Assembly (NCBI GenBank): GCA_964036275.1
Contig: OZ038433.1
Coordinates: forward strand, 41,387,336-41,451,335
Length of the DNA: 64,000 nucleotides
DNA from: Litoditis marina
Lineage: Eukaryota; Nematoda; Chromadorea; Rhabditida; Rhabditidae
Direction of reading: 5' to 3'
A model generated the notes under the pieces. It was not told the DNA's origin and ran no database searches. It saw only the letters and a program-made list of their open reading frames with translations. Below, in pieces: positions 1-64,000 of the stretch. Every line of letters starts with the position of its first letter. Position 1 is the stretch's first letter. The position numbers and the translations under genes were made by a program.

Positions 1-1817
1 TTTCACTGTTTTCCCCACTCTTCTCATTCGTTGTTTCGCAATTTTTCACAATGTTATGTTGATAGCTAAGGACAGAGAACAGGAAGCCATGCAGACATTG
101 AAAACACAAATAGTTCCAGAAAAAAACATAGTGCACTCATTAAACTATTCAGCAATACAAAATAGCGGATTGTGAGACAGCAATATAATCAATTTTGGAG
201 TTACGTGAAACATTTTGTTCACGTTTTATCGAAAATGACTTCGGAACATTTCAGTTTTTTCTCAGCTTTACTACTTCAAAAGTTTTCTCTGGCGTCCCAG
301 AACTACTAGTGTGGTGAACTCCTGACTATATGTCACGTTTTTTGTTAGTTTTCCCTACTTTTCTGTCTCGTGACTCCTGCACGAGAGTGATAAGGATTTT
401 TTCATTCATGTATTGTCTTTCAGAGACGGTTCTAATCCTCTAATACTTTGTACTATTTGAAATTTCCTACTCATTGTAGTGTTTTCCAATTGTCTGAGTA
501 TTTTGTTACACACTATTTTCACGCAGCTTGAAAGACCTAAAATGAAACATTCACTTTTCCTTCCGTATTGGACCTTTTTTTCTGGATAACTCCTCATTTT
601 GAAGAAGTAGTGTGTCCAGTAATATAGAGGGTATGCCACAATAAAAGCAATCCTAAATCTGTCCAGCTTTTTCAGATAGATCAGCAGATGCATTGATCTA
701 TTTGACTTTTGAAACCCTGTCTGGTTGTAATGAACTCATTAGAAGCCGTATACGGGTGGAGAGCTGCAAAACAGCAGAGATCACTGAGTATGAGGCTAGA
801 ATAGATACTAAGAGAAAGGTTTCATTGATCTCGGTTCTAGTTATACGAAGTAAGAACCTTCTAGATCCCAAAAATGTATATTCCTCTCCATGCGGGGTGG
901 AGGGGAGAGGGAAGTAGTAGCCTGCCTCACTTTCTGGTAGATATCCCCTAGTTCTCAGAACAGAACGGAGAGAAACACGCATAGTTCTTACCACAACTGT
1001 ACTTTGTGTCACATCCAACTGGAAATGTCTCGTTGTCACTGTACAGAACTAAAAAAACTGTTTTCTACAACGCGTCAATCAGCGTCTTCCTATCCAATTG
1101 ATTTGTTGAAGTTTAACATTGTAAAACGTCATGTTCATGAGTTTGGTGTTTGGCTACCGACCGGTTATCATTGTGTCGTATTAGGCCACTACGGACTATG
1201 TATTTGGTGTAGTGGTTTGATCTTTTGATCATATTCGAGTCTAGTATGCAAATGAGAGAGATTATTCTTATCGACACATCTATAAAGTATATGGGTCGGC
1301 CAGGTCAACGATAGGTGCCTCACCAACCCTATTTTGGTCCTACTTTCTGCCCTCAGTATCATAATATGTGATAAAGTTGTAAAATAGTTACCACTTCTGC
1401 ACTTTTCCATGTCTAGCCCTAACCGATACACACCATAAACCTATGATTTATGAGTTTCCAGTTCATAACATTATGTGATTATGAGAATATTTCATATAAC
1501 TTTCATGTGAATACGCGAAATTTGGCTTGTTTATCTAAATACGAGATTTATGAGCTGTTGTAGTACATGAACCGTGTTCAATAGCGCGGTGGCGAGATAT
1601 AGTATACGGTATACCCTACTTTCTGATGTTACGACACGAATGCAGAAGCACATCGCACTAGTATAGTACTCTCTCAACCGATTTTCTCAAGTTGTTCGTC
1701 CTTCAAGAATTCATAATATCATTCTTGTAAATCAATTCGATTTCAAAAAAGCACTATGGTTGTAGCAAGAGATAGATATTATGAATTATTAGTGTCAAAA
1801 GAAACCGATTGCTTCCA

Positions 1818-1886
1818 GTAGTTAAGTGGTCAGTTAGACGTCTTTCTTAGTTTCCGTCGCGGATTCGAACCGCAGCCTAATTTCAT
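1818..1886 (+). other. Degenerate tRNA-like (pol III A/B box) sequence
   Basis: A box-A-like stretch (AGTTAAGTGGTCAG, near 1821) is followed about 40 bp later by a B-box-like T arm (GCGGATTCGAACCGC, near 1858) whose stem pairs in four of five positions. No acceptor stem pairing is visible, so this is more likely a tRNA-derived relic or SINE fragment than a working tRNA. Confidence 0.25.
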
Positions 1887-2100
1887 TTCTTTTTTTTGAG
1901 GATTTCATTTTGTTTTTTTTTCCTTGTGTTAAGCAGAGGGTGTATAGATTTGTACGAATCAAAGTTTAGTTGAACAACATCAAAATATTCAAATATATGG
2001 CTGTTTTCGCGGTCAACACGCATGTTTTCGCTAGGGGAAATGAATAAAAGAGCCAACTATATTACGACCAACACTCTTTTTCTACTCACGACGTAATACG

Positions 2101-2152
2101 AATATTATTCTCTCTTCTTTCTCTCTCTTCTTTCTCTCTCTCTCTCTTTTTT
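2101..2152. repeat. CT-rich microsatellite
   Basis: An imperfect run of TCTCTC and TTTCTC units on the plus strand, pure pyrimidine for about 50 bp. It is a simple repeat with no visible coding role. Confidence 0.8.
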
Positions 2153-2370
2153 TCTATCTCGTCTGCTGTCTCTACCCTCTGTCGTCATTACACTCTGATT
2201 CTGCTGACAACTGCTACCAGCAACCCTTTCCCTATCTACTAAGGTCAATATAAATGAACTACAAACTATGTACTACTAGTATTAAGAGAATTCGACTTCT
2301 AAGAAAGTTCCCAAATTGAAAGAAATGATAGTTTGGAATTATTCTCTATGCACCACCTATTTCTGACTAC

Positions 2371-2553
2371 TGGCGGCGTAGCAAACCGTCCAACCTTATG
2401 ATAACTTCATATGAGTGTCTCATGAGATACCTCATGAGCTACTCGTGAACTCTCAATGTTGTAGCACAGCAATCAATAGAAGCTCTTGAGAAGCTCTTGC
2501 TAATACCTCATGAGATGATATCATGAACTTTTGTGGGGATTGCTACGCCGCTA
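2371..2553. mobile_element. Small inverted-repeat element (MITE-like)
   Basis: The left end reads TGGCGGCGTAGCAAACC and the right end is its inverted copy with few changes (GGGATTGCTACGCCGCTA). The 183-bp interior carries several CTCATGAG palindromes. The arrangement is that of a non-autonomous DNA transposon. No second copy was seen in the window, so the assignment rests on structure alone. Confidence 0.45.
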
Positions 2554-4319
2554 GATCTCACGTTTTTGACGTCTTTGTCTTCTTGGTGTCCTTTTTCAAT
2601 AACTGACGCTTATCTCGGTACAAACTACACATGTACAACTTTCATTGTACCTACCTGCCACGTAAACATTCGATCCGCGATTGTTGATCTTTAGTTTGCG
2701 GTCATTGTTGGCGCCCAGCGAAAACAACTCTTCTAAGAATAACTCCCTTTCTCTATTTTAGCATGTCGGAAACTCTATCCGAATGTTGCAAGGCAATTTG
2801 CAGATTTTTGCAAAACTCGGCTCTCACCACTTTTTGCTGGCACTGCGTTCAAGAGGAGTTGTTGCGTATGTTGAGAGACCAGTCTCTCACCAGCTAATCC
2901 CCCTCCGAGTGCTGTTTCTCAGCTCATTGGGAGCAAAAAAAGATATGAATCTCTTAGAATAAAAAAAATGTGTTATATAATTGAGGACTAGACGTTGTAT
3001 TTACCATTTACGTGTGAACACACCGTTCGCTCAAGTCCTGTTCAAAAAAGACAAAAAAGACAATTAGATGCTATTGAAGAATGTCGTCTCTGGTGCTCCC
3101 CTGAGGTGCCTATAATGACTATCGGAAATGAACACGCCAATGTTGCGAACGCCGCTATTTTTGGCGCAAAGTGTTGCAGTTTGTGACTAGAACCGGAACA
3201 GGAATCTACGCTTCAAATCGATACTACGTATTCACGTGTAACAAGTGAGACACATGCATTATGTTTAGTCACATGTCACGACTGGAGCGTGACCAAAACG
3301 AGTTCGAATCGGATTTACAAGTAAACCTGAACTAGATCTTCTTTTTTCATAAACCTCAGAAATTTGATTAGTTATACTCTGTTCAAAGCAGAAGTAGTGC
3401 TACACTTCGGTATTGATAAACGCAAATTCACGCTTAGAAAGTATGAGAAACGTTACTGTTCCCGTGACTGTCACGTGGTAGAACTCCGACTGTTAATTAT
3501 CGCGACATTTCAACGCACTGTTTCAGTTGTAATAGATAGGGGCTACTAGATTGTCGCTTGCGCTGATAAGAAGGAACTAAACCACACGGTTGGTCCCAAT
3601 CAAGCACGAGATAATCTCTCCATAGTTGTAGTGGAATCCTACAGTGAGAAGGCCAAACTTCTAGATGTTTTGGACAACTTTCATAAACTCTCACATTTTT
3701 CTATAGTTTCATGTAACCTAAAAACAATGGTTAAAAATCGTCTTCCTTCTTTGAACTTCATTTACTCAATTAAACACCGTAGGAGTACATATAGGAATGA
3801 ACAGGACTATCATTAAAAAGAGGTTTCATTCGGGAAATGCTGGCTCTGGTTCGAACGGACCCATTTCAAATCATAAATAATTCATGCTGTGCGAGCAGTC
3901 CACAATGGCGGTTTTTGGCGTAGCGAACACCGACTCAGATATCTAATTCTTATAATAGTTCACACATCTTCTCTGTGTCCTGATAGATTTGTAGAATTAG
4001 ATTACAAAAGTCTTCAACGAAAGCTATTACAAATATCTGAGAAGCGCCCAGATATTTCACTTCAGATGTCTTTCAAAACGTAGAAGCTTCTTTTTGACTA
4101 ACCTAAAGCTCTTTTGAACCTCTTATGTGAAGGTATTTGAGAAGATGCATAGTGACTCGATGAACAGTCACGAAGCAACATCAACAAACCGTGCACTTCA
4201 TATTTGCACGTTCACGAATTCTGCTGTGTCAACACGTATTCATTTGACTAACATTATGAACATCTAGCGCGAATCTGTAGTTTGCACAGCAAAATTTGTA
4301 GTAACCGTACTTTTCTGGC

Positions 4320-4780
4320 GGCAGTATTTTTCTGCAGAAAGTACTTTTTTGCAGACAGCCGCCGCTTGCCGCCCTTTTTCCAGACGCAGAAGGTCGCCGC
4401 TGTCTGCGCCCTCTCGCTCTCTCGCACCCCCACCGTCGGCGCCCTCCGAGAGCGCCACACTCTCTCTTGTCCTCACATGGCTTGGCTCGCTGCCAGGCCC
4501 CGCCCCCCTCAGTTGTCTGGCTCTTTTGCACTTTCCGGCTGGGTCTCTACGGGGTTCTTCCTCGCGTTCTAACCCGTTCGCTTCTATTTGTATTTAAATA
4601 TCTACTTTTGAATAGAAGTATACACTTACCAGTACCACTACCCATCCCCACTGCACTTTTCTGACTTGGATGGGCGCCAATAGGATAGTTTCGAAAAGAA
4701 GGGGGCGTGGTCTCGACGGCTACCCCATGACGTGGGACTCCGCCCAGTTCCCGCCCATTCACTGTTAACTGCGTTCCGAT
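4320..4780 (+). promoter_or_regulatory. GC-rich promoter-like block upstream of the kinase
   Basis: After several kilobases of AT-rich DNA the composition changes to GC-rich with CT repeats (CTCTCGCTCTCTCGCACC near 4411), a CCGCCCC/GGGGCGTGG-type GC box, a CCAAT motif in GCGCCAATAGG (4675) and a CRE-like ATGACGTGGG (4727). It lies 250-700 bp before the first kinase exon on the same strand, so it is a reasonable promoter or outron candidate. Function is inferred from position and composition only. Confidence 0.4.
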
Positions 4781-5037
4781 GTATGTCTGCATACATTGGT
4801 TTGCAATCATCTGCTCATCACACTTACTCCAAACACAATTTGTACTTTTCCTTATTCAGCTTCCATTACCTTCTCGATTGCCTATATTCCATGTTTCCCA
4901 CATTCATTTCTCACACACGTCAACTGATATCATGTACTTCCTCTTCGTATTTTCTGCTAGGTTCACAATATACTCTGTTTTTTATACATTCTCGTGCTCT
5001 TTCTCTTGATTTCCCATAACCTGTTGTGTTTTTTCAG

Positions 5038-8000
5038 TGCACTGTCAGTGGAGCTCGTGTGTGTTACATGACCTGTGTTACAGATAAAACGACAGATCTT
5101 GCCGAGTTAAAAGGTTCCAAGGCCTTTCGCTCTGCTATTAACGGCTGCCGAAGTTTGTCTATGATAAAGACGAAATTAAAGATGGCTATTGGCTTGAACA
5201 ACACTGGACCCAGACCAGGTACTATTTTGTTCCATATTATAGTTTGAATTTATTCTGCTGATTGCTTGAATGTATAGTTGATCTTCTCTTGACATATTAT
5301 TTCTTTATGTTCTATACTCTTGTTCTCACTCCTTTAATTGGAGCGATAATACGAGTATTTACATGCAAATCTCGCTGGTTTGTTCGGTTCGTCGCGATTG
5401 AGTCACATGTTAGGAACGCAGCGCGACCCATTTCTTCTACTAGTCTAGTCTGGACCCGCGGGAACTGCAGTTCCGTAAATAACATTCCATTGTACGGAAC
5501 GTGATGAGATAACTTTCAACTTTTGAGAGCAAATCATGTGCAGGACACACTTCTCTGGAGTCCTTCCGGTATCTTCATATGTTCATGTGTATTATGTATC
5601 CCTTCTCGCTTCTCAGGCCACCTTTTCGACTTTAAACTGCGCGCTTCTCTCACATTGTTTTGATGCCTACTCGCTGATTCTGCGTTGTAGTAATGTATTT
5701 CTCTAATCCTTTTTATCAACCAGTGACATACTCACATGACAGATTTAAGCTGATGCAGCAATTTGTCCTATATGTAAAAAGCGGATACTATGTCAATTTT
5801 TTACAACAAAACAAAAGTTTATTATGCTTTTTTAACCTAAGTCCAAAAAGACCAATATTTCGTATTTATAGTAGGAATGACAGTTTGACTGACTATCATA
5901 AGTGATACATCGTATATATCCTCTTTTTCAGCCTGGGATTATTCCAACTTCAAACGACAGTATCATCTCGGCTCCGAGTTGGGTCGTGGCGGTTTCGGAA
6001 CCGTGTTCTCAGCCTTCAGAATCTCTGACCGCCTGCCGTGCGCCTGCAAATTTGTCGCTCGAAGCAATGTTACAGAATGGACCTGCGTGAGTTTCCTGTT
6101 CTTGTAATTGAGTATAATAGTTTTTAAACTCAATTTTTCCAGCTGTCCACTACAGTTTCTCCACTTTACTGTAATATGTTGACAATCAAATCGTGTTTTC
6201 CATATCCACTGAAAAACAACCTTTTTGTGTATTCATACGTTTCGTTGCGCGCGTACGCCCTCAAATCATGTGCTTGTGTTTTTTGCCTCGCCTAGTCAAT
6301 GAAAGGCCTTGCTGGGCACGTGAGCGCCACGTCATCATAAAGAGAATAGCGAAGTAATCAGCTGTTTGGGGGAGTGTTCGCATGAAAAACAACATCAACT
6401 AAACAGCCAATTACGGTAGCACACGCGAAACGCCGTTTAGCAATTTCGTTGTCATGACGTAGTCCACGTCACTTTTGAGGCGTTCGTTTATTTACTGGGC
6501 GCAGCAATAAAGTTATATCATCTTACATAAACTAGCAGCAGCAGTATCCATATTAGGCTAATAATTCATTGCAACGTGGTTAATATTGCTTCCAAAATTG
6601 ATTAAGGCATTGAACTTCCGGCTTCCGGGTCACAACTTGTTTACGGTTTCAGCACGAAGGCAGAATGGTTCCACTGGAGATCGTACTTCTTATGAAGTGC
6701 AACGGAATCGCGGGTGTCATCAAGACATTGGGCTGGTTCGAGAAGTCTGACGGTTACATGATTGTCATGGAGAGACCCTGTGCCTCGGTTGATCTGTTCG
6801 ACTTCATCTCAGATCGCGGAGCACTGGGAGAAGATATGTCCCGAGACTTCTTCAGACAGGTTAGTCAATCACTGTTCGGTTTCATAGCAAGAAAACCTAG
6901 GGTACATTGACTTATTTGATCAAAACAATCCCCAAATTGACGAACAGTCGGCCCCTTACTGGATTTTGAAATTCATCGTATCACAAATCACACCATAGTT
7001 CATGTGCCAACTTACATGTTAGCGACATCAGGTTTTTTCGTAGCTTCTAAGCCTGCAAATTCTTAGCATTCCATTTTTACTGTGTTAAAAAGGAATTTGA
7101 ATCCTCTTTTCCAGATTATCCAAACGGTGATCGAATGTTTCGCCGTGAACGTCATCCATCGCGACATCAAGGACGAGAATCTGGTGGTCGACATGGCCAC
7201 GGGAGCGGTGAAGCTCATCGACTTCGGCTCCGGAGCATTCAGCAAGGACGACCCCTACACTGATTTTGAAGGTACATTCTAGTTCACATCCTAGGTGATA
7301 TAGTGTCGGTTCGAGGGTTTTAAAACACAGCTGTTTGGAACATTGATACCACATACCATTCTCAACCTCATAGTTAGCAATATAATAGAATAGTTCATTC
7401 GCGATTGGACATGTCTACTCTTCCACGTCGAATTAGGTCAACGATTCTACGAGTTGTAGTGGCTGTAGTGTAGTTGGTAGTAAAAGGTTTCCTCCCCTCC
7501 TTATCTCCCCTGCAGCTGTAGCGCTGATCATGTGGTACAGTGGCGCCGTGACGACATCCTAAGTACACTGAGTTTCCGGTTTGTCCGGCGCCATACCGTC
7601 ATACAGTATAAGCACTGGTTTATCTAATCACTACTCTTATTTGTTTGATTTGGAGGGATGCTTACTTGCGGGGTCATCATAGCGATACATAACTGGATCA
7701 CTTGGCTACTAAGCTGCATATTTTGCGATAAATTGGCTTTTTCGTATGGCTAGTAACATACTTCGATTAAAAATACATTTACTTCTGGTTATTGAGCTAG
7801 TATCGGCTGATTTGGCTTGTAAAGTAACTTGCTGAGCGGAATGGTATAGTCGATAGGTGTTGCGCAACGAGCGAGGTCACCGCCCGCACCCAGCCGTGGA
7901 ATGTTCTGTTTGAACTAATCAATTAGATGATCGCTCAGTCATGACCGACTGGTACCAAGGTCTTAGGCCCGCTGCCTCTCGCTCGCGTTGGACCCGTACG

Positions 8001-11000
8001 GTGTAAACTCGTAGAAGGACAAACTACTTCCTGGTTATGGTTGGACTGAACTGCGTTTATGTCCCACTCTCGGTTTTCGGCGAAGTACGTGGCTTTTTCG
8101 TCCCTTTTCTCAACGAGCCGTGTCCCCAGTGCAACTATAGTGCGTTCCGGCAAACTGTCTTCTCTCGCTAATGGGACAAATCTGTGCTGGCACCCCACCG
8201 ACCTGTACAAATAGATGGTACATTGCTCTCATCGCAGTGCGCGCGCATTCCTTTGGCCATCGCGCTGTTTGTTCTTGGCCAAGAGCCAAGGAGGCCTTGG
8301 CGCTCGGCCAAATTGAGGTCAATTTCCCGGCCCCCCCCCCCCCCCCTGCTATATGCGGGAGCCTGGTGCGCACCACGTGATGCTTCTTTGACCCAATGAC
8401 CAGTTGAGGTCAGCAGGTGGCCGTGTCAACCCCCTTTGCGGGCAAAGATTCGTGAGGATTAGCAGGGACATTTTCGAAATTGGTTTTCCTACCAGATTAT
8501 CTTGCTGTGACCGGAATACAAGGCTGAATTTTTATAAGGAATCTAGTACTGATTTTACTAAAATCTAATCGACATAGTATACTTGTTGGGGAACTGTGTG
8601 ACTACTATTTCATCAGCAGACTTACAATTTTTCACCTAGAGTTTTTCTGAGGCACGTTTTTCGTATAACGTGTTTGGCTCGCGCACATCGGGTTGTTTTC
8701 GGGTGACCGTTGACCTTAGGCAGTTGTTTACCAGTGGTGCCCCCAAGATGCGCGCGTAAGGGGGGGGGGGTAAAGGGGTGACCCGTCTGGCACAATACCA
8801 AACTGTATGGCGAAGGGGAACAACAAATGTGTAGCATTCACTAACTAATCAGTATAGAAGCAGTAGAAGGGAGAATGAGTATATCTAATTCCTCTCTCTT
8901 TCTCTTTATCTCGTCTCCCTTAGCCAAATAAGGGGGTTTTGGTGGTCTGCGAATTGAAATGAATAGGGCCGAAATTGCGTTGTCTGCCAGATGGGTTTGC
9001 ACTGCGATTGAATCACAATAAACCAGAGGGAAAGTGGTTGTCTCCGGGCGGGCGGCCCTCCCCTAATAGACCTCTGCTCGAGGGTGGCCCCCTCTCCTTC
9101 CTCACTACTCTCTACGTCATGTGATTGCGAAATAGGCAGGAGAGGGGGGGGGGCAATCGCCACATCTCGCAGCTGCTATTCTGTCTGTGATGACGGGCTA
9201 TTTGGAGACAATTCGGGAATCATTATTTCACCATGCTGGCATACTTAAGATTTCGAACATTCGAACATGTGCAGAGCGCAGTTTCTTCACTTTTTACACG
9301 AGTTATTCATCTAGTCTTCAAAGCACATAACACGGTCTCAGTCTCGTGAGTTGAGAAGAGAAAGTGAATCCCGGAAAAATGTGCGTTACTGCAGGCTGTG
9401 TAATTAGACACCCGGTTTTTTGTCGAGCACACGTGCTATTCGCAGCCTATTTCCTTGTCACATGTTATCCGCCCCTAGTCCCGTTGACCGGTTTTTCTCA
9501 TCCCCCCCCCCCCCCCCATTGATAATCCTATCAATCGTGTGAAGCAGCTGGTGATGATTTGAGGTAGCCGCGCGTCGAGTGAAGACAAAGAGACGCGCGA
9601 TTTGTGTGTGTGTTTAGCGGAATTCCGAATAGTTTGCACAGTGGACACATTAGCGATTTGGCCGCTTGTTCGTTAGTCGAGACAAGGGGATTGAAATGTT
9701 GCCATCCCGCCGGGCCAGTTTTTATTCGGAGAGTCGGCGAGACAGATGAGGTTTCTTCTAAAGTAACTGGAACTGGACATAACTTTTACGTCCAAAAGAT
9801 CACACAACTTGGTGTTTAGCTCAGTGGATGGAGTACTGAATTAACATAGTTACCATATAGTGGATGTTGTGTTGTGTGCACAGTGTAAATTGCTAGCGGT
9901 TTCTGGCGCGCTTTCGCTCGTTTGAAAGGTGATACGCGGCCAGATAGGCCTGTTGCAACTCGGATACTATTTCCTCTTTGATTTGGTTTTCGGAAGCCCA
10001 AGACATTTATGCTATGTGCAAAAGGATTATTCACGTGCTAAATGATGCTATTTTATCGTTCGGCTTTTAAAGTAAGACTCAGCTGCGGTTTGTTTTGCAC
10101 TATATATGTTTCATAATACCTTTCGCGGAACTGCCACTTAATCATGTTTCCCATGCCGGTAATTAGGCATGAGGCAGACCACCTGGTGTTTCTACGTATA
10201 CTTTCTGCAATTAGTACCAGCCTTCTCCTCGGAACAATCTTTGTTTCTCTGAATCTTGGAAAGTACAAGAGATTGGTGTTCGAATGGTTGCGCGGACCCA
10301 CCTTTGTTCGCTCGTTTTCTATTCCCAGCACCGTTTGCTGAAAGTGCAAATAAGTTGGCGCCTCGCAAGACCTTTTCTGCGCTGACCTCCCTCACACCCT
10401 CCTCAAGTTCCACGCTCTCTCCGCATGCCGGTCGGTGCCAGGCTCTTTTGTTGCGATTGTGCGTATTTTGGCGCCTAAGTTCACATGATTCATGATCAAC
10501 TTTGAAGTGACAGCTGCTTGGACGCAGCATAAAAACATGAGAGACGAGTAAAGTAAAATATGAAAGATGGGGAAACTAGCTTTTATTATCATTAAAATAT
10601 ATTATTATTAATCGATTTCGTTCCAGGCACCCGTGTCTACAGTCCACCAGAATGGATCGAGAATTCTCGTTACAATGGAGTGGAGGCAACCGTCTGGTCT
10701 CTGGGAGTTCTCCTATTCGACATGGTCTGCGGAGACATTCCTTTCCGTCGCGACCAGGAAATTATGGCCGGAAATCTGCACTGGCGCGGAAATGTTTCCG
10801 ATGGTTAGTGTTACCCTCTTTCTCATCTTATTTCTCTCCCTCTCTCCCCCTCTCCTCTCGATCTCCCCCTTTCTCTCCCCCCCCCCCCCCCACTCTCTAC
10901 CAGTTGTTGTGATATAAATAATAACCATATTCTCTGTTTCAGACTGCAAGAACATCATCCGTAGCTGTCTGAGCCACGTGGGCACGGACCGTCCCTCCCT

Positions 11001-11770
11001 CGAGGACCTCCTTTCCCATCCCTGGCTCCAGGTTCCCACGGGCAAGGAGGACTTTGCCCGCACCAAGCTGAACGCCGAGCGCCACAAGTTGGCCTCCGTC
11101 CCGGACCGTCTCGCACAGGCCCTTCCCAAGCAGTCGCGAGTTCCTCTCGCCGCCACCCGCTCCGACAATCAGCTGTCTTCCCCGGTTAACACCGGCGCCC
11201 TGTACGAGGGAGCCCCCACCGAGCGGATTATTCATCCGGAAGTTGTGAGTTTCATTCTCTTTCACTCTCGATCTCTCTCTTTCTGTCTCTCCCTGAATAA
11301 AATAGTCCAACACGGCGACTTGAAGACTTTACCCACTAAGTAAAGAGTTTGAGTTTTATTACGTTTCCCACCTTTAAAGGTCTCTCCTCACTTCACATTC
11401 TAACCCTTCTTCTTTCCAGAGTGAGCCCAGCTGCTCGAACCCCCGTCTGATGTCCACCGTGCCGATCGGTTCCCCCTCCCGCCGAGCCCCTTTTCGGCCT
11501 TGGGGTCTTCTGATGGCCCCGCCCCCTGCCCCTCCAGCACCCGTTATGGCTGAGCCGCAGCAGCTCGCCGAGCTCGTCGCCACCCCCTCAGTCGTGGTTG
11601 GCAAGTGTCCCTCTTCCGTCCCCCATAGGGCCTCTCATTTCCGTACCGGTTCCCTAGGTTCCACCTCCCTAGTGTCCGCTCATTCGAGTGGAAGTTCCTC
11701 CGGTTACGGTACAAACATAGCCTCACCCCCCGGCGGCTCGTCCGGCAACCTTGTGCTTGGCTCCTATTGA
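5038..11770 (+). CDS. prk: PIM-family serine/threonine protein kinase (PRK-like)
   Basis: This gene encodes a constitutively active-type Ser/Thr kinase related to vertebrate PIM and C. elegans PRK-1/PRK-2. Exons are 5038-5218, 5932-6086, 6653-6859, 7115-7271, 10627-10803, 10943-11244 and 11420-11770; all phases agree. Exon 1 follows TTTTTTCAG, which may be an SL trans-splice acceptor; the first in-frame ATG is 5068, giving 499 residues. Visible motifs, numbered from that Met: glycine loop GRGGFGTV (68-75), ATP lysine K90 in CACKF, helix-C E111, the PIM hallmark hinge ERP (142-144) followed by [14 protein letters not shown] with catalytic D188, DFG D207, and the substrate-loop segment [10 protein letters not shown] (224-233). 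The kinase fold ends near residue 316. A further ~180 residues rich in Ser, Pro and Ala follow, which makes this much longer than vertebrate PIM1 (313 aa). Codons in exons 6-7 are unusually GC-rich for the window. The true start could lie further upstream. Confidence 0.9.
8331..8346. repeat. C16 mononucleotide tract
   Basis: Sixteen consecutive C on the plus strand, a G-quadruplex-capable tract on the minus strand, within kinase intron 4. Confidence 0.9.
9502..9517. repeat. C16 mononucleotide tract
   Basis: Sixteen consecutive C on the plus strand, within kinase intron 4. Confidence 0.9.
10877..10891. repeat. C15 mononucleotide tract
   Basis: Fifteen C at the end of a CT-rich stretch, in the short intron between kinase exons 5 and 6, about 50 bp before the exon 6 acceptor. 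Confidence 0.9.
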
Positions 11771-14428
11771 TGAAAAACCATTCCGTTCACTAGCGGGGAA
11801 TCTGTTAGGAGACCCCTTTTGACTAGTTGAGCGAGTGGTCCCTTCTCTATCTCTCACAGTTTTTCACCCCATGAGCTTTGGACGAATAGGTCGTCGTGGT
11901 TGTGTTCACCCTCTGTCCTTCCGGTTTTAATTGCCTTGCTCAGCTCGGAATTAGAAGTTGTACCGTCGCGCTGCTCGCCCCGCAGCCCTTTCCGCATATA
12001 AACTCGGGCCCATTTTGTACATACTACATTGTTTTTATATTGTCGCAACTTGGACGCTGGTTACTTGGTTTCACGTGGTTGTTCGAATTTCAAAGATATT
12101 CCGTAACCAGCCTTCAAGTTGAATGTTGTTGCTGTAAATATGATACCTGTATACATATATCATCTTGTTTTTCTCGAAAATGGATAATTCTTCAAAGATA
12201 TACTCGTTAATGTATGATATTGTTTTTGTATTCACCATGATTATGTTTGGTTATAGTGTCTGTAGCTAAGGAGTTCTTTTTTTGCTGAATTTCGATGGTA
12301 AACTAGTCTCCCTGGCTTCAGACTGTCTCTGCTATTGCTCAGTATCGTCCTATCAGATAACTAGTAATGTATTCTTAATTTATGATTATGGATTGGAGGT
12401 GGTGATTGCGTTTCCACACACGTACCCTGAGCCATATCGTAGATGTGTGCGAAATATATATTCCCGAACCTATTTAATAAAAAAATCCCAGCACCCTGTT
12501 GTTGTTGTTGTTATTTCCGAATTTTTGTTTTTTTGAACACTGACAGAAAACAACGAAAAAGTCATTCCGACACAGAAAAACATTGCATAGCTGCAAAACA
12601 CTGCTCAATGTTTTCTGGTCGGTGGTCAACACTCGAATGTTTTCGATACAGATTGGTGGCAAACGTTATATAAGAAGGTCTTCCTGACAGATGAGTTGGA
12701 ACCACTCGACAGATACAGTATACTGTGTCTGTTGGACTCGGATTATAGGAATGGCTAATCCCAAATCAAGCCTGTGTTTGTAGTTTGGTGCAGTTGTTTT
12801 TCAGTCAAAATTTGTGAGTGGTGACGGTTATCGAGATCACACTACAGCTGGAATTCGGGCACTCCCTATCTGCTGGATGGCTTTCTTATTAGTAGCAATT
12901 AGCCGTGATGTGTCCTACGAAAATAGATGGTCAGGTGAACGTCGGTTGCTATGATACTGGATGGTGTTCGCGTGCAGATTGTTGGCATCGGGCCAGATTT
13001 GACCGCGGGATGCTAAGGCACATTTGCGCCAATCCGCTGCAATTACAGAAGTGAGAGAGCATTAAGGTCGATGAGTGCGCAGACAGTCTCAAACTGCCTG
13101 CGTCTCTCTGATCTGCACACTTCAAGCATTGACCAGCCGGCTGTAAATCTCACACAACTGCCAGCGACCTTTTATGCGTGCAAGTCAAAGAGGCGCAGAC
13201 TGTCTGCGTCTCATTGACCTTCATGCTCTCTCGCTTTTGTAGTTTACCAGACTCCGAAAATGTGCGCGAATGTTCTTGAGCGGGACAATTTCCCGCCCTG
13301 GCACCTGGCCAAACGGCCTTGGTACCCTTCAAAGACGGCGCAAACAGACCCCCCTTCAGGACGATGTGTGCTGGCACGCATTAAATAATTGACCGACCTC
13401 TTCGCGGTCAGATAAGCGACTACGGTCAACATCTGTAGGGCCAGCCCCACCAGTCCCCGCACAACAAAACAACCGAAGGGTTACGGTATGGAGGTAGAGG
13501 TCACTTTACTCAGAACAAGCGTCGTTGCAAAACAGTAAATTACTGTTTATACAGCGTGGCTGTCATATATATTGATTTTCCCTCTCGTCGTCTGACGTCT
13601 CTTCGGGGCACACTATATCTCTAGATTTGTTGCAATACAGTTTCGACCAAACACGAATTTGTAATTAACAGAGCGCGTTCCGAGTAGGGGGTAAATTTGA
13701 TTTAGAGTCGAGTTGAAATCAAAGTTCAAACTTGATACTGTGAACTGTATGCATTCTCAAGTTACTCGCTATTTTCCGTTTGACAACAACAAGCTTTTAA
13801 ACCTAATGCGTGTGCTTGTTTACATTTCTGTATGTAAAATGAGCCTACTTGACCCCCGGAACAATCTCACACCTCCATTGCACTACTACGTGTATCCCAT
13901 GAATGAAAGAAGACGGCTGAGGTCACTTTTTCTTCCACACTTACATCGTCGCGGAATGTTGTTTTTCGTGTCGTAACGAGGGAAACTGGTTCCCAGTGCA
14001 TCTCTAATTATCCATATCCCCACTTGGCTCAACGTTTTCACGTCATTCCCCATTACGTCACTTCGTGGGAAACTAAATACCGCGAAAACAGTTGAATGGA
14101 TGCTGCGTGTGGGAGTGGTCACATGCTCGACTGAACGCGCCAACAAATAGCATAACTGCAAAACAATTAAGCTGAACAAAGGGAAGCGTGCCACAATTTT
14201 GTGGGAATTTTCCCAGCTACTCGTTTAACCAGAATTTACGAACAGAATTGAATAATTTTTTTTATGAAAGCAGTACCGGAAGACAAACAACAACAATCGG
14301 CTCAAAAACCGAATAACCTAGAGGGTAAAAAGGTGAAAAAATAACCAACACCCGGGAACAAATTCAGATAGCATGCGGGGTATGCTTTGGTGATTACCAG
14401 CTATAAGCTATGGAAAATACAACAATTC
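11771..14428. other. Tail-to-tail intergenic region
   Basis: The region lies between the kinase stop and the QARS stop, which converge. The first ~700 bp are the probable kinase 3' UTR, ending near the AATAAA at 12476. A GTT trinucleotide run occurs at 12498-12512. No coding sequence was recognised in the remainder. Confidence 0.6.
12476..12481 (+). terminator. Candidate kinase polyadenylation signal
   Basis: AATAAA lies about 705 bp after the stop codon, followed by A-rich and then GT-rich sequence. It is the most convincing canonical signal I saw between the kinase and QARS on this strand. Confidence 0.5.
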
Positions 14429-17400
14429 TCAGTTCTTGTTCGAGTCCTCCTTCAGCGAAACAGTACGATTGAAGACCAACTGAAATGAGAACAAATTAGA
14501 GTCTATCATTATTCATACGCGCTGGCAAATACTTATAAAATACATCGTCCACCGCGAAAACATGTTTTCCCGTTCAAGATTTCCATGAGTTGAATATGCA
14601 AGCATTAACGTGATACAAAAATGATTCGTGAGTATTTTTCATGCACATGTGGTAAACAAGAATGTGTGTTTCGCAAGTAGGTCTCTCCGTTTCCCAAACA
14701 ACAGTTTTTGAGACCACCCCATGACTGAGCATGACACTAGTAATCTGTCTATTTAACCTCCATTTGTACAAAACAAGACAGTCATCATTCAGCAACTACA
14801 GTTAACAAGCCACTTACGTCATCACTGACAAAAACCCATGATATTGAACACTATATCATATGAGAAAGGGACTGCAAACCACTTTTCCAAGTTAGCTACA
14901 ATTTTGCACTCGATAGGAATGAAAAATGAGAAATTCGTCGTAGTACGCCTTTATTAAAACGCAGTTAACGACATTAACGACAATAATAAGTGTTAACCCT
15001 CATCTCATAAAATAGTATGTGATATGCCCGGATTACTTTTTGTGGCTGTGCCATACATAGTCCAGTAAAGTTGTCCGTATAGTCAGAAACTCCGAAAAAT
15101 TTGAATAAGGGGCTACTTTTTGGTAATATAGCAAAATCATGTTTTTTGTTGTATTTCTATGAAAAAACTGGTTTCTTTCGTAGATCAGAAACACCTCGCT
15201 GGTTTGATGGCTGAGCCATTGTGAGTGGGTGTTGGATGAGTCATCCCCTCAGCTGCCGTAAACCATATGTGAATGTGAGTGTGTGGTGGCCACCGCATAA
15301 TACTAACACGTAAGGGCCATCTGAGGACGCCTTCGCAGTCGCAAATGACGACTATGAGTACCAATAAAACCGACATGGATGCACCCATGGATATAAGAAA
15401 GAGGGGGGGGGGGGGCGCCAAGGAAACACAGACAATTCTCATAAACTGGCAACATACCACCTCGGACCAACCGCCAACCGGAAGGAATTAATGGTTCAAT
15501 GAAAAACAGTTCCAAGAGTGCACAACGTTCCTCTTCAGTGGAAAATCATGGAAAGTTCATTACCTCCAAGCAAAATCCTTTCAATTTGAGCTATATATTA
15601 TCCTCTCACAATTACATAGTTCCATTTTTCTTGCAGACGGAGACCGCCAGTGCTCGCCGCTGTTTGCTATTATTTCTTGCAAAAAGGTCAAATGATCTGT
15701 AAATACGCTGATCGTGTGTCACGCGGGGCTCCAGCCTGCAAGTGATTGTGCAATCTTGCACAACCATCGCGTCACCTCTGTTTCTCAATTGCCCACGTGC
15801 ATGCAATGCTGCATCCGGCAACAGTACACTACGCAACACGACTGACGCAGTGTTGATTCAGGTGATATGCAATGTAGATCTGAGTACACATTCGATTACG
15901 ATCGTTACTGCACATTAATAAATCTAAGTTAACATGATCTATACAGGGAACCGGGTTTCCGCGTTTTTCTCAATCAACGAGTTGACACACCGAACAAAAA
16001 CGAATTCGTATACATAGAAAGCCAGGTGTCTTTCGAATTAGTTTCGTTCAAAACAAAACTGTAAAAACAGCAAGGCGAAGTAGAACAATCGGTTTCGCTT
16101 CTTTCTACCAAGTGATGTTTATTCTCCGCAGAACAACTATGTTTTTCTGCAAATAACCAATTTAGCCAACTCGCGTGTTGCTAAGCAAGCACGATCAAGT
16201 GCATGTGGGGTCATTCTCTGCGATCGGCGAACCAGGTACGGAACGATCATAGAATGACATCATTCTCCTTGGGCCAACAATGAATCACACGCGCGCAGGC
16301 GTAATCGAGTGTGTATGCAAAGGGGGCATTGTGAGTCAGGGTGGCCCACTAGAATAGCATTCCTCCATGTTTTTACGAGTTGCTGGCGCTGATTCACCGA
16401 AGACAGCCGTTCGAACTATAGCTGGACAGTGTGAAGAGGGGATCTTTTCACTTGAAAAATTTCTGGAACCACCGTTTTTCAATGTAGTACTAATTAAACG
16501 TACATCCAGGATAGGAGTGGTTCCCGATGAAGACGTGAAGATTCTTCTGATGCGGCCAAACCCACCCACATCGCGTTAACTAAGCCACATTTCTTCTTCT
16601 CCTCGTAATCAGTGTCCACAGAACAGGTGTACCATTTTCAGCTGAGCACACAGTCCGACGTAGCAAACGCGGCCCAGTTGAAAGCAGCCAATTACAACTA
16701 CTGATAAGAGCCGAGGGTATTCGACGGGTTTCAGAAAACTATCCGAACTTGTCGCGGTGCGTTGCTCTCTATAAATCTCAGCCGTCAGCAGTCGCAAGGA
16801 CATAAAAAAAGAGAAGAATGCGGAAGTGGGCGAAAAACACAAGGAGTAAATTGCATCAGAACTGATAAACCCATGAGAACTTTGCAGTGTGCTAGAGATA
16901 GCTTCGCCATCGGAAATTAAAGTGATGAAAGTTCCGTGAATTGATCACCGTGCCCTCTTTGATGTACAATAGCTGTTACTTTGGTGTTCCATTATTTTCT
17001 CTACCTGAATATGATGACCCCAGTGGTTTTTTGCCGGCCCAAACAACCAAATACCTATAATCACGCCTGTAATCCTAAACTAAATAACTAATGCGCAGGC
17101 GCGTGTGTACTTAGAAAGGGCAAGCAGCACTGGCTTCTCCAAGTAGGCAAACAATGCACAGCTATAGCTTGGTTAGGGAAAACAGTCTGATCTTTTTTAT
17201 CCAAGAATAACATACATCATCCAAACAGCCCAACAATTGTTATGAAATCATGCATGTGTCAATGTCTCATCTCTACACCACATCGTAAATTCTTACGTGC
17301 ATGTATCAACTGTCCTGAATTACCCACCATTTCTGATTGGACAATTCTGCCAACGCAAACGTAACTTGGAGTATGGTTGCTTGAGCACACCCAGGATGCC

Positions 17401-20400
17401 GTGCTTCGACAACACCGTTTGGAACACATTTTGATATCGTACATATTATGTACTACAGATTGTGCAGTAAATGTACTCATCAATTAGATTGAGATCAACG
17501 AAGGATCATGCCGTGCGTGGCCAATAGGCTATGTCACTAAACATGACAAGTGAATGACTGACAGGTAGACGATGAACTGCCTCTGATGGCGGGCCCTTCA
17601 CAGAAGACACAGAGAAAAGACCTTCGCCACAGAGAACGGAAGGACATCGCAGATCCACAGGGCACCTGACAGATAACATTCCGAGAGTTCCAATATGGCT
17701 CATTTGCTGGCCATCGCAATAATTAGAGGCCACGCGGACCCGCTGGATCCAAAGCGAAAACCGCCTAATCCGCTCATCACTTTGTACTCATCAATTCGAA
17801 AGTACCAGTACCAATGAGAGGGGGCATTTTTGAATACTAAACAGTACACAGAGATATATGAGCGAAAATACAGAGAGAAAATAAACTTTTTCCATTCGAT
17901 TGTAACTGTAGTTTGAACCCCGTCCGTGTTAAAAGGAATTCGAAAGCTCTGTCGTGCTTGATAGATGTATAAACTAGGTTCACTCCTCCATTACATTACA
18001 TTCTGATCCTTCAAAGAGATTGGTACAGCTGCAGGATATCATCACATCCTGAATTAGGGTCAACTAGTTGAAGGTGATGTGAATACAGCCTCGATGAAAC
18101 GCGACATTCTTCGCTGTTCCGTTTCGAATCACACGAAACAAGTCACTTGCGACGGAGAATAGTACAACGAATCAGGTCGACCAAATCGCAAAGCACGTCA
18201 TAGGACGCTGAAAAAAGACCTGCCCACTTTCACTTTCGCGCTAGGAATGAGATAGAGGGCGACTTGTGTTCGCCCAAGTCTCTCTAGAAGAACCAAATTC
18301 CAAACCATCAACACATTCCACTTAGAACTCCGTGATCATTGAGCAATATGTAATCAATGAGCGAATGTAACACACATTCGTAGTATCGTAGCAATCTACG
18401 AAACTATTTCCTGTCTGCTCACAGTCCAGACTGGTCGTGTAGTATTTAGTGTATAGATCCGCTTCAATGTTCCTGCATAATACTTGGCCGGTGGCCCAAT
18501 TATTTGAACATATATCATCCCTTGCAAACATCCGCACCACACATACCGTATTCGGCAATTAAGCATAGTGGTTGGACGCATTCTGAACTATAAAGCCCTT
18601 CGAGGTGTATGCGAACAGCACATGAGTCATGAAGTATAACCTTTTCAGTTGAGGTATGTCTCATTACTAATTACTACCCCAGTTGGAAGCTAGTTGTAAT
18701 TGCCACACCCTTATTTGACCACTATCAGTAACTCCGACGATAGAGAGAAAATCAGTGTCCAGTAAAGAATGTTTGATAAGAGACCGAAACATTCTTCAAA
18801 CCAGCTCTCACTTATGTCTATTTACTGTGCTGACCTCTTGAAGCGATTGGAGCGATTGAGATACGATCATAATCAAACACGCCCTAACATGATAGACATT
18901 AGCTGATAAGCTGAAATCAGCCACGCCAAGCACCACATAGTTAATAATTCACTAATATATAGCGGCGCGGATTACATAAATAAGCAGCGGGTATCGAGAA
19001 TTACGGAAGCCCGAAAATGCATATCTCAGGGATCTGAAGAACACGACACAGTTTTTTTCAAAACGTGATCAACTCAACTGTACGCTGCCTTTTTCATACA
19101 ACGCAACAAGTCTTTCTGAGTTACGTGAGAACAACCCAATTCTATGTTAGACTACACAAGATTAAAAATTCCCTTTCGTATTCTGTAAAACAGAGAGCTA
19201 AATAACTGTACAGCTCACATACGCCACCAAAATTTCCTTTCAAAACAACTAGTTCAATTGCAGGAAATCTCGCTCGTGTATATGTTTATCCTTTTTATGG
19301 AATCAACATAATTGATACTCATGAGCCATTAGAATTGTCTGTCAAATATAGGGCTTAGGGCCGAGTGGTCGACTGGTTGTGAGCGCGCTAGCTCTCCATG
19401 TATCAGGGTTCGATCCCACTCGCCGTAAAAGATTATTAATATTATCATTATTATTATTGATAAATAATTATTGTTATAAAAAGAAATGAAACGTACGTGT
19501 CCTGGAGTTGAGTCTGGATCAACGCTGAAGTAGCCGATGCGCTCGAATTGGAACCGATCGTAGACCTTTGAATGACCAATCGAAGCATCCACCAACACGT
19601 TATAGAGAACACTCAGAGAATCCTGAAACAGAACAAATTATAGTCTCCATGTTCCGCTGTTTATGAACCTCGGCATGTTGTAGTATAATATTGGTTATTT
19701 TCTTGAACCAAACACGAGGTGAAGGTGGTTATTGATGCCTTTTCCAGGCTCTGAAAACGGAGAATCTGCCGAAACGTCGCCACTGAAATGAACATCTATT
19801 TCACCTCGTGTTTGGTTCAAGAAAAACTTATTTATATATCACCATCATCGAACATTTTCAGTGTGTGTAGTCCAAATAAACTTCCAGCCAAGTTATAACC
19901 GCAGGTTTGAACATTCTGACGTGTTTCTCACGTTTTATTTTATAGAGGACCCGACTACGAACTTATGATCTGATTCTGACTTGTTAATCTCTCAGATGAC
20001 GAGACCAACCACTGCCATAAACTTTTCTATTTGCCGCCGAGGTAGCTTGCGGCTTTCTCTCTTTGATCCATATGATCTGAGCAAACAGAATAGATGATAG
20101 ATCAAAAACCGAGCAGCACGTGCCCGACCCAGCACATGTGTGCTTCTTCTCCACTGAGTACACACACGGAAGCGTTGCAGCGTATGTTCAAAGTGGCTAG
20201 ATAATCACGGATAAAAAACATCTAGATAGTTTCATCATTTTGTGACCTCAACTAATTCCCAAAAATTACTCTTCATTCCTAAAAAAAACGAGCCAACACA
20301 AACTATTCGAATTCGAAGTGCGCTAGTGCGCCGGGAAATAGTTTTTCGCTTTGAGTATTTAGTTAACGTGAACGCGACAGGACAACTAAAGAACTACGTT

Positions 20401-23400
20401 CATATAACTTCATTGTTAGAGTTCACTATGATTCTCACTTTCAGCTGCACCATTAAATTTAGTTGACACGGTTGTCCTCGAACGTTTACCATCTAGTTAC
20501 AGCGAGAAAGTGCAGTTCTGTCCTGGTTTCCGCCGCCACATTCAACTTTAATGGGCCACCCGGCTTCTCGCTATGCGGGTGGTCCAAAGCGCTACGCTCC
20601 ATGTAGGCGCGTAAAGTCCGCAAAGCACCACGATTTATGGCTACACGGGATGGGCATCTTATGCAAAACAAGGCTGATAAGACGAGGGAGCAGGAACACC
20701 ACCCAAGCTGGGAAACGGTTCCTTTTCACGGGCCACACATATTAACGTCCGGTTACGTTACAGACTCAATTAAAATACCAAAATATCACATTTGTGCATC
20801 AAAAATAGCCACATTTTCCGCGAAAAAGTGCCACTTTTCGAATAAGCTCTGGCTACTTGGTCAACTATGAACGTACGGGGTTGATGTCGGTCAGGAATCC
20901 GCCGGGTACAACAGCCGGATCCTCGGGAGTTTTGTGGAGGAATCTGAAACGAGCGAAGATGAACAACTAACCAGCAAAAATAAGTAATAACTGACTATTT
21001 GTCGCAAAGTCACCAGTTTTTCCATTTAAATTAGTTTTATTTCAGCAAATGTACAGATGATCCCAAAATAAAAGCCTATTCATGAAAAAGTGGGGACCCA
21101 ACGACTGTGAGATTTGTATTCTGCTGTGCGGGCTTAGGCAGGGTCCATACTTTTTACGTCGGCGTATTACGCCCGCGTACTTCGTGTACAAATCATGATT
21201 ATCGATTAACGTCGGCGTATTACGCGAAATTTTGGCGTAGCGTACTTCAAAAATATCGTCCATACTTTTTTCGGCGTAATACGCGAAAATCAAGTACGCC
21301 GCGTACTTGATTTGAGACGCGTTTTACGTTTGAAGCTTATAACGTTTTTCGAAAAACGCTGACGTTTTTCATGAGTTAACTCAAAATATACATTATTTTA
21401 TTTTGTTTTCGTGAATTTTACTTTCCGATACTCAAAATAATGTGTTCATTCAATGTTTAATGAGATTTCAACTAGTTTAGGTCAATTTTCGGTGTTTTCG
21501 AAAAAAATTGAAATTTTGAAAAACTTGGTAATTTTAGCATTTTTAATAAGCTGAAGCAATAGAAATCAATTAGAAATCGAACGTTGTTCATTTCTGACTT
21601 AAATCAGAATAATCAAGTTTATTAACGGACTGGGTGAACTCGGCGTGATGCAACGCGTATTACGCCCCGCGTATTAAATCAGGACGTTTTTACATGCTTG
21701 TTGGCGTATTACGCCCGCGTAATACGCGCGCGTAAAAAGTATGGACCCTGCCTTAGACAACTACTCTCAAATGGAGCAGCTACTGCTACAAAAACCGAAA
21801 AATACTAATATACTCAAGTATAACTGTTCATTACAAACATACAAAAGTCGTAAAATATTTTCTCAAACCTGTTTACTAGAATCTACAAGTCACAGCTGCG
21901 AAAGAGAGAACAACTGTTGAATAACATGACAAACGTTATAGCACCTAAAATTGAAGTAATGACAAAAAATGCCAACCATTGTGCACAAAACCAGGAACTT
22001 TATAATTGAGTACGTTGAGTTAACATCTGTGATTTGTAGATTCTAGTTAACAGGTTTGAGAAAATATTTTACAACTTTTGTATTTTTGTAATGAACAGTT
22101 ATACTTGAATATATTAGTATTTTTCGGTTTTTGTAGCAGTAGCTGCTCCATTTGAGAGTAGTTGTCTAAGGGGCGCACAGCAGAAGACAAATCTAACAGT
22201 CGTTGGGTCCCCACTTTTTCATGAATTTTTCTATTTTTGTACACATGCCGTAGGTATGTAGAGAGGTGGTTTGATCTGTACGGTGGTAAAATTGTTTTCT
22301 CAATTGACCACTTGTCAAGTATTACCATCATTCGAAGAAAATATGACATCAGTATTTCACTTCTGACAACTTACTTCATATGCCCTTCAAAATCCCAGAA
22401 TACGTCATGTTTGAATGAAGTTTCATCGTGAATTGACCATTTTTAAGAAACTTTCAGCATTCGAAAACATATTTCACGTCAATTTTCTTAAAAGTTGACG
22501 TCATCTGGCCTCCTGAATTCCAGAATAAGTCATATTTAGATGAAGTTTTATCGTTAATATACCATTTTTAAGATATTTTCAGCATTTGAAAATAAATGTG
22601 TCGTCAACTTTGCACTTTTCAAAAATGACGTCATCTGGTTTCCAGAATCCCAGAACGCGTTACTCTTAGATTGAGTTTCACCGTTAATTGACGCTTTCTA
22701 AGATATAACCATCATTTGAAAATATATGTGACGTCAACTTTGCACTTTTCAAAAATGACGTCATCCGAGCTCCAGAATCCTCGATGACGTCATCAGTAGA
22801 AGACTTACATCTAAATCGATGTCAGTTCATGTCGTGGTATCATACTTCAAATTTTACTTGAATTGGTTAGGACTGAGCTGAGTTATAACGCAATTTGATT
22901 TACCCCGACAGAGAGGGCGAGAGAGTGCACGAAATGAAGAGACGCAGAGACATTTTCAAAGACCTATAACTTGATGAAAAAAAATTTTTTCGGAAAAAAG
23001 TTTGCGCCCCCAAGGTTTGAGTGGGACATCTATCGTGTCCTCAATTTTCAGTCAAATCGGTTCACACATAAAAATATCCCAGGAGTGCGCACCAACACAC
23101 ACAGACAGATAGATACACGACGGAAGTTGGCGGTCTGCATGAAGCGCATAACGTCATAACTCGGCTCAAACTGAATCAATTTTGTTCAAATTTTGAACAT
23201 AGCTTGTACATATGCCATGAAAAATCAACAAATTATAAAAGGTCTTGATTTGCACGTTTGGGCGAAAAAACTAAAAAAACGGATGCGCGCATTAGCCGGA
23301 CCAAAGACAAATCTCGCACAGCGCTTCGCGCTGCGCGCGATTCCGAGACCGAATGGTTGCGCTTGAGGAAACATAAATATTGATTCAATATCATTTCCAC

Positions 23401-26400
23401 AATCAAGTAACCTTTCAACGTATTGCATAGAATGTCTGAATTCACCAACTAGTGACCAGAGGAGCAAGCAAGCAACCAACTATAATAAGAGTTGCCGGAG
23501 AGAAAACGTTTGAAAGTTAGTTCCCATCTGAGTATTTGCAACAAAGGGCTCCTTGTCCCTTTGTTGTCTTCCCAGTTATTCTACCAACATAACGGAAGTG
23601 TCATACATATAACAAACTGCTTTTCTACCCAACGCCCAATATTTCATGTGAGCGCATTACGCGCCGCGCTACTTTGAAATCCACACACATGTCATCGTTA
23701 GAAGGATGGCTGATAAGCCGAAACTACGCTTTTTTGCTGCTTTGGCTAATGAAGTCACCACTGTTGCATTGTTCGCATTGATAAGCGATCAAACACGTAC
23801 AACTGCGCCTGTAACTGCAATAGATAACATATCTGAACAGACTATACTGCAAGCGACACAATTACTGTGATTCGGGGGTTTGCCAAGGAACACAGACCAA
23901 GAATCGAACGGAAGATACCAAGTTTCAGAACTATTTAGAATAATTTGAAAATATTATCTCCCCATTATCGCAGAACCACTTTCTACATTTGAACATTCTT
24001 TTATAAACTTTATGGCTGACGGACATAAAATTGGTGAATGGGAAGAAATTAGCAAAAGCTGTTTAGAAGTGGCTGAACCGCTGAAAGAACGGTTATTGTT
24101 GGTTGATCGTTTCCACTAGGTTGGCACTGGGCAGCGGGAATATCTAATTCATCCACTCAATGTTGCAAGTTTTCGCGAACTCATCAGACTTGCTGGTGGG
24201 CCATAATTAGGCATGTATGGAGGGATGCTAAAGCGAATGTTTCCGGGGGGGGGGGGGGGGGGGTAATGTCCAATTCATCAGGAACATCTATTAACTTGTC
24301 ACCAGAAAACAATGACTTTTTCTTTTCAACCGAGCTGTTGAGTCCCAATGTGTGAAACGTAACGAAAACAACATCCCATATGGTGAGAAACAACTCATAT
24401 TGAACGTGGAGCAATGAGATGAGTTACGGAAAGCACGACCCTACCTTTAAAATACTGTATGACTTAGAATCAAAAACAGTTCATGATTGTCGTGGATTTA
24501 CTCTGAAGCACCGAAAACTTCTTGTGTAACACTAAATGTATAAATGTCCCCTCAATCTATTAGATTTACAACCAGTGCAATCTATTTTCCATACCAGTAT
24601 CCTTATTAAACGACCGCCGTTCGCGTTTAATGTGCACCGCTCGGCAAATGTCATTTCACATGAATCTCAGGCATTTTGGAAACGTCGTTAGCATTGAGAA
24701 GATGGTTATTTAGTGGCCATAAACCTCCCCTCACATGACAACGTCGCGATGTGATCAAGACAGTTATACGCAGCCAACTGAACCAACCACGGGGGGAATT
24801 GACTATGAACAATATGAATATGAAGTATACAAAATATCTAAGTTGACTAAGGTTTGTAATAGACAAACTAGAGTTTGCTCAATCTTCTTTCTATATCTCA
24901 GCTAACCTATGTGACACTTAGATTCATATGAAGGGAGACGATGCCTTATGAAGGTCCTAGGATTAACGTCACCCACACCACAGGGCGCCATACGCAGTCT
25001 GGCTCGAATCACTAGATAGAATAACTGAAACTTCTAAAGAATGCACCGTTGAAACATCTTCGCTCTTTGCATAACGGTGATAAAATTACCAGACCCAATG
25101 AAAACGACCAGCTACAACAACATTCTGTAAACCCCTAAATCCATAATGAAACCGTGTTCGCCAATCTCGTGACGTACGCTCAAAACACGCATATCTGAAC
25201 TAAATCGCGATTATTCCATGAAAAGAGCCGTATTGTTGTCTGTTTGCTGCGTCACGGCATGGCAGAGCCAGAAAACATTCGCTAATCCTCGTGCTCGCGC
25301 GCGAAGAATAAGCGCATTTACATGATATGCGTGTGTTATAATCGTCAGTGAATCGGTGTGAATAACTAAATATACGCACAACACATAGTTACTCCATCAC
25401 ATGAAAATCCACATAATACACATCCACACCGATCTGGTTGAAAAGTTGTCAGTGTTGAAGATTTCCTCAATGTAACCGTCTACCTTGATGACTTGAAACG
25501 CGGCACATTGTCAGATATACTCTGTTTCACCAATATAAGCCTTTCTACAGTAAACTGCCAAATATTCAGGAGACTTTTCCTAATAAAGAATTCATTGTTT
25601 TGGTTTCAAACTTACAGTGTTTGTAGTAGTAAAGATGCAGAAGACTCTGCCGAAGTTTAGAGAAAATTTAGAAACGACAACATACCAAAAATTGTCTTGA
25701 AAGTTTGAGAGAGATACTGTAGAGGGTCATAGGTGGGTGAAACAAACTATAAGCGTGCAGGGCACCCTATAACTGGGGTACCATATACCTACTTCTCCAA
25801 TCAAGCGTCGATTCGCTACACAGACCTGGGTTCGATGTCCACTCATTCTGCTATCTATCTTCCGGACAGCATGAGTTGCTAAAAAGCTCACCCATTCCTA
25901 TCTCCACTCTCTCTACGAAGAGCTCATCTACGTTCGATATGTGAAATGTGTGATTATTCAATGTTCTCTGGATGAAGTAACACGCGGCTGAGATAGTTGC
26001 GGTAGAAGCACTATTATTGTCAGTCTACGACACCCGATGCCGACAAACGTGTACTTCATGTCTAAAATTCTGTTATTGCCCAGTTCCTTTCCATATACTT
26101 TCCTTATTCCAAACTTCCGACAATAACTGTACCGTATTGACAAACAGACGAACTGACAGTTTCTCGTAGAGTCGAGCCTCAGCGTGAACCGGCTTCGAGA
26201 CCCAGTGCACGAAGGCCTTCGGCTTATTCTGCTCCGTCAATGGCACGGCCTTCACTATCAACTCGGTCACATTTCCATTACCATCCTGCAAGCAACGCAA
26301 TGAATAGAAAACCACGCGAACATACACCAGTTAAGTTGTCCGAGTGGCCACAAAAAATCAAAAAAGGTCTTAAAAAAGGTCAAAGAAGGAGAAAATCGGT

Positions 26401-29400
26401 TTATTTTTCATTATGTTCCATGTATTTTTATACAAAAACGGACTCCGTTTTGTGGAGTAGTCGGACCTTACTGGTGAATGCATGCGAATGTTCAGTTGAC
26501 ATCAACTGGTTAGCCCCAGAATTCATATCTAGGAGAACATCACGTTTTCCCTTACATACTGCGTCAGACACATTAAAAATCAGTAATGTACAGGAAAAGT
26601 GGTAGAAAAAATTGATATTTCAAAGGTGAACTTGACTCGGTGTACGCGAAGCGTACCTCAACCTCCTTTGTGACATGAAGAACCACTCCGATATGCTTGA
26701 GACCAACTGGCTGCTCCTTGCTCAGCCGTCGGAAACCCTTCTCCGTGTTGTTCTGGAACACTCATCGCTGATTACTCAGGTTAAACGAAACAACATGAGG
26801 TTCTATTTAGTATATTTTACATTAACCTCTACATTTTAACACTCCTTATACCAAAATACTATCTATTCTTGATATGACCTTACTCGCGCCACATTCTCTG
26901 AATATGGATAAACGAATAATTGAACAATTACTCTCAGCTAACACGATAATTGAGCATCTTCCTCCAATTCTTTCTTATCAAACCGATTCTCATTTGTGTG
27001 AATAGTTTGCGATCGTAACACGGAATCTCCGGGAGAACAAATTCCATTCGGTACACCGCGACTATTTCCTGTTCCGATCAGTTGAAAATGAATAACTAGA
27101 AATTCAGCCGACTCACAGTACAATTTCACTGCAACAAACCATATGTAACTGATATCCCAGCGTTTGCTTTTTACCAAAGAAAATAATAAAAAGTTGTATG
27201 TATTATATAGATTATAGAAGTAAGTATTGAAGTTAAGTTAACTGAAACGCTTACCTAGAGGTGAGCATCTGATTACTATCATTTATTAATATATTTAGTA
27301 GGTATTTTTCGGCTCCGATTCTCTCTTTGAAGAGAGAAGTATTCCTGTTTTTTTCGTGTCCAGGAACGTCGCTGCATAAGAAGTTCATATAAATAGATTT
27401 CACCCCAGTGGAACTCTCTGGGGAACACATAATGTCATAGGAGAAGTGACACGGGTGTCTGTCTTAAAATCTATCAACCCCAACTCCCCAAGATAACAAA
27501 ATAGGGGACTTCCCAAGAAGCTAATCTAACCAGCTCCTGAAAACGTTCGTAGAAACAAATAACACTAGCTTCCGAACGTTAACCTTTTTTTCTGCGAAAA
27601 AAAGTCAAGTCACATATATACTTTCTTAATTTCGATTTCGAGCTGATAACTCGCACTCTTCAGCTAGCTGTTTCTTTTGCAGACAACTGCTGTTGGTTGC
27701 AACGTTCACATAGTTTGTGACATTTGTTCGCACTAGTACCGCAGCTGTTGTTCTTCCGGGCGCAGAATAGATGCTACGCGCGAACGCCGACTCATCGCAC
27801 ACTCGAACACTCTAAAAAGCAGCTGTAGCAATACGTGGGCGCCCCCCATACACAATCACTTTATCCGTGAGGGACCAACATACTACAGTAAAATTGTCCT
27901 AATAGCCAGAAACCTCTTAAAATGAACTACTTTTTCGCCAATATGGGAAGAAATTGCCTTACTAAAAATCAAGTTATGCTATTCTAATGTAAAAACAGAC
28001 TACTTTTCCATAAAATAGTCGCACCTCACTGGTGTGTGACGACTATATTCATTGTGGCATCGGGAAGAGCAGCACAACTACTGTAGGATAACACTGTGCG
28101 TGCTGTTCTGAGGTATGGGTAGTTCGACCCCGCTTGTGGTTGATATCGCTCCATTTCAGCACAATTCTAAGACAATGTTCTATACGCACAGTATACCGAA
28201 CCACAATTATGATCTCCATATATATGCGAGATGACTAAATCTAAATATGATGCAGTTTGATGGGCCGAACACAGAACCGCACTGGCGTAACACTACAGAG
28301 TACGAGTCGTTGAGAAGAGAATACGGTATGAAACGGCCAATAGTTATCCTCGAAATGTGTTGAGTCCTCAGTAAAACTTGTTGAAATCTACTCCGAGCAA
28401 TCACATATGCGTTTTCTCTGTGAGTCAATCAGACAGAGATTTGCTCACTCGACCGTAGTCAGTGGTCACGTAATGTAAAAATTGTTTTTTCACCAATTAT
28501 TTTGAAAGGAAGAGATTATTTGGAAATTGAATGAAAATAAAACATGTCAAATGTGTTCCGTTTCGAGTAATTTGGGAAAACATAACCTCTTGATAACACC
28601 GAAACTCCCAATGACATATCTTACATTTAGGTCTTGCGTTATTCCATTTGGCAATGTGCGTCTTTTTCAGTTCCAGTACCGGTAGCCACAAAACCATTTC
28701 AAATATCAGAAGATCACCGAGGGAAACCAAGGGACAGGTATTCATCTCTCATTTCCTCTGCCTGTACTACGTATTAGCCGACAAATAGACGACAAGCTGA
28801 CGACACACAACTGCGTGGCGACACGCGGTTGTAAAAAACGCATTGTTTGCTCCCAGTAAGTACACGAAAAGACAAAAGTTATCCTCTAGAAAAGTGCGGC
28901 GTTAGCTCAAACTGACCTGACCTTTGGATAAAATTACAAGATTGAAAAATACTTACATGCTTCAGTGTTCACCCAACGAAACCATAAAAGTATGGCAAAA
29001 TACTCCCCAAGTAAACCTTTTTACAAGTAAACCGTTTGTATGCCCGTCGAAGAGAAATCATCTGAAGAAACTCGAAGAAAAGAAAACTGAAGACGCTCAC
29101 TTCTGTGAACTAATGAAATCTATTAGCTTGCAGTAATTCATCTAACCGGCTGGAATGAAGCGAATGTTTTGAAACCTGCTTCATCTACTTTTTCAAATAT
29201 TGTTTTCACTACTACTTCGTGAATTTCTCGTTTAAGTTGCTCGATTTAAACATTTCCGGGTTCCGGTCAAAGATCAGAGGCTTTGCCAAAGGCGGCGAGT
29301 CTAAGTACCAGATGGGTTGGCAGAGTGCCAGTGCAATCTCTCGCATTCTCGTGTGCGACATCGAAAAACGGCTGCCCAATAGCACGGAGAACGAGCAACG

Positions 29401-32400
29401 CGCCTGGCACTGCCTGGAACCGACCGCGTGGCGCGGCAGACTGTCGCGCAACGCGGCGAAACAAAAACGAACAAGAGAAAAGTCGGGGGGACAGACAGAT
29501 GATCAGCGCTAGAAAGGCGGAAGCGCAAAACAAAGTTGGAATGGTTCGATTCCGGCGACGTTTACGTTGGACCAAAATAACAGATTTCTCATTGTGTTTG
29601 GGTAAAACCTAAAACCGTTTCTCAGAGCGCTCCATACAAACATCGTCATAGCTTAAAACTACCGGTGCCACTTGTGGTAATCCCTCTCCGCAATCCAAAG
29701 TGTTCCAAATTCCACGAAAACTAGCCGGTTTTCAGTACTTTTCTGGCTAAATGATCAGTGTCGCTCATAGGATCGGTGCAACTCGCAGTAATCCCTGTCC
29801 GCAGGATATAGGGTCATCCAACGGGCAGCTCATCCGCTCGAGTGAACCACTTGCAACAGGAGGGCGGCGACCACATACGGAACAGAGCAAACATCATCGA
29901 GTCCAATAACCTTTGGCCTAATCACATAAACAGTCGGCTTAACCTGTACTAGATGACTGTAATACAAGAAATAGCACGACTACCAGAGAGTCGACCGACA
30001 GAGGGAACTAGTTTTCTATTTCCTGTCAAATATGACCCATAGGTGAACTAAATAACTACCACTCGAATCACTATAACCGTGCGAAAACTTAGGAACGGGT
30101 ATGATACCCCAATATAGATGCAAATTTCCCATGTTTATCGTGTATGAGGTTCAAAAAATGAACAATGGGTAGCGTCATTTTGCGCCAGCACGGGTCAGGG
30201 CCATTTTCAGTTTGCTTTGCCCATGACATGAACGTCCAACAGATGTAAAAACTTCGCCTCGTTTCTGATAATCGAGCAAACTACATTTTAAGAAAGTTCC
30301 AAGATAACCTCACACAGAACTAGACTTCTAGTTGAACCGATTGAACTCTAAAAACCCTTTCTCTCTGCCTGTATGTCTAGCACGTCTAACGGTCTCTAGA
30401 ATGATGTATAGCCGTACCAATAGTTTAATCGTATTGCAACAATGCATTCCGTGCAAAAACGTGACCACTGATGGACAGATGATGCCGCCAAAGTGTTGCG
30501 AACAAAAACACGTTTTCGCGGCAGCAGACAAACGGCTGACGCATCGTCTAAAAATAACAGGGCTCGGCTCACTACTGTACATTCTGTACACTCCCATACA
30601 CCAGTAAGGTCCGACTATTCGACAAGAAGTAGTCTGTTTTTAGATTTAAACACATGCAAAACTATGATTTTGCATCAAAAATAGACCAGTTCTCTCGTTT
30701 CTGGCAGAAAATAGTCCATTTTTCCTGCATGGGGTGTACAAAACGCGTAATACACGCACATGTACGAACGGAATACGTCATCGTCACCACAAGCTGTACA
30801 CAAAATCTCATAAATGCTTCAGATGCCTACTGGCTCAAAACCTAGTTCTGATTCCAAAATTACTGTTTCCAACTTGACCTATGCACAATAGGACAGTTTG
30901 AATGCCCCGAAAACAACCACCTCTCTCCCTCTTCTAGTTCATGCTATCTCGTGTTTACGGTAAGATATTGCAGCTGGAAAAGCCAGACTTTCCCTTTGGT
31001 AGACCTATTGTGTCTGTCTACAAAAATACAGCTGCCAGCTGTAGTATAGACAGACACGTCTGGAGTTCGAACAGAAGAAGGTTGTCAATTTCAAACTCGA
31101 AATTCCGAGATCAACCCCAAAATTCGTACTGCGAAAAAGAATTGAACACAATCCCATGTCATTTAGAGAAAAACCAGTTATCGTCTTTTTTTCAATTTAC
31201 CAAGAAAAAAGTATGCTTTACGAGAGACGAGAGAAAAAAAAACTGGTCTGCTTGGTTAAATCTTTAAAGCTTCAATAGACTATGAACTACGAACCTCTTG
31301 CACAGGAAAACCTGAAACTTCGAGAAGCCGGTATAGGTATAATCAAATAACTATATAGAAAACGCGTATACATTTTCAGCAATTTCTATATCCAGAGTGC
31401 AATACTGTGCCATTATCCCAAACCGTTAAAACATCACATTAAATTCGCCATAACCGTTCTTGACGTTGAGGATCACGACACGACAAATAACCATTATCCA
31501 TTTATTGGGCGAACATACAGTTGGTCTATAGCAATTTTCGGGGGGATGTACGAAATTATTCTATGCAGTAACGGACATCCAACACTATGGACCTATGGTG
31601 CTGGTTCTCCTCGAACCTTTGAAGATTATTCCTCACGAGCCGTCAAAATTCCGAAAGGGAACTACACTGTTACGACGTTAGGAGGGTTGTGGATAGCCGC
31701 CTATCATTGTACTGAACCACGCGGTTGTATGTTATTAATAAAGTCTTTCATAAGAGCCTCCAAACTGACAATCCCAAGACTGGGCAACCTTTCACTTTTT
31801 CCCATGGGGACCCATCAACCCATCGATGCACATCAATAAATGGAACGTACCCGTTTGTAGTCCCTCTTCTCAATATAGATGACACTGTCGAGGGCGAGGG
31901 GCGACACAGGGTTGACCCATAGCCATAACTATCCCAAAATTGTTGTAGTTGTTGCAACATTATCAGAGGAGAACAACACCTTTCACTGGGTTTCGGTGGA
32001 GACAAACGTGGGGCGATTTTGTTGAATGATCCAGTGAATTACACGATTCTCTCATAATCGGGATTTTGAACTACCCTAATAGCAAGAATAGTCCGAATTG
32101 ACTGGTGAAACCCTAATCTCGCACCCTGTTTTGTAGTTTGGTTACCCAGACAAACCTGATTATCAATAAATTTCTGCGGACAACCGAAATTTTCCACTCG
32201 ATTAACAACCCTATGCCTAACCCACGAATGGAACGTACCCGTCTGTAGTCCGTCTTCTCAATATAGATGACGCTGTCGAGGGCGACCACATGACTTCTGG
32301 AGCACTGCGGGTCCGACGGGAAATCGGGCACCGTCACCTTTGAGGGCAGACCGGCCTCCGAGAAGTTCTCAATCGTCAGTTTCAGTCCGTCCAGAACCGC

Positions 32401-35400
32401 CATCGTTCTACAACATACACTTATTATAGTCAATTTTATTCATTGTGAAAATGTGTTATTCAAATTCGTGTAGTGCGTAAAGTGCGTAGCAGCGACCATT
32501 TTTTCAACTTCAAGCCAATCGTTCATAATGACAGATATGGTCTAACGTTCACGCTATTACGATGCGTATGCATATCTGCGTAGGGCTCAAGGAGGATTCC
32601 GCAATTTCGTTGTTCGCTGAAGTTACGATGAAGAATGGAGTCGTCAGAAAAATGATACCAGCGCCCCACCGTGAATGACGAAACGCAAAAATAGGCTCGA
32701 TTTACACTGAACAACTAACAATTCCCCTACACTGCAATATAGATAATTATCTGTCACGATAGTACAACAGGTGGAAAAAATCTCGTTTGAGAGACACCCC
32801 ACCCACCTGGGAGCATTGACATTGAGATGATCTCTGACAGTCGAGTCGAGCACGTGTGGATCGATAACCATCTGACTCATGGTCAGACCCAGCTTGGCCA
32901 CGAAGGTATTGATGGCCTCGGCGGGGATTCCGCGACGCCGCAGGGCCGTCAGGGTGAAGAGACGCGGATCGTCCCAGTCACTGCAAAGATACTCCAGTAA
33001 GGTCCTACCGTCCTACCATTCGACAGAAATGAGTCCGTTTCTAGATTGAAACACGTGAAAATTAAAGATGTTGCATCAAAAATTGGAAAATTCACTCGTT
33101 CTCGGCGAAAGGGTAGCCCGTTTTTCGATTTTTAGTACGACCGTGGTTTTGAAAAAATATGTGAAATTCAAGCTGCATAGGCCACTAAGAAATAACATCA
33201 CTACTAAAATTGAAATTTGCACATAACAACTCATTTCGACGTGTCACCAGTGTGTGAGCCACTCATGTGGTCCAGCCTGAGTTCATCTTTCATCAAAATT
33301 GTAGATTTCAGTAGTAAGCAGTATGAGTTATAGCATTTTACACCACTGCCACGTGGGTGTATGTGTGTCCGTTTTACTTACCTGACTGTCTTGGTGGTAA
33401 TCAGTTTGAGAATCTTTCTTTTCGAGACCACGGCGTAGTAGACATTGAGTCTACCGTACTCCCACTGCACGGGGCAGTAGATGTCCAGCGCATTACAAAG
33501 CCAGTAGTAGCTGCTTCGCCTGAAATGAACAGTTTCACAACTTCAGAACGATATATGATACAACGTCAATACGAGTTCAGGAGCAAGGATGAATAGCCTG
33601 GAAAATCAGGATCAATAGACCACACTTCTTCGCACTTTCGACAACATTGTTCCAAGAAACTGAGAAAGACATGAGGCCTACTTTCAATTAACAATACTAT
33701 TGACGTATCAAAACTGTGACAACCCAGTTCAAGCTAACTTTTTCCAGATAATATGTAACGTAAAGAAGCTTGAAGACAGCATACCTTGACTGGAATTCTT
33801 TTGTGCAGAGCGAATGGGTCACATTCTCAATTGAATCACAGAGGCAATGGGTGTAGTCGTAGGTAGGATAGATGCACCTTGAATCGAGAAATCAGCTAGT
33901 TTAGTTAGTTGCAGTGGATCTTCACGATAAGGATAACAGCTGAGCTATTCACCCAATTTTGAGGCATTAGTTGAACGTAAGCCTACGCATCTAGATCTAG
34001 AACTGAATATAGAGTGTAAACTTCCACCCTACAAGTGGAATAAAAACTTCTACGCTACAAGTTTCCATCCACACACCAACACGTGTGACTATTCTACGAG
34101 GGGAACACATTTTGCAGCAAAATAGGCAAATATCCTCAATATTAAGCAAAACGAAGCCCGTTTCAAGAATTTTACTGGCTATTTGATTCGGACCACTTCA
34201 CACTGTGTTTCCCTCCTTTGTAAAATATATGTCTACGCACGCGAAGTGCATATGACATTTGACATATCTCTTTCCATAAAAAATGTCTTCCTCTTCAGTT
34301 TTGAACGGCCATATGAGCCAGTTCGTCAAAATAATCACTGAAAAAACTCACCATTCATCTCCTGTTCTATGGTGAGAAACGTATTTTATCCGGTAAGCAA
34401 CTGGGTCAACCTGAAAAATTGGAATTTTTCTGAATCAGATTCTACAGGAGGAAAACCGGTTAGAAAACACTTCAAATACAATATTATATATCATTCCAAA
34501 AAAGGATAAGCCACGACGAACCTTTCCTTCTTCGAGGGTCAACTTCAATCGAAGAGTGGCTTCTCCCTCATCCAGTTTTCCGTGTTTCATATCCTGAAAA
34601 CACAAGTTTATGAAGACACATTTTTGATGAATGCAAAATCATCAACTTTCACGGATTTGAATATAGAAACGGACTTCTTCTTGTCAAATCGAACCTTACT
34701 GTGAAAAACTGGTTTACCGGTTGAAAAATACCTCGAAAACCCTAATATAGAAAATTGGTCCGATTTCTATGCAAAACCATCAATTTCCACAGGTTTAAGA
34801 GGTGAATCTCTTCCCGAACCAGTTGGATCGTTTCGAAACCGAACCAAGTTTGGGCTGATAAAGGTGGAACCGAACCAATTCAACTAACTAATGCTAAAGT
34901 TGGTCGACTACCTGACGTTTATTACGGTTCGGTGGTGAACTTATTCCCGAACCAAAATCGAACCGATTCTTCCCGAACCAGGTGGTTCGTTTCAAAACCG
35001 AACCGACTCTTCCCGAACCAGGTGGTTCATTTCAAAACCGAACCAAATTCAGGCTGACAAAGGTGGAACCGAACCGATTCAACTATTGAATGGTGAAATT
35101 GGTCGACTACGTAACGTTTCTTAATATTTGGTTCGGTTTCCTGTCGGTTTTTATCCAAGTGGTTCGGTTTTTTTACCGACCCAACTGGTTCGGGAAGAAG
35201 TGGTTCGAATTTGGTTCGGGAAGAGTCGGTTTGGTAAGAAATTGTCCGGTTTAAGAGTCTTATTGTGAACAACCGGTTCTAATATACCTCGAATAGCTGT
35301 AGCGACTCGGCGATCGGTCGCTCCCTCCAGGGCGACAGCTTCACATCGAAGCCGCGCATCTCCTCCACTGCCTGGTGGCAGACGAAGGCCAGACCCTTCT

Positions 35401-38400
35401 TGATCAGAACTATCGCCCACTGAAATACAGACATTTCATAGATATAATGGCAGTTAGGAACAATCGACATTAGTAATGAGCATACTAGAGTAAAGTTGAC
35501 CGAATAGTCGCGAAAATTCGAAAAACGGTCTTCTTTTCTGCGAATGGTAGCCAAAATAGATATTATCAACAGTCTATCAAATAGAGTGAACTTTTGCCGG
35601 GAATTCTGAACTTGTTATTTATACCGCCACATCTTGAGGTCGACATGTCAGCCATAACTGGTTGCGGTAATAATTCCCGACGGAAAACAACGAAAATTGA
35701 CGTTTCTGAATCGAAAGCGAGGTTTTTTTTTGGGTGGAACACTAAAACATTATACTGTTGGGGGTCAATGTAAAAACTCGAAGGTATACTGTATACACAT
35801 CCCGCAAACTCACCTCATAGAGCTGTTGGAAGTTGTCGGATGAGTGCGTCACTCGTGCAGGCGAATATCCTAAAACCGAGAAAGACCATAACATGAATAA
35901 TTCAACCATTGTACATAATTACAGACTAAGAAATCTGACGATATGCTTTCATACAAATAGATTCTCTTGCTAACTCACAGCTTGTTGTCTTCTGTTGGAA
36001 ACACTCTGCTTAATAAGGGTGAACTGTGAAACATCAACAAGTCGCGCATTTGCATATAGCATTTTTGAACTATGATCTGTTGAATGTGTTTAAAGCAGGA
36101 CGATTATGTGGACCAATCCCGGCGCTTCAGTCCTTTAAACTGCAATACATTTTTCAATTGCAGTTGAAAGGACCGTTGGCACGGGATTGATCCACATATT
36201 CGTCCTGCTTTAAGTTGTCCATACAAACTGACCTAGCCAACCGACAATATCCTCGATGGCAGTGAAGAACTTTTCCTCCTCTTTTTCCGGGTTGGTATCA
36301 TCGAAGCGGAGATTGCAACTACCACCGTAAGCCTGAAAGAACAGATACAGTTCGAGTTAGAAACTATTCTGAACTTCGCAGACTAATAGCATATAGATTA
36401 GAGAGCTGAATTCATAAAGAATTTCGGGTGGACCCAGCATGTTGCTCTAGCGAACCACCTTAATGTGTGTGCACGTGGAATTTACATAACATTTTCGAAC
36501 TTTTGCCAGAGATTTGATAATTCACATTCATGTAATTGTCATATTATGTCCTGACAAAAACTGATAGCTTCCGTTTGCCTTTAGGAGGAAGACACGTTTT
36601 AAATTAAACGTGAATCAGGAAGTACAACAACACTCCTACATCGTGAATGCGAAAAAGTGAACAAACTACCTCTATTGAAGCTTTATAAAAAAATGACGTA
36701 CGAAAGAGAACACACCTTAGCGTAGCCGAAGTTAATGTTGATGGCTTTCGCGTGTCCAATATGCAACACACCATTAGGTTCGGGAGGGAACCGAGTTACC
36801 ACCTGTAATAGAAAAAAACTATCTCATTTCGAGGAGGTGCTTTACCTATGTATTCAAGAATTCAAGTAAGCTATTTGGGCCAATTACCTACTTCTTTTTG
36901 ACGATCTCCTATTTTTAAACGTACACGTTTCTCATTCGAGCGAGTTGTTGATCAGAAACGCTCAGTGGTAGAAAAATCAGTCATTCGAGCCACGGGCACT
37001 AGAGACAATTCAAAACATGGAGAACATGAATTACTAAAACTCTACTGTCCATATTTCACGATTTCACCATACACCAGTAAAGTTGCCCGAATAGTCAGAA
37101 ATGTTCTAAAAAACGGACTACTTTTCGCCGACAAAAAGAAAATCGATCTACTTTTTTGGAAAAATCATGAACTTTCTTTCACGTGTTTACCTCTGAAAAA
37201 GGACTATTTTTTGTCGCTTAGTCGAACCTTGCTGGTGTTCGGAGTTCACCCACCTTTCCGTTGACGGCAGCAACGTGTTTAGCCAGAATCTCCTTTGTCT
37301 TGGGTGTTGTGACATAGCCATCGGTAGTGTAGTTTTCACCGACCTGAAAGTGGCACATGCGAGTACACACACTTCTATTAACATGCCCAAAATTATAGAT
37401 ATCTGCTGTGGAAACGCAACCCTCCATCTTGTTTGAGCCACAGCCACTCGACAAACTGTGTTTTACTCATAATGCATTGAATTAAAAACATCGTTCATCG
37501 ATTCGAAACGTCTACTTTTTCAGAATAACTAAGCAACCGGAGAGATCGAGACAGCACTTTCCCGATATTTTCTAAACGGACAAATTGAGTACGAGAACAG
37601 GGTCATTACCTTGTGGAAATTCGCACGAGTCTTCATCAGTTCTTCAATTGTGGCGGCTCCTTGCGACTCTAGAATTGATCACAATTTCACAATTCAGAAA
37701 GATCTAACACTTCAGTAACTTTTAAAACCAGCGAAACAAAGAAAAGAGCTTTTTGAATACCTCGCATTAATCTAAATCAAAATTAAATTGACTCTTTTCG
37801 TTATAAATGGAAGTCACGTCTCACACTTTTCTGTCAATTGAAAAGCGAGAAAATCAAACATGACAAGAGGCTGAAACGAGACGAATATTGTTTGCGTGAG
37901 ACCACACTATAGGTAAAATACCCCATCAAAATGGCGCTGACCCATGCCTGCCATTCTCTTTTCTGAAACTTACGCTCATATTTAAAGCAAAAATCGTTGA
38001 AACGCAATAAAATAGAGAAATAATCACTTTTACAGAGGTATCAGGCCCGTTGTTAGGGATACGTAAGTTCATTTTAGTGGCACTGGCGAACTGGTATTTA
38101 ACTATTCTACCTATGGAACACACCACACATACACCGCCAAGGGCCTCTCACTCCCTAGAAATTGTCGCGACCCCTCCATGTTTTCTCTTATCGCGACCCC
38201 ACAAAACAGCGACATTCAACTATTTTCTGTAAAATTATCGCTGATTTTGTATGAAATTCGTAAGTTAACAGCTCGCGACCCCTACTTTTTACAAGAAATT
38301 GTTCGCCACTCCCCCTTTCATGAGAGACCTTGGCGATGTATGCACCACACCATAAAACACAAACCCATTCAGCCAATCTTAACGTCGGAAATTAAACTAA

Positions 38401-41400
38401 GGTTGGAATGGAAGTGTCTGTTTTAGCGAAATCTCGTATAAATTACTCCAATTCCAATGTACATAATCATAATATGGTTTAATTACCCAAGTTTGAGGTT
38501 TCCTTCTCGTCCTTGGGTCGGAGTTCTATTATCTTTCTACGTGGTTCGTGGAAAGTTGGTTTGCGGAAGTCTACTCCTCTTCTTCTAATTTATCAGGTAT
38601 ACTTTTACTATTAAAATGTATTACACCACACCCCCGCCTCCCATTTCACATTTTGTCCGTCCCAATACTGTTCCGTCCCACCATGTGGCTAAAACCACCT
38701 CGTTTTGTCCATCGTTTCCTAACAATTCCAACCTTGTCACGTCTAATGGCGCGGCAAACGTCATCCGCCCACGTTCTCTGTTTTCTGAACACTTTGTCCG
38801 TTTCACTGTAAATGGTTCCATTGTTACTCGTCCCAGCCTACGTTGTCCATCTGAAGACGAGCTCATCGACTACGCTATTCCTACCATTCCTTTCATTGCA
38901 CCTTTCAATGATGACCAAGTGAAGAAACGCTCTGTGGTCATGTATGGCCTTCCATCTGCCCCGCCCCACCTTTCGAGCGTCCTCAAGAGGAAATGGTACT
39001 TCTGGATCTTCTATAGGTTGCTGGATTATACCGGTCTCGAAGGTCACGTCACTTCATGTTTCCCAATGGGAAGGGAATATTTCAATGTTAACCTGAAGTA
39101 TAGCACGCGCACTGTCAAAATTATCCTTGACAACTCCCACGACTCCTCTTATTTCATCAAGAGGTTTGCACAGCTAACACAATTGCATGATTTCAGGTTT
39201 GCCCTATTGCACCTTTCAGCTCGTGCTAGTATGGGTGATGCGGAGAGAGCCAAGTGGCGTGCAGACAGGAAGAAAGCCCCCCATACCAATCGTCCTGCGT
39301 CTGTTATGCACATGTCTGTCCATTCAAACGTCCCTTCACGTTCACATTCTCCTTCATCTCAAATGTCCATATCTCCTGTCCGCAGTCATGTGTCACATTC
39401 GTCTCATGTACCACCACATGTCGAGGGTGCCGTTGTTCAGGAAAACCAGACTTGTGCCACACCTTCTTCTCAACCCCCTTCCAAAATTCATTGTGGTACA
39501 ACTGGCTCGCCAGAACAGCAACACCCTGCGTCTCACAAACGCAGTCGGGCTGTATCTCGTCCTTCCAGGAGGAGAAACAAGTCGGCTGCCGCGGCTACAC
39601 CTAATAGGCGTGTCGTAACTCCCCTCATTGTTAACCTTCGTGAAAAAATCGCGAAGGCGGGGTCCAAGCGAACAGCGGCTGGGGCAGCTGCAGATTCTGA
39701 GACTGGGCGAGGCACCACGCATCCGACTCCCTCGGAAAACAAACCCTCCGAGGAAGCGGTTGCAACCTAGCCGCTCCCAGCTCTGTCTCTTCTCTCCCGG
39801 TTACTGGTCCCCCCGCTCAACTGTCTACGTCTTTGCCTGTTCCCATGTCCTCGTGTACGAAATCTCTAAACTTTGTCCTACTGAATGCCCGAAGTCTCCG
39901 TAACAAGACCGTGGAATTTCAATCTCTACTTTACTCCAAAATGTTTGATGTTCTCTGTGTATGTGAAACCTGGCTAACGAGTGATTTCTCTAGTTCCCTA
40001 CTAGACCATAAGCATTCCTTCACTGTTATTAGAGCCGATCGTGAAAATAGAGGTGGTGGAGTAGCTATTTTTGCGGGTAATCACCTGACTGTTTCTGAAA
40101 TTAACAGCCAAAGCATATTAGGAACTGAGGTTATTACTCTTGATATTTCCAAAACTAGCTCAGATATTTTCCGCCTTATTTTGGTTTACCGTCCCCCTTC
40201 ATGCGACAGCAAAAACACAAGTGCGCTTTTCAAATTTTTAGAAGATCAAATGTCGGTATCATACCCCTGTGTAATTACTGGTGATCTCAACTTTCCAATT
40301 TGTGATACTCAGAACTTACACGCTTGTGTTCAAGGTAACATACTTAACTCGTTTGTTTCCGACAATGAATTAAATTTCTTGCATGATTTACCCACTCGCG
40401 GTAATCATTTTTTTGGATATTATACTTTCGAATGATAATAGCCTTGTTGAAAACGTGAAAACCATGTGCAAGTTTTCAAATAGTGATCACAACATGCTAA
40501 GTTTTTCTGTCAATATTGAAGATCGTCCGATACCAAATGAAGTCACGCCACAGTGGACAAAAGGCGACTATAGCCAGATAAATTTCTACCTGGCACATCA
40601 AGATTTTTCATTTGTTTATGATATGTCCCTATCTCTCCAAGCAGTTTATGACCGATTCATCAGTATTCTAAAATCAGCAATTAATACTTTTATTCCACAT
40701 TCTTCACCGCGCGATAGATTGTTTTCTCCTGCTCACATCGTACGATCGTTCAATTCAAAAAATAAGGCATGGGAAAGTTTTATTAATGGCACTGGTAGTT
40801 TTTCAGTTTATTCTGTGTGTTCCAAACGGCATACTTTGAACTGTAAAAGATTTGCCATGAATTCTGAACAGAAGGTGATTGATTCCAGAGACCCGAAACG
40901 TTTTTATGGCTACGTTAACTCGAGAATAAAAGACTCGAGTAAAAGCACCATTTCGCGTATCAATAGTATGGAGAATCCAGCCAAGGTTCTCACTTCTCCT
41001 TCTGACGTAAGTAACTGTCTTTCCCAATTTTTCCATTCAGTTTACAGCGAGGGCGCTATTATCGATACGCCCCCTGATTTCTTTCCTCCTAAATTACCCA
41101 ATTTTCCTGAAATAGTTATCAACTCATCTCATGTTATTTCAGCTATCAAACAACTAAGTGATAAACAGTCACTCACCCCGGAAGGCATTCCCTCGTATTT
41201 CATCAAAAGAGTTTCGGATACGCTCCTACCCCATCTCACTTTTTTCTATCAACGGTCGCTTATTTCTGGTAGTATTCCAAAACAGTGGAATGAAGCGATA
41301 GTTATCCCTCTACTCAAAAAATCCCCGCGTATTGATCCGAAAAACTATAGACCGATTAGTCTAACCTCCTCGTTTTGCAAAATATGTGAAATTTTTCTGA

Positions 41401-44400
41401 GTAAACGACTTCTAAATTTTTTCACGTCAAACTCCTTGCTTGACCAGAATCAATTTGGTTTTCTACCGGGTCGCTCCACTCTGAGCAATCTCATGTCCTG
41501 TATATCGTCCTGGCAAAATTCACTGCAAAATAACAAACCAGTAGATTGTATCTATGTTGACTTCCAAAAAGCTTTTGATTCTGTTTCCCATCAGCTCCTT
41601 TTGTACAAATTGCAAAAATATGGTGTAAGTGATGTTTTGTGCAAATGGATTGCCAGTTATCTGTCAAACAGGTCATTCAAAGTACGGGTGAATGATTGTT
41701 TGTCATTACCAAAGCCATGTACGTCGGGTGTACCACAGGGTTCGGTCATTGGCCCATTGCTGTTTCTTATTTATGTTAATGATATTTCTTGGCGTCTAGC
41801 TAGTCCTTGTTTTCTTTTCGCTGACGATCTCAAAATCTTCAGAGAACTAAATTGTGATTTTGACAGCAATATACTTGAAAGTGATCTCGAATGTATCTCG
41901 ATTTGGGCTACTAAATGGCTTATGAATATTAACGAGGCTAAATCCCAGCATTTGTCAGTCAATAGTAGTTCACATCCTAGTCAATACACATTGAATAAAG
42001 TAGTTATTCCAAACAACAATTCGGTTCGTGATCTCGGTGTTACGGTGTGCAACGATCTCTCTTTCAGATCTCATATTTCTGAAATTGTAAAGAAGGCAAA
42101 CAGGGTTGCAAATTGTATTTTGAGAGCTTTTCAGCTGCGTAAAATTTCCAGCTACAGAAAGGCTTTTATAACGTATGTTCGTCCAATTCTTGAATATGCG
42201 TCTCCTGTGTGGTCCCCCAACACTGTGATGGATACAACCAGTGTTGAAAACGTGCAACGACGTTTCACTCGTATTGCGTTCAGAAAATGTGTTAGCAATC
42301 CTCTCACTTTATCTTATGCGGGTCGTTTGGTAAGTTTTCAACTTAAATCACTTGCGTATAGACGTTTGGTATTTGATCTCTCCCTTTGTTATCGAATCAT
42401 CCATGGTTTTGAAAAAAAATCCTTCACTACAGCTATTTACGATAAGCAGGTCAAAAAGGCCTCATTCATTTCAAATCTCGCGAAATTTTGCTAGTAAAAG
42501 GCAAGTTTTTGGTTCGTTTGCGAACAGAATGCCAGCTATTTGGAATTTACTTCCAAGTCATGTAGTGGAAGCAGGAACTCTATCTGCTTTTCACGCTCGT
42601 CTGGAAAAAGTGGACTTGTCTACTATTGTACCGTCTCTTAAACTGGACTGATCCCAATGGATCTTCCCAGATATGAAACGGTTATACTACTTTTCAGGAT
42701 ATTTCCGGGGATTCTGGCAGCACCGCATCGAAATCTTTAGTTACCGAATTCAATATTTTTTGGACTTATGATGTAAGTAAAATCTTTGCGCTTTTTTGTC
42801 TTCATACTCATAATGAGACATTTTTCACGCCAAACTCACCCCAAATCAATCAACTGCAAAACGCACTATCAAAACTATTTGGATATCCGAACGAGTTTGC
42901 GTGTCATCGCCTCTCCCCCCCTTTCCACCAAATCTTGAGTTGAACTCCTCTGGTTCCCTGTATGTTCCGATTATGAGCGTATGTCTATTTCCAGGCCTGG
43001 TGGAGAGATGGGCGCCGAGCCAGTGTTAATATTATATGATGGCACCTAGTCCATAATATAATATACTGTTTTGTTTATGTTTATTGTGAAGATATAGTTT
43101 CGATTCTGTTCTGTTTCTCCATTTTGTGTTTTCTTCTTGTTGTGACTTCATATTTTGCTGTTTTCTTTTTTGTTACCTCTCACTTTTCCACTGGAATAAA
43201 GTATTCATATATATAATTGCTATAAAACTGTAAATCAAAGGAGAACACTGTAAACGTACCTTCCTCGACAGCAGCATTCTCCACTTTTTTCTCTTTGGCG
43301 GGACCCGACTTCTCTTTCGGTTTATCATCCTTCTTCGCCTGTAACACCGAATACGTGAATTTTCGGGAAAAAACTGCAAACTGTTCACTTGTACTTGAGA
43401 AAGTCGCCGGAATGAGCAATTTCTTAGAATCGAAGTACCTGTAGTTCGAAAATATGCATTTGGGACCGAGCACAGAGCTCCACTAGTGTAAATGCAAATG
43501 GGTAGATTTCTAATATATACATTGGTAAAAAGGGGTCCAACCGGGCTCTTCCAAAGTGAAGGGGATCAGACCGCTTTAGTTGCAACAATGAGAGGGTGGG
43601 AGGGCTAGCATGGAAGCTGCACCTCCTCCTCCCCCCATTGCGCAGCGAAAGTGAAGGAGGTCATTTGGTAACTCTTGTCAAAAAGTGAAGGTAGTACCAT
43701 CTCAGGTGAGTTTGTGTTCATGCCCCTGATGCATACAGTTACACAAGTAAGGTTCAACTGTTCGACTGAAAGAAATCCGTTTTTGCATTTAAACCCTTCA
43801 AAATAAATGAATAGAGGTATTGCAAACACACCTTCTTTTTGGGTACCATGTCATCAGCGGTTTTAGGGCCCAACAGTTCGAGTATCCGCAGATCCACCTC
43901 TTTCTTAACATACGATCCATCGGCCCACGGCAACAGGGAACGAATTTCTCCTGCAAGAGAAACAAATATGATCGAGTATGATAGTCACAGTTTTCTTTCG
44001 ATGCCTAAAACCATAAATATAACTACATCGTACTAATACATTGTACCTCGTCCATACGAGAGGCGACAGTGTTGTGAACAGAAAAACATTCAAAATCGAA
44101 TTTCTGTCTGGGCAACCAAACTACAAAAACGGTGTGATATTAGATTTTCACCAGTAAAATGAGACTCTTTGAAATCGGGGTATTCAAAGTTCCGATTGTA
44201 AGAAAAACGGGTGATTCCATGGATCATTTATGCTCAACTTCACTTTGGTGCATAGTGAAGCCATACACCAGGTTCGATCGACTATACGACTATTCGACAA
44301 AAAGTAATCCGTTTTTCAAATTTCCTCGTTTTTGACGAAAACGTAGAACGTTTTGTGGATTTTTGTGGCTATTCGGACAACTTTACTGAAGTATGAGTGA

Positions 44401-46682
44401 AGCAGAAGTGTAGTGAATCAAGTGAAACAAGCTCCGAACATACTATCATTGTATATCCGAGTTCCAGTTCCAATTTGAGGAACAACTTAAGGATCTCCTT
44501 CTTCTTGTAAAAATAACCGGGATATCGAACCTATACATGAGAGTAGCCTAAGATACCCAAGATGGCTAAGAGACATACCTAAGAGTTTTCCTACGTTGAA
44601 CGAGTACCTATCCACCACAAGTTGCTGCTGGTGTTTGGCTATCACGGCAGAGACCTGGAAGAAAAAAAACCGATTTCCTTTCGCTCAAGATTCACTGAAC
44701 AGCAAAGTGCTCTTTCTAAGTCCATTGTCCATTTCTCAACAAAAAAGACCTCTCTCATCATGTCTCAACTGCACTGAATCCAAATAGTTAAAATTGTATG
44801 TATAGAGCGAATTCTGAGTGTTAGATAATGTTTTGTTTTTATATTTAGTTTAAGTACGTTTCGCTGCAATATCTATCATGAATATCTTAGCTACCCCTCA
44901 GCTTTTAGCGGGCGGTTTTCAACCCTAGCGTTTTACGTCTGAGAAAGGGATACGTCGTGTTTATCTAATTACTCAGCGTTTTACGCTCAATTAATCGATA
45001 CACATGTTCTCTTCACTGTTAACGTCCACTTCAAAAGTATGCACCCTTCATCTATAGTGATACTTTATAAAACTGACAGCGTCTTCGATTTGATCTACAG
45101 TGACGACAACTCCCACTCCACTGGCTTTCTCGAAAGCAACGACATCTACACCACTAACGGTATTGGCTAGAAGATAGTCCAGAGCGGCTGTTACCTGAAG
45201 GAGCACAAAAATAATGACACTTTGTTTTCGGATTACAGAAATATACATCAAAAATGAACCTGGTTCATTTCATAGAGACACAAACAATTTAGTTCAGTTT
45301 CTCGAAAACAAAGAAACTTTATTCACTTTCAAAAAAATTCAAGACAAACCGCAAACCGGATGTCTCGAAACCCGATTGCTTGTGTAATCGGCCCGAGATC
45401 AGCGCCACCTAATCTTTTGCCAGTCGTGGTTTCCCCAATTTTTTTCTTTTTCTACGAATCTATTCATTTAACCTCACATTTGTTCAGCTGACCTACCACT
45501 TTGAAAGAAAATTATTTAAACGTTATTTAAGCCTCACCTACTTGTTCGCAAATTGACAGTTTCAGGACTTGATACAAACCAACGTCGTTTCATTATTTGC
45601 AGGTTTCTTCTTTATATATCTGTTTTGAGTTGTGAACTATAATTTGAAAAATCGACTGTATGTACACTATTTTATATCCATGAATGATTTTATGTCCAAA
45701 TATCCATGAATGAGCGGAATCAAGTATATATTTTCATGAAAGCTTTCCAACATTCACTGTTCGGTTCGGTAAAGCGAACCCTGTGGAAAAAAAGATACCT
45801 GAGGCTCAGTTTTTATTCCACCACCAACAATGTACTTCACTACTAACGGTATATTCTGCACACATTGCGGTTTCACTTTTGTGCCCAGCTGATAGAGCAG
45901 CGTACCCTGAAACAGTCAACATGAAATGATTTCATATAGGTTTAGGTCTCCGTCAATCAGCAACATTTGAATTTCTCACTTTCATTGAGATGAGAATGAT
46001 TGCTTTCTGCTCGCGAGGGAGGGGTCGCCGTGTGAAAATCTTTGGGTAATGTGAAGTGATAATGATGGATTGAACTCATTGAACAATATTAGTCTAGGAC
46101 TAGGATCACGTGAGTGATTCCTGGTAGCTGGTGGGATTACGCTAGAACAAAGAATTTCACATCTGTTAACCAAACTTACTTCACACTTTTCCTATAAATC
46201 AAGAGGCCTTTACCGGGCATAAAAGTATTTTGATACCGTGAAACTGGCAGAACCCTTAATAAAAAACAATATAGCCGCTCCATCATAATAAAGGTTGAGT
46301 TTTCATCTCTTTCAAGTGAAGTGACCCGCCTTGATTTGACATCAGTTGAACTAGGTTGTGGAATAAGTAGAAGAGGATGCGCCTATTCTTAGCTGAATTT
46401 AGACTTTAACTTTAAGTGTAGAGTTGTGCTGGTCCAGGCCAAGTTAACAACAGAACGACATCATTCCCATTTGCACTGGCTCACTTTGCACTAATGCCTA
46501 CTCGTTTCCATCGTGATTTTGTAATGTAGACCTACCTGAGCTTTTGTGAATTCATTTTGGGCGGAAGCAAGCTCCTTCTTTGTAACATCGATAATTTCAA
46601 CCAATAGTTTGGTGAGCGATCCGTTCTTCAGCGTTTCTTTCGCTTTCAGATCTGATAGGCCCAGTAAGCACAAATCAGCCAT
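14429..46682 (-). CDS. qars-1: Cytosolic glutaminyl-tRNA synthetase
   Basis: QARS charges tRNA-Gln with glutamine in the cytoplasm. Exons (minus strand): 46682-46536, 45906-45799, 45194-45078, 44654-44579, 43950-43832, 43338-43260, 37668-37610, 37343-37254, 36802-36716, 36332-36233, 35869-35814, 35419-35288, 34593-34522, 34410-34352, 33877-33785, 33519-33382, 32980-32807, 32407-32239, 26752-26657, 26285-26158, 20943-20877, 19622-19497, 14479-14429. Every junction is GT-AG and phases close to 780 residues, close to animal QARS. Residues 1-190 form the eukaryotic N-terminal tRNA-binding region, 190-225 a Lys/Glu linker. The class I signature [15 protein letters not shown] has HIGH at 279-282; the KMSKS-equivalent is VVSKRK (495-500). 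The C-terminal anticodon-binding barrel ends [13 protein letters not shown], then [12 protein letters not shown]. The ATG lies 8 nt after TTCACAG, typical of an SL-trans-spliced start. Introns total about 30 kb and are filled with transposons. Confidence 0.95.
15052..15208. mobile_element. Family-P hAT-like MITE copy
   Basis: It starts CATACATAGTCCAGTAAAG and ends in CTCGCTGGTTTGAT, a degenerate inverted version of the family terminus CATACACCAGTAAGG. Flanking octamers GGCTGTGC and GGCTGAGC match in 7 of 8 positions, consistent with an aged 8-bp target duplication. Confidence 0.65.
15403..15415. repeat. G13 mononucleotide tract
   Basis: Thirteen consecutive G on the plus strand in the QARS last intron. 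Confidence 0.9.
19354..19425 (+). other. Degenerate tRNA-like sequence with perfect B box
   Basis: GGCCGAGTGGTCGAC resembles a Ser/Leu-type A box and D arm, and GGTTCGATCCC 40 bp later matches the pol III B-box consensus. The ends do not form an acceptor stem and the anticodon arm is unclear. I read it as a tRNA-derived relic or SINE-like fragment, not as a functional tRNA. Confidence 0.35.
19698..19825. mobile_element. 128-bp palindromic MITE
   Basis: Both ends carry the same ~24-bp inverted repeat, TTTTCTTGAACCAAACACGA on the left with its exact complement on the right. The 80-bp interior is unrelated. It lies 75 bp upstream of QARS exon 22, in the intron. Confidence 0.7.
21079..22225. mobile_element. 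Foldback element Y, copy 1 (interrupted)
   Basis: It begins TTCATGAAAAAGTGGGGACC and ends with the complementary sequence, and the two arms are extended inverted repeats of one another (ACTACTCTCAAATGGAGCAG is present in both orientations). A second, uninterrupted copy is at 54369-55076. The left arm of this copy is split by a 616-bp insertion (21137-21752). No coding capacity is visible. Confidence 0.8.
21137..21752. mobile_element. PIF/Harbinger-like element X nested in Y
   Basis: Its termini are inverted repeats: GGCAGGGTCCATACTTTTTA on the left and the complement on the right. It is flanked by TTA on both sides (21134-21136 and 21753-21755), and the empty site survives in the other Y copy as a single CCCCTTAGAC. 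The interior is rich in GGCGTATTACGC repeats and codes for nothing. A 3-bp TTA duplication is characteristic of PIF/Harbinger elements; the superfamily call is inference. Confidence 0.75.
22380..22790. repeat. 131-bp tandem repeat array, locus 1
   Basis: Three to four diverged units carry the motifs TGACGTCA, AACTTTGCACTTTTCAAAAA and TCCAGAATCCCAGAA at a spacing of about 130 bp. It is the reverse-complement relative of the longer array at 53560-54235. Confidence 0.8.
22791..23230. repeat. Z-family flank beyond the 131-bp array, locus 1
   Basis: The stretch with AGAGACGCAGAGACATTTTC, CGACGGAAGTTGGC and CATAACTCGGCTCAAACTGA recurs in reverse orientation at about 53100-53460. Repeat array, flank and foldback Y therefore occur together at two loci and form one composite repeat. 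Confidence 0.65.
24245..24263. repeat. G19 mononucleotide tract
   Basis: Nineteen consecutive G on the plus strand, in QARS intron 20. Confidence 0.9.
26321..26480. mobile_element. Family-P hAT-like MITE copy next to QARS exon 20
   Basis: Termini are CATACACCAGTTAAGTTGTC and CGGACCTTACTGGTGAATG. Flanking octamers CACGCGAA and CATGCGAA match 7 of 8. The near duplication begins 28 bp upstream of the QARS exon 20 acceptor, so the element delimits the polypyrimidine/branch region of that intron. Confidence 0.75.
27879..28038. mobile_element. Family-P hAT-like MITE copy
   Basis: It begins CATACTACAGTAAAATTGTC and ends GCACCTCACTGGTGTGTG, with the family interior (AATGAACTACTTTTTCGCC). No clean target duplication remains. 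Confidence 0.7.
30595..30739. mobile_element. Family-P MITE copy, 3' end eroded
   Basis: It begins CATACACCAGTAAGGTCCGA followed by the canonical interior (CGACAAGAAGTAGTCTG, GATTTTGCATCAAAAATAGA). The right terminus is lost after AATAGTCCATTTTTC. Confidence 0.7.
31838..31898 (-). pseudogene. 61-bp duplicate of the QARS exon 18 3' end plus donor
   Basis: This segment repeats 32227-32287, the last ~49 coding bases of QARS exon 18 plus its GTACGT donor, with three substitutions. In the exon frame it would read [10 protein letters not shown] then RDYKR. It has no acceptor or upstream exon body and lies downstream of the real exon in the same intron, so it is an exon fragment. Leaving it out gives the conserved QARS protein. 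Confidence 0.85.
32995..33150. mobile_element. Family-P MITE copy, degraded
   Basis: CCAGTAAGGTCCTACC, CATTCGACAGAAATGAGTCC and the ATGTTGCATCAAAAATTGG interior are recognisable; the right end is eroded. The copy lies about 15 bp upstream of QARS exon 17. Confidence 0.6.
34801..35250. repeat. GGTTCGG-rich direct and inverted repeat cluster
   Basis: Two diverged ~180-bp units share CCCGAACCAGGTGGTTCGTT, AAGGTGGAACCGAACC and TTGGTCGACTAC. They are followed by inverted copies of the same GAACCGAA motif (TTGGTTCGGGAAGA). The whole cluster sits in the QARS intron between exons 12 and 13. Confidence 0.7.
36090..36213. mobile_element. 124-bp palindromic MITE, family V copy 1
   Basis: Termini are TTAAAGCAGGACGATTATGT and its inverted copy; the central part (CAATTGCAGTTGAAAGG) is also near-palindromic. 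A second copy is at 52131-52253 in NRDE-2. It lies 20 bp before the QARS exon 10 donor side. Confidence 0.8.
37078..37241. mobile_element. Family-P hAT-like MITE abutting a QARS splice donor
   Basis: Ends are CATACACCAGTAAAGTTGCC and TCGAACCTTGCTGGTGTTCG. Flanks GATTTCAC and GAGTTCAC match 7 of 8. The right-hand duplication occupies intron positions +5 to +12 of the QARS exon 8 donor (exon ends at 37254), so the element inserted just outside the donor core. Confidence 0.75.
37905..38115. repeat. Family-R repeat copy (GTAAAATACCCC terminus)
   Basis: The copy begins near CTATAGGTAAAATACCCC and carries ATCACTTTTACAGAGGTATC and TTCATTTTAGTGGCACT. Diverged relatives share the start at 49341, 58727 and 60475 (minus), or the interior at 62608-62815. 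It is a dispersed repeat of unknown class. Confidence 0.55.
38131..38344. mobile_element. Family-T MITE (GTCGCGACCCC) copy 1
   Basis: Ends are ACACCGCCAAGGGCCTCTC and GAGAGACCTTGGCGATGTAT, inverted with respect to each other. The interior carries TCGCGACCCC repeats and GATTTTGTATGAAATTCGT. Copies recur at 57622-57846 (inverted) and 63640-63845. Confidence 0.7.
38476..38497 (+). other. Complete SL1 spliced-leader sequence at the 5' end of a retrotransposon
   Basis: All 22 bases of the nematode SL1 leader are present without a mismatch, from GGTTTAATTACCC to AAGTTTGAG. It is not an SL RNA gene: the next bases are GTTTCCTTCTCG instead of the GTAAAC-type SL RNA intron, and no Sm site or terminal stem follows. 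It lies 118 bp upstream of, and on the same strand as, retrotransposon ORF1, so it marks the 5' end of a trans-spliced transcript that was reverse transcribed and integrated. Confidence 0.92.
38616..39770 (+). CDS. Retrotransposon ORF1 protein (RRM-like nucleic-acid-binding)
   Basis: The frame encodes 384 residues and is intact. Residues ~105-220 follow the pattern of RRM-type ORF1 proteins of CR1-like elements. RSVVMYGLP is followed by a helical basic stretch ([14 protein letters not shown]), FPMGREYF, a second strand VKIILDN, and then a block ending [16 protein letters not shown]. The C-terminal third is low-complexity, rich in Ser, Pro, His and Arg ([14 protein letters not shown]), and is probably RNA-binding. 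No zinc knuckle is present. ORF1 ends in TAG 63 bp before the first ORF2 ATG. The ORF2 frame has no stop just upstream and reads back over the ORF1 end, so ORF2 could be expressed by frameshift or reinitiation. Confidence 0.75.
   Translation: MYYTTPPPPISHFVRPNTVPSHHVAKTTSFCPSFPNNSNLVTSNGAANVIRPRSLFSEHFVRFTVNGSIVTRPSLRCPSEDELIDYAIPTIPFIAPFNDDQVKKRSVVMYGLPSAPPHLSSVLKRKWYFWIFYRLLDYTGLEGHVTSCFPMGREYFNVNLKYSTRTVKIILDNSHDSSYFIKRFAQLTQLHDFRFALLHLSARASMGDAERAKWRADRKKAPHTNRPASVMHMSVHSNVPSRSHSPSSQMSISPVRSHVSHSSHVPPHVEGAVVQENQTCATPSSQPPSKIHCGTTGSPEQQHPASHKRSRAVSRPSRRRNKSAAAATPNRRVVTPLIVNLREKIAKAGSKRTAAGAAADSETGRGTTHPTPSENKPSEEAVAT
39833..42651 (+). pseudogene. Retrotransposon ORF2: endonuclease plus reverse transcriptase, frameshifted
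   Basis: Frame one (39833-40435) carries the AP-endonuclease motifs [33 protein letters not shown] and TGDLNFP. It breaks at a T7 run (40408-40414). The next frame (to 42494) resumes with the endonuclease SDHNM motif and the reverse transcriptase: [52 protein letters not shown] and FADDLKIF, then [11 protein letters not shown] second break lies at or after an A8 run (42412-42419), and the C-terminal block [20 protein letters not shown] (to 42651) is in a third frame. All catalytic motifs are readable, but the protein cannot be made in one piece from this copy. Both breaks sit at homopolymers, so assembly error is an alternative to decay. Confidence 0.85.
44262..44395. mobile_element. Family-P hAT-like MITE with exact 8-bp target duplication
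   Basis: AGTGAAGC flanks both sides (44254-44261 and 44396-44403). The ends are CATACACCAGG and ACAACTTTACTGAAGTATG. The interior is shortened relative to the 165-bp family length. It lies in the QARS intron between exons 4 and 5. Confidence 0.85.
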
Positions 46683-47390
46683 TTTACCCCTGTGAATGAT
46701 GAAATATCAGTGAAGTACAAATACAAAAATAAACAAAAGTTATAGATAATGCAACGAACTGAATCATTTCACGTTCATTCCTTCCGCTTTCCCCTGTCAA
46801 GTGAGGAGTGAAAGGAACTATAGGCGAATACTTACTACAACACTTACCGGGTTTCTAACTAACCAGAACGAACTTGCGGTTTTTTATATAATACAAATGC
46901 TCATATTTTCACTACTAAGCACTTGAACGACGAACGTCTCACGTTGGAGCAAGTCGTTGAACTGCCTTTCTACAGAACTCTAACAAAATGGAAAACGAGA
47001 GCAGTAGTAATTGTTTGAACAAAACTTTTAACTTTTTTTGAAAATCATGAGAAACAGAACGTCGGATTGACAGCACTGTCGTGATTACACGGCATGCACG
47101 ATTTACGTATCTATTTCGAATCTGACGCGAAAAATATTAAAGTAATTTTTTTATTGTGATTTTAAATATTGGTTATTCAGTTATTCTGCTAATTTTTCTT
47201 ATTCATTGGCCAAATAATTGAGTGTTATAGAGTTGTACGCATAGTTGGTGTTTTCATGGTCCAGTTTTGAGAGTTTGAATCGAAGGATATCATTTTTGTT
47301 TCCCTCAATTTAGTTAATTTAGTTGGTTTGACCAGATTGTTAATGAATTTTTACAGATAATCGTATGAGAAGCCGTTGACAGGGACGATA
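46683..47390. promoter_or_regulatory. Divergent promoter region of QARS and NRDE-2
   Basis: Only 708 bp separate the two start codons, which point away from each other. On the QARS side an acceptor-like TTCACAG lies 8 nt before the ATG, and a TATA-like TATATAAAAA is at 46881-46890. On the NRDE-2 side TTTTTACAG ends at 47356, 34 nt before the ATG, and either site could accept an SL exon. Between acceptor and NRDE-2 ATG lies a tiny upstream frame (ATG at 47365, four codons then TGA). Shared regulation is inferred from geometry. Confidence 0.55.
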
Positions 47391-50300
47391 ATGTTCGCGG
47401 CGTATAGGACTGGTTCAGCTGAGTCCGAGTCCGTGGTGGAAGAGCCCACCCGAGTGAATACGAACTCTAATTCTAGGGCAGATCAGCCCTCAACCAGTGG
47501 TTCTGCTGCGAATGCACCTAGATTCGAACCGGCTGACTACTCGACGAATGTTACCGACAAAATCAAGCAGAAAAGAAAGGAGGTATGTGTTGTAAAAATT
47601 TTTTTCTTCATTTCGTGATGATAACAGCAACTCGACAAAAATAGGATGTTTGGTCTATACAAACATCTATTCGTGAATTCTAGGCGATTTCTAGGAAATT
47701 TATTCGAAACCTTGTATTTCTGTATACGGATGTTACTTGTTGTAAGTTCAAGTTGTAAGTTATTTTCGATTAAAATCTATGTTTCTCTGGGAGAAAGGAA
47801 TTTACTTATAAAGAATATATACAGTTATTTATGAAATATGAACCCTCGAACGAAGAAATCCTCCCTCCCTGTTGTACAGTTTGTTCTAAATGATATTAAC
47901 AATATTAAAATAAACCCAATTGAGCTCAGAAGCACGACAAAAGCTGAAAAAAGTCTAGTCAAACTTAACTCTTTCTCTTCCAGAAAGAACGACAAAGAAA
48001 GCTTGATAAGCAGTTGGAAGCTGCGAAGGAATTCCTGGCTCTAAAAGCCATCAATAGCGAAATGGACGATTCGGACGAGGATCAGGGATGTTCCGTATGT
48101 TTTGTTCACACACCAATATTCACCGCCATACATATACCGCAGCGAGGTTGTCCGAATAACAAGCCGAAAAACGGACTACTTTTCGCCGAAAACGAGAAAA
48201 TGTATCTATTTTCGATGCAAACTCAATAATTTTCACTTGTTTCAATCTGAAAACGGGTTTTGTAGATTAGTGGGACCTTACTAGTCATATGGGTCAATGG
48301 GTCCGTTTCTCGCCAATGTTGAAATTTTAAAAACCAAACAAGCTGGATGAATTTCAGAAATTTACCAAAAATATTTGGTAAATTTCTTATTATTTTTCGT
48401 AATATTGTTTTTTGTACCAGATTCCCGCACCCACAGCCGTATACAACAGCTGTACTATTCCACAACGGGTCAAAAAGGCTGCGTGAGTTTTACCCCTAGC
48501 TAGCAGCAAGTTAGGCTATGGCTAATGATAGTTAGCATATCCATATGCCTTGGCCATTTTAGTGCTCCATGAAATCACTCATCCTTCTTAAAATCCGGAT
48601 TTTAAACTACCTTCGATCCAACAACAGTCGCACTGTACTGTCTCTCCATGTTTTGTAGTTTGGTTACTCATGTAAAATGTGATTTTCCATCAACTTTTAT
48701 GAACTGAACCGTATGGTGTTTGAGTATTCACTAAAACGTGTGATAGTTTCGGTAGTTTTTCTCAGAGGTTGGTTCGTAATCTAAAATATGAAAGTCTTTC
48801 TGGCCAGTTGTGATTATGGCCCCATCAAACATCGGTACTCAACAACTATGGTCTCGACCCGAATACACCGTTCTTTCTGAAAGGGTAGGTAAGAGGGGAC
48901 CCTATTATAAAAATCGGGTCTCATGGAGGGAGGGCCGCTCACAAAAGTAAGCAGGTGTATAGTGTGTTCCACCCACTTATAACCCTCTACAGTAATATGC
49001 TCAGACGTACGGGGGAAAGTTGAGCATGTTTTTTTTGGATTTTCTCAAAATTGTGGTAGTGTCTTATGTACCTTTTCTACTACAAACTGTGAAAATTTGA
49101 AACCAGGATAATGTAGTGAATTGTTCATTACAAAAAGCCATTTAAATATTCGACGGATTACTATAGAAAGACATCGATTGGTGAAATAGAGTATATGATC
49201 CCAATAAATGTTCAGTGTTGTGCTGCGTGGAAATGTGAAAGAGGAGGACTCCAACGATAACAGAAGCGAACGACGTCACAAGAAGAAAAGAGGAACGGAT
49301 AGGAAGAGAAAAAGAAGGTGTGCAAATTATGACTACATACATACGTAAAATACCCCTTCTTCTGATATTGGCTGATGCTCACTTTTGTTCGATTCCGATT
49401 GTGTCATGATCACTTTCTGGGGTAAATGATGAAGATTCTAGGTAGGCAAAATTACTATTATTTTGTGTTTTCGGTGCTGCTCATGCTCACTTATTTCGCC
49501 CCGATTCGAAACCATTTTATTATATAGAAAAAGGAACGTGGTTTTCCTGAGGCTTTACAACATCTTTCCGATGAAAAGGGATATAATTATAATAGAATGT
49601 GTGTGTATGTCCATCAAATTCTCCTTAGGCTTCCAATTTCGTCAGGAAGTAGTATCGTTTTTTTTTCGTGGAGTGAACTGAAAAAAAGTAGTTTCTGTTC
49701 AACTAAAGTGGAACCACATACCATTAAGGTGCGACCAGTCTGCAAAAAGGAGTCATTTTTGCGATTCGAATTCGAGAAACAGCAAACAGCATGACTTTGC
49801 ACAACGAATAGGAATATTTTCATGATTTTGTCGAAATGGGAGTCCTGTTTGGGAAGTTTTCTGGCTATTCGGACAATTTTCCTGAAGTATGAGTTGAACT
49901 ATATTTACATTTGTTGTTCCTCAAGCCTCCTTTATAGTAGGTCACCGTCATGTTCTTCCACTTCGTCTTCCGAATCTTCATCTGAAGAGGAACGTAAAAA
50001 GAAGAAAAGATCTCGACGTCGACGTCGTTCAAGTAAAAGGTGGGTTTCTGGGCAACTATTCGACAAAAAGTAGTCAGTTTTAAGACTAAAACACGTGCAA
50101 ATTATTGATTTTGCACCAAAAATATAAATTTTTTTCAGTTTGAACGATTTTCACAAGTTTATTCGAAATTAGCGATTTGGTGGTGGTGCACTTTGCATAT
50201 TACAGTAGCTCATCGGACTCTGATCGCGGAAGGCGTCGATCGCATAAGAAGAAAGGGAAAAAGCACAAGAAAAAGAACAAAAAGCAGAAGAACAAGCACA

Positions 50301-53300
50301 GGAAACGTCATTGTTCTACTTCTACGTCCTCCGGTTGGTTTTGTCGTTTGAGGTGAACCTGCGAACCATTCATCAGGAGAGCTTTTTTGTTTTGAAAACC
50401 GGGTCACAAAATTTGAAAGCTTTAAACATCGGGACTCAAAAATTGGGAACTTGACCAAATACACCGCTTGTTTTTTGTGTGACGTGTATGTGTGAACCAG
50501 TGTTTCCAAATATTATAGTACAACTTCAAGACATCGTAAAGGCGGTGTGCGGTGAGGCCGAAACGATGTATTTTATTTTAAACTTAGTCATTAATAACTT
50601 CATAGATAGTATTTATTTACTTTAATTCATTTAATCATTCATGTATTAACTTTATCCTAGTTAACTTGATTCCATTTAACCTTATTCTGCTTTATTTATT
50701 TGTTTGTACTGTTGAATTTGAATTGAATACGTTAAGAAAAAAGTTGATTGAAATTTCAAATGCACCAAGAAGATCAGTTTCAGTTCCACATACCACTAGT
50801 GAAGTTTGTGTTTCTGGAAAGTTGAAAGATGTTAAAAATACATCATATTTTATGATATACCAAATACCATTAAAAACCTTTCACGTTTGTCAGAGAAACA
50901 GAAATAGGCCTCGCCCGTTTATTTTATTTTGGTCATTGATTTCAGCAATCAGCAAAGTATATAAAATAATTTGAACTTGTTTTGTGTTTTAACTTTTTTT
51001 TGTAAAGTGTTTTTTTCAGAGTCCAGCGATGAGGAGATGCGGTCACGTACATCCAATTCCGCGAAGTCGGTAAGTTGTTTCCTCAACGTTCTTTTTATGA
51101 GGTTATTTTAGGGGTTACCACAGGTTTTTGCAATTTTCTGAGAACTTTCACAAAAATTCGAAAAATATTACGTGTTTATATCAGCAAATTCCAATTTTTT
51201 GTGGTGGAGGTCAAACTAGCCTCAAAGTCAGGAGACTTGGTGGTCACCCCTGGCGTTATTTCCATAGTATACCACGATTATTTCTTCGGGGCTGGGGACC
51301 GATAACATCCAAATACCATAACTACTTAATCAAAGGGTACTAAGTGGGATCCATTCTTTCTGTTTCTCTCAATGGGGGGGGGGGGGTGTTTAATACGAAC
51401 TCCTGAACCGACACATCATACACATACCTGTGGTCATTTCTGGGAACATATCAGCGTCTTATATATGTGATATTGGGTCGTGGCGCACGATTGGCTTTGT
51501 GTGTTAGTAACAAGATTGCAGTCTGAGTTACCCTTTTTCTCGGCTCTGAAAGGCGCCTTATTCCGTATAGTTTGAGCTGGTCAACATGTCCCATGTTTCC
51601 TCGTCGCTCGCAATAATCACTGTTGTGTTTTCTCACTGTGTGGAATGTTGAACGTGGCTTGGTTTCTGAAGACGAGAAGAAGCCCTCTGTTTCGTTTCAG
51701 AATCGTCAAGAGAAGTACTGCTATTTGCGACATCACGAAGAGGAGAATAAAGATGGCTCCTGGTTGAGTGAGTTATCTTTCGAGTTTTTCAATTAATTTG
51801 AAAAAGTATCCCTTGGGTGTTTGACTTGACATTACCTGGGAAAAGTCGTTATTGTGAATGCCTCATGCCTCTAAAGGGATTTGACCCCCTCCATAATTCT
51901 CACTGTAAGTACAGTATAAGGCGGTGTGTGTGGTGTTCAGTTCTGTACATGTGTGCGATACCCCGGTCATCTGACTTGGGAATCCTTGAATTTTCCTTCT
52001 TCTAGAGTAGGGAGGACTGCGGACTCGATTACTTCGATAACTCTCTCAAATGTTCTGAGTTGAGTGGATAATTATCTATGGGGGGGGGGGGGGGGGGGGC
52101 TATGACTCTTTCTTTTCTCTTTGGAGCTACTTGAAGCAGGACGATTATGTGGACCAATCCCGTGTCAACGGTCCTTTAAATTGCAATTGAAAAATGTATT
52201 GCAGTTTGAAGGACTGAAGCGTTGGGATTGGACCACATATTCGTCCTTTTTAACCATTCAAAGCCGACGCTATCCCGTGAGTTCAATGTACATTCTCATT
52301 CCAGTTTACCACAAGCTGGAGGATAAGACAAACTTCAACTATGCTGAGATGTACAAGGGCGAGACCAGCGGCTACTATGTGAATGTTACCAAAGTTTTCA
52401 ATGGAAACATGAGGTTAACAGAGGTCAGTCGTTCGTGCATAGCACATTTGACAGGAAATGTTGATATATTATCGTGATTAACGAGAGGTCCAGTTAGTCT
52501 TGAGATATTACCCTTTTTTCGACCTCGGAACCACACGCTCACTTTTTTCTGGCTAGCCTAGAAAAAAGTCTTTTTTTTCGGCAGGAGTTTCTAAACAGAT
52601 TTTTTGTAAAAATTGCATTTTTATGACATATGTCGTAATGTTATCTTGTTTAGGTGTTCTACCCGGAAAGTGTTGCCGTGAACAAGATCAAGCCTCCGCG
52701 TTTCCACCAGGTGAGTGCAGTACTGCTCTCGTGTTCGCCATTCTTGCCATCAGCAAGCTTGTCCGAGTAGCCAGAAAAATTCAAAAAACCGGCTGCTTTT
52801 ACGCCAAAAAGAAGAATATTTGTCTATTTTTGCTGAAAAATCATTACTGTTCACGTTTCAATCTGAAAACAAACTGTTTTTCGTCAAATAGGCGCACCTT
52901 ACGGGTGTATGTCAGAGACTGAGATCTACCTTTCTTGGAGTTCGATCAAAATTCAGCAATTTAATATTTCAATTTTCAACTAATTAGGCTCTTAACCTAC
53001 CTTCATGTGAATTGTGTTGATTTGATTGATTGCAAACATAGGGTGACTTTGTTGAATCGCGCGCTTTCTCCTCAAAAAGGCTGAAATTTGCAAAACAAAG
53101 TTTTTATTGATGTACTTGTTTTCTATAGCTAATTCCCTAACCGTGTTTTAAATTTGAGCAAAATCGGTTAAGTTTGAGCCAAGTTATGACCTCATGCGCT
53201 TCATCGAGAGCGCCAACTTCCGTCTTGTGTGGGTGGGTGTGTGGGTGGGTTGTGACAAGAAAAGTAAACCCAGTTTAAGGGTTTCTACTTAATAGATTTT

Positions 53301-56300
53301 GTTGAAAATTGTGGAAGACATGTGATACCTACTCAAACGCTCGCGGAGCAAAAAAAAATTTAAGAAAAATTCGTTTTAATCGAAGTTATAGACATTTTTT
53401 CGGAAAGTGTCTGCGTCTCTCCATTTAGCACGCTCTCTCACTCTCTCTGTCCGGTGGACAACTCAAACTGTATTGTAACTTAGAGTAACAATTACCGATT
53501 TGATCGAAAATTGAAATATGATGCCATCGTGACTTTTATTTGAGTATGAAGTATTCTATTCCTGACGTCCTTCAGGATTCTGGAGACCGGATGACGTCAT
53601 TTTTGAAAAGTGCAAAGTTGACGTCACATATATTTTCAAATGATGGTAATATCTTAGAAAGGGTCAATTAACGGAGAAACTCAATCAAAAAGTGACGTAT
53701 TCTGAGATTCTGGAGACCAGATGACGTCATTTTTGAAAAGTGCAAAGTTGACGTCACATATATTTTTAAACGATGGTAATATCTTACAAAGGGTCAATTA
53801 ACGGTGAAACTCAATCTGAGAGTGATTTATTCTGGGATTCTGGAGACCAGATGACGCCGATTTTGAAAAGTGCAAAGTTGACGTCACATATATTTTTGAA
53901 CGATGGTAATATCTTAGAAAGGGTCAATTAACGGTGAAACTCAATCTGAGAGTGATGTATTCTGGGATTCTGGAGACCAGATGAAGTCGATTTTGAAAAG
54001 TGCAAAGTTGACGTCACATATATTTTCAAATGCTGAAAATATCTTAAAAATGGTATATTAACGACAAAACTTTATCTAAATATGACTTATTCTGGAAATC
54101 AGAAGGCCAGATGACGTCAACTTTCAAAAAATTGACATGAAATATGTTTTCGAATGCTGAACTTTTCTTAGAAATGGTCAATTTACCATGAAGCTTCATT
54201 CAAACATGACGTATTCTGGGATTCTGAAGGGCAGAGGGCAGGAAGTAAGTTTTTAGAACTGCAATGAATGATAGTAATACGTGGCAAGTGGTTCATTAAG
54301 AAAACAATTTTATCTGCACCGTACAGATCAAACCACATACCTACGGCATGTATGCAAAAATAGAAAAATTCATGAAAAAGTGGGGGCCCAACGAATGTGA
54401 GATTTGTCTTCTGCTGTGCGCCCCTTAGACAACTACTCTCAAATGGAGCAGCTACTGCTACAAAAACCGAAAAATACTCATGTATAACTGTTAATTACAA
54501 ACATACAAAAGTCGTAAAATATTTTTTCAAATCTGGAAACTAGAATCTGTAAATAACCGATAAATACTAATATACTCAAGTATAACTGTTCATTACAAAC
54601 ATACAAAAGTCGTAAAATATTTTCTCAAACCTGTAAACTAGAATCTACAAATCACAGATGTTAACTCAACGTAGTCAATTATAGAGTTCCTGGTTTTGTG
54701 CACAATGGTTGGTGTTTTTGATCATTACTTCAATTCTAGGTGCTATAACGTTTGGCATATTATTCAACAGTTGTTCTCTCTTTCGCAGCTGTGATTTGTA
54801 GATTCTAGTTTACAGGTTTGAGAAAATATTTTACGACTTTTGTATGCTTGTAATGAACAGTTATACTTGAGTATATTAGTATTTTTCGGTTATTTACAGA
54901 TTCTAGTTTACAGGTTTGAAAAATTATTTTACGACTTTTGTATGTTTGTAATTAACAGTTATACATGAGTATTTTTGGTTTTTGTAGCAGTAGCTGCTCC
55001 ATTTGAGAGTAGTTGTCTAAGGGGCGCACAGCAGAAGACAAATCTCACATTCGTTGGGCCCCCACTTTTTCATGAATGGTTCATTAATTCACCTAATTTT
55101 CTTCAAAATCAGGCTTTTAATCTACCCCAATTTCATTAAATTTTTGTGCACAACAAATTCGCCTGGTGTGTGATTGATTGGGCTATTGATACAGGTATAC
55201 CCCATTAATGTTGTCCGAATAGCCTGAAAACATTTAAGGGCTAAAACGAGACATTTGTGTCTATTCTTATTCTAGATGCAATATGCAAATTGCAAAATAA
55301 TTAATTTTCACGGGTTTAAATCTGAGAAACAGACTCTTTTTGTCGGACCTTACTGTTGTATGGATACAGGCGAAGCCCTCCTCGAGAAAGACTGAAAATA
55401 AGTTCCGCACTCTCTCGAATGAGCCTAGTATCGACTTCATGAAGCTGTCCGATCCGTGGGAGGAGTTCGAGTTTTTGGTTCGTTTTCAACAGTTACGGTT
55501 GTCGGTTGATTCAAACGTTCCCTGGCTGTCTCTCATGATAGCATGCTGCTGAATTATGTACCGTTTCCACTGTATTAGACAACTTATATCCGCATGTGTT
55601 GAAGTGAATTATTTTGTGTTCTTACGGCGTTTCACATGTAAGGAGGGAGGGTTAGAAAAGCTACGGTTGACCGCAGGTTCTGATAAATCGAAAAAAACTA
55701 GGCTTACATTTATTTGTTGAAATTCGACCTGTATAGGGTACAATTTGCGTGTAGTTCTCATATCATGATGGTCTTTTCAGCACGAGATAAAGGAGAAAGA
55801 CGATTCGCGCCGAGCGGAAGAGGAGCGAGGGAGATCCGGTGTAAGTCTATTCTTGATGTTGGAAATATTGAGAACATTGTCCGAATGGCCACAAAAAAAA
55901 CTCAAAAAGGGCTACTTTTACGCCGAAAACAAGAAGATTTGTCTATTTTTGATGCAAAATCGTTAGTTTTAGCGTGTTTTCATCTGAAAACTAACCACTT
56001 TTTGTCGAATAGTCGACCTCAACCTTACTGCTGTATGATTGAGAAGGGATAGTTGAGGTCATTATTGAAATGGGGTATAGGAGAATTCGGCTACGCGCTG
56101 AACTACGCTACGTAGTCAGAAAAGTTTAAACAAGACGCATCTTGTGAAAGCTGGGAAAACATTTCTATTTCTTGCAGAGTTGCATGAGATTCTACGTAGT
56201 TGAAACGAAAAACGGACTACTTTCCGAAGACCTTACTAATGTGTGGGGGTTTTATGATACGATCTAAGGCGAGGTAGTTTGGGAAACTGCCCTAAAACAA

Positions 56301-59300
56301 GTTGATCGTGATATCTAGAATTCAAAAAACTGAAGTTGATGTGAAATCTAGGAGTTTTGTGCTTCAGGATCTGCGTTCGAAGGAGTTTATGGCCGTGGAG
56401 GAACGGTTGAGGAAGGTCAAACGGGAACTGCATTCGAATCCCCGGCCCGCTGATGTTGCCCGCCTCTACAAACAATTCCTAGATCTCGAGGTAAAACTGC
56501 TTAGGTGGTGTGCAGAGTGCAGTAATCGGAGATCTGTGGCCGTATTCACCAATCCTCGGGAAGCTAAAATACCTTGCCATGGGAAGGTAGAGCACGTAAA
56601 TAGTGTGCTGGTGAGGAGGGTCCAGAGGCGCGGGAAGCACTTTCCCGGGACATTGGTGAATACGGCCACTGGTATTCCTTAATACCTTAGGTTGTAAGAC
56701 GGTGTAGGGGTACTTCCATCCCCATTAAGACTTGATTATTCTGGAAAAAAGGAAACAATCTGTTTTCCGGTGGATATATGTGAAACTTTATGATTTGGTT
56801 CAACAAATAGGCAATTGGACGAGTTTGCCGTAAAGAGATTGCTTTTCCCGATTCTCTTCTGACTATTAGGACAGTGTTACTGGAGTGTGGCAGGGTACTC
56901 TGATCTTTCAGGATGAGGCTTTCCGTAAGCAACCGGGGCAAGGACATCTCTCTGCACACAACGAAAGGAAGCTCTCCATTCTCAGAGAGGTTTGTTCAAA
57001 TTTTTATACGCAAGTTTGATTCACGTCATCACGTGTTACCCTTATTTCTAACAGTGATTTGTGATACTAAATTACGTACTTTCACTTACTTGAATCGAAA
57101 AACGGTTCATAAAAAAATTCTTTCCTCTGATGTTGTTACTGCAGGCTAGAGTGGTTAATCAAATTCAAAATTTAGAGTTTTCAAGTTTTGGAATTTTTCG
57201 AGTTCGACTCGAGTCCCCAATTATTGAGATCGACTTCAAAAACGCTACTGCAGGCGCTGGCCCGTTGTCCGCGATCTGTGGAGTTGCATTTGAAGAAGAT
57301 TGAGGTGATGCGGGATACGGTAGTCGATGTGCAAGAAGTATTGGACGCCTGGAATCAGGTACAGTCATACTACATACACTGTTATAGTATGTTTTATTTC
57401 TACTGAGACTCCTACAATAGGATTTCAAAATTCTAAGTCGTCGTCCACACGTAATTGTGATCGGAAAGGTAGAGGATTTTTGAACCCCATTCCCGTCCAC
57501 ATTTACAATGAACGTACGACAGTATTTTTTTATGAACACACTTCGCAGCTTCACAACAGCCTCCGGGAAGTTTGTAAAGTTACTGTAGGAGTCTCAGTAG
57601 GAATGGTGTGAACTATAACGCCCCCCCCCCCATAAAAGGGGAAGTCGCGAACGAATACGAATGAATACGAATAGAACGAAAAACAAAAAAATAGGGGTCG
57701 CGAGCTGTAAACTAACGGATTTCATACAAATGCAGCTATAATCTTACGGAAAAGTTGAATGTCGCCGTTTTGGGGGTCGCGACACGAGAAAACACGGTAG
57801 AGTCGCGAGAATTCTGAAGGAATAAGAGGCCCTTGGCGGTGAATAGTCATATACCCATACACCAGTAAGGTTCGACTAAGCGAGAAAAAAAGTAATCCGT
57901 TTTCAGATGTAAAAACGTGCAAATACAGGATTTTTTTATGAAAAAGTGGACCGATTTTCATCCTTTCGGCTAAGAAAGCAGTCCGTTTTTCGATTTTTTT
58001 TTGACTGTTTGGACAACCTTGCTGGTGTATGCATATACCAGACCAGTATAGTAAACTTGTTCGAATAGTCGGAAAATTTTGAATAAAAAAGGCTAGAAAA
58101 CAATAAAAAAAATTCTATTTTTGGTGCAAAATCATTGATTTTAAAGTGTTCCAATCTAAAAATGGACTATTTTTGGTCGAAAGTCGTACCTTACTGGTGT
58201 ATGGGTACGGCCTCCGTTTCGATTCACGTAAAGTCATTTGTGCGAGCCCAATGATATGGGCTAAATACAAAAGCGATAGAGCATGTAGGGTGATTTATAT
58301 TGAGCGACAGTCAAATATTCAATACCTGGCCATTCAAAGAGTTTATAAAGGAGAGGGGCCATTATTTCTGCGTTCTGCAACAAAGTGTGACTCTGACAAC
58401 ACAAAGATTTTTAGAAGGCCAGATCTGTTATCTCCAGTATCACTCTTTTTCAGCTTCTCAATGTATTCGTGAACAGCTGTGCGCTTTGGAGGAAATACCT
58501 GGAGTTCATTCAATATGACGCCAAAATTTACAATACAAGCCGAATGGTACGTTTTTTTCGAAAAGGAGCCTGGTCGGCCGATAAGTGAAAAAAAGAACGG
58601 TGTCGCAAAAAAAGACGATATGAATTCGGATGGCATTCTTTACCATTATCGCGCGCAGCGCGAACCGCTGCGTTTGAGTTGTGTTTGGTTTGGCCATTGC
58701 GCACCCATTTTTGGCTTTCAAACCACCATACGTAAAATACCCCGTTTTTTTGGCGTTGACCGACCCTCCTTATTTTCAAATTTAGATGACATACGCCCAT
58801 TTTTTGGTGACACATGTTCATTTTTCGAAAAAGGCCAGCGAGAGCTAACAACAATGAAACTGGCGAAAACTATTCATCCGTTAATGTTTTCATAAAATTC
58901 CTAGTTGTTTTCATTCTCAGAAACATCCTCATGGCTGTCCGTAGAGTTTCGTTCGCATGGCTCTATGTATGCCTGGCTATCGCTCTGCAGCCGGCCTCGT
59001 CTGCTCTCTCTTCCATTTACACACTCTCTAGCCGCGCCGTCTGGCACTCTCCTCTGATCACACACTCTCTAAGTGGTCGTCTGGCTAAGCCACCTACAGC
59101 CATGCCGGACGGACACCCATAGACCAGACTACGAATAAGGAGTTAGGAAAGAAAACATGATAAATGTTACATTTTTAGAAGCACAAGAATAGTAGGAATC
59201 ATTCTAGGTGGAAATAGTATCTTTGTAATACGATTCTAAGAACTGTGATGCAAATAGGCTGTTTTTTTAGAATTCAGGCGAATATCCGTCATTTTTCACT

Positions 59301-62300
59301 CATTTTGACTAATAATCTTCTATAAAAGTGAACAAACATTCTTATACTCTTACTAGTCAGTGTTCGATAGTTATTAATGGTTTTCATTCTCGTAAACATC
59401 CTCATGGCTGTCCGTTCGTTCGTCGTTCGCATGGCCTTATGTAGCTGGCTATCGCTCTGCAGCTGGCCTCGTCTGCGCTCTCTTCCATTCACACACTCTC
59501 TAGCCGCACCGTCGGGCGCACTCCAAAGTGCAAACTCCCTCACTGGCTACTGTAAGGCGTAGTTATTGGATGGTTTACTGACCATACAAAAGCTTAAAAG
59601 TGAAAATACATAGAACTTGTTAGTTTGGATGCATAAGAACAGTGAGTTTGATGTAATAAGCCTTTTTTCGCAGATATTCTGCAAAAAAGAAAACCTCTCA
59701 CTGGCTACTATAAGGCATACTTATTGGATGATTTACTGACCATAGAAAAGCTTAAGAGTGAAAATACATAGAACTTGTTAGTTTGGATGCATAAGTACAG
59801 TGACTTTGGTGTAATAAGCCTTTTTTCACTGATATTTTGCAAAAAAAGAAAACGTATCGCCCTCGCATTCTCCGTAATGAATGAGCTCCATCGGTCAGGT
59901 TCACCTATTTTCGTACTCAGTTCTTCATATCATGCCAATGGAAATATAATATGTTTATGATACCTTTCACAACTCCCCCAATACTTACCATACAATAAAA
60001 CTTTCTCATATCGGTTTTTAAATTAAGCAAGAAATAAGAAAATATCAAAACCTCGAACGAATGTCGCTTGTACTAATATGATGACCCTCGTAACTTCGTT
60101 AATCTTTCAATCGAAAAGTGAAATCCGTGCCATAGAACGTGGAAAGTCTCACTCTATGTATAAGTTTTGTGACATAATATCTAAACTGTAATCATAGCTT
60201 CGTAGATCGTAGAAACAGAGCTGAGTGTTCTAAAAAAGCACACATTGCTCACAATGTAGAAACTTGGGGTAGGCGGCAAGCGAAGTAACCAACCTGAAAA
60301 AAAGCATAGGAGAGCAAAGGATGTCAGAAATGGAGGACGAGAAATGCCGGTACCCAGGCAGGGGGTCTGGGGGGCGGCAGCCCCCCAGTATTTTTATACT
60401 ACATATGCCCATTTTCTGGCCATACGGACGCCCGTTTTTTTTCGGCTGGCCAGGGGGTATTTTACGTATGCAAACCACAAAAGTCTTTAAATAAAGCAAA
60501 AAGAGAGAGAGCTAGATATCTATTAAATACAAGTTGTGTGAAAAAATTAGGAGAATCGGTTAAGGTTGAAAAAAGTTATGCTGTTGTGTCGTTATGAAAA
60601 TTTCCGTTGTCCCTCGTCGCTCGGAGCGCTTCCCTCGTCCCTCGTCCAATGTCCGCATAGAAAATTATTTTTTTTACTACTGAACCGATTCGGCTGAAAT
60701 TTGACACGCATGCGTAGACCCCAAAGTTAGCTTGGCTCCCAAAGTTTGGTGTTGTCACGTTTTGCTTGGTGCTTGGCGCGGGCGCCAATAGGCGCCAGTA
60801 GCTGGAAAATAGGTGTTCCCATGAATGAAATGCTTCGAAGTTTCGCACAGAGGTTAGATTAGTGAATCCCAGCCTTCTCTGACAATTTGGTGTCATGGTT
60901 TATATTTGGCGCCAAACGCTGGCGCCAAGTTAGAACAACGCCAGGCAAGTAGGGTAAAGAGTGAAATGTTCCACAGATGTCCGAACTATGAACATAGTTG
61001 ACGAATACGACTTGAATACCAACATTTCTTCGACATTCTGCGCCAATACGGTACTTTATCCGCCAGATGGCGCCAACCAAAATTGAAAATAGGGTTTCTG
61101 AACCAAAAAACAGTCGGAAATTGTGCTAATTGGTCGAGGCCATTCATTCCAAGTTATTTGTTACTAATTAGAGTAACATGTTCTATATCTGGCGCCCGTT
61201 CGCGCCAATTGAGAAAAGATTTTCTTTGTACTGTAATGACGCAGATTTTTCACAATACTCAGATTTCAATTAACGAAGCGGAAAAAAGCTGTTTTTTGAA
61301 TTTTTCAGGATCACATCGTTTGAAAACGTGGAACTTTCAGATAGCAGGATGTTCGATAGTCACCACTATTCAAAAATCGTTTTTCTAAGTCAACTCTAGG
61401 AGTGGTTGTACTAGTACAACTAGCAAAAAGAGAACAATTCGTAAAAAGTGGGGGACCAGGAAGTGTGTGAATTCTGTTCGGTTTCACCGTTTTCTGCAAA
61501 AAGTGAACAATACGATGTTGTGAATGAGTGTGCAACAAAAAAAGAACAATACATTTGTTTGCACAACGGTTCACAACGTTCTAAGGGGAAACATAATGCA
61601 CTTTCACGTTCAAGTTATACTTTGTATGTTCTGTTTCTTGTGAACCGTTGTGCACACAAATGTATTGTTCTTTTTTGTTGCACACTCATTCACAACATCG
61701 TATTGTTCACTTTTTGCAGAAAACGATGAAACCGAACAGAACTCACACACTTCCTGGTCCCCCACTTTTTACGAATTTTTACTCATTTCATCACGGGAAA
61801 AAGTGTTTTTGGGCTTTCTGTCGGAACTTACCATAGTAAAGACATACATTGAATTGTGCATTTCTGAATGTGTTTATTTCAGGAAAAGGCGTTCAAGAAG
61901 TGCATAACTAAGCTCGGCGACATCAAAGATGGAGTTCTTGTGTACGGTTTCATTTTATATTTTTGAAATATTGGTCTGTTTTTTGATGCAAAATCTTAAC
62001 GTTCGACATGTTGAGGTGTCACTATTCCAGGAAAAGAAGTAGTTCTTTTCCCTGGAATAGTTACACCTTGATGTTGAGTGTGTATTCAAACTGAAGATGT
62101 TTTCCGTTTCCTCATTCCACGGTTTTGTAGAACATAGGCGCGATACCCCCGTTTTAACCTTAACTTTTCCCTTAATTGGTCTAGGAGGTTTTTCCAACAA
62201 CGTTGAATATATTGGGTAAGTACCCACGGGGACCCATAACTGTTAGCTTTTAACTGTGGCGGAGATGTTCAACTGTTCCGACCATCAAACCGACACCATC

Positions 62301-63510
62301 CCACCTATACTGTTATTCAATTGCACAGTCAAGATCAAGTGAAACATGTTAAACACAGCAGAACTCAGAAACGTGCAATGACAAAGTGCACGATGCCTCA
62401 TTAGAATGATATGGAATTGAAGATGGTTTTCGTTGCTTCATGCCAGTGTTTTCTAGAAGCCACCGGCCGGAGCAGGGAACGGACGAATTTCTATTGGAGG
62501 TGTTCATCCGGCAGCTGAATTGGCTGATCGACCGCGGCTACACGGAGCGAGCAGTCGCCTCCATTCAGGTATAGGCTGTTCTACCCTCTACGCGCTCTAC
62601 AGTAAGCATAGGAGAAACACCCCGTCATATTGGCGCTCGCCTATTTTCGTTTTTGCCCTAATTCGGGATCTTATGTTGATTTTTAGAAGCCAAAACTGTT
62701 TGAAACGCGATTCATTACTTTTCATCACTTTTGCAGGGGTATCGTGCCCATTTTCAAGATTACACACGTCCATTTTAGTTGCACTTGCATTGAACTATGT
62801 CACCTATGACAGTAAGATTGGGATTTTTTAAAGGACGCCAGACACCAACATTGAGAAATCACGTTCTGACCCGCGGCGAATCAACTTCTGTCCCAGGGAC
62901 ATTTTGCACAACCATCTAGCATCTCCTCATTTGCGTTATGTCTCGTCGCACAGTGCGTTATGCTAATCTATAATGAATACTATAAGCGCTATGCTAATTT
63001 CTAGCCTCGACAGTAATGCATTAAACCACTTTTCATATAAAAGTTTTTATCAAGACCTAAAGTTGATCAGGATCATGTAAATGTCTTTATTGATGTCCTA
63101 CCTTCTTTAAAAAGCATACGTCATCTTGAAGTTATTGTAAAGAGTTAAAACTGTGTTGTGTCGTTCTCAACGCTTCTTGCTACAAAAACGGTTCATCTAA
63201 AAGTTAGTGTTCTCATCAGAAAAATGCCCTTGAATAAACGATATTACTGTAGGAAAGTCGTGTGAAACGGAGTATACCGCTGTACACGTTTGGCAAGGGC
63301 GACTTCGTTTCCCATAGAAAGTTATGCCAACTGTATGTAATAAGTTTTAGTTAAATTTTCTTGATTATGATTCAACGTTTCAGGCGTCGTTGGAGTTCAT
63401 GTACTGTGTGCCGGAAAGCATGAAGGGAGAGAAATATCGGACCAAGGAGGCCGTTTTCAGGAAATACTGGGACTCGAATCTGCCGCGTCTAGGCGATCGC
63501 CTATGGAAAG
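47391..63510 (+). CDS. nrde-2: NRDE-2 homologue (nuclear RNAi / RNA surveillance factor), 3' end outside window
   Basis: NRDE-2 acts with Argonautes in nuclear RNAi in C. elegans; its human homologue binds the exosome helicase MTR4. Exons: 47391-47582, 47984-48094, 49244 (or 49216)-49317, 49938-50039, 50206-50333, 51020-51069, 51701-51767, 52305-52423, 52654-52710, 55370-55477, 55781-55840, 56368-56490, 56912-56989, 57254-57358, 58454-58546, 61883-61941, 62457-62568, 63384-63510. Every phase agrees except at exon 3, whose better acceptor (49215) would need another exon upstream. The 588 codons give an acidic N-terminus, a Ser and Lys/Arg-rich region (SSSESSSEEE, RSRRRRRSSK, KKHKKKNKK), an MTR4-binding-like segment (NFNYAEMYKGETSGYYV) and the start of the helical HAT-like repeats (LRKVKRELHSNPRPADVARL, ARCPRSVELHLKKIE, NSCALWRKYLEF, LEFMYCVPESMKG, FRKYWDSNLPRLGD). 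The last donor (AAAG/GTTGGC) is tentative. Introns are full of MITEs. Confidence 0.88.
48127..48291. mobile_element. Family-P hAT-like MITE copy
   Basis: It begins CATACATATACCGCAGCGAG and carries GGTTGTCCGAATAAC, AACGGACTACTTTTCGCCGA and ATTTTCGATGCAAACTC. It ends GGGACCTTACTAGTCATATG. It starts 32 bp after NRDE-2 exon 2. Confidence 0.75.
49715..49891. mobile_element. Family-P hAT-like MITE copy
   Basis: Flanks AGTGGAAC (49707-49714) and AGTTGAAC (49892-49899) match 7 of 8. Ends are CACATACCATTAAGGTGCGA and GGACAATTTTCCTGAAGTAT. It ends 46 bp before NRDE-2 exon 4. Confidence 0.75.
50046..50130. mobile_element. Family-P MITE fragment beside the NRDE-2 exon 4 donor
   Basis: CTATTCGACAAAAAGTAGTC followed by ATTGATTTTGCACCAAAAAT is half a family-P element. 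It begins at intron position +7 after exon 4 (exon ends 50039). The left terminus is missing. Confidence 0.6.
51374..51386. repeat. G13 mononucleotide tract
   Basis: Thirteen consecutive G on the plus (sense) strand of NRDE-2, in the intron after exon 6. Confidence 0.9.
52080..52099. repeat. G20 mononucleotide tract
   Basis: Twenty consecutive G on the sense strand of NRDE-2, in the intron before exon 8 and 32 bp before a family-V MITE. It is the longest homopolymer seen in the window. Confidence 0.9.
52131..52253. mobile_element. 123-bp palindromic MITE, family V copy 2
   Basis: The sequence matches 36090-36213 through GAAGCAGGACGATTATGTGG, ACGGTCCTTTAAATTGCAAT and the inverted right end. 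The interior is inverted relative to copy 1, as expected for a near-palindrome. It ends about 50 bp before the NRDE-2 exon 8 acceptor. Confidence 0.8.
52748..52911. mobile_element. Family-P hAT-like MITE copy
   Basis: CATCAGCAAGCTTGTCCGAG begins it, the interior GCTTTTACGCCAAAAAGAAG is conserved, and ACCTTACGGGTGTATG ends it. It starts 38 bp after NRDE-2 exon 9. Confidence 0.75.
53040..53559. repeat. Z-family flank before the 131-bp array, locus 2
   Basis: GAGCCAAGTTATGACC, GCCAACTTCCGTCTTGTGTG and GTGTCTGCGTCTCTCC mirror, in reverse order, the flank of the array at 22791-23230. A GTGGGTG microsatellite lies at 53229-53249. Confidence 0.65.
53560..54235. repeat. 131-bp tandem repeat array with TGACGTCA palindromes, locus 2
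   Basis: Five to six units start with GGGATTCTGGAGACCAGATG at about 53577, 53706, 53837, 53968 and, diverged, 54098 and 54216. Units usually carry a TGACGTCA-type motif twice, flanking TTTTGAAAAGTGCAAAGTTG. The array lies in the long NRDE-2 intron between exons 9 and 10. Confidence 0.85.
54369..55076. mobile_element. Foldback element Y, copy 2
   Basis: The 708-bp inverted repeat begins TTCATGAAAAAGTGGGGGCC and ends with its complement. Arms carry ACAACTACTCTCAAATGG and TATTTTACGACTTTTGTATG in both orientations, with an internal partial duplication. It preserves the empty site (CCCCTTAGAC) of the insertion seen in copy 1. Confidence 0.85.
55196..55362. mobile_element. Family-P hAT-like MITE inserted at an NRDE-2 splice acceptor
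   Basis: GATACAGG flanks both sides exactly (55188-55195 and 55363-55370). The right-hand copy contains the exon 10 acceptor (ATACAG, then G as the first exon base). Ends are TATACCCCATTAATG and CCTTACTGTTGTATG; the interior is typical of the family. Confidence 0.9.
55875..56037. mobile_element. Family-P hAT-like MITE with exact 8-bp target duplication
   Basis: ATTGAGAA flanks both sides (55867-55874 and 56038-56045). The left terminus is shortened (CATTGTCCGAATGG) and the right end is complete (CAACCTTACTGCTGTATG). It starts 34 bp after NRDE-2 exon 11. Confidence 0.85.
56718..56889. mobile_element. Family-P MITE copy, diverged
   Basis: AATCTGTTTTCCGGTGG, GCAATTGGACGAGTTTGCCG and GACTATTAGGACAGTGTTAC with a final TGGAGTGTGG follow the family layout at low identity. 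It ends 22 bp before NRDE-2 exon 13. Confidence 0.5.
57622..57846. mobile_element. Family-T MITE copy 2 (inverted)
   Basis: The reverse complement of the 38131-38344 element: GGGGTCGCGAGCTGTAAACT, CATACAAATGCAGCTATAAT and GTTGAATGTCGCCGTTTTGG, ending in GAGGCCCTTGGCGGT. A C11 tract lies at its left edge (57621-57631). Confidence 0.7.
57856..58031. mobile_element. Family-P hAT-like MITE with exact 8-bp target duplication
   Basis: CATATACC flanks both sides (57848-57855 and 58032-58039). Ends are CATACACCAGTAAGGTTCGA and ACAACCTTGCTGGTGTATG, the cleanest terminal inverted repeats of the family. Confidence 0.9.
58044..58203. mobile_element. Family-P hAT-like MITE copy, opposite orientation
   Basis: CAGTATAGTAAACTTGTTCG begins it and CGTACCTTACTGGTGTATG ends it. 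It lies head to tail 5 bp beyond the target duplication of the preceding copy, in the reverse arrangement. Confidence 0.8.
58906..59525. repeat. Duplicated ~150-bp CT-rich segment (two copies)
   Basis: 58906-59060 and 59380-59525 share GTTTTCATTCTC, AACATCCTCATGGCTGTCCG, TATCGCTCTGCAGC and CACACACTCTCTAGCCGC at high identity in direct orientation, 474 bp apart. Confidence 0.8.
59538..59855. repeat. Tandem duplication of a ~158-bp unit
   Basis: Two adjacent copies meet near 59696. Shared blocks are CTCACTGGCTACT, GTGAAAATACATAGAACTTG, TTAGTTTGGATGCATAAG and GTAATAAGCCTTTTTTC. About 90 percent of bases agree by eye. Confidence 0.85.
61438..61775. mobile_element. 338-bp foldback element W
   Basis: The arms are near-perfect inverted repeats of about 130 bp, from TTCGTAAAAAGTGGGGGACC to its complement, with AACAATACGATGTTGTGAAT in both orientations. 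The terminus resembles that of foldback Y (TTCATGAAAAAGTGGGG), suggesting the same superfamily. It ends about 107 bp before NRDE-2 exon 16. Confidence 0.85.
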
Positions 63511-63639
63511 GTTGGCTCAGCTTCGCATTATTATTCATCATTATCGTTATTCTTCAAAGATTTTGAGATCCAAAGATCCAATTGTTCTATATCGACTATC
63601 GAATCATACTGTAGCTATATTTTGTTCCTTCATGGTCAG

Positions 63640-63845
63640 CCAGACACCTCTAGCTAGCGGTTTCATATTGGTCTTGAAATATCGCGACCCCTCCATATTT
63701 TTCGAGCCGCGACCACTTCAAAACTGCAAAACTCGCCTATTCACTGATTTTGTATGAAATTCGTCAATTCCCAACCCGCAACCCTTACTTTTCACATTAC
63801 TTTGTTCGTAACTCTCTACCACATATGAGGCCTTGCCAGTGTATA
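63640..63845. mobile_element. Family-T MITE copy 3, degraded
   Basis: ATCGCGACCCCTCCATATTT and ACTGATTTTGTATGAAATTC match copy 1, ending near GAGGCCTTGCCAGTGTAT. A further partial relative may occupy the right edge (63940-63985, GAGAGGGCCTTTTCGGTGAT). Confidence 0.6.
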
Positions 63846-64000
63846 ATGGTCACCCAAGTACTCTGAACAAAACGAATATCGCGTATTTCATAGTATCTAC
63901 ATGTAGGGGGGTTGCGAAGGGGTTTCTATCTAAACGGTCGCGCCTCGAAAAACAGGGGACCCGAGAGGGCCTTTTCGGTGATGTAGAGAAAAGTCTCAGA

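Follow-up and report, generated by a model that had tools for sequence, protein, structure and literature searches.

The SL1 spliced-leader sequence stands at the 5′ end of a LINE clade in the nematode Litoditis marina

Nematode transcripts lose their 5′ ends to trans-splicing, and this is a difficulty for a LINE that has to retain its own start and promoter within its RNA. One LINE copy of Litoditis marina begins with the spliced leader SL1 itself, which raises the question of how the leader came to stand there and how copies of this kind keep spreading. The copy lies in a stretch of 64,000 nucleotides (C4:41387336–41451335, hereafter the window), and the genome searched for its relatives comprised 261.8 Mb in 522 contigs. 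The original prediction, made from the letters of the window, had taken the copy to archive one trans-splicing event, in which the RNA of the element received SL1 and was then reverse transcribed.

A LINE copy that begins with SL1

The window holds one perfect SL1, GGTTTAATTACCCAAGTTTGAG, which matches at all 22 nt without a mismatch and is also the single match in the 64 kb when up to 3 mismatches are allowed (shuffle mean 0.00, 100 shuffles). It lies on the same strand as ORF1, which starts 118 nt 3′ of it, and comparison of copies places the 5′ boundary of the LINE at G1 of SL1 (Table 1). The match and the copy boundaries thus bear out what had been predicted of the position, namely a perfect SL1 on the sense strand, at the exact 5′ end of the copy and 118 nt before ORF1.

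The element is an APE-type LINE (non-LTR retrotransposon), in which ORF1, without a Pfam match at E 0.01, is followed by an ORF2 with an Exo_endo_phos domain before the RVT_1 domain. ORF2 of the window copy is split over frames, and long open frames are present in copies elsewhere in the genome. A protein search with the reverse transcriptase (RT) part returned 6048 relatives among 7968 scored candidates, and the best named worm matches among those listed were a Caenorhabditis brenneri protein (35% over 57%) and a Toxocara canis ‘X-element’ RT (46% over 63%). The LINE runs antisense to a glutaminyl-tRNA synthetase (QARS) gene and lies between its exons, and is thus intronic (the exons nearest the LINE were picked by eye). 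A check of four copies for target-site duplications gave a longest common word of 7 nt, at inconsistent places, and no clear duplication.

Table 1 Features of the LINE copy and its surroundings, in window coordinates.
Feature	Position	Strand	Evidence
Glutaminyl-tRNA synthetase (QARS) gene segment	36213..45197	−	Pfam PF04558 and PF00749 (two exons) above cut-off, PF04557 below
SL1, 22/22 nt; G1 is the element 5′ end	38476..38497	+	match; boundary by copy comparison
LINE 5′ untranslated region	38498..38615	+	
Segment corresponding to GTACCTTCTC... of A′, which is SL-RNA-intron-like; an indel puts family A (GTTTCCTTCTCGTCC) out of register	38498..38512	+	
CTTGGGT, complement of SL1 nt 10–16 (38485–38491); predicted hairpin, inner stem across the SL1/GT junction	38512..38518	+	
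CTAATTTATCAG, 3′ splice-site-like; AG ends 99 nt after SL1	38585..38596	+	sequence
ORF1, 384 aa	38616..39770	+	open reading frame
ORF2 endonuclease part, Exo_endo_phos PF03372	39833..40435	+	Pfam
ORF2 reverse transcriptase part, RVT_1 PF00078	40383..42494	+	Pfam
ORF, 99 aa; probable C-terminal portion of ORF2, in a different frame	42352..42651	+	inferred from position
Element 3′ end, about here: GGAATAAAGTATTCAT(AT)n	43194..43213	+	copy comparison

SL1 heads in three families

When the 263 nt behind SL1 of the window copy, which defines family A, were used as a genome query, six places were found, and all six carried SL1 at the same base. The full 22 nt were present in the window copy and in L060, L061, L062 and L064; L063 carries SL1 from nt 6 or, in an alternative reading, at full length with 3 substitutions at nt 2–5. 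Identity to the window copy was 99.7% over 4.7 kb for L060 and L061, 99.5% over 3.2 kb for L062, 97.8% for L063 and 90% over 672 nt for L064. Counted at ≥90% RT identity, family A occupies at least 20 loci, 15 of which had no head match in the 263-nt search.

An RT search of the genome, which gave 65 matches with 63 of 1267 candidates scored and hence a lower bound, contained two relatives of family A, termed A′ (RT 63% identical) and A″ (57%). In a tree of eight RTs, all from this genome, A, A′ and A″ formed one group apart from the five others, with a support of 100/100. We compared the expected 5′ ends at six loci of the 57–65% RT class and at three further family-A loci. L082 (A′) starts with a perfect SL1 followed by GTACCTTCTCCTGCTTGGG, and L085 (A″) with SL1 from nt 4 followed by GTACCTCCCGGATCTCGTCTTGG, which could also be read as 2 substitutions at nt 2–3. 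At L091 (A′), nt 2–22 of SL1 overlap a partial second SL1 (TTTAAATACCCAAGTTT), an arrangement that slippage at the GTTT repeated within SL1 would produce. L083 was taken to be an internal part of an A′ copy that carries an insertion and has its head, L091, 0.8 kb upstream; L084 and L086–L090 had no head in the expected 5′ region.

SL1 thus stands at the start of all nine heads found for the clade, at the same junction and in three families, in a sample of nine copies from one genome. Six heads have all 22 nt, one has nt 2–22 within the partial tandem SL1, one begins at nt 4 and one at nt 6, and six of the nine end exactly at G1. Since the nine heads belong to three diverged families, SL1 is an old, common part of the clade. 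With none expected in shuffles and SL1-headed copies at nine separate loci, chance or an assembly artefact is a negligible explanation.

Searches with the leaders alone returned no head without SL1 and no outron, SL1 being present in 6/6 heads of A, 2/2 of A′ and 1/1 of A″ among the best candidates scored. The pattern made of the 3′ part of SL1, GT and CTTGG occurs at 10 places, which are the nine heads and one SL-RNA-like repeat. L064 has 0/22 changes in SL1 versus 51/634 behind it (a result that by itself has a chance of about 16%), and the leaders of different families reach 73–77% aligned identity only with many gaps, SL1 being unchanged in the six full heads. These comparisons suggest that SL1 of the clade is either constrained or renewed.

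Other SL1 places and other LINE families

Perfect SL1 occurs 765 times in the whole genome. It is followed by GT plus C, G or T at 14 places, by A, C or T at 9 and by G plus A, C or G at none, which leaves up to 742 for GTA. Among 30 SL1 loci compared, 11 of them from one tandem array, 21 continue with GTACTTT like the SL RNA gene. Several of the places with SL1 and GTA (for example, L012, L014, L018 and L024–L030) are dispersed SL-RNA-gene-like repeats, and the two such repeats that were checked both have a TACGGA motif at −44. L042, L045, L046 and L047 belong to another repeat, in which SL1 stands between TTATATATAA and GTTCACTATCC... and homology extends upstream of SL1 too, and L056–L058 (C3:17560109 on) form a tandem of a 5,153-bp unit with SL1 and CGTGG.

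Two further loci concern host genes. At L044 (C17:6295265, − strand), a perfect SL1 is followed by an intact intronless ORF of 116 aa, recognized by eye as ATP synthase c, and at L053 (C2:8046540) by an intronless ORF of 87 aa with a weak Pfam match to COX8. Both look like SL relics, that is, processed copies of trans-spliced host mRNAs, and ordinary SL archiving seems to occur in the same genome too. Dinoflagellates recycle SL-bearing cDNAs (Slamovits and Keeling 2008, as cited in PMC9311404), a process that likewise archives the SL in genomic DNA by reverse transcription, as seems to have happened at L044 and L053. It differs from the LINE heads in that the available text (PMC9311404) describes it for host genes, and not for a mobile-element clade that retains the leader.

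For the RT families B, D, E and F on C1 and C2, for which the list of SL1 used here is complete, no perfect SL1 lay on the same strand within about 5 kb upstream of any of 10 RT places (judged by eye). A search with the family-B leader gave 12 matches, 4 of which start at least 59 nt inside the query; SL1 was found in one of the 12 (L068), and the other 11 reached at most 20/44 in local alignment to SL1. The places of B, D, E and F and the family-B leader matches rule out SL1 heads as a general LINE trait. The exception, L068:1715–1835 on C216, is a family-B LINE (RT 31% identical) that begins with SL1, GTTTCCGATTGCACT and CATTCGCA. It is a rearranged, chimeric copy in the 5S/SL1 array, with a degenerate second SL1 in an upstream G-rich tandem, and because the GTTTCC after its SL1 is the same as in family A, it may have acquired a family-A head. 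A search for SL1 followed by GT in viral_contigs and genome_contigs gave 0 matches.

Flanks and insertion sites

The upstream flanks were mutually unrelated in the eight of nine heads tested (all but L091). Of 55 flank pairs, 4 were equalled by no more than 2 of 100 shuffles, the best pair being the window and the SL gene (0/100); we read these four as near chance. None of the eight flanks tested contained SL gene upstream sequence or a PSE-like motif (by an ad hoc definition from SL genes), and a TACG motif of our choosing, present at −40 to −44 in three SL or SL-like genes, occurred in 0/8. In the eight heads tested, the unrelated flanks argue strongly against an SL gene or a target site as the source of SL1. 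They also dispose of one objection that the original prediction had raised against itself, that further element sequence might lie upstream of SL1; as to a second, that the locus might be a variant SL RNA gene, the SL1 RNA model RF00198 gave no match at window positions 38376–38776.

NeSL-1 offers a model in which insertion is site-specific, next to or within SL RNA genes, and SL1 is target DNA. Such elements exist in nematodes, and NeSL-1, CRE and SLACS resemble the clade as non-LTR elements tied to spliced-leader genes, NeSL in worms; they differ in that the SL is their insertion target and their endonuclease is restriction-like, whereas the clade carries SL1 inside and sits at unrelated sites (PMC3636483). 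One family-B copy does lie in the 5S/SL1 array, but for the clade the unrelated flanks, the lack of SL gene upstream sequence in 8/8 of those tested and the APE-type endonuclease make such an origin very improbable. The element does not fit the class of NeSL-1-like, SL-targeting LINEs, as there is no restriction-like endonuclease after the RT (an APE domain precedes it) and the eight flanks tested show no insertion into SL RNA genes.

Two flanks have features of their own. At L060, AATTTAACCTA stands directly before GGTTTAATT and forms a near-perfect palindrome with the start of SL1, as fold-back of a cDNA end might leave. L064 starts directly behind an antisense tRNA-like sequence (by eye).

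The bases behind SL1 in A′ and A″ resemble the SL RNA intron

The SL RNA gene of the species lies in a 5S-linked tandem array (L001) and reads SL1-GTACTTTCTCGTTCTGACCC; it scores 56.3 bits against RF00198, below the gathering score of 75, and L082 and L085, like the window copy, had no match to that model. After SL1, A′ and A″ start with GTAC, as in unspliced SL RNA. When the 15 nt directly behind SL1 were compared, without gaps, to the SL RNA intron, A′ agreed at 12/15 (shuffle P = 0.0003; 0.0027 with GT fixed) and A″ at 10/15 (P = 0.008; 0.05 with GT fixed). Family A agreed at 3/7 (P = 0.46), being out of register with the intron because of an indel and changes, and a gapped test over 25 nt gave P values of 0.02–0.035 (0.09–0.13 with GT kept). 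The P values of the ungapped test, which covered 14 sequences, are uncorrected, and in the same test two unrelated SL1-bearing repeats reached P 0.03–0.05; the retrocopies L044 and L053 showed no likeness to the intron (P 0.22 and 0.87).

These bases are moderate evidence that the clade took its head from an unspliced SL RNA, or from the gene for it, and not from the SL1 exon of an mRNA that had been trans-spliced, because trans-splicing would remove the GTAC start of A′ and A″. The claim that the window copy archives one trans-splicing event is not supported, since the head is on 9/9 copies in three diverged families and A′ and A″ continue like unspliced SL RNA. As a full account, one-off trans-splicing of the window copy is ruled out by the nine heads.

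A wider form of that account would make each SL1-headed copy the dead-end product of a hidden, outron-bearing master, whose trans-spliced RNA was reverse transcribed. A hidden master would explain the junction, and the retrocopies L044 and L053 suggest that RNAs do take this route. The original prediction had pointed to copies with an outron in place of SL1, yet none was found among the 6 A, 2 A′ and 1 A″ heads (best candidates scored); three unseen masters would be needed, and the SL-RNA-like bases behind SL1 speak against this origin, which we consider improbable.

In A and A′, SL1 nt 10–16 are predicted to pair with CTTGGGT 20 nt on, with an inner stem across the SL1/GT junction. Compared with shuffled leaders, the hairpin energy gave fractions of 0.041 (A), 0.014 (L064), 0.0055 (A′) and 0.46 (A″), and the count of SL1–leader pairs was not unusual in any family (0.16–0.23). 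The SL RNA prefix, too, has a predicted inner stem at these SL1 bases, but this stem differs from the pairing of the Rfam model. Further downstream, a YAG follows SL1 at +99 (A), +88 (A′) and +90 (A″), and the GT after SL1 together with this YAG would fit a cis intron that joins SL1 to the ORF1 leader. A search for SL1 joined at this YAG gave 10 places at 3 mismatches, none of them with the family-A leader. At C16:27801179/27802010 and C17:3199120/3200022, the 3′ part of SL1 is followed by GTATATTTGTT, in pairs of opposite orientation 0.8–0.9 kb apart.

SL1 might instead be renewed in each cycle. Read-through from a flanking promoter would give RNA with an encoded acceptor, ...TTTGAG/GT; the old SL1 and the flank would be lost as an outron and a fresh SL1 spliced on, which would keep SL1 perfect and the junction constant. 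With such renewal agree the exact G1 start in 6/9 heads, the unchanged SL1 across families, the host mRNAs that seem to have been retrocopied with SL1 (L044 and L053) and the SL1 trans-splicing of retroelement RNA known for Cer1 (PMC3315495). Against it stand the GTAC and pyrimidine tract after SL1 in A′ and A″, which resemble unspliced SL RNA, and a better acceptor-like site, TTTATCAG, at +99, at which nevertheless no joined copy was found; among the heads, no other SL and no 5′-transduced flank was seen. The acceptor would moreover be a weak one, as GAG is a poor acceptor in nematodes. We regard renewal as the strongest of the rival explanations, although an unlikely one.

A putative DNA-encoded head

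We favour, as the probable explanation, that SL1 is a DNA-encoded, inherited head of one APE-type LINE clade, derived from SL RNA and with the transcript start at G1. An ancestor of the clade would have joined the front of an SL RNA, unspliced and comprising the SL1 exon and the first intron bases, to its 5′ end, either by a template jump or RNA joining in reverse transcription, or by insertion into an SL RNA gene and read-through. From then on, transcription would start at G1 of SL1, as does that of SL RNA itself, every transcript would begin with a ready-made SL1 and the head would be carried into every new copy. Transcription of SL RNA genes starts at SL1 G1, and a LINE that keeps this start would make RNA that begins with SL1, leave full copies that end at G1 and take the head along. 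An encoded head would also answer how copies without an outron keep spreading, a question that the original prediction had left standing.

The head may have been retained because it acts as a promoter element or start site, or because the nematode machinery for export or translation accepts it as a leader, without trans-splicing. SL1 has effects on translation, and work in Ascaris reportedly identified it as an internal promoter element of SL RNA genes; promoter activity of the head alone is putative, as the PSE-like motif is absent from 8/8 flanks. A role as leader is plausible by analogy with C. elegans, where mRNAs with only marginal trans-splicing carry SL-mimicking hairpins at their 5′ ends (PMC9984361).

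More tentatively, the heads would be consistent with a clade in which the start of SL RNA (SL1, splice donor and initial intron bases) has become a built-in, portable start site and leader. Such a clade would produce SL1-headed RNA without trans-splicing, would not need an outron promoter and may offer SL1/GU as a donor. As to mechanism, the choice lies between inheritance and renewal.

Relation to known systems

In C. elegans, Cer1 has SL1 on a spliced 2.4-kb mRNA, and its 8-kb RNA is not trans-spliced at that site (PMC3315495). It is similar to the clade as a nematode retroelement with SL1 on its RNA, as the RNA of the clade would have; it differs as an LTR element, and an encoded SL1 is not stated for it in the available text (PMC3315495). 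The Pr77 promoter of trypanosomatid LINEs is similar in that a LINE 5′ end is bound by the SL gene promoter factors TBP and SNAP50; it differs in that the available text does not call it SL sequence, and that factor binding was tested for Pr77, whereas the clade is known from sequence alone (PMC8190864).

Mammalian LINE-1 chimeras have the 5′ side of the RNA joined to tRNA, 5S or 28S rRNA, 7SL, Y or 7SK RNA, or a spliced first exon, and their authors speculate on 5′ UTR swapping (PMC13174262). Those chimeras are individual insertions (a few to 21 loci per newly found RNA type; PMC13174262), whereas in the clade a single head, probably donated by SL RNA, is common to three diverged families. 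No earlier case of a LINE with an encoded SL head was found in the literature searched, with most subscription journals outside its coverage.

SL RNA would be a further likely donor of LINE 5′ ends beside mammalian 5S and tRNA, and one kept over about 40% RT protein divergence. If true, the explanation makes it testable whether SL1 as a bare sequence, without trans-splicing, brings about transcription start, export or translation, and a LINE clade with its own encoded SL1 would directly answer the loss of the 5′ end.
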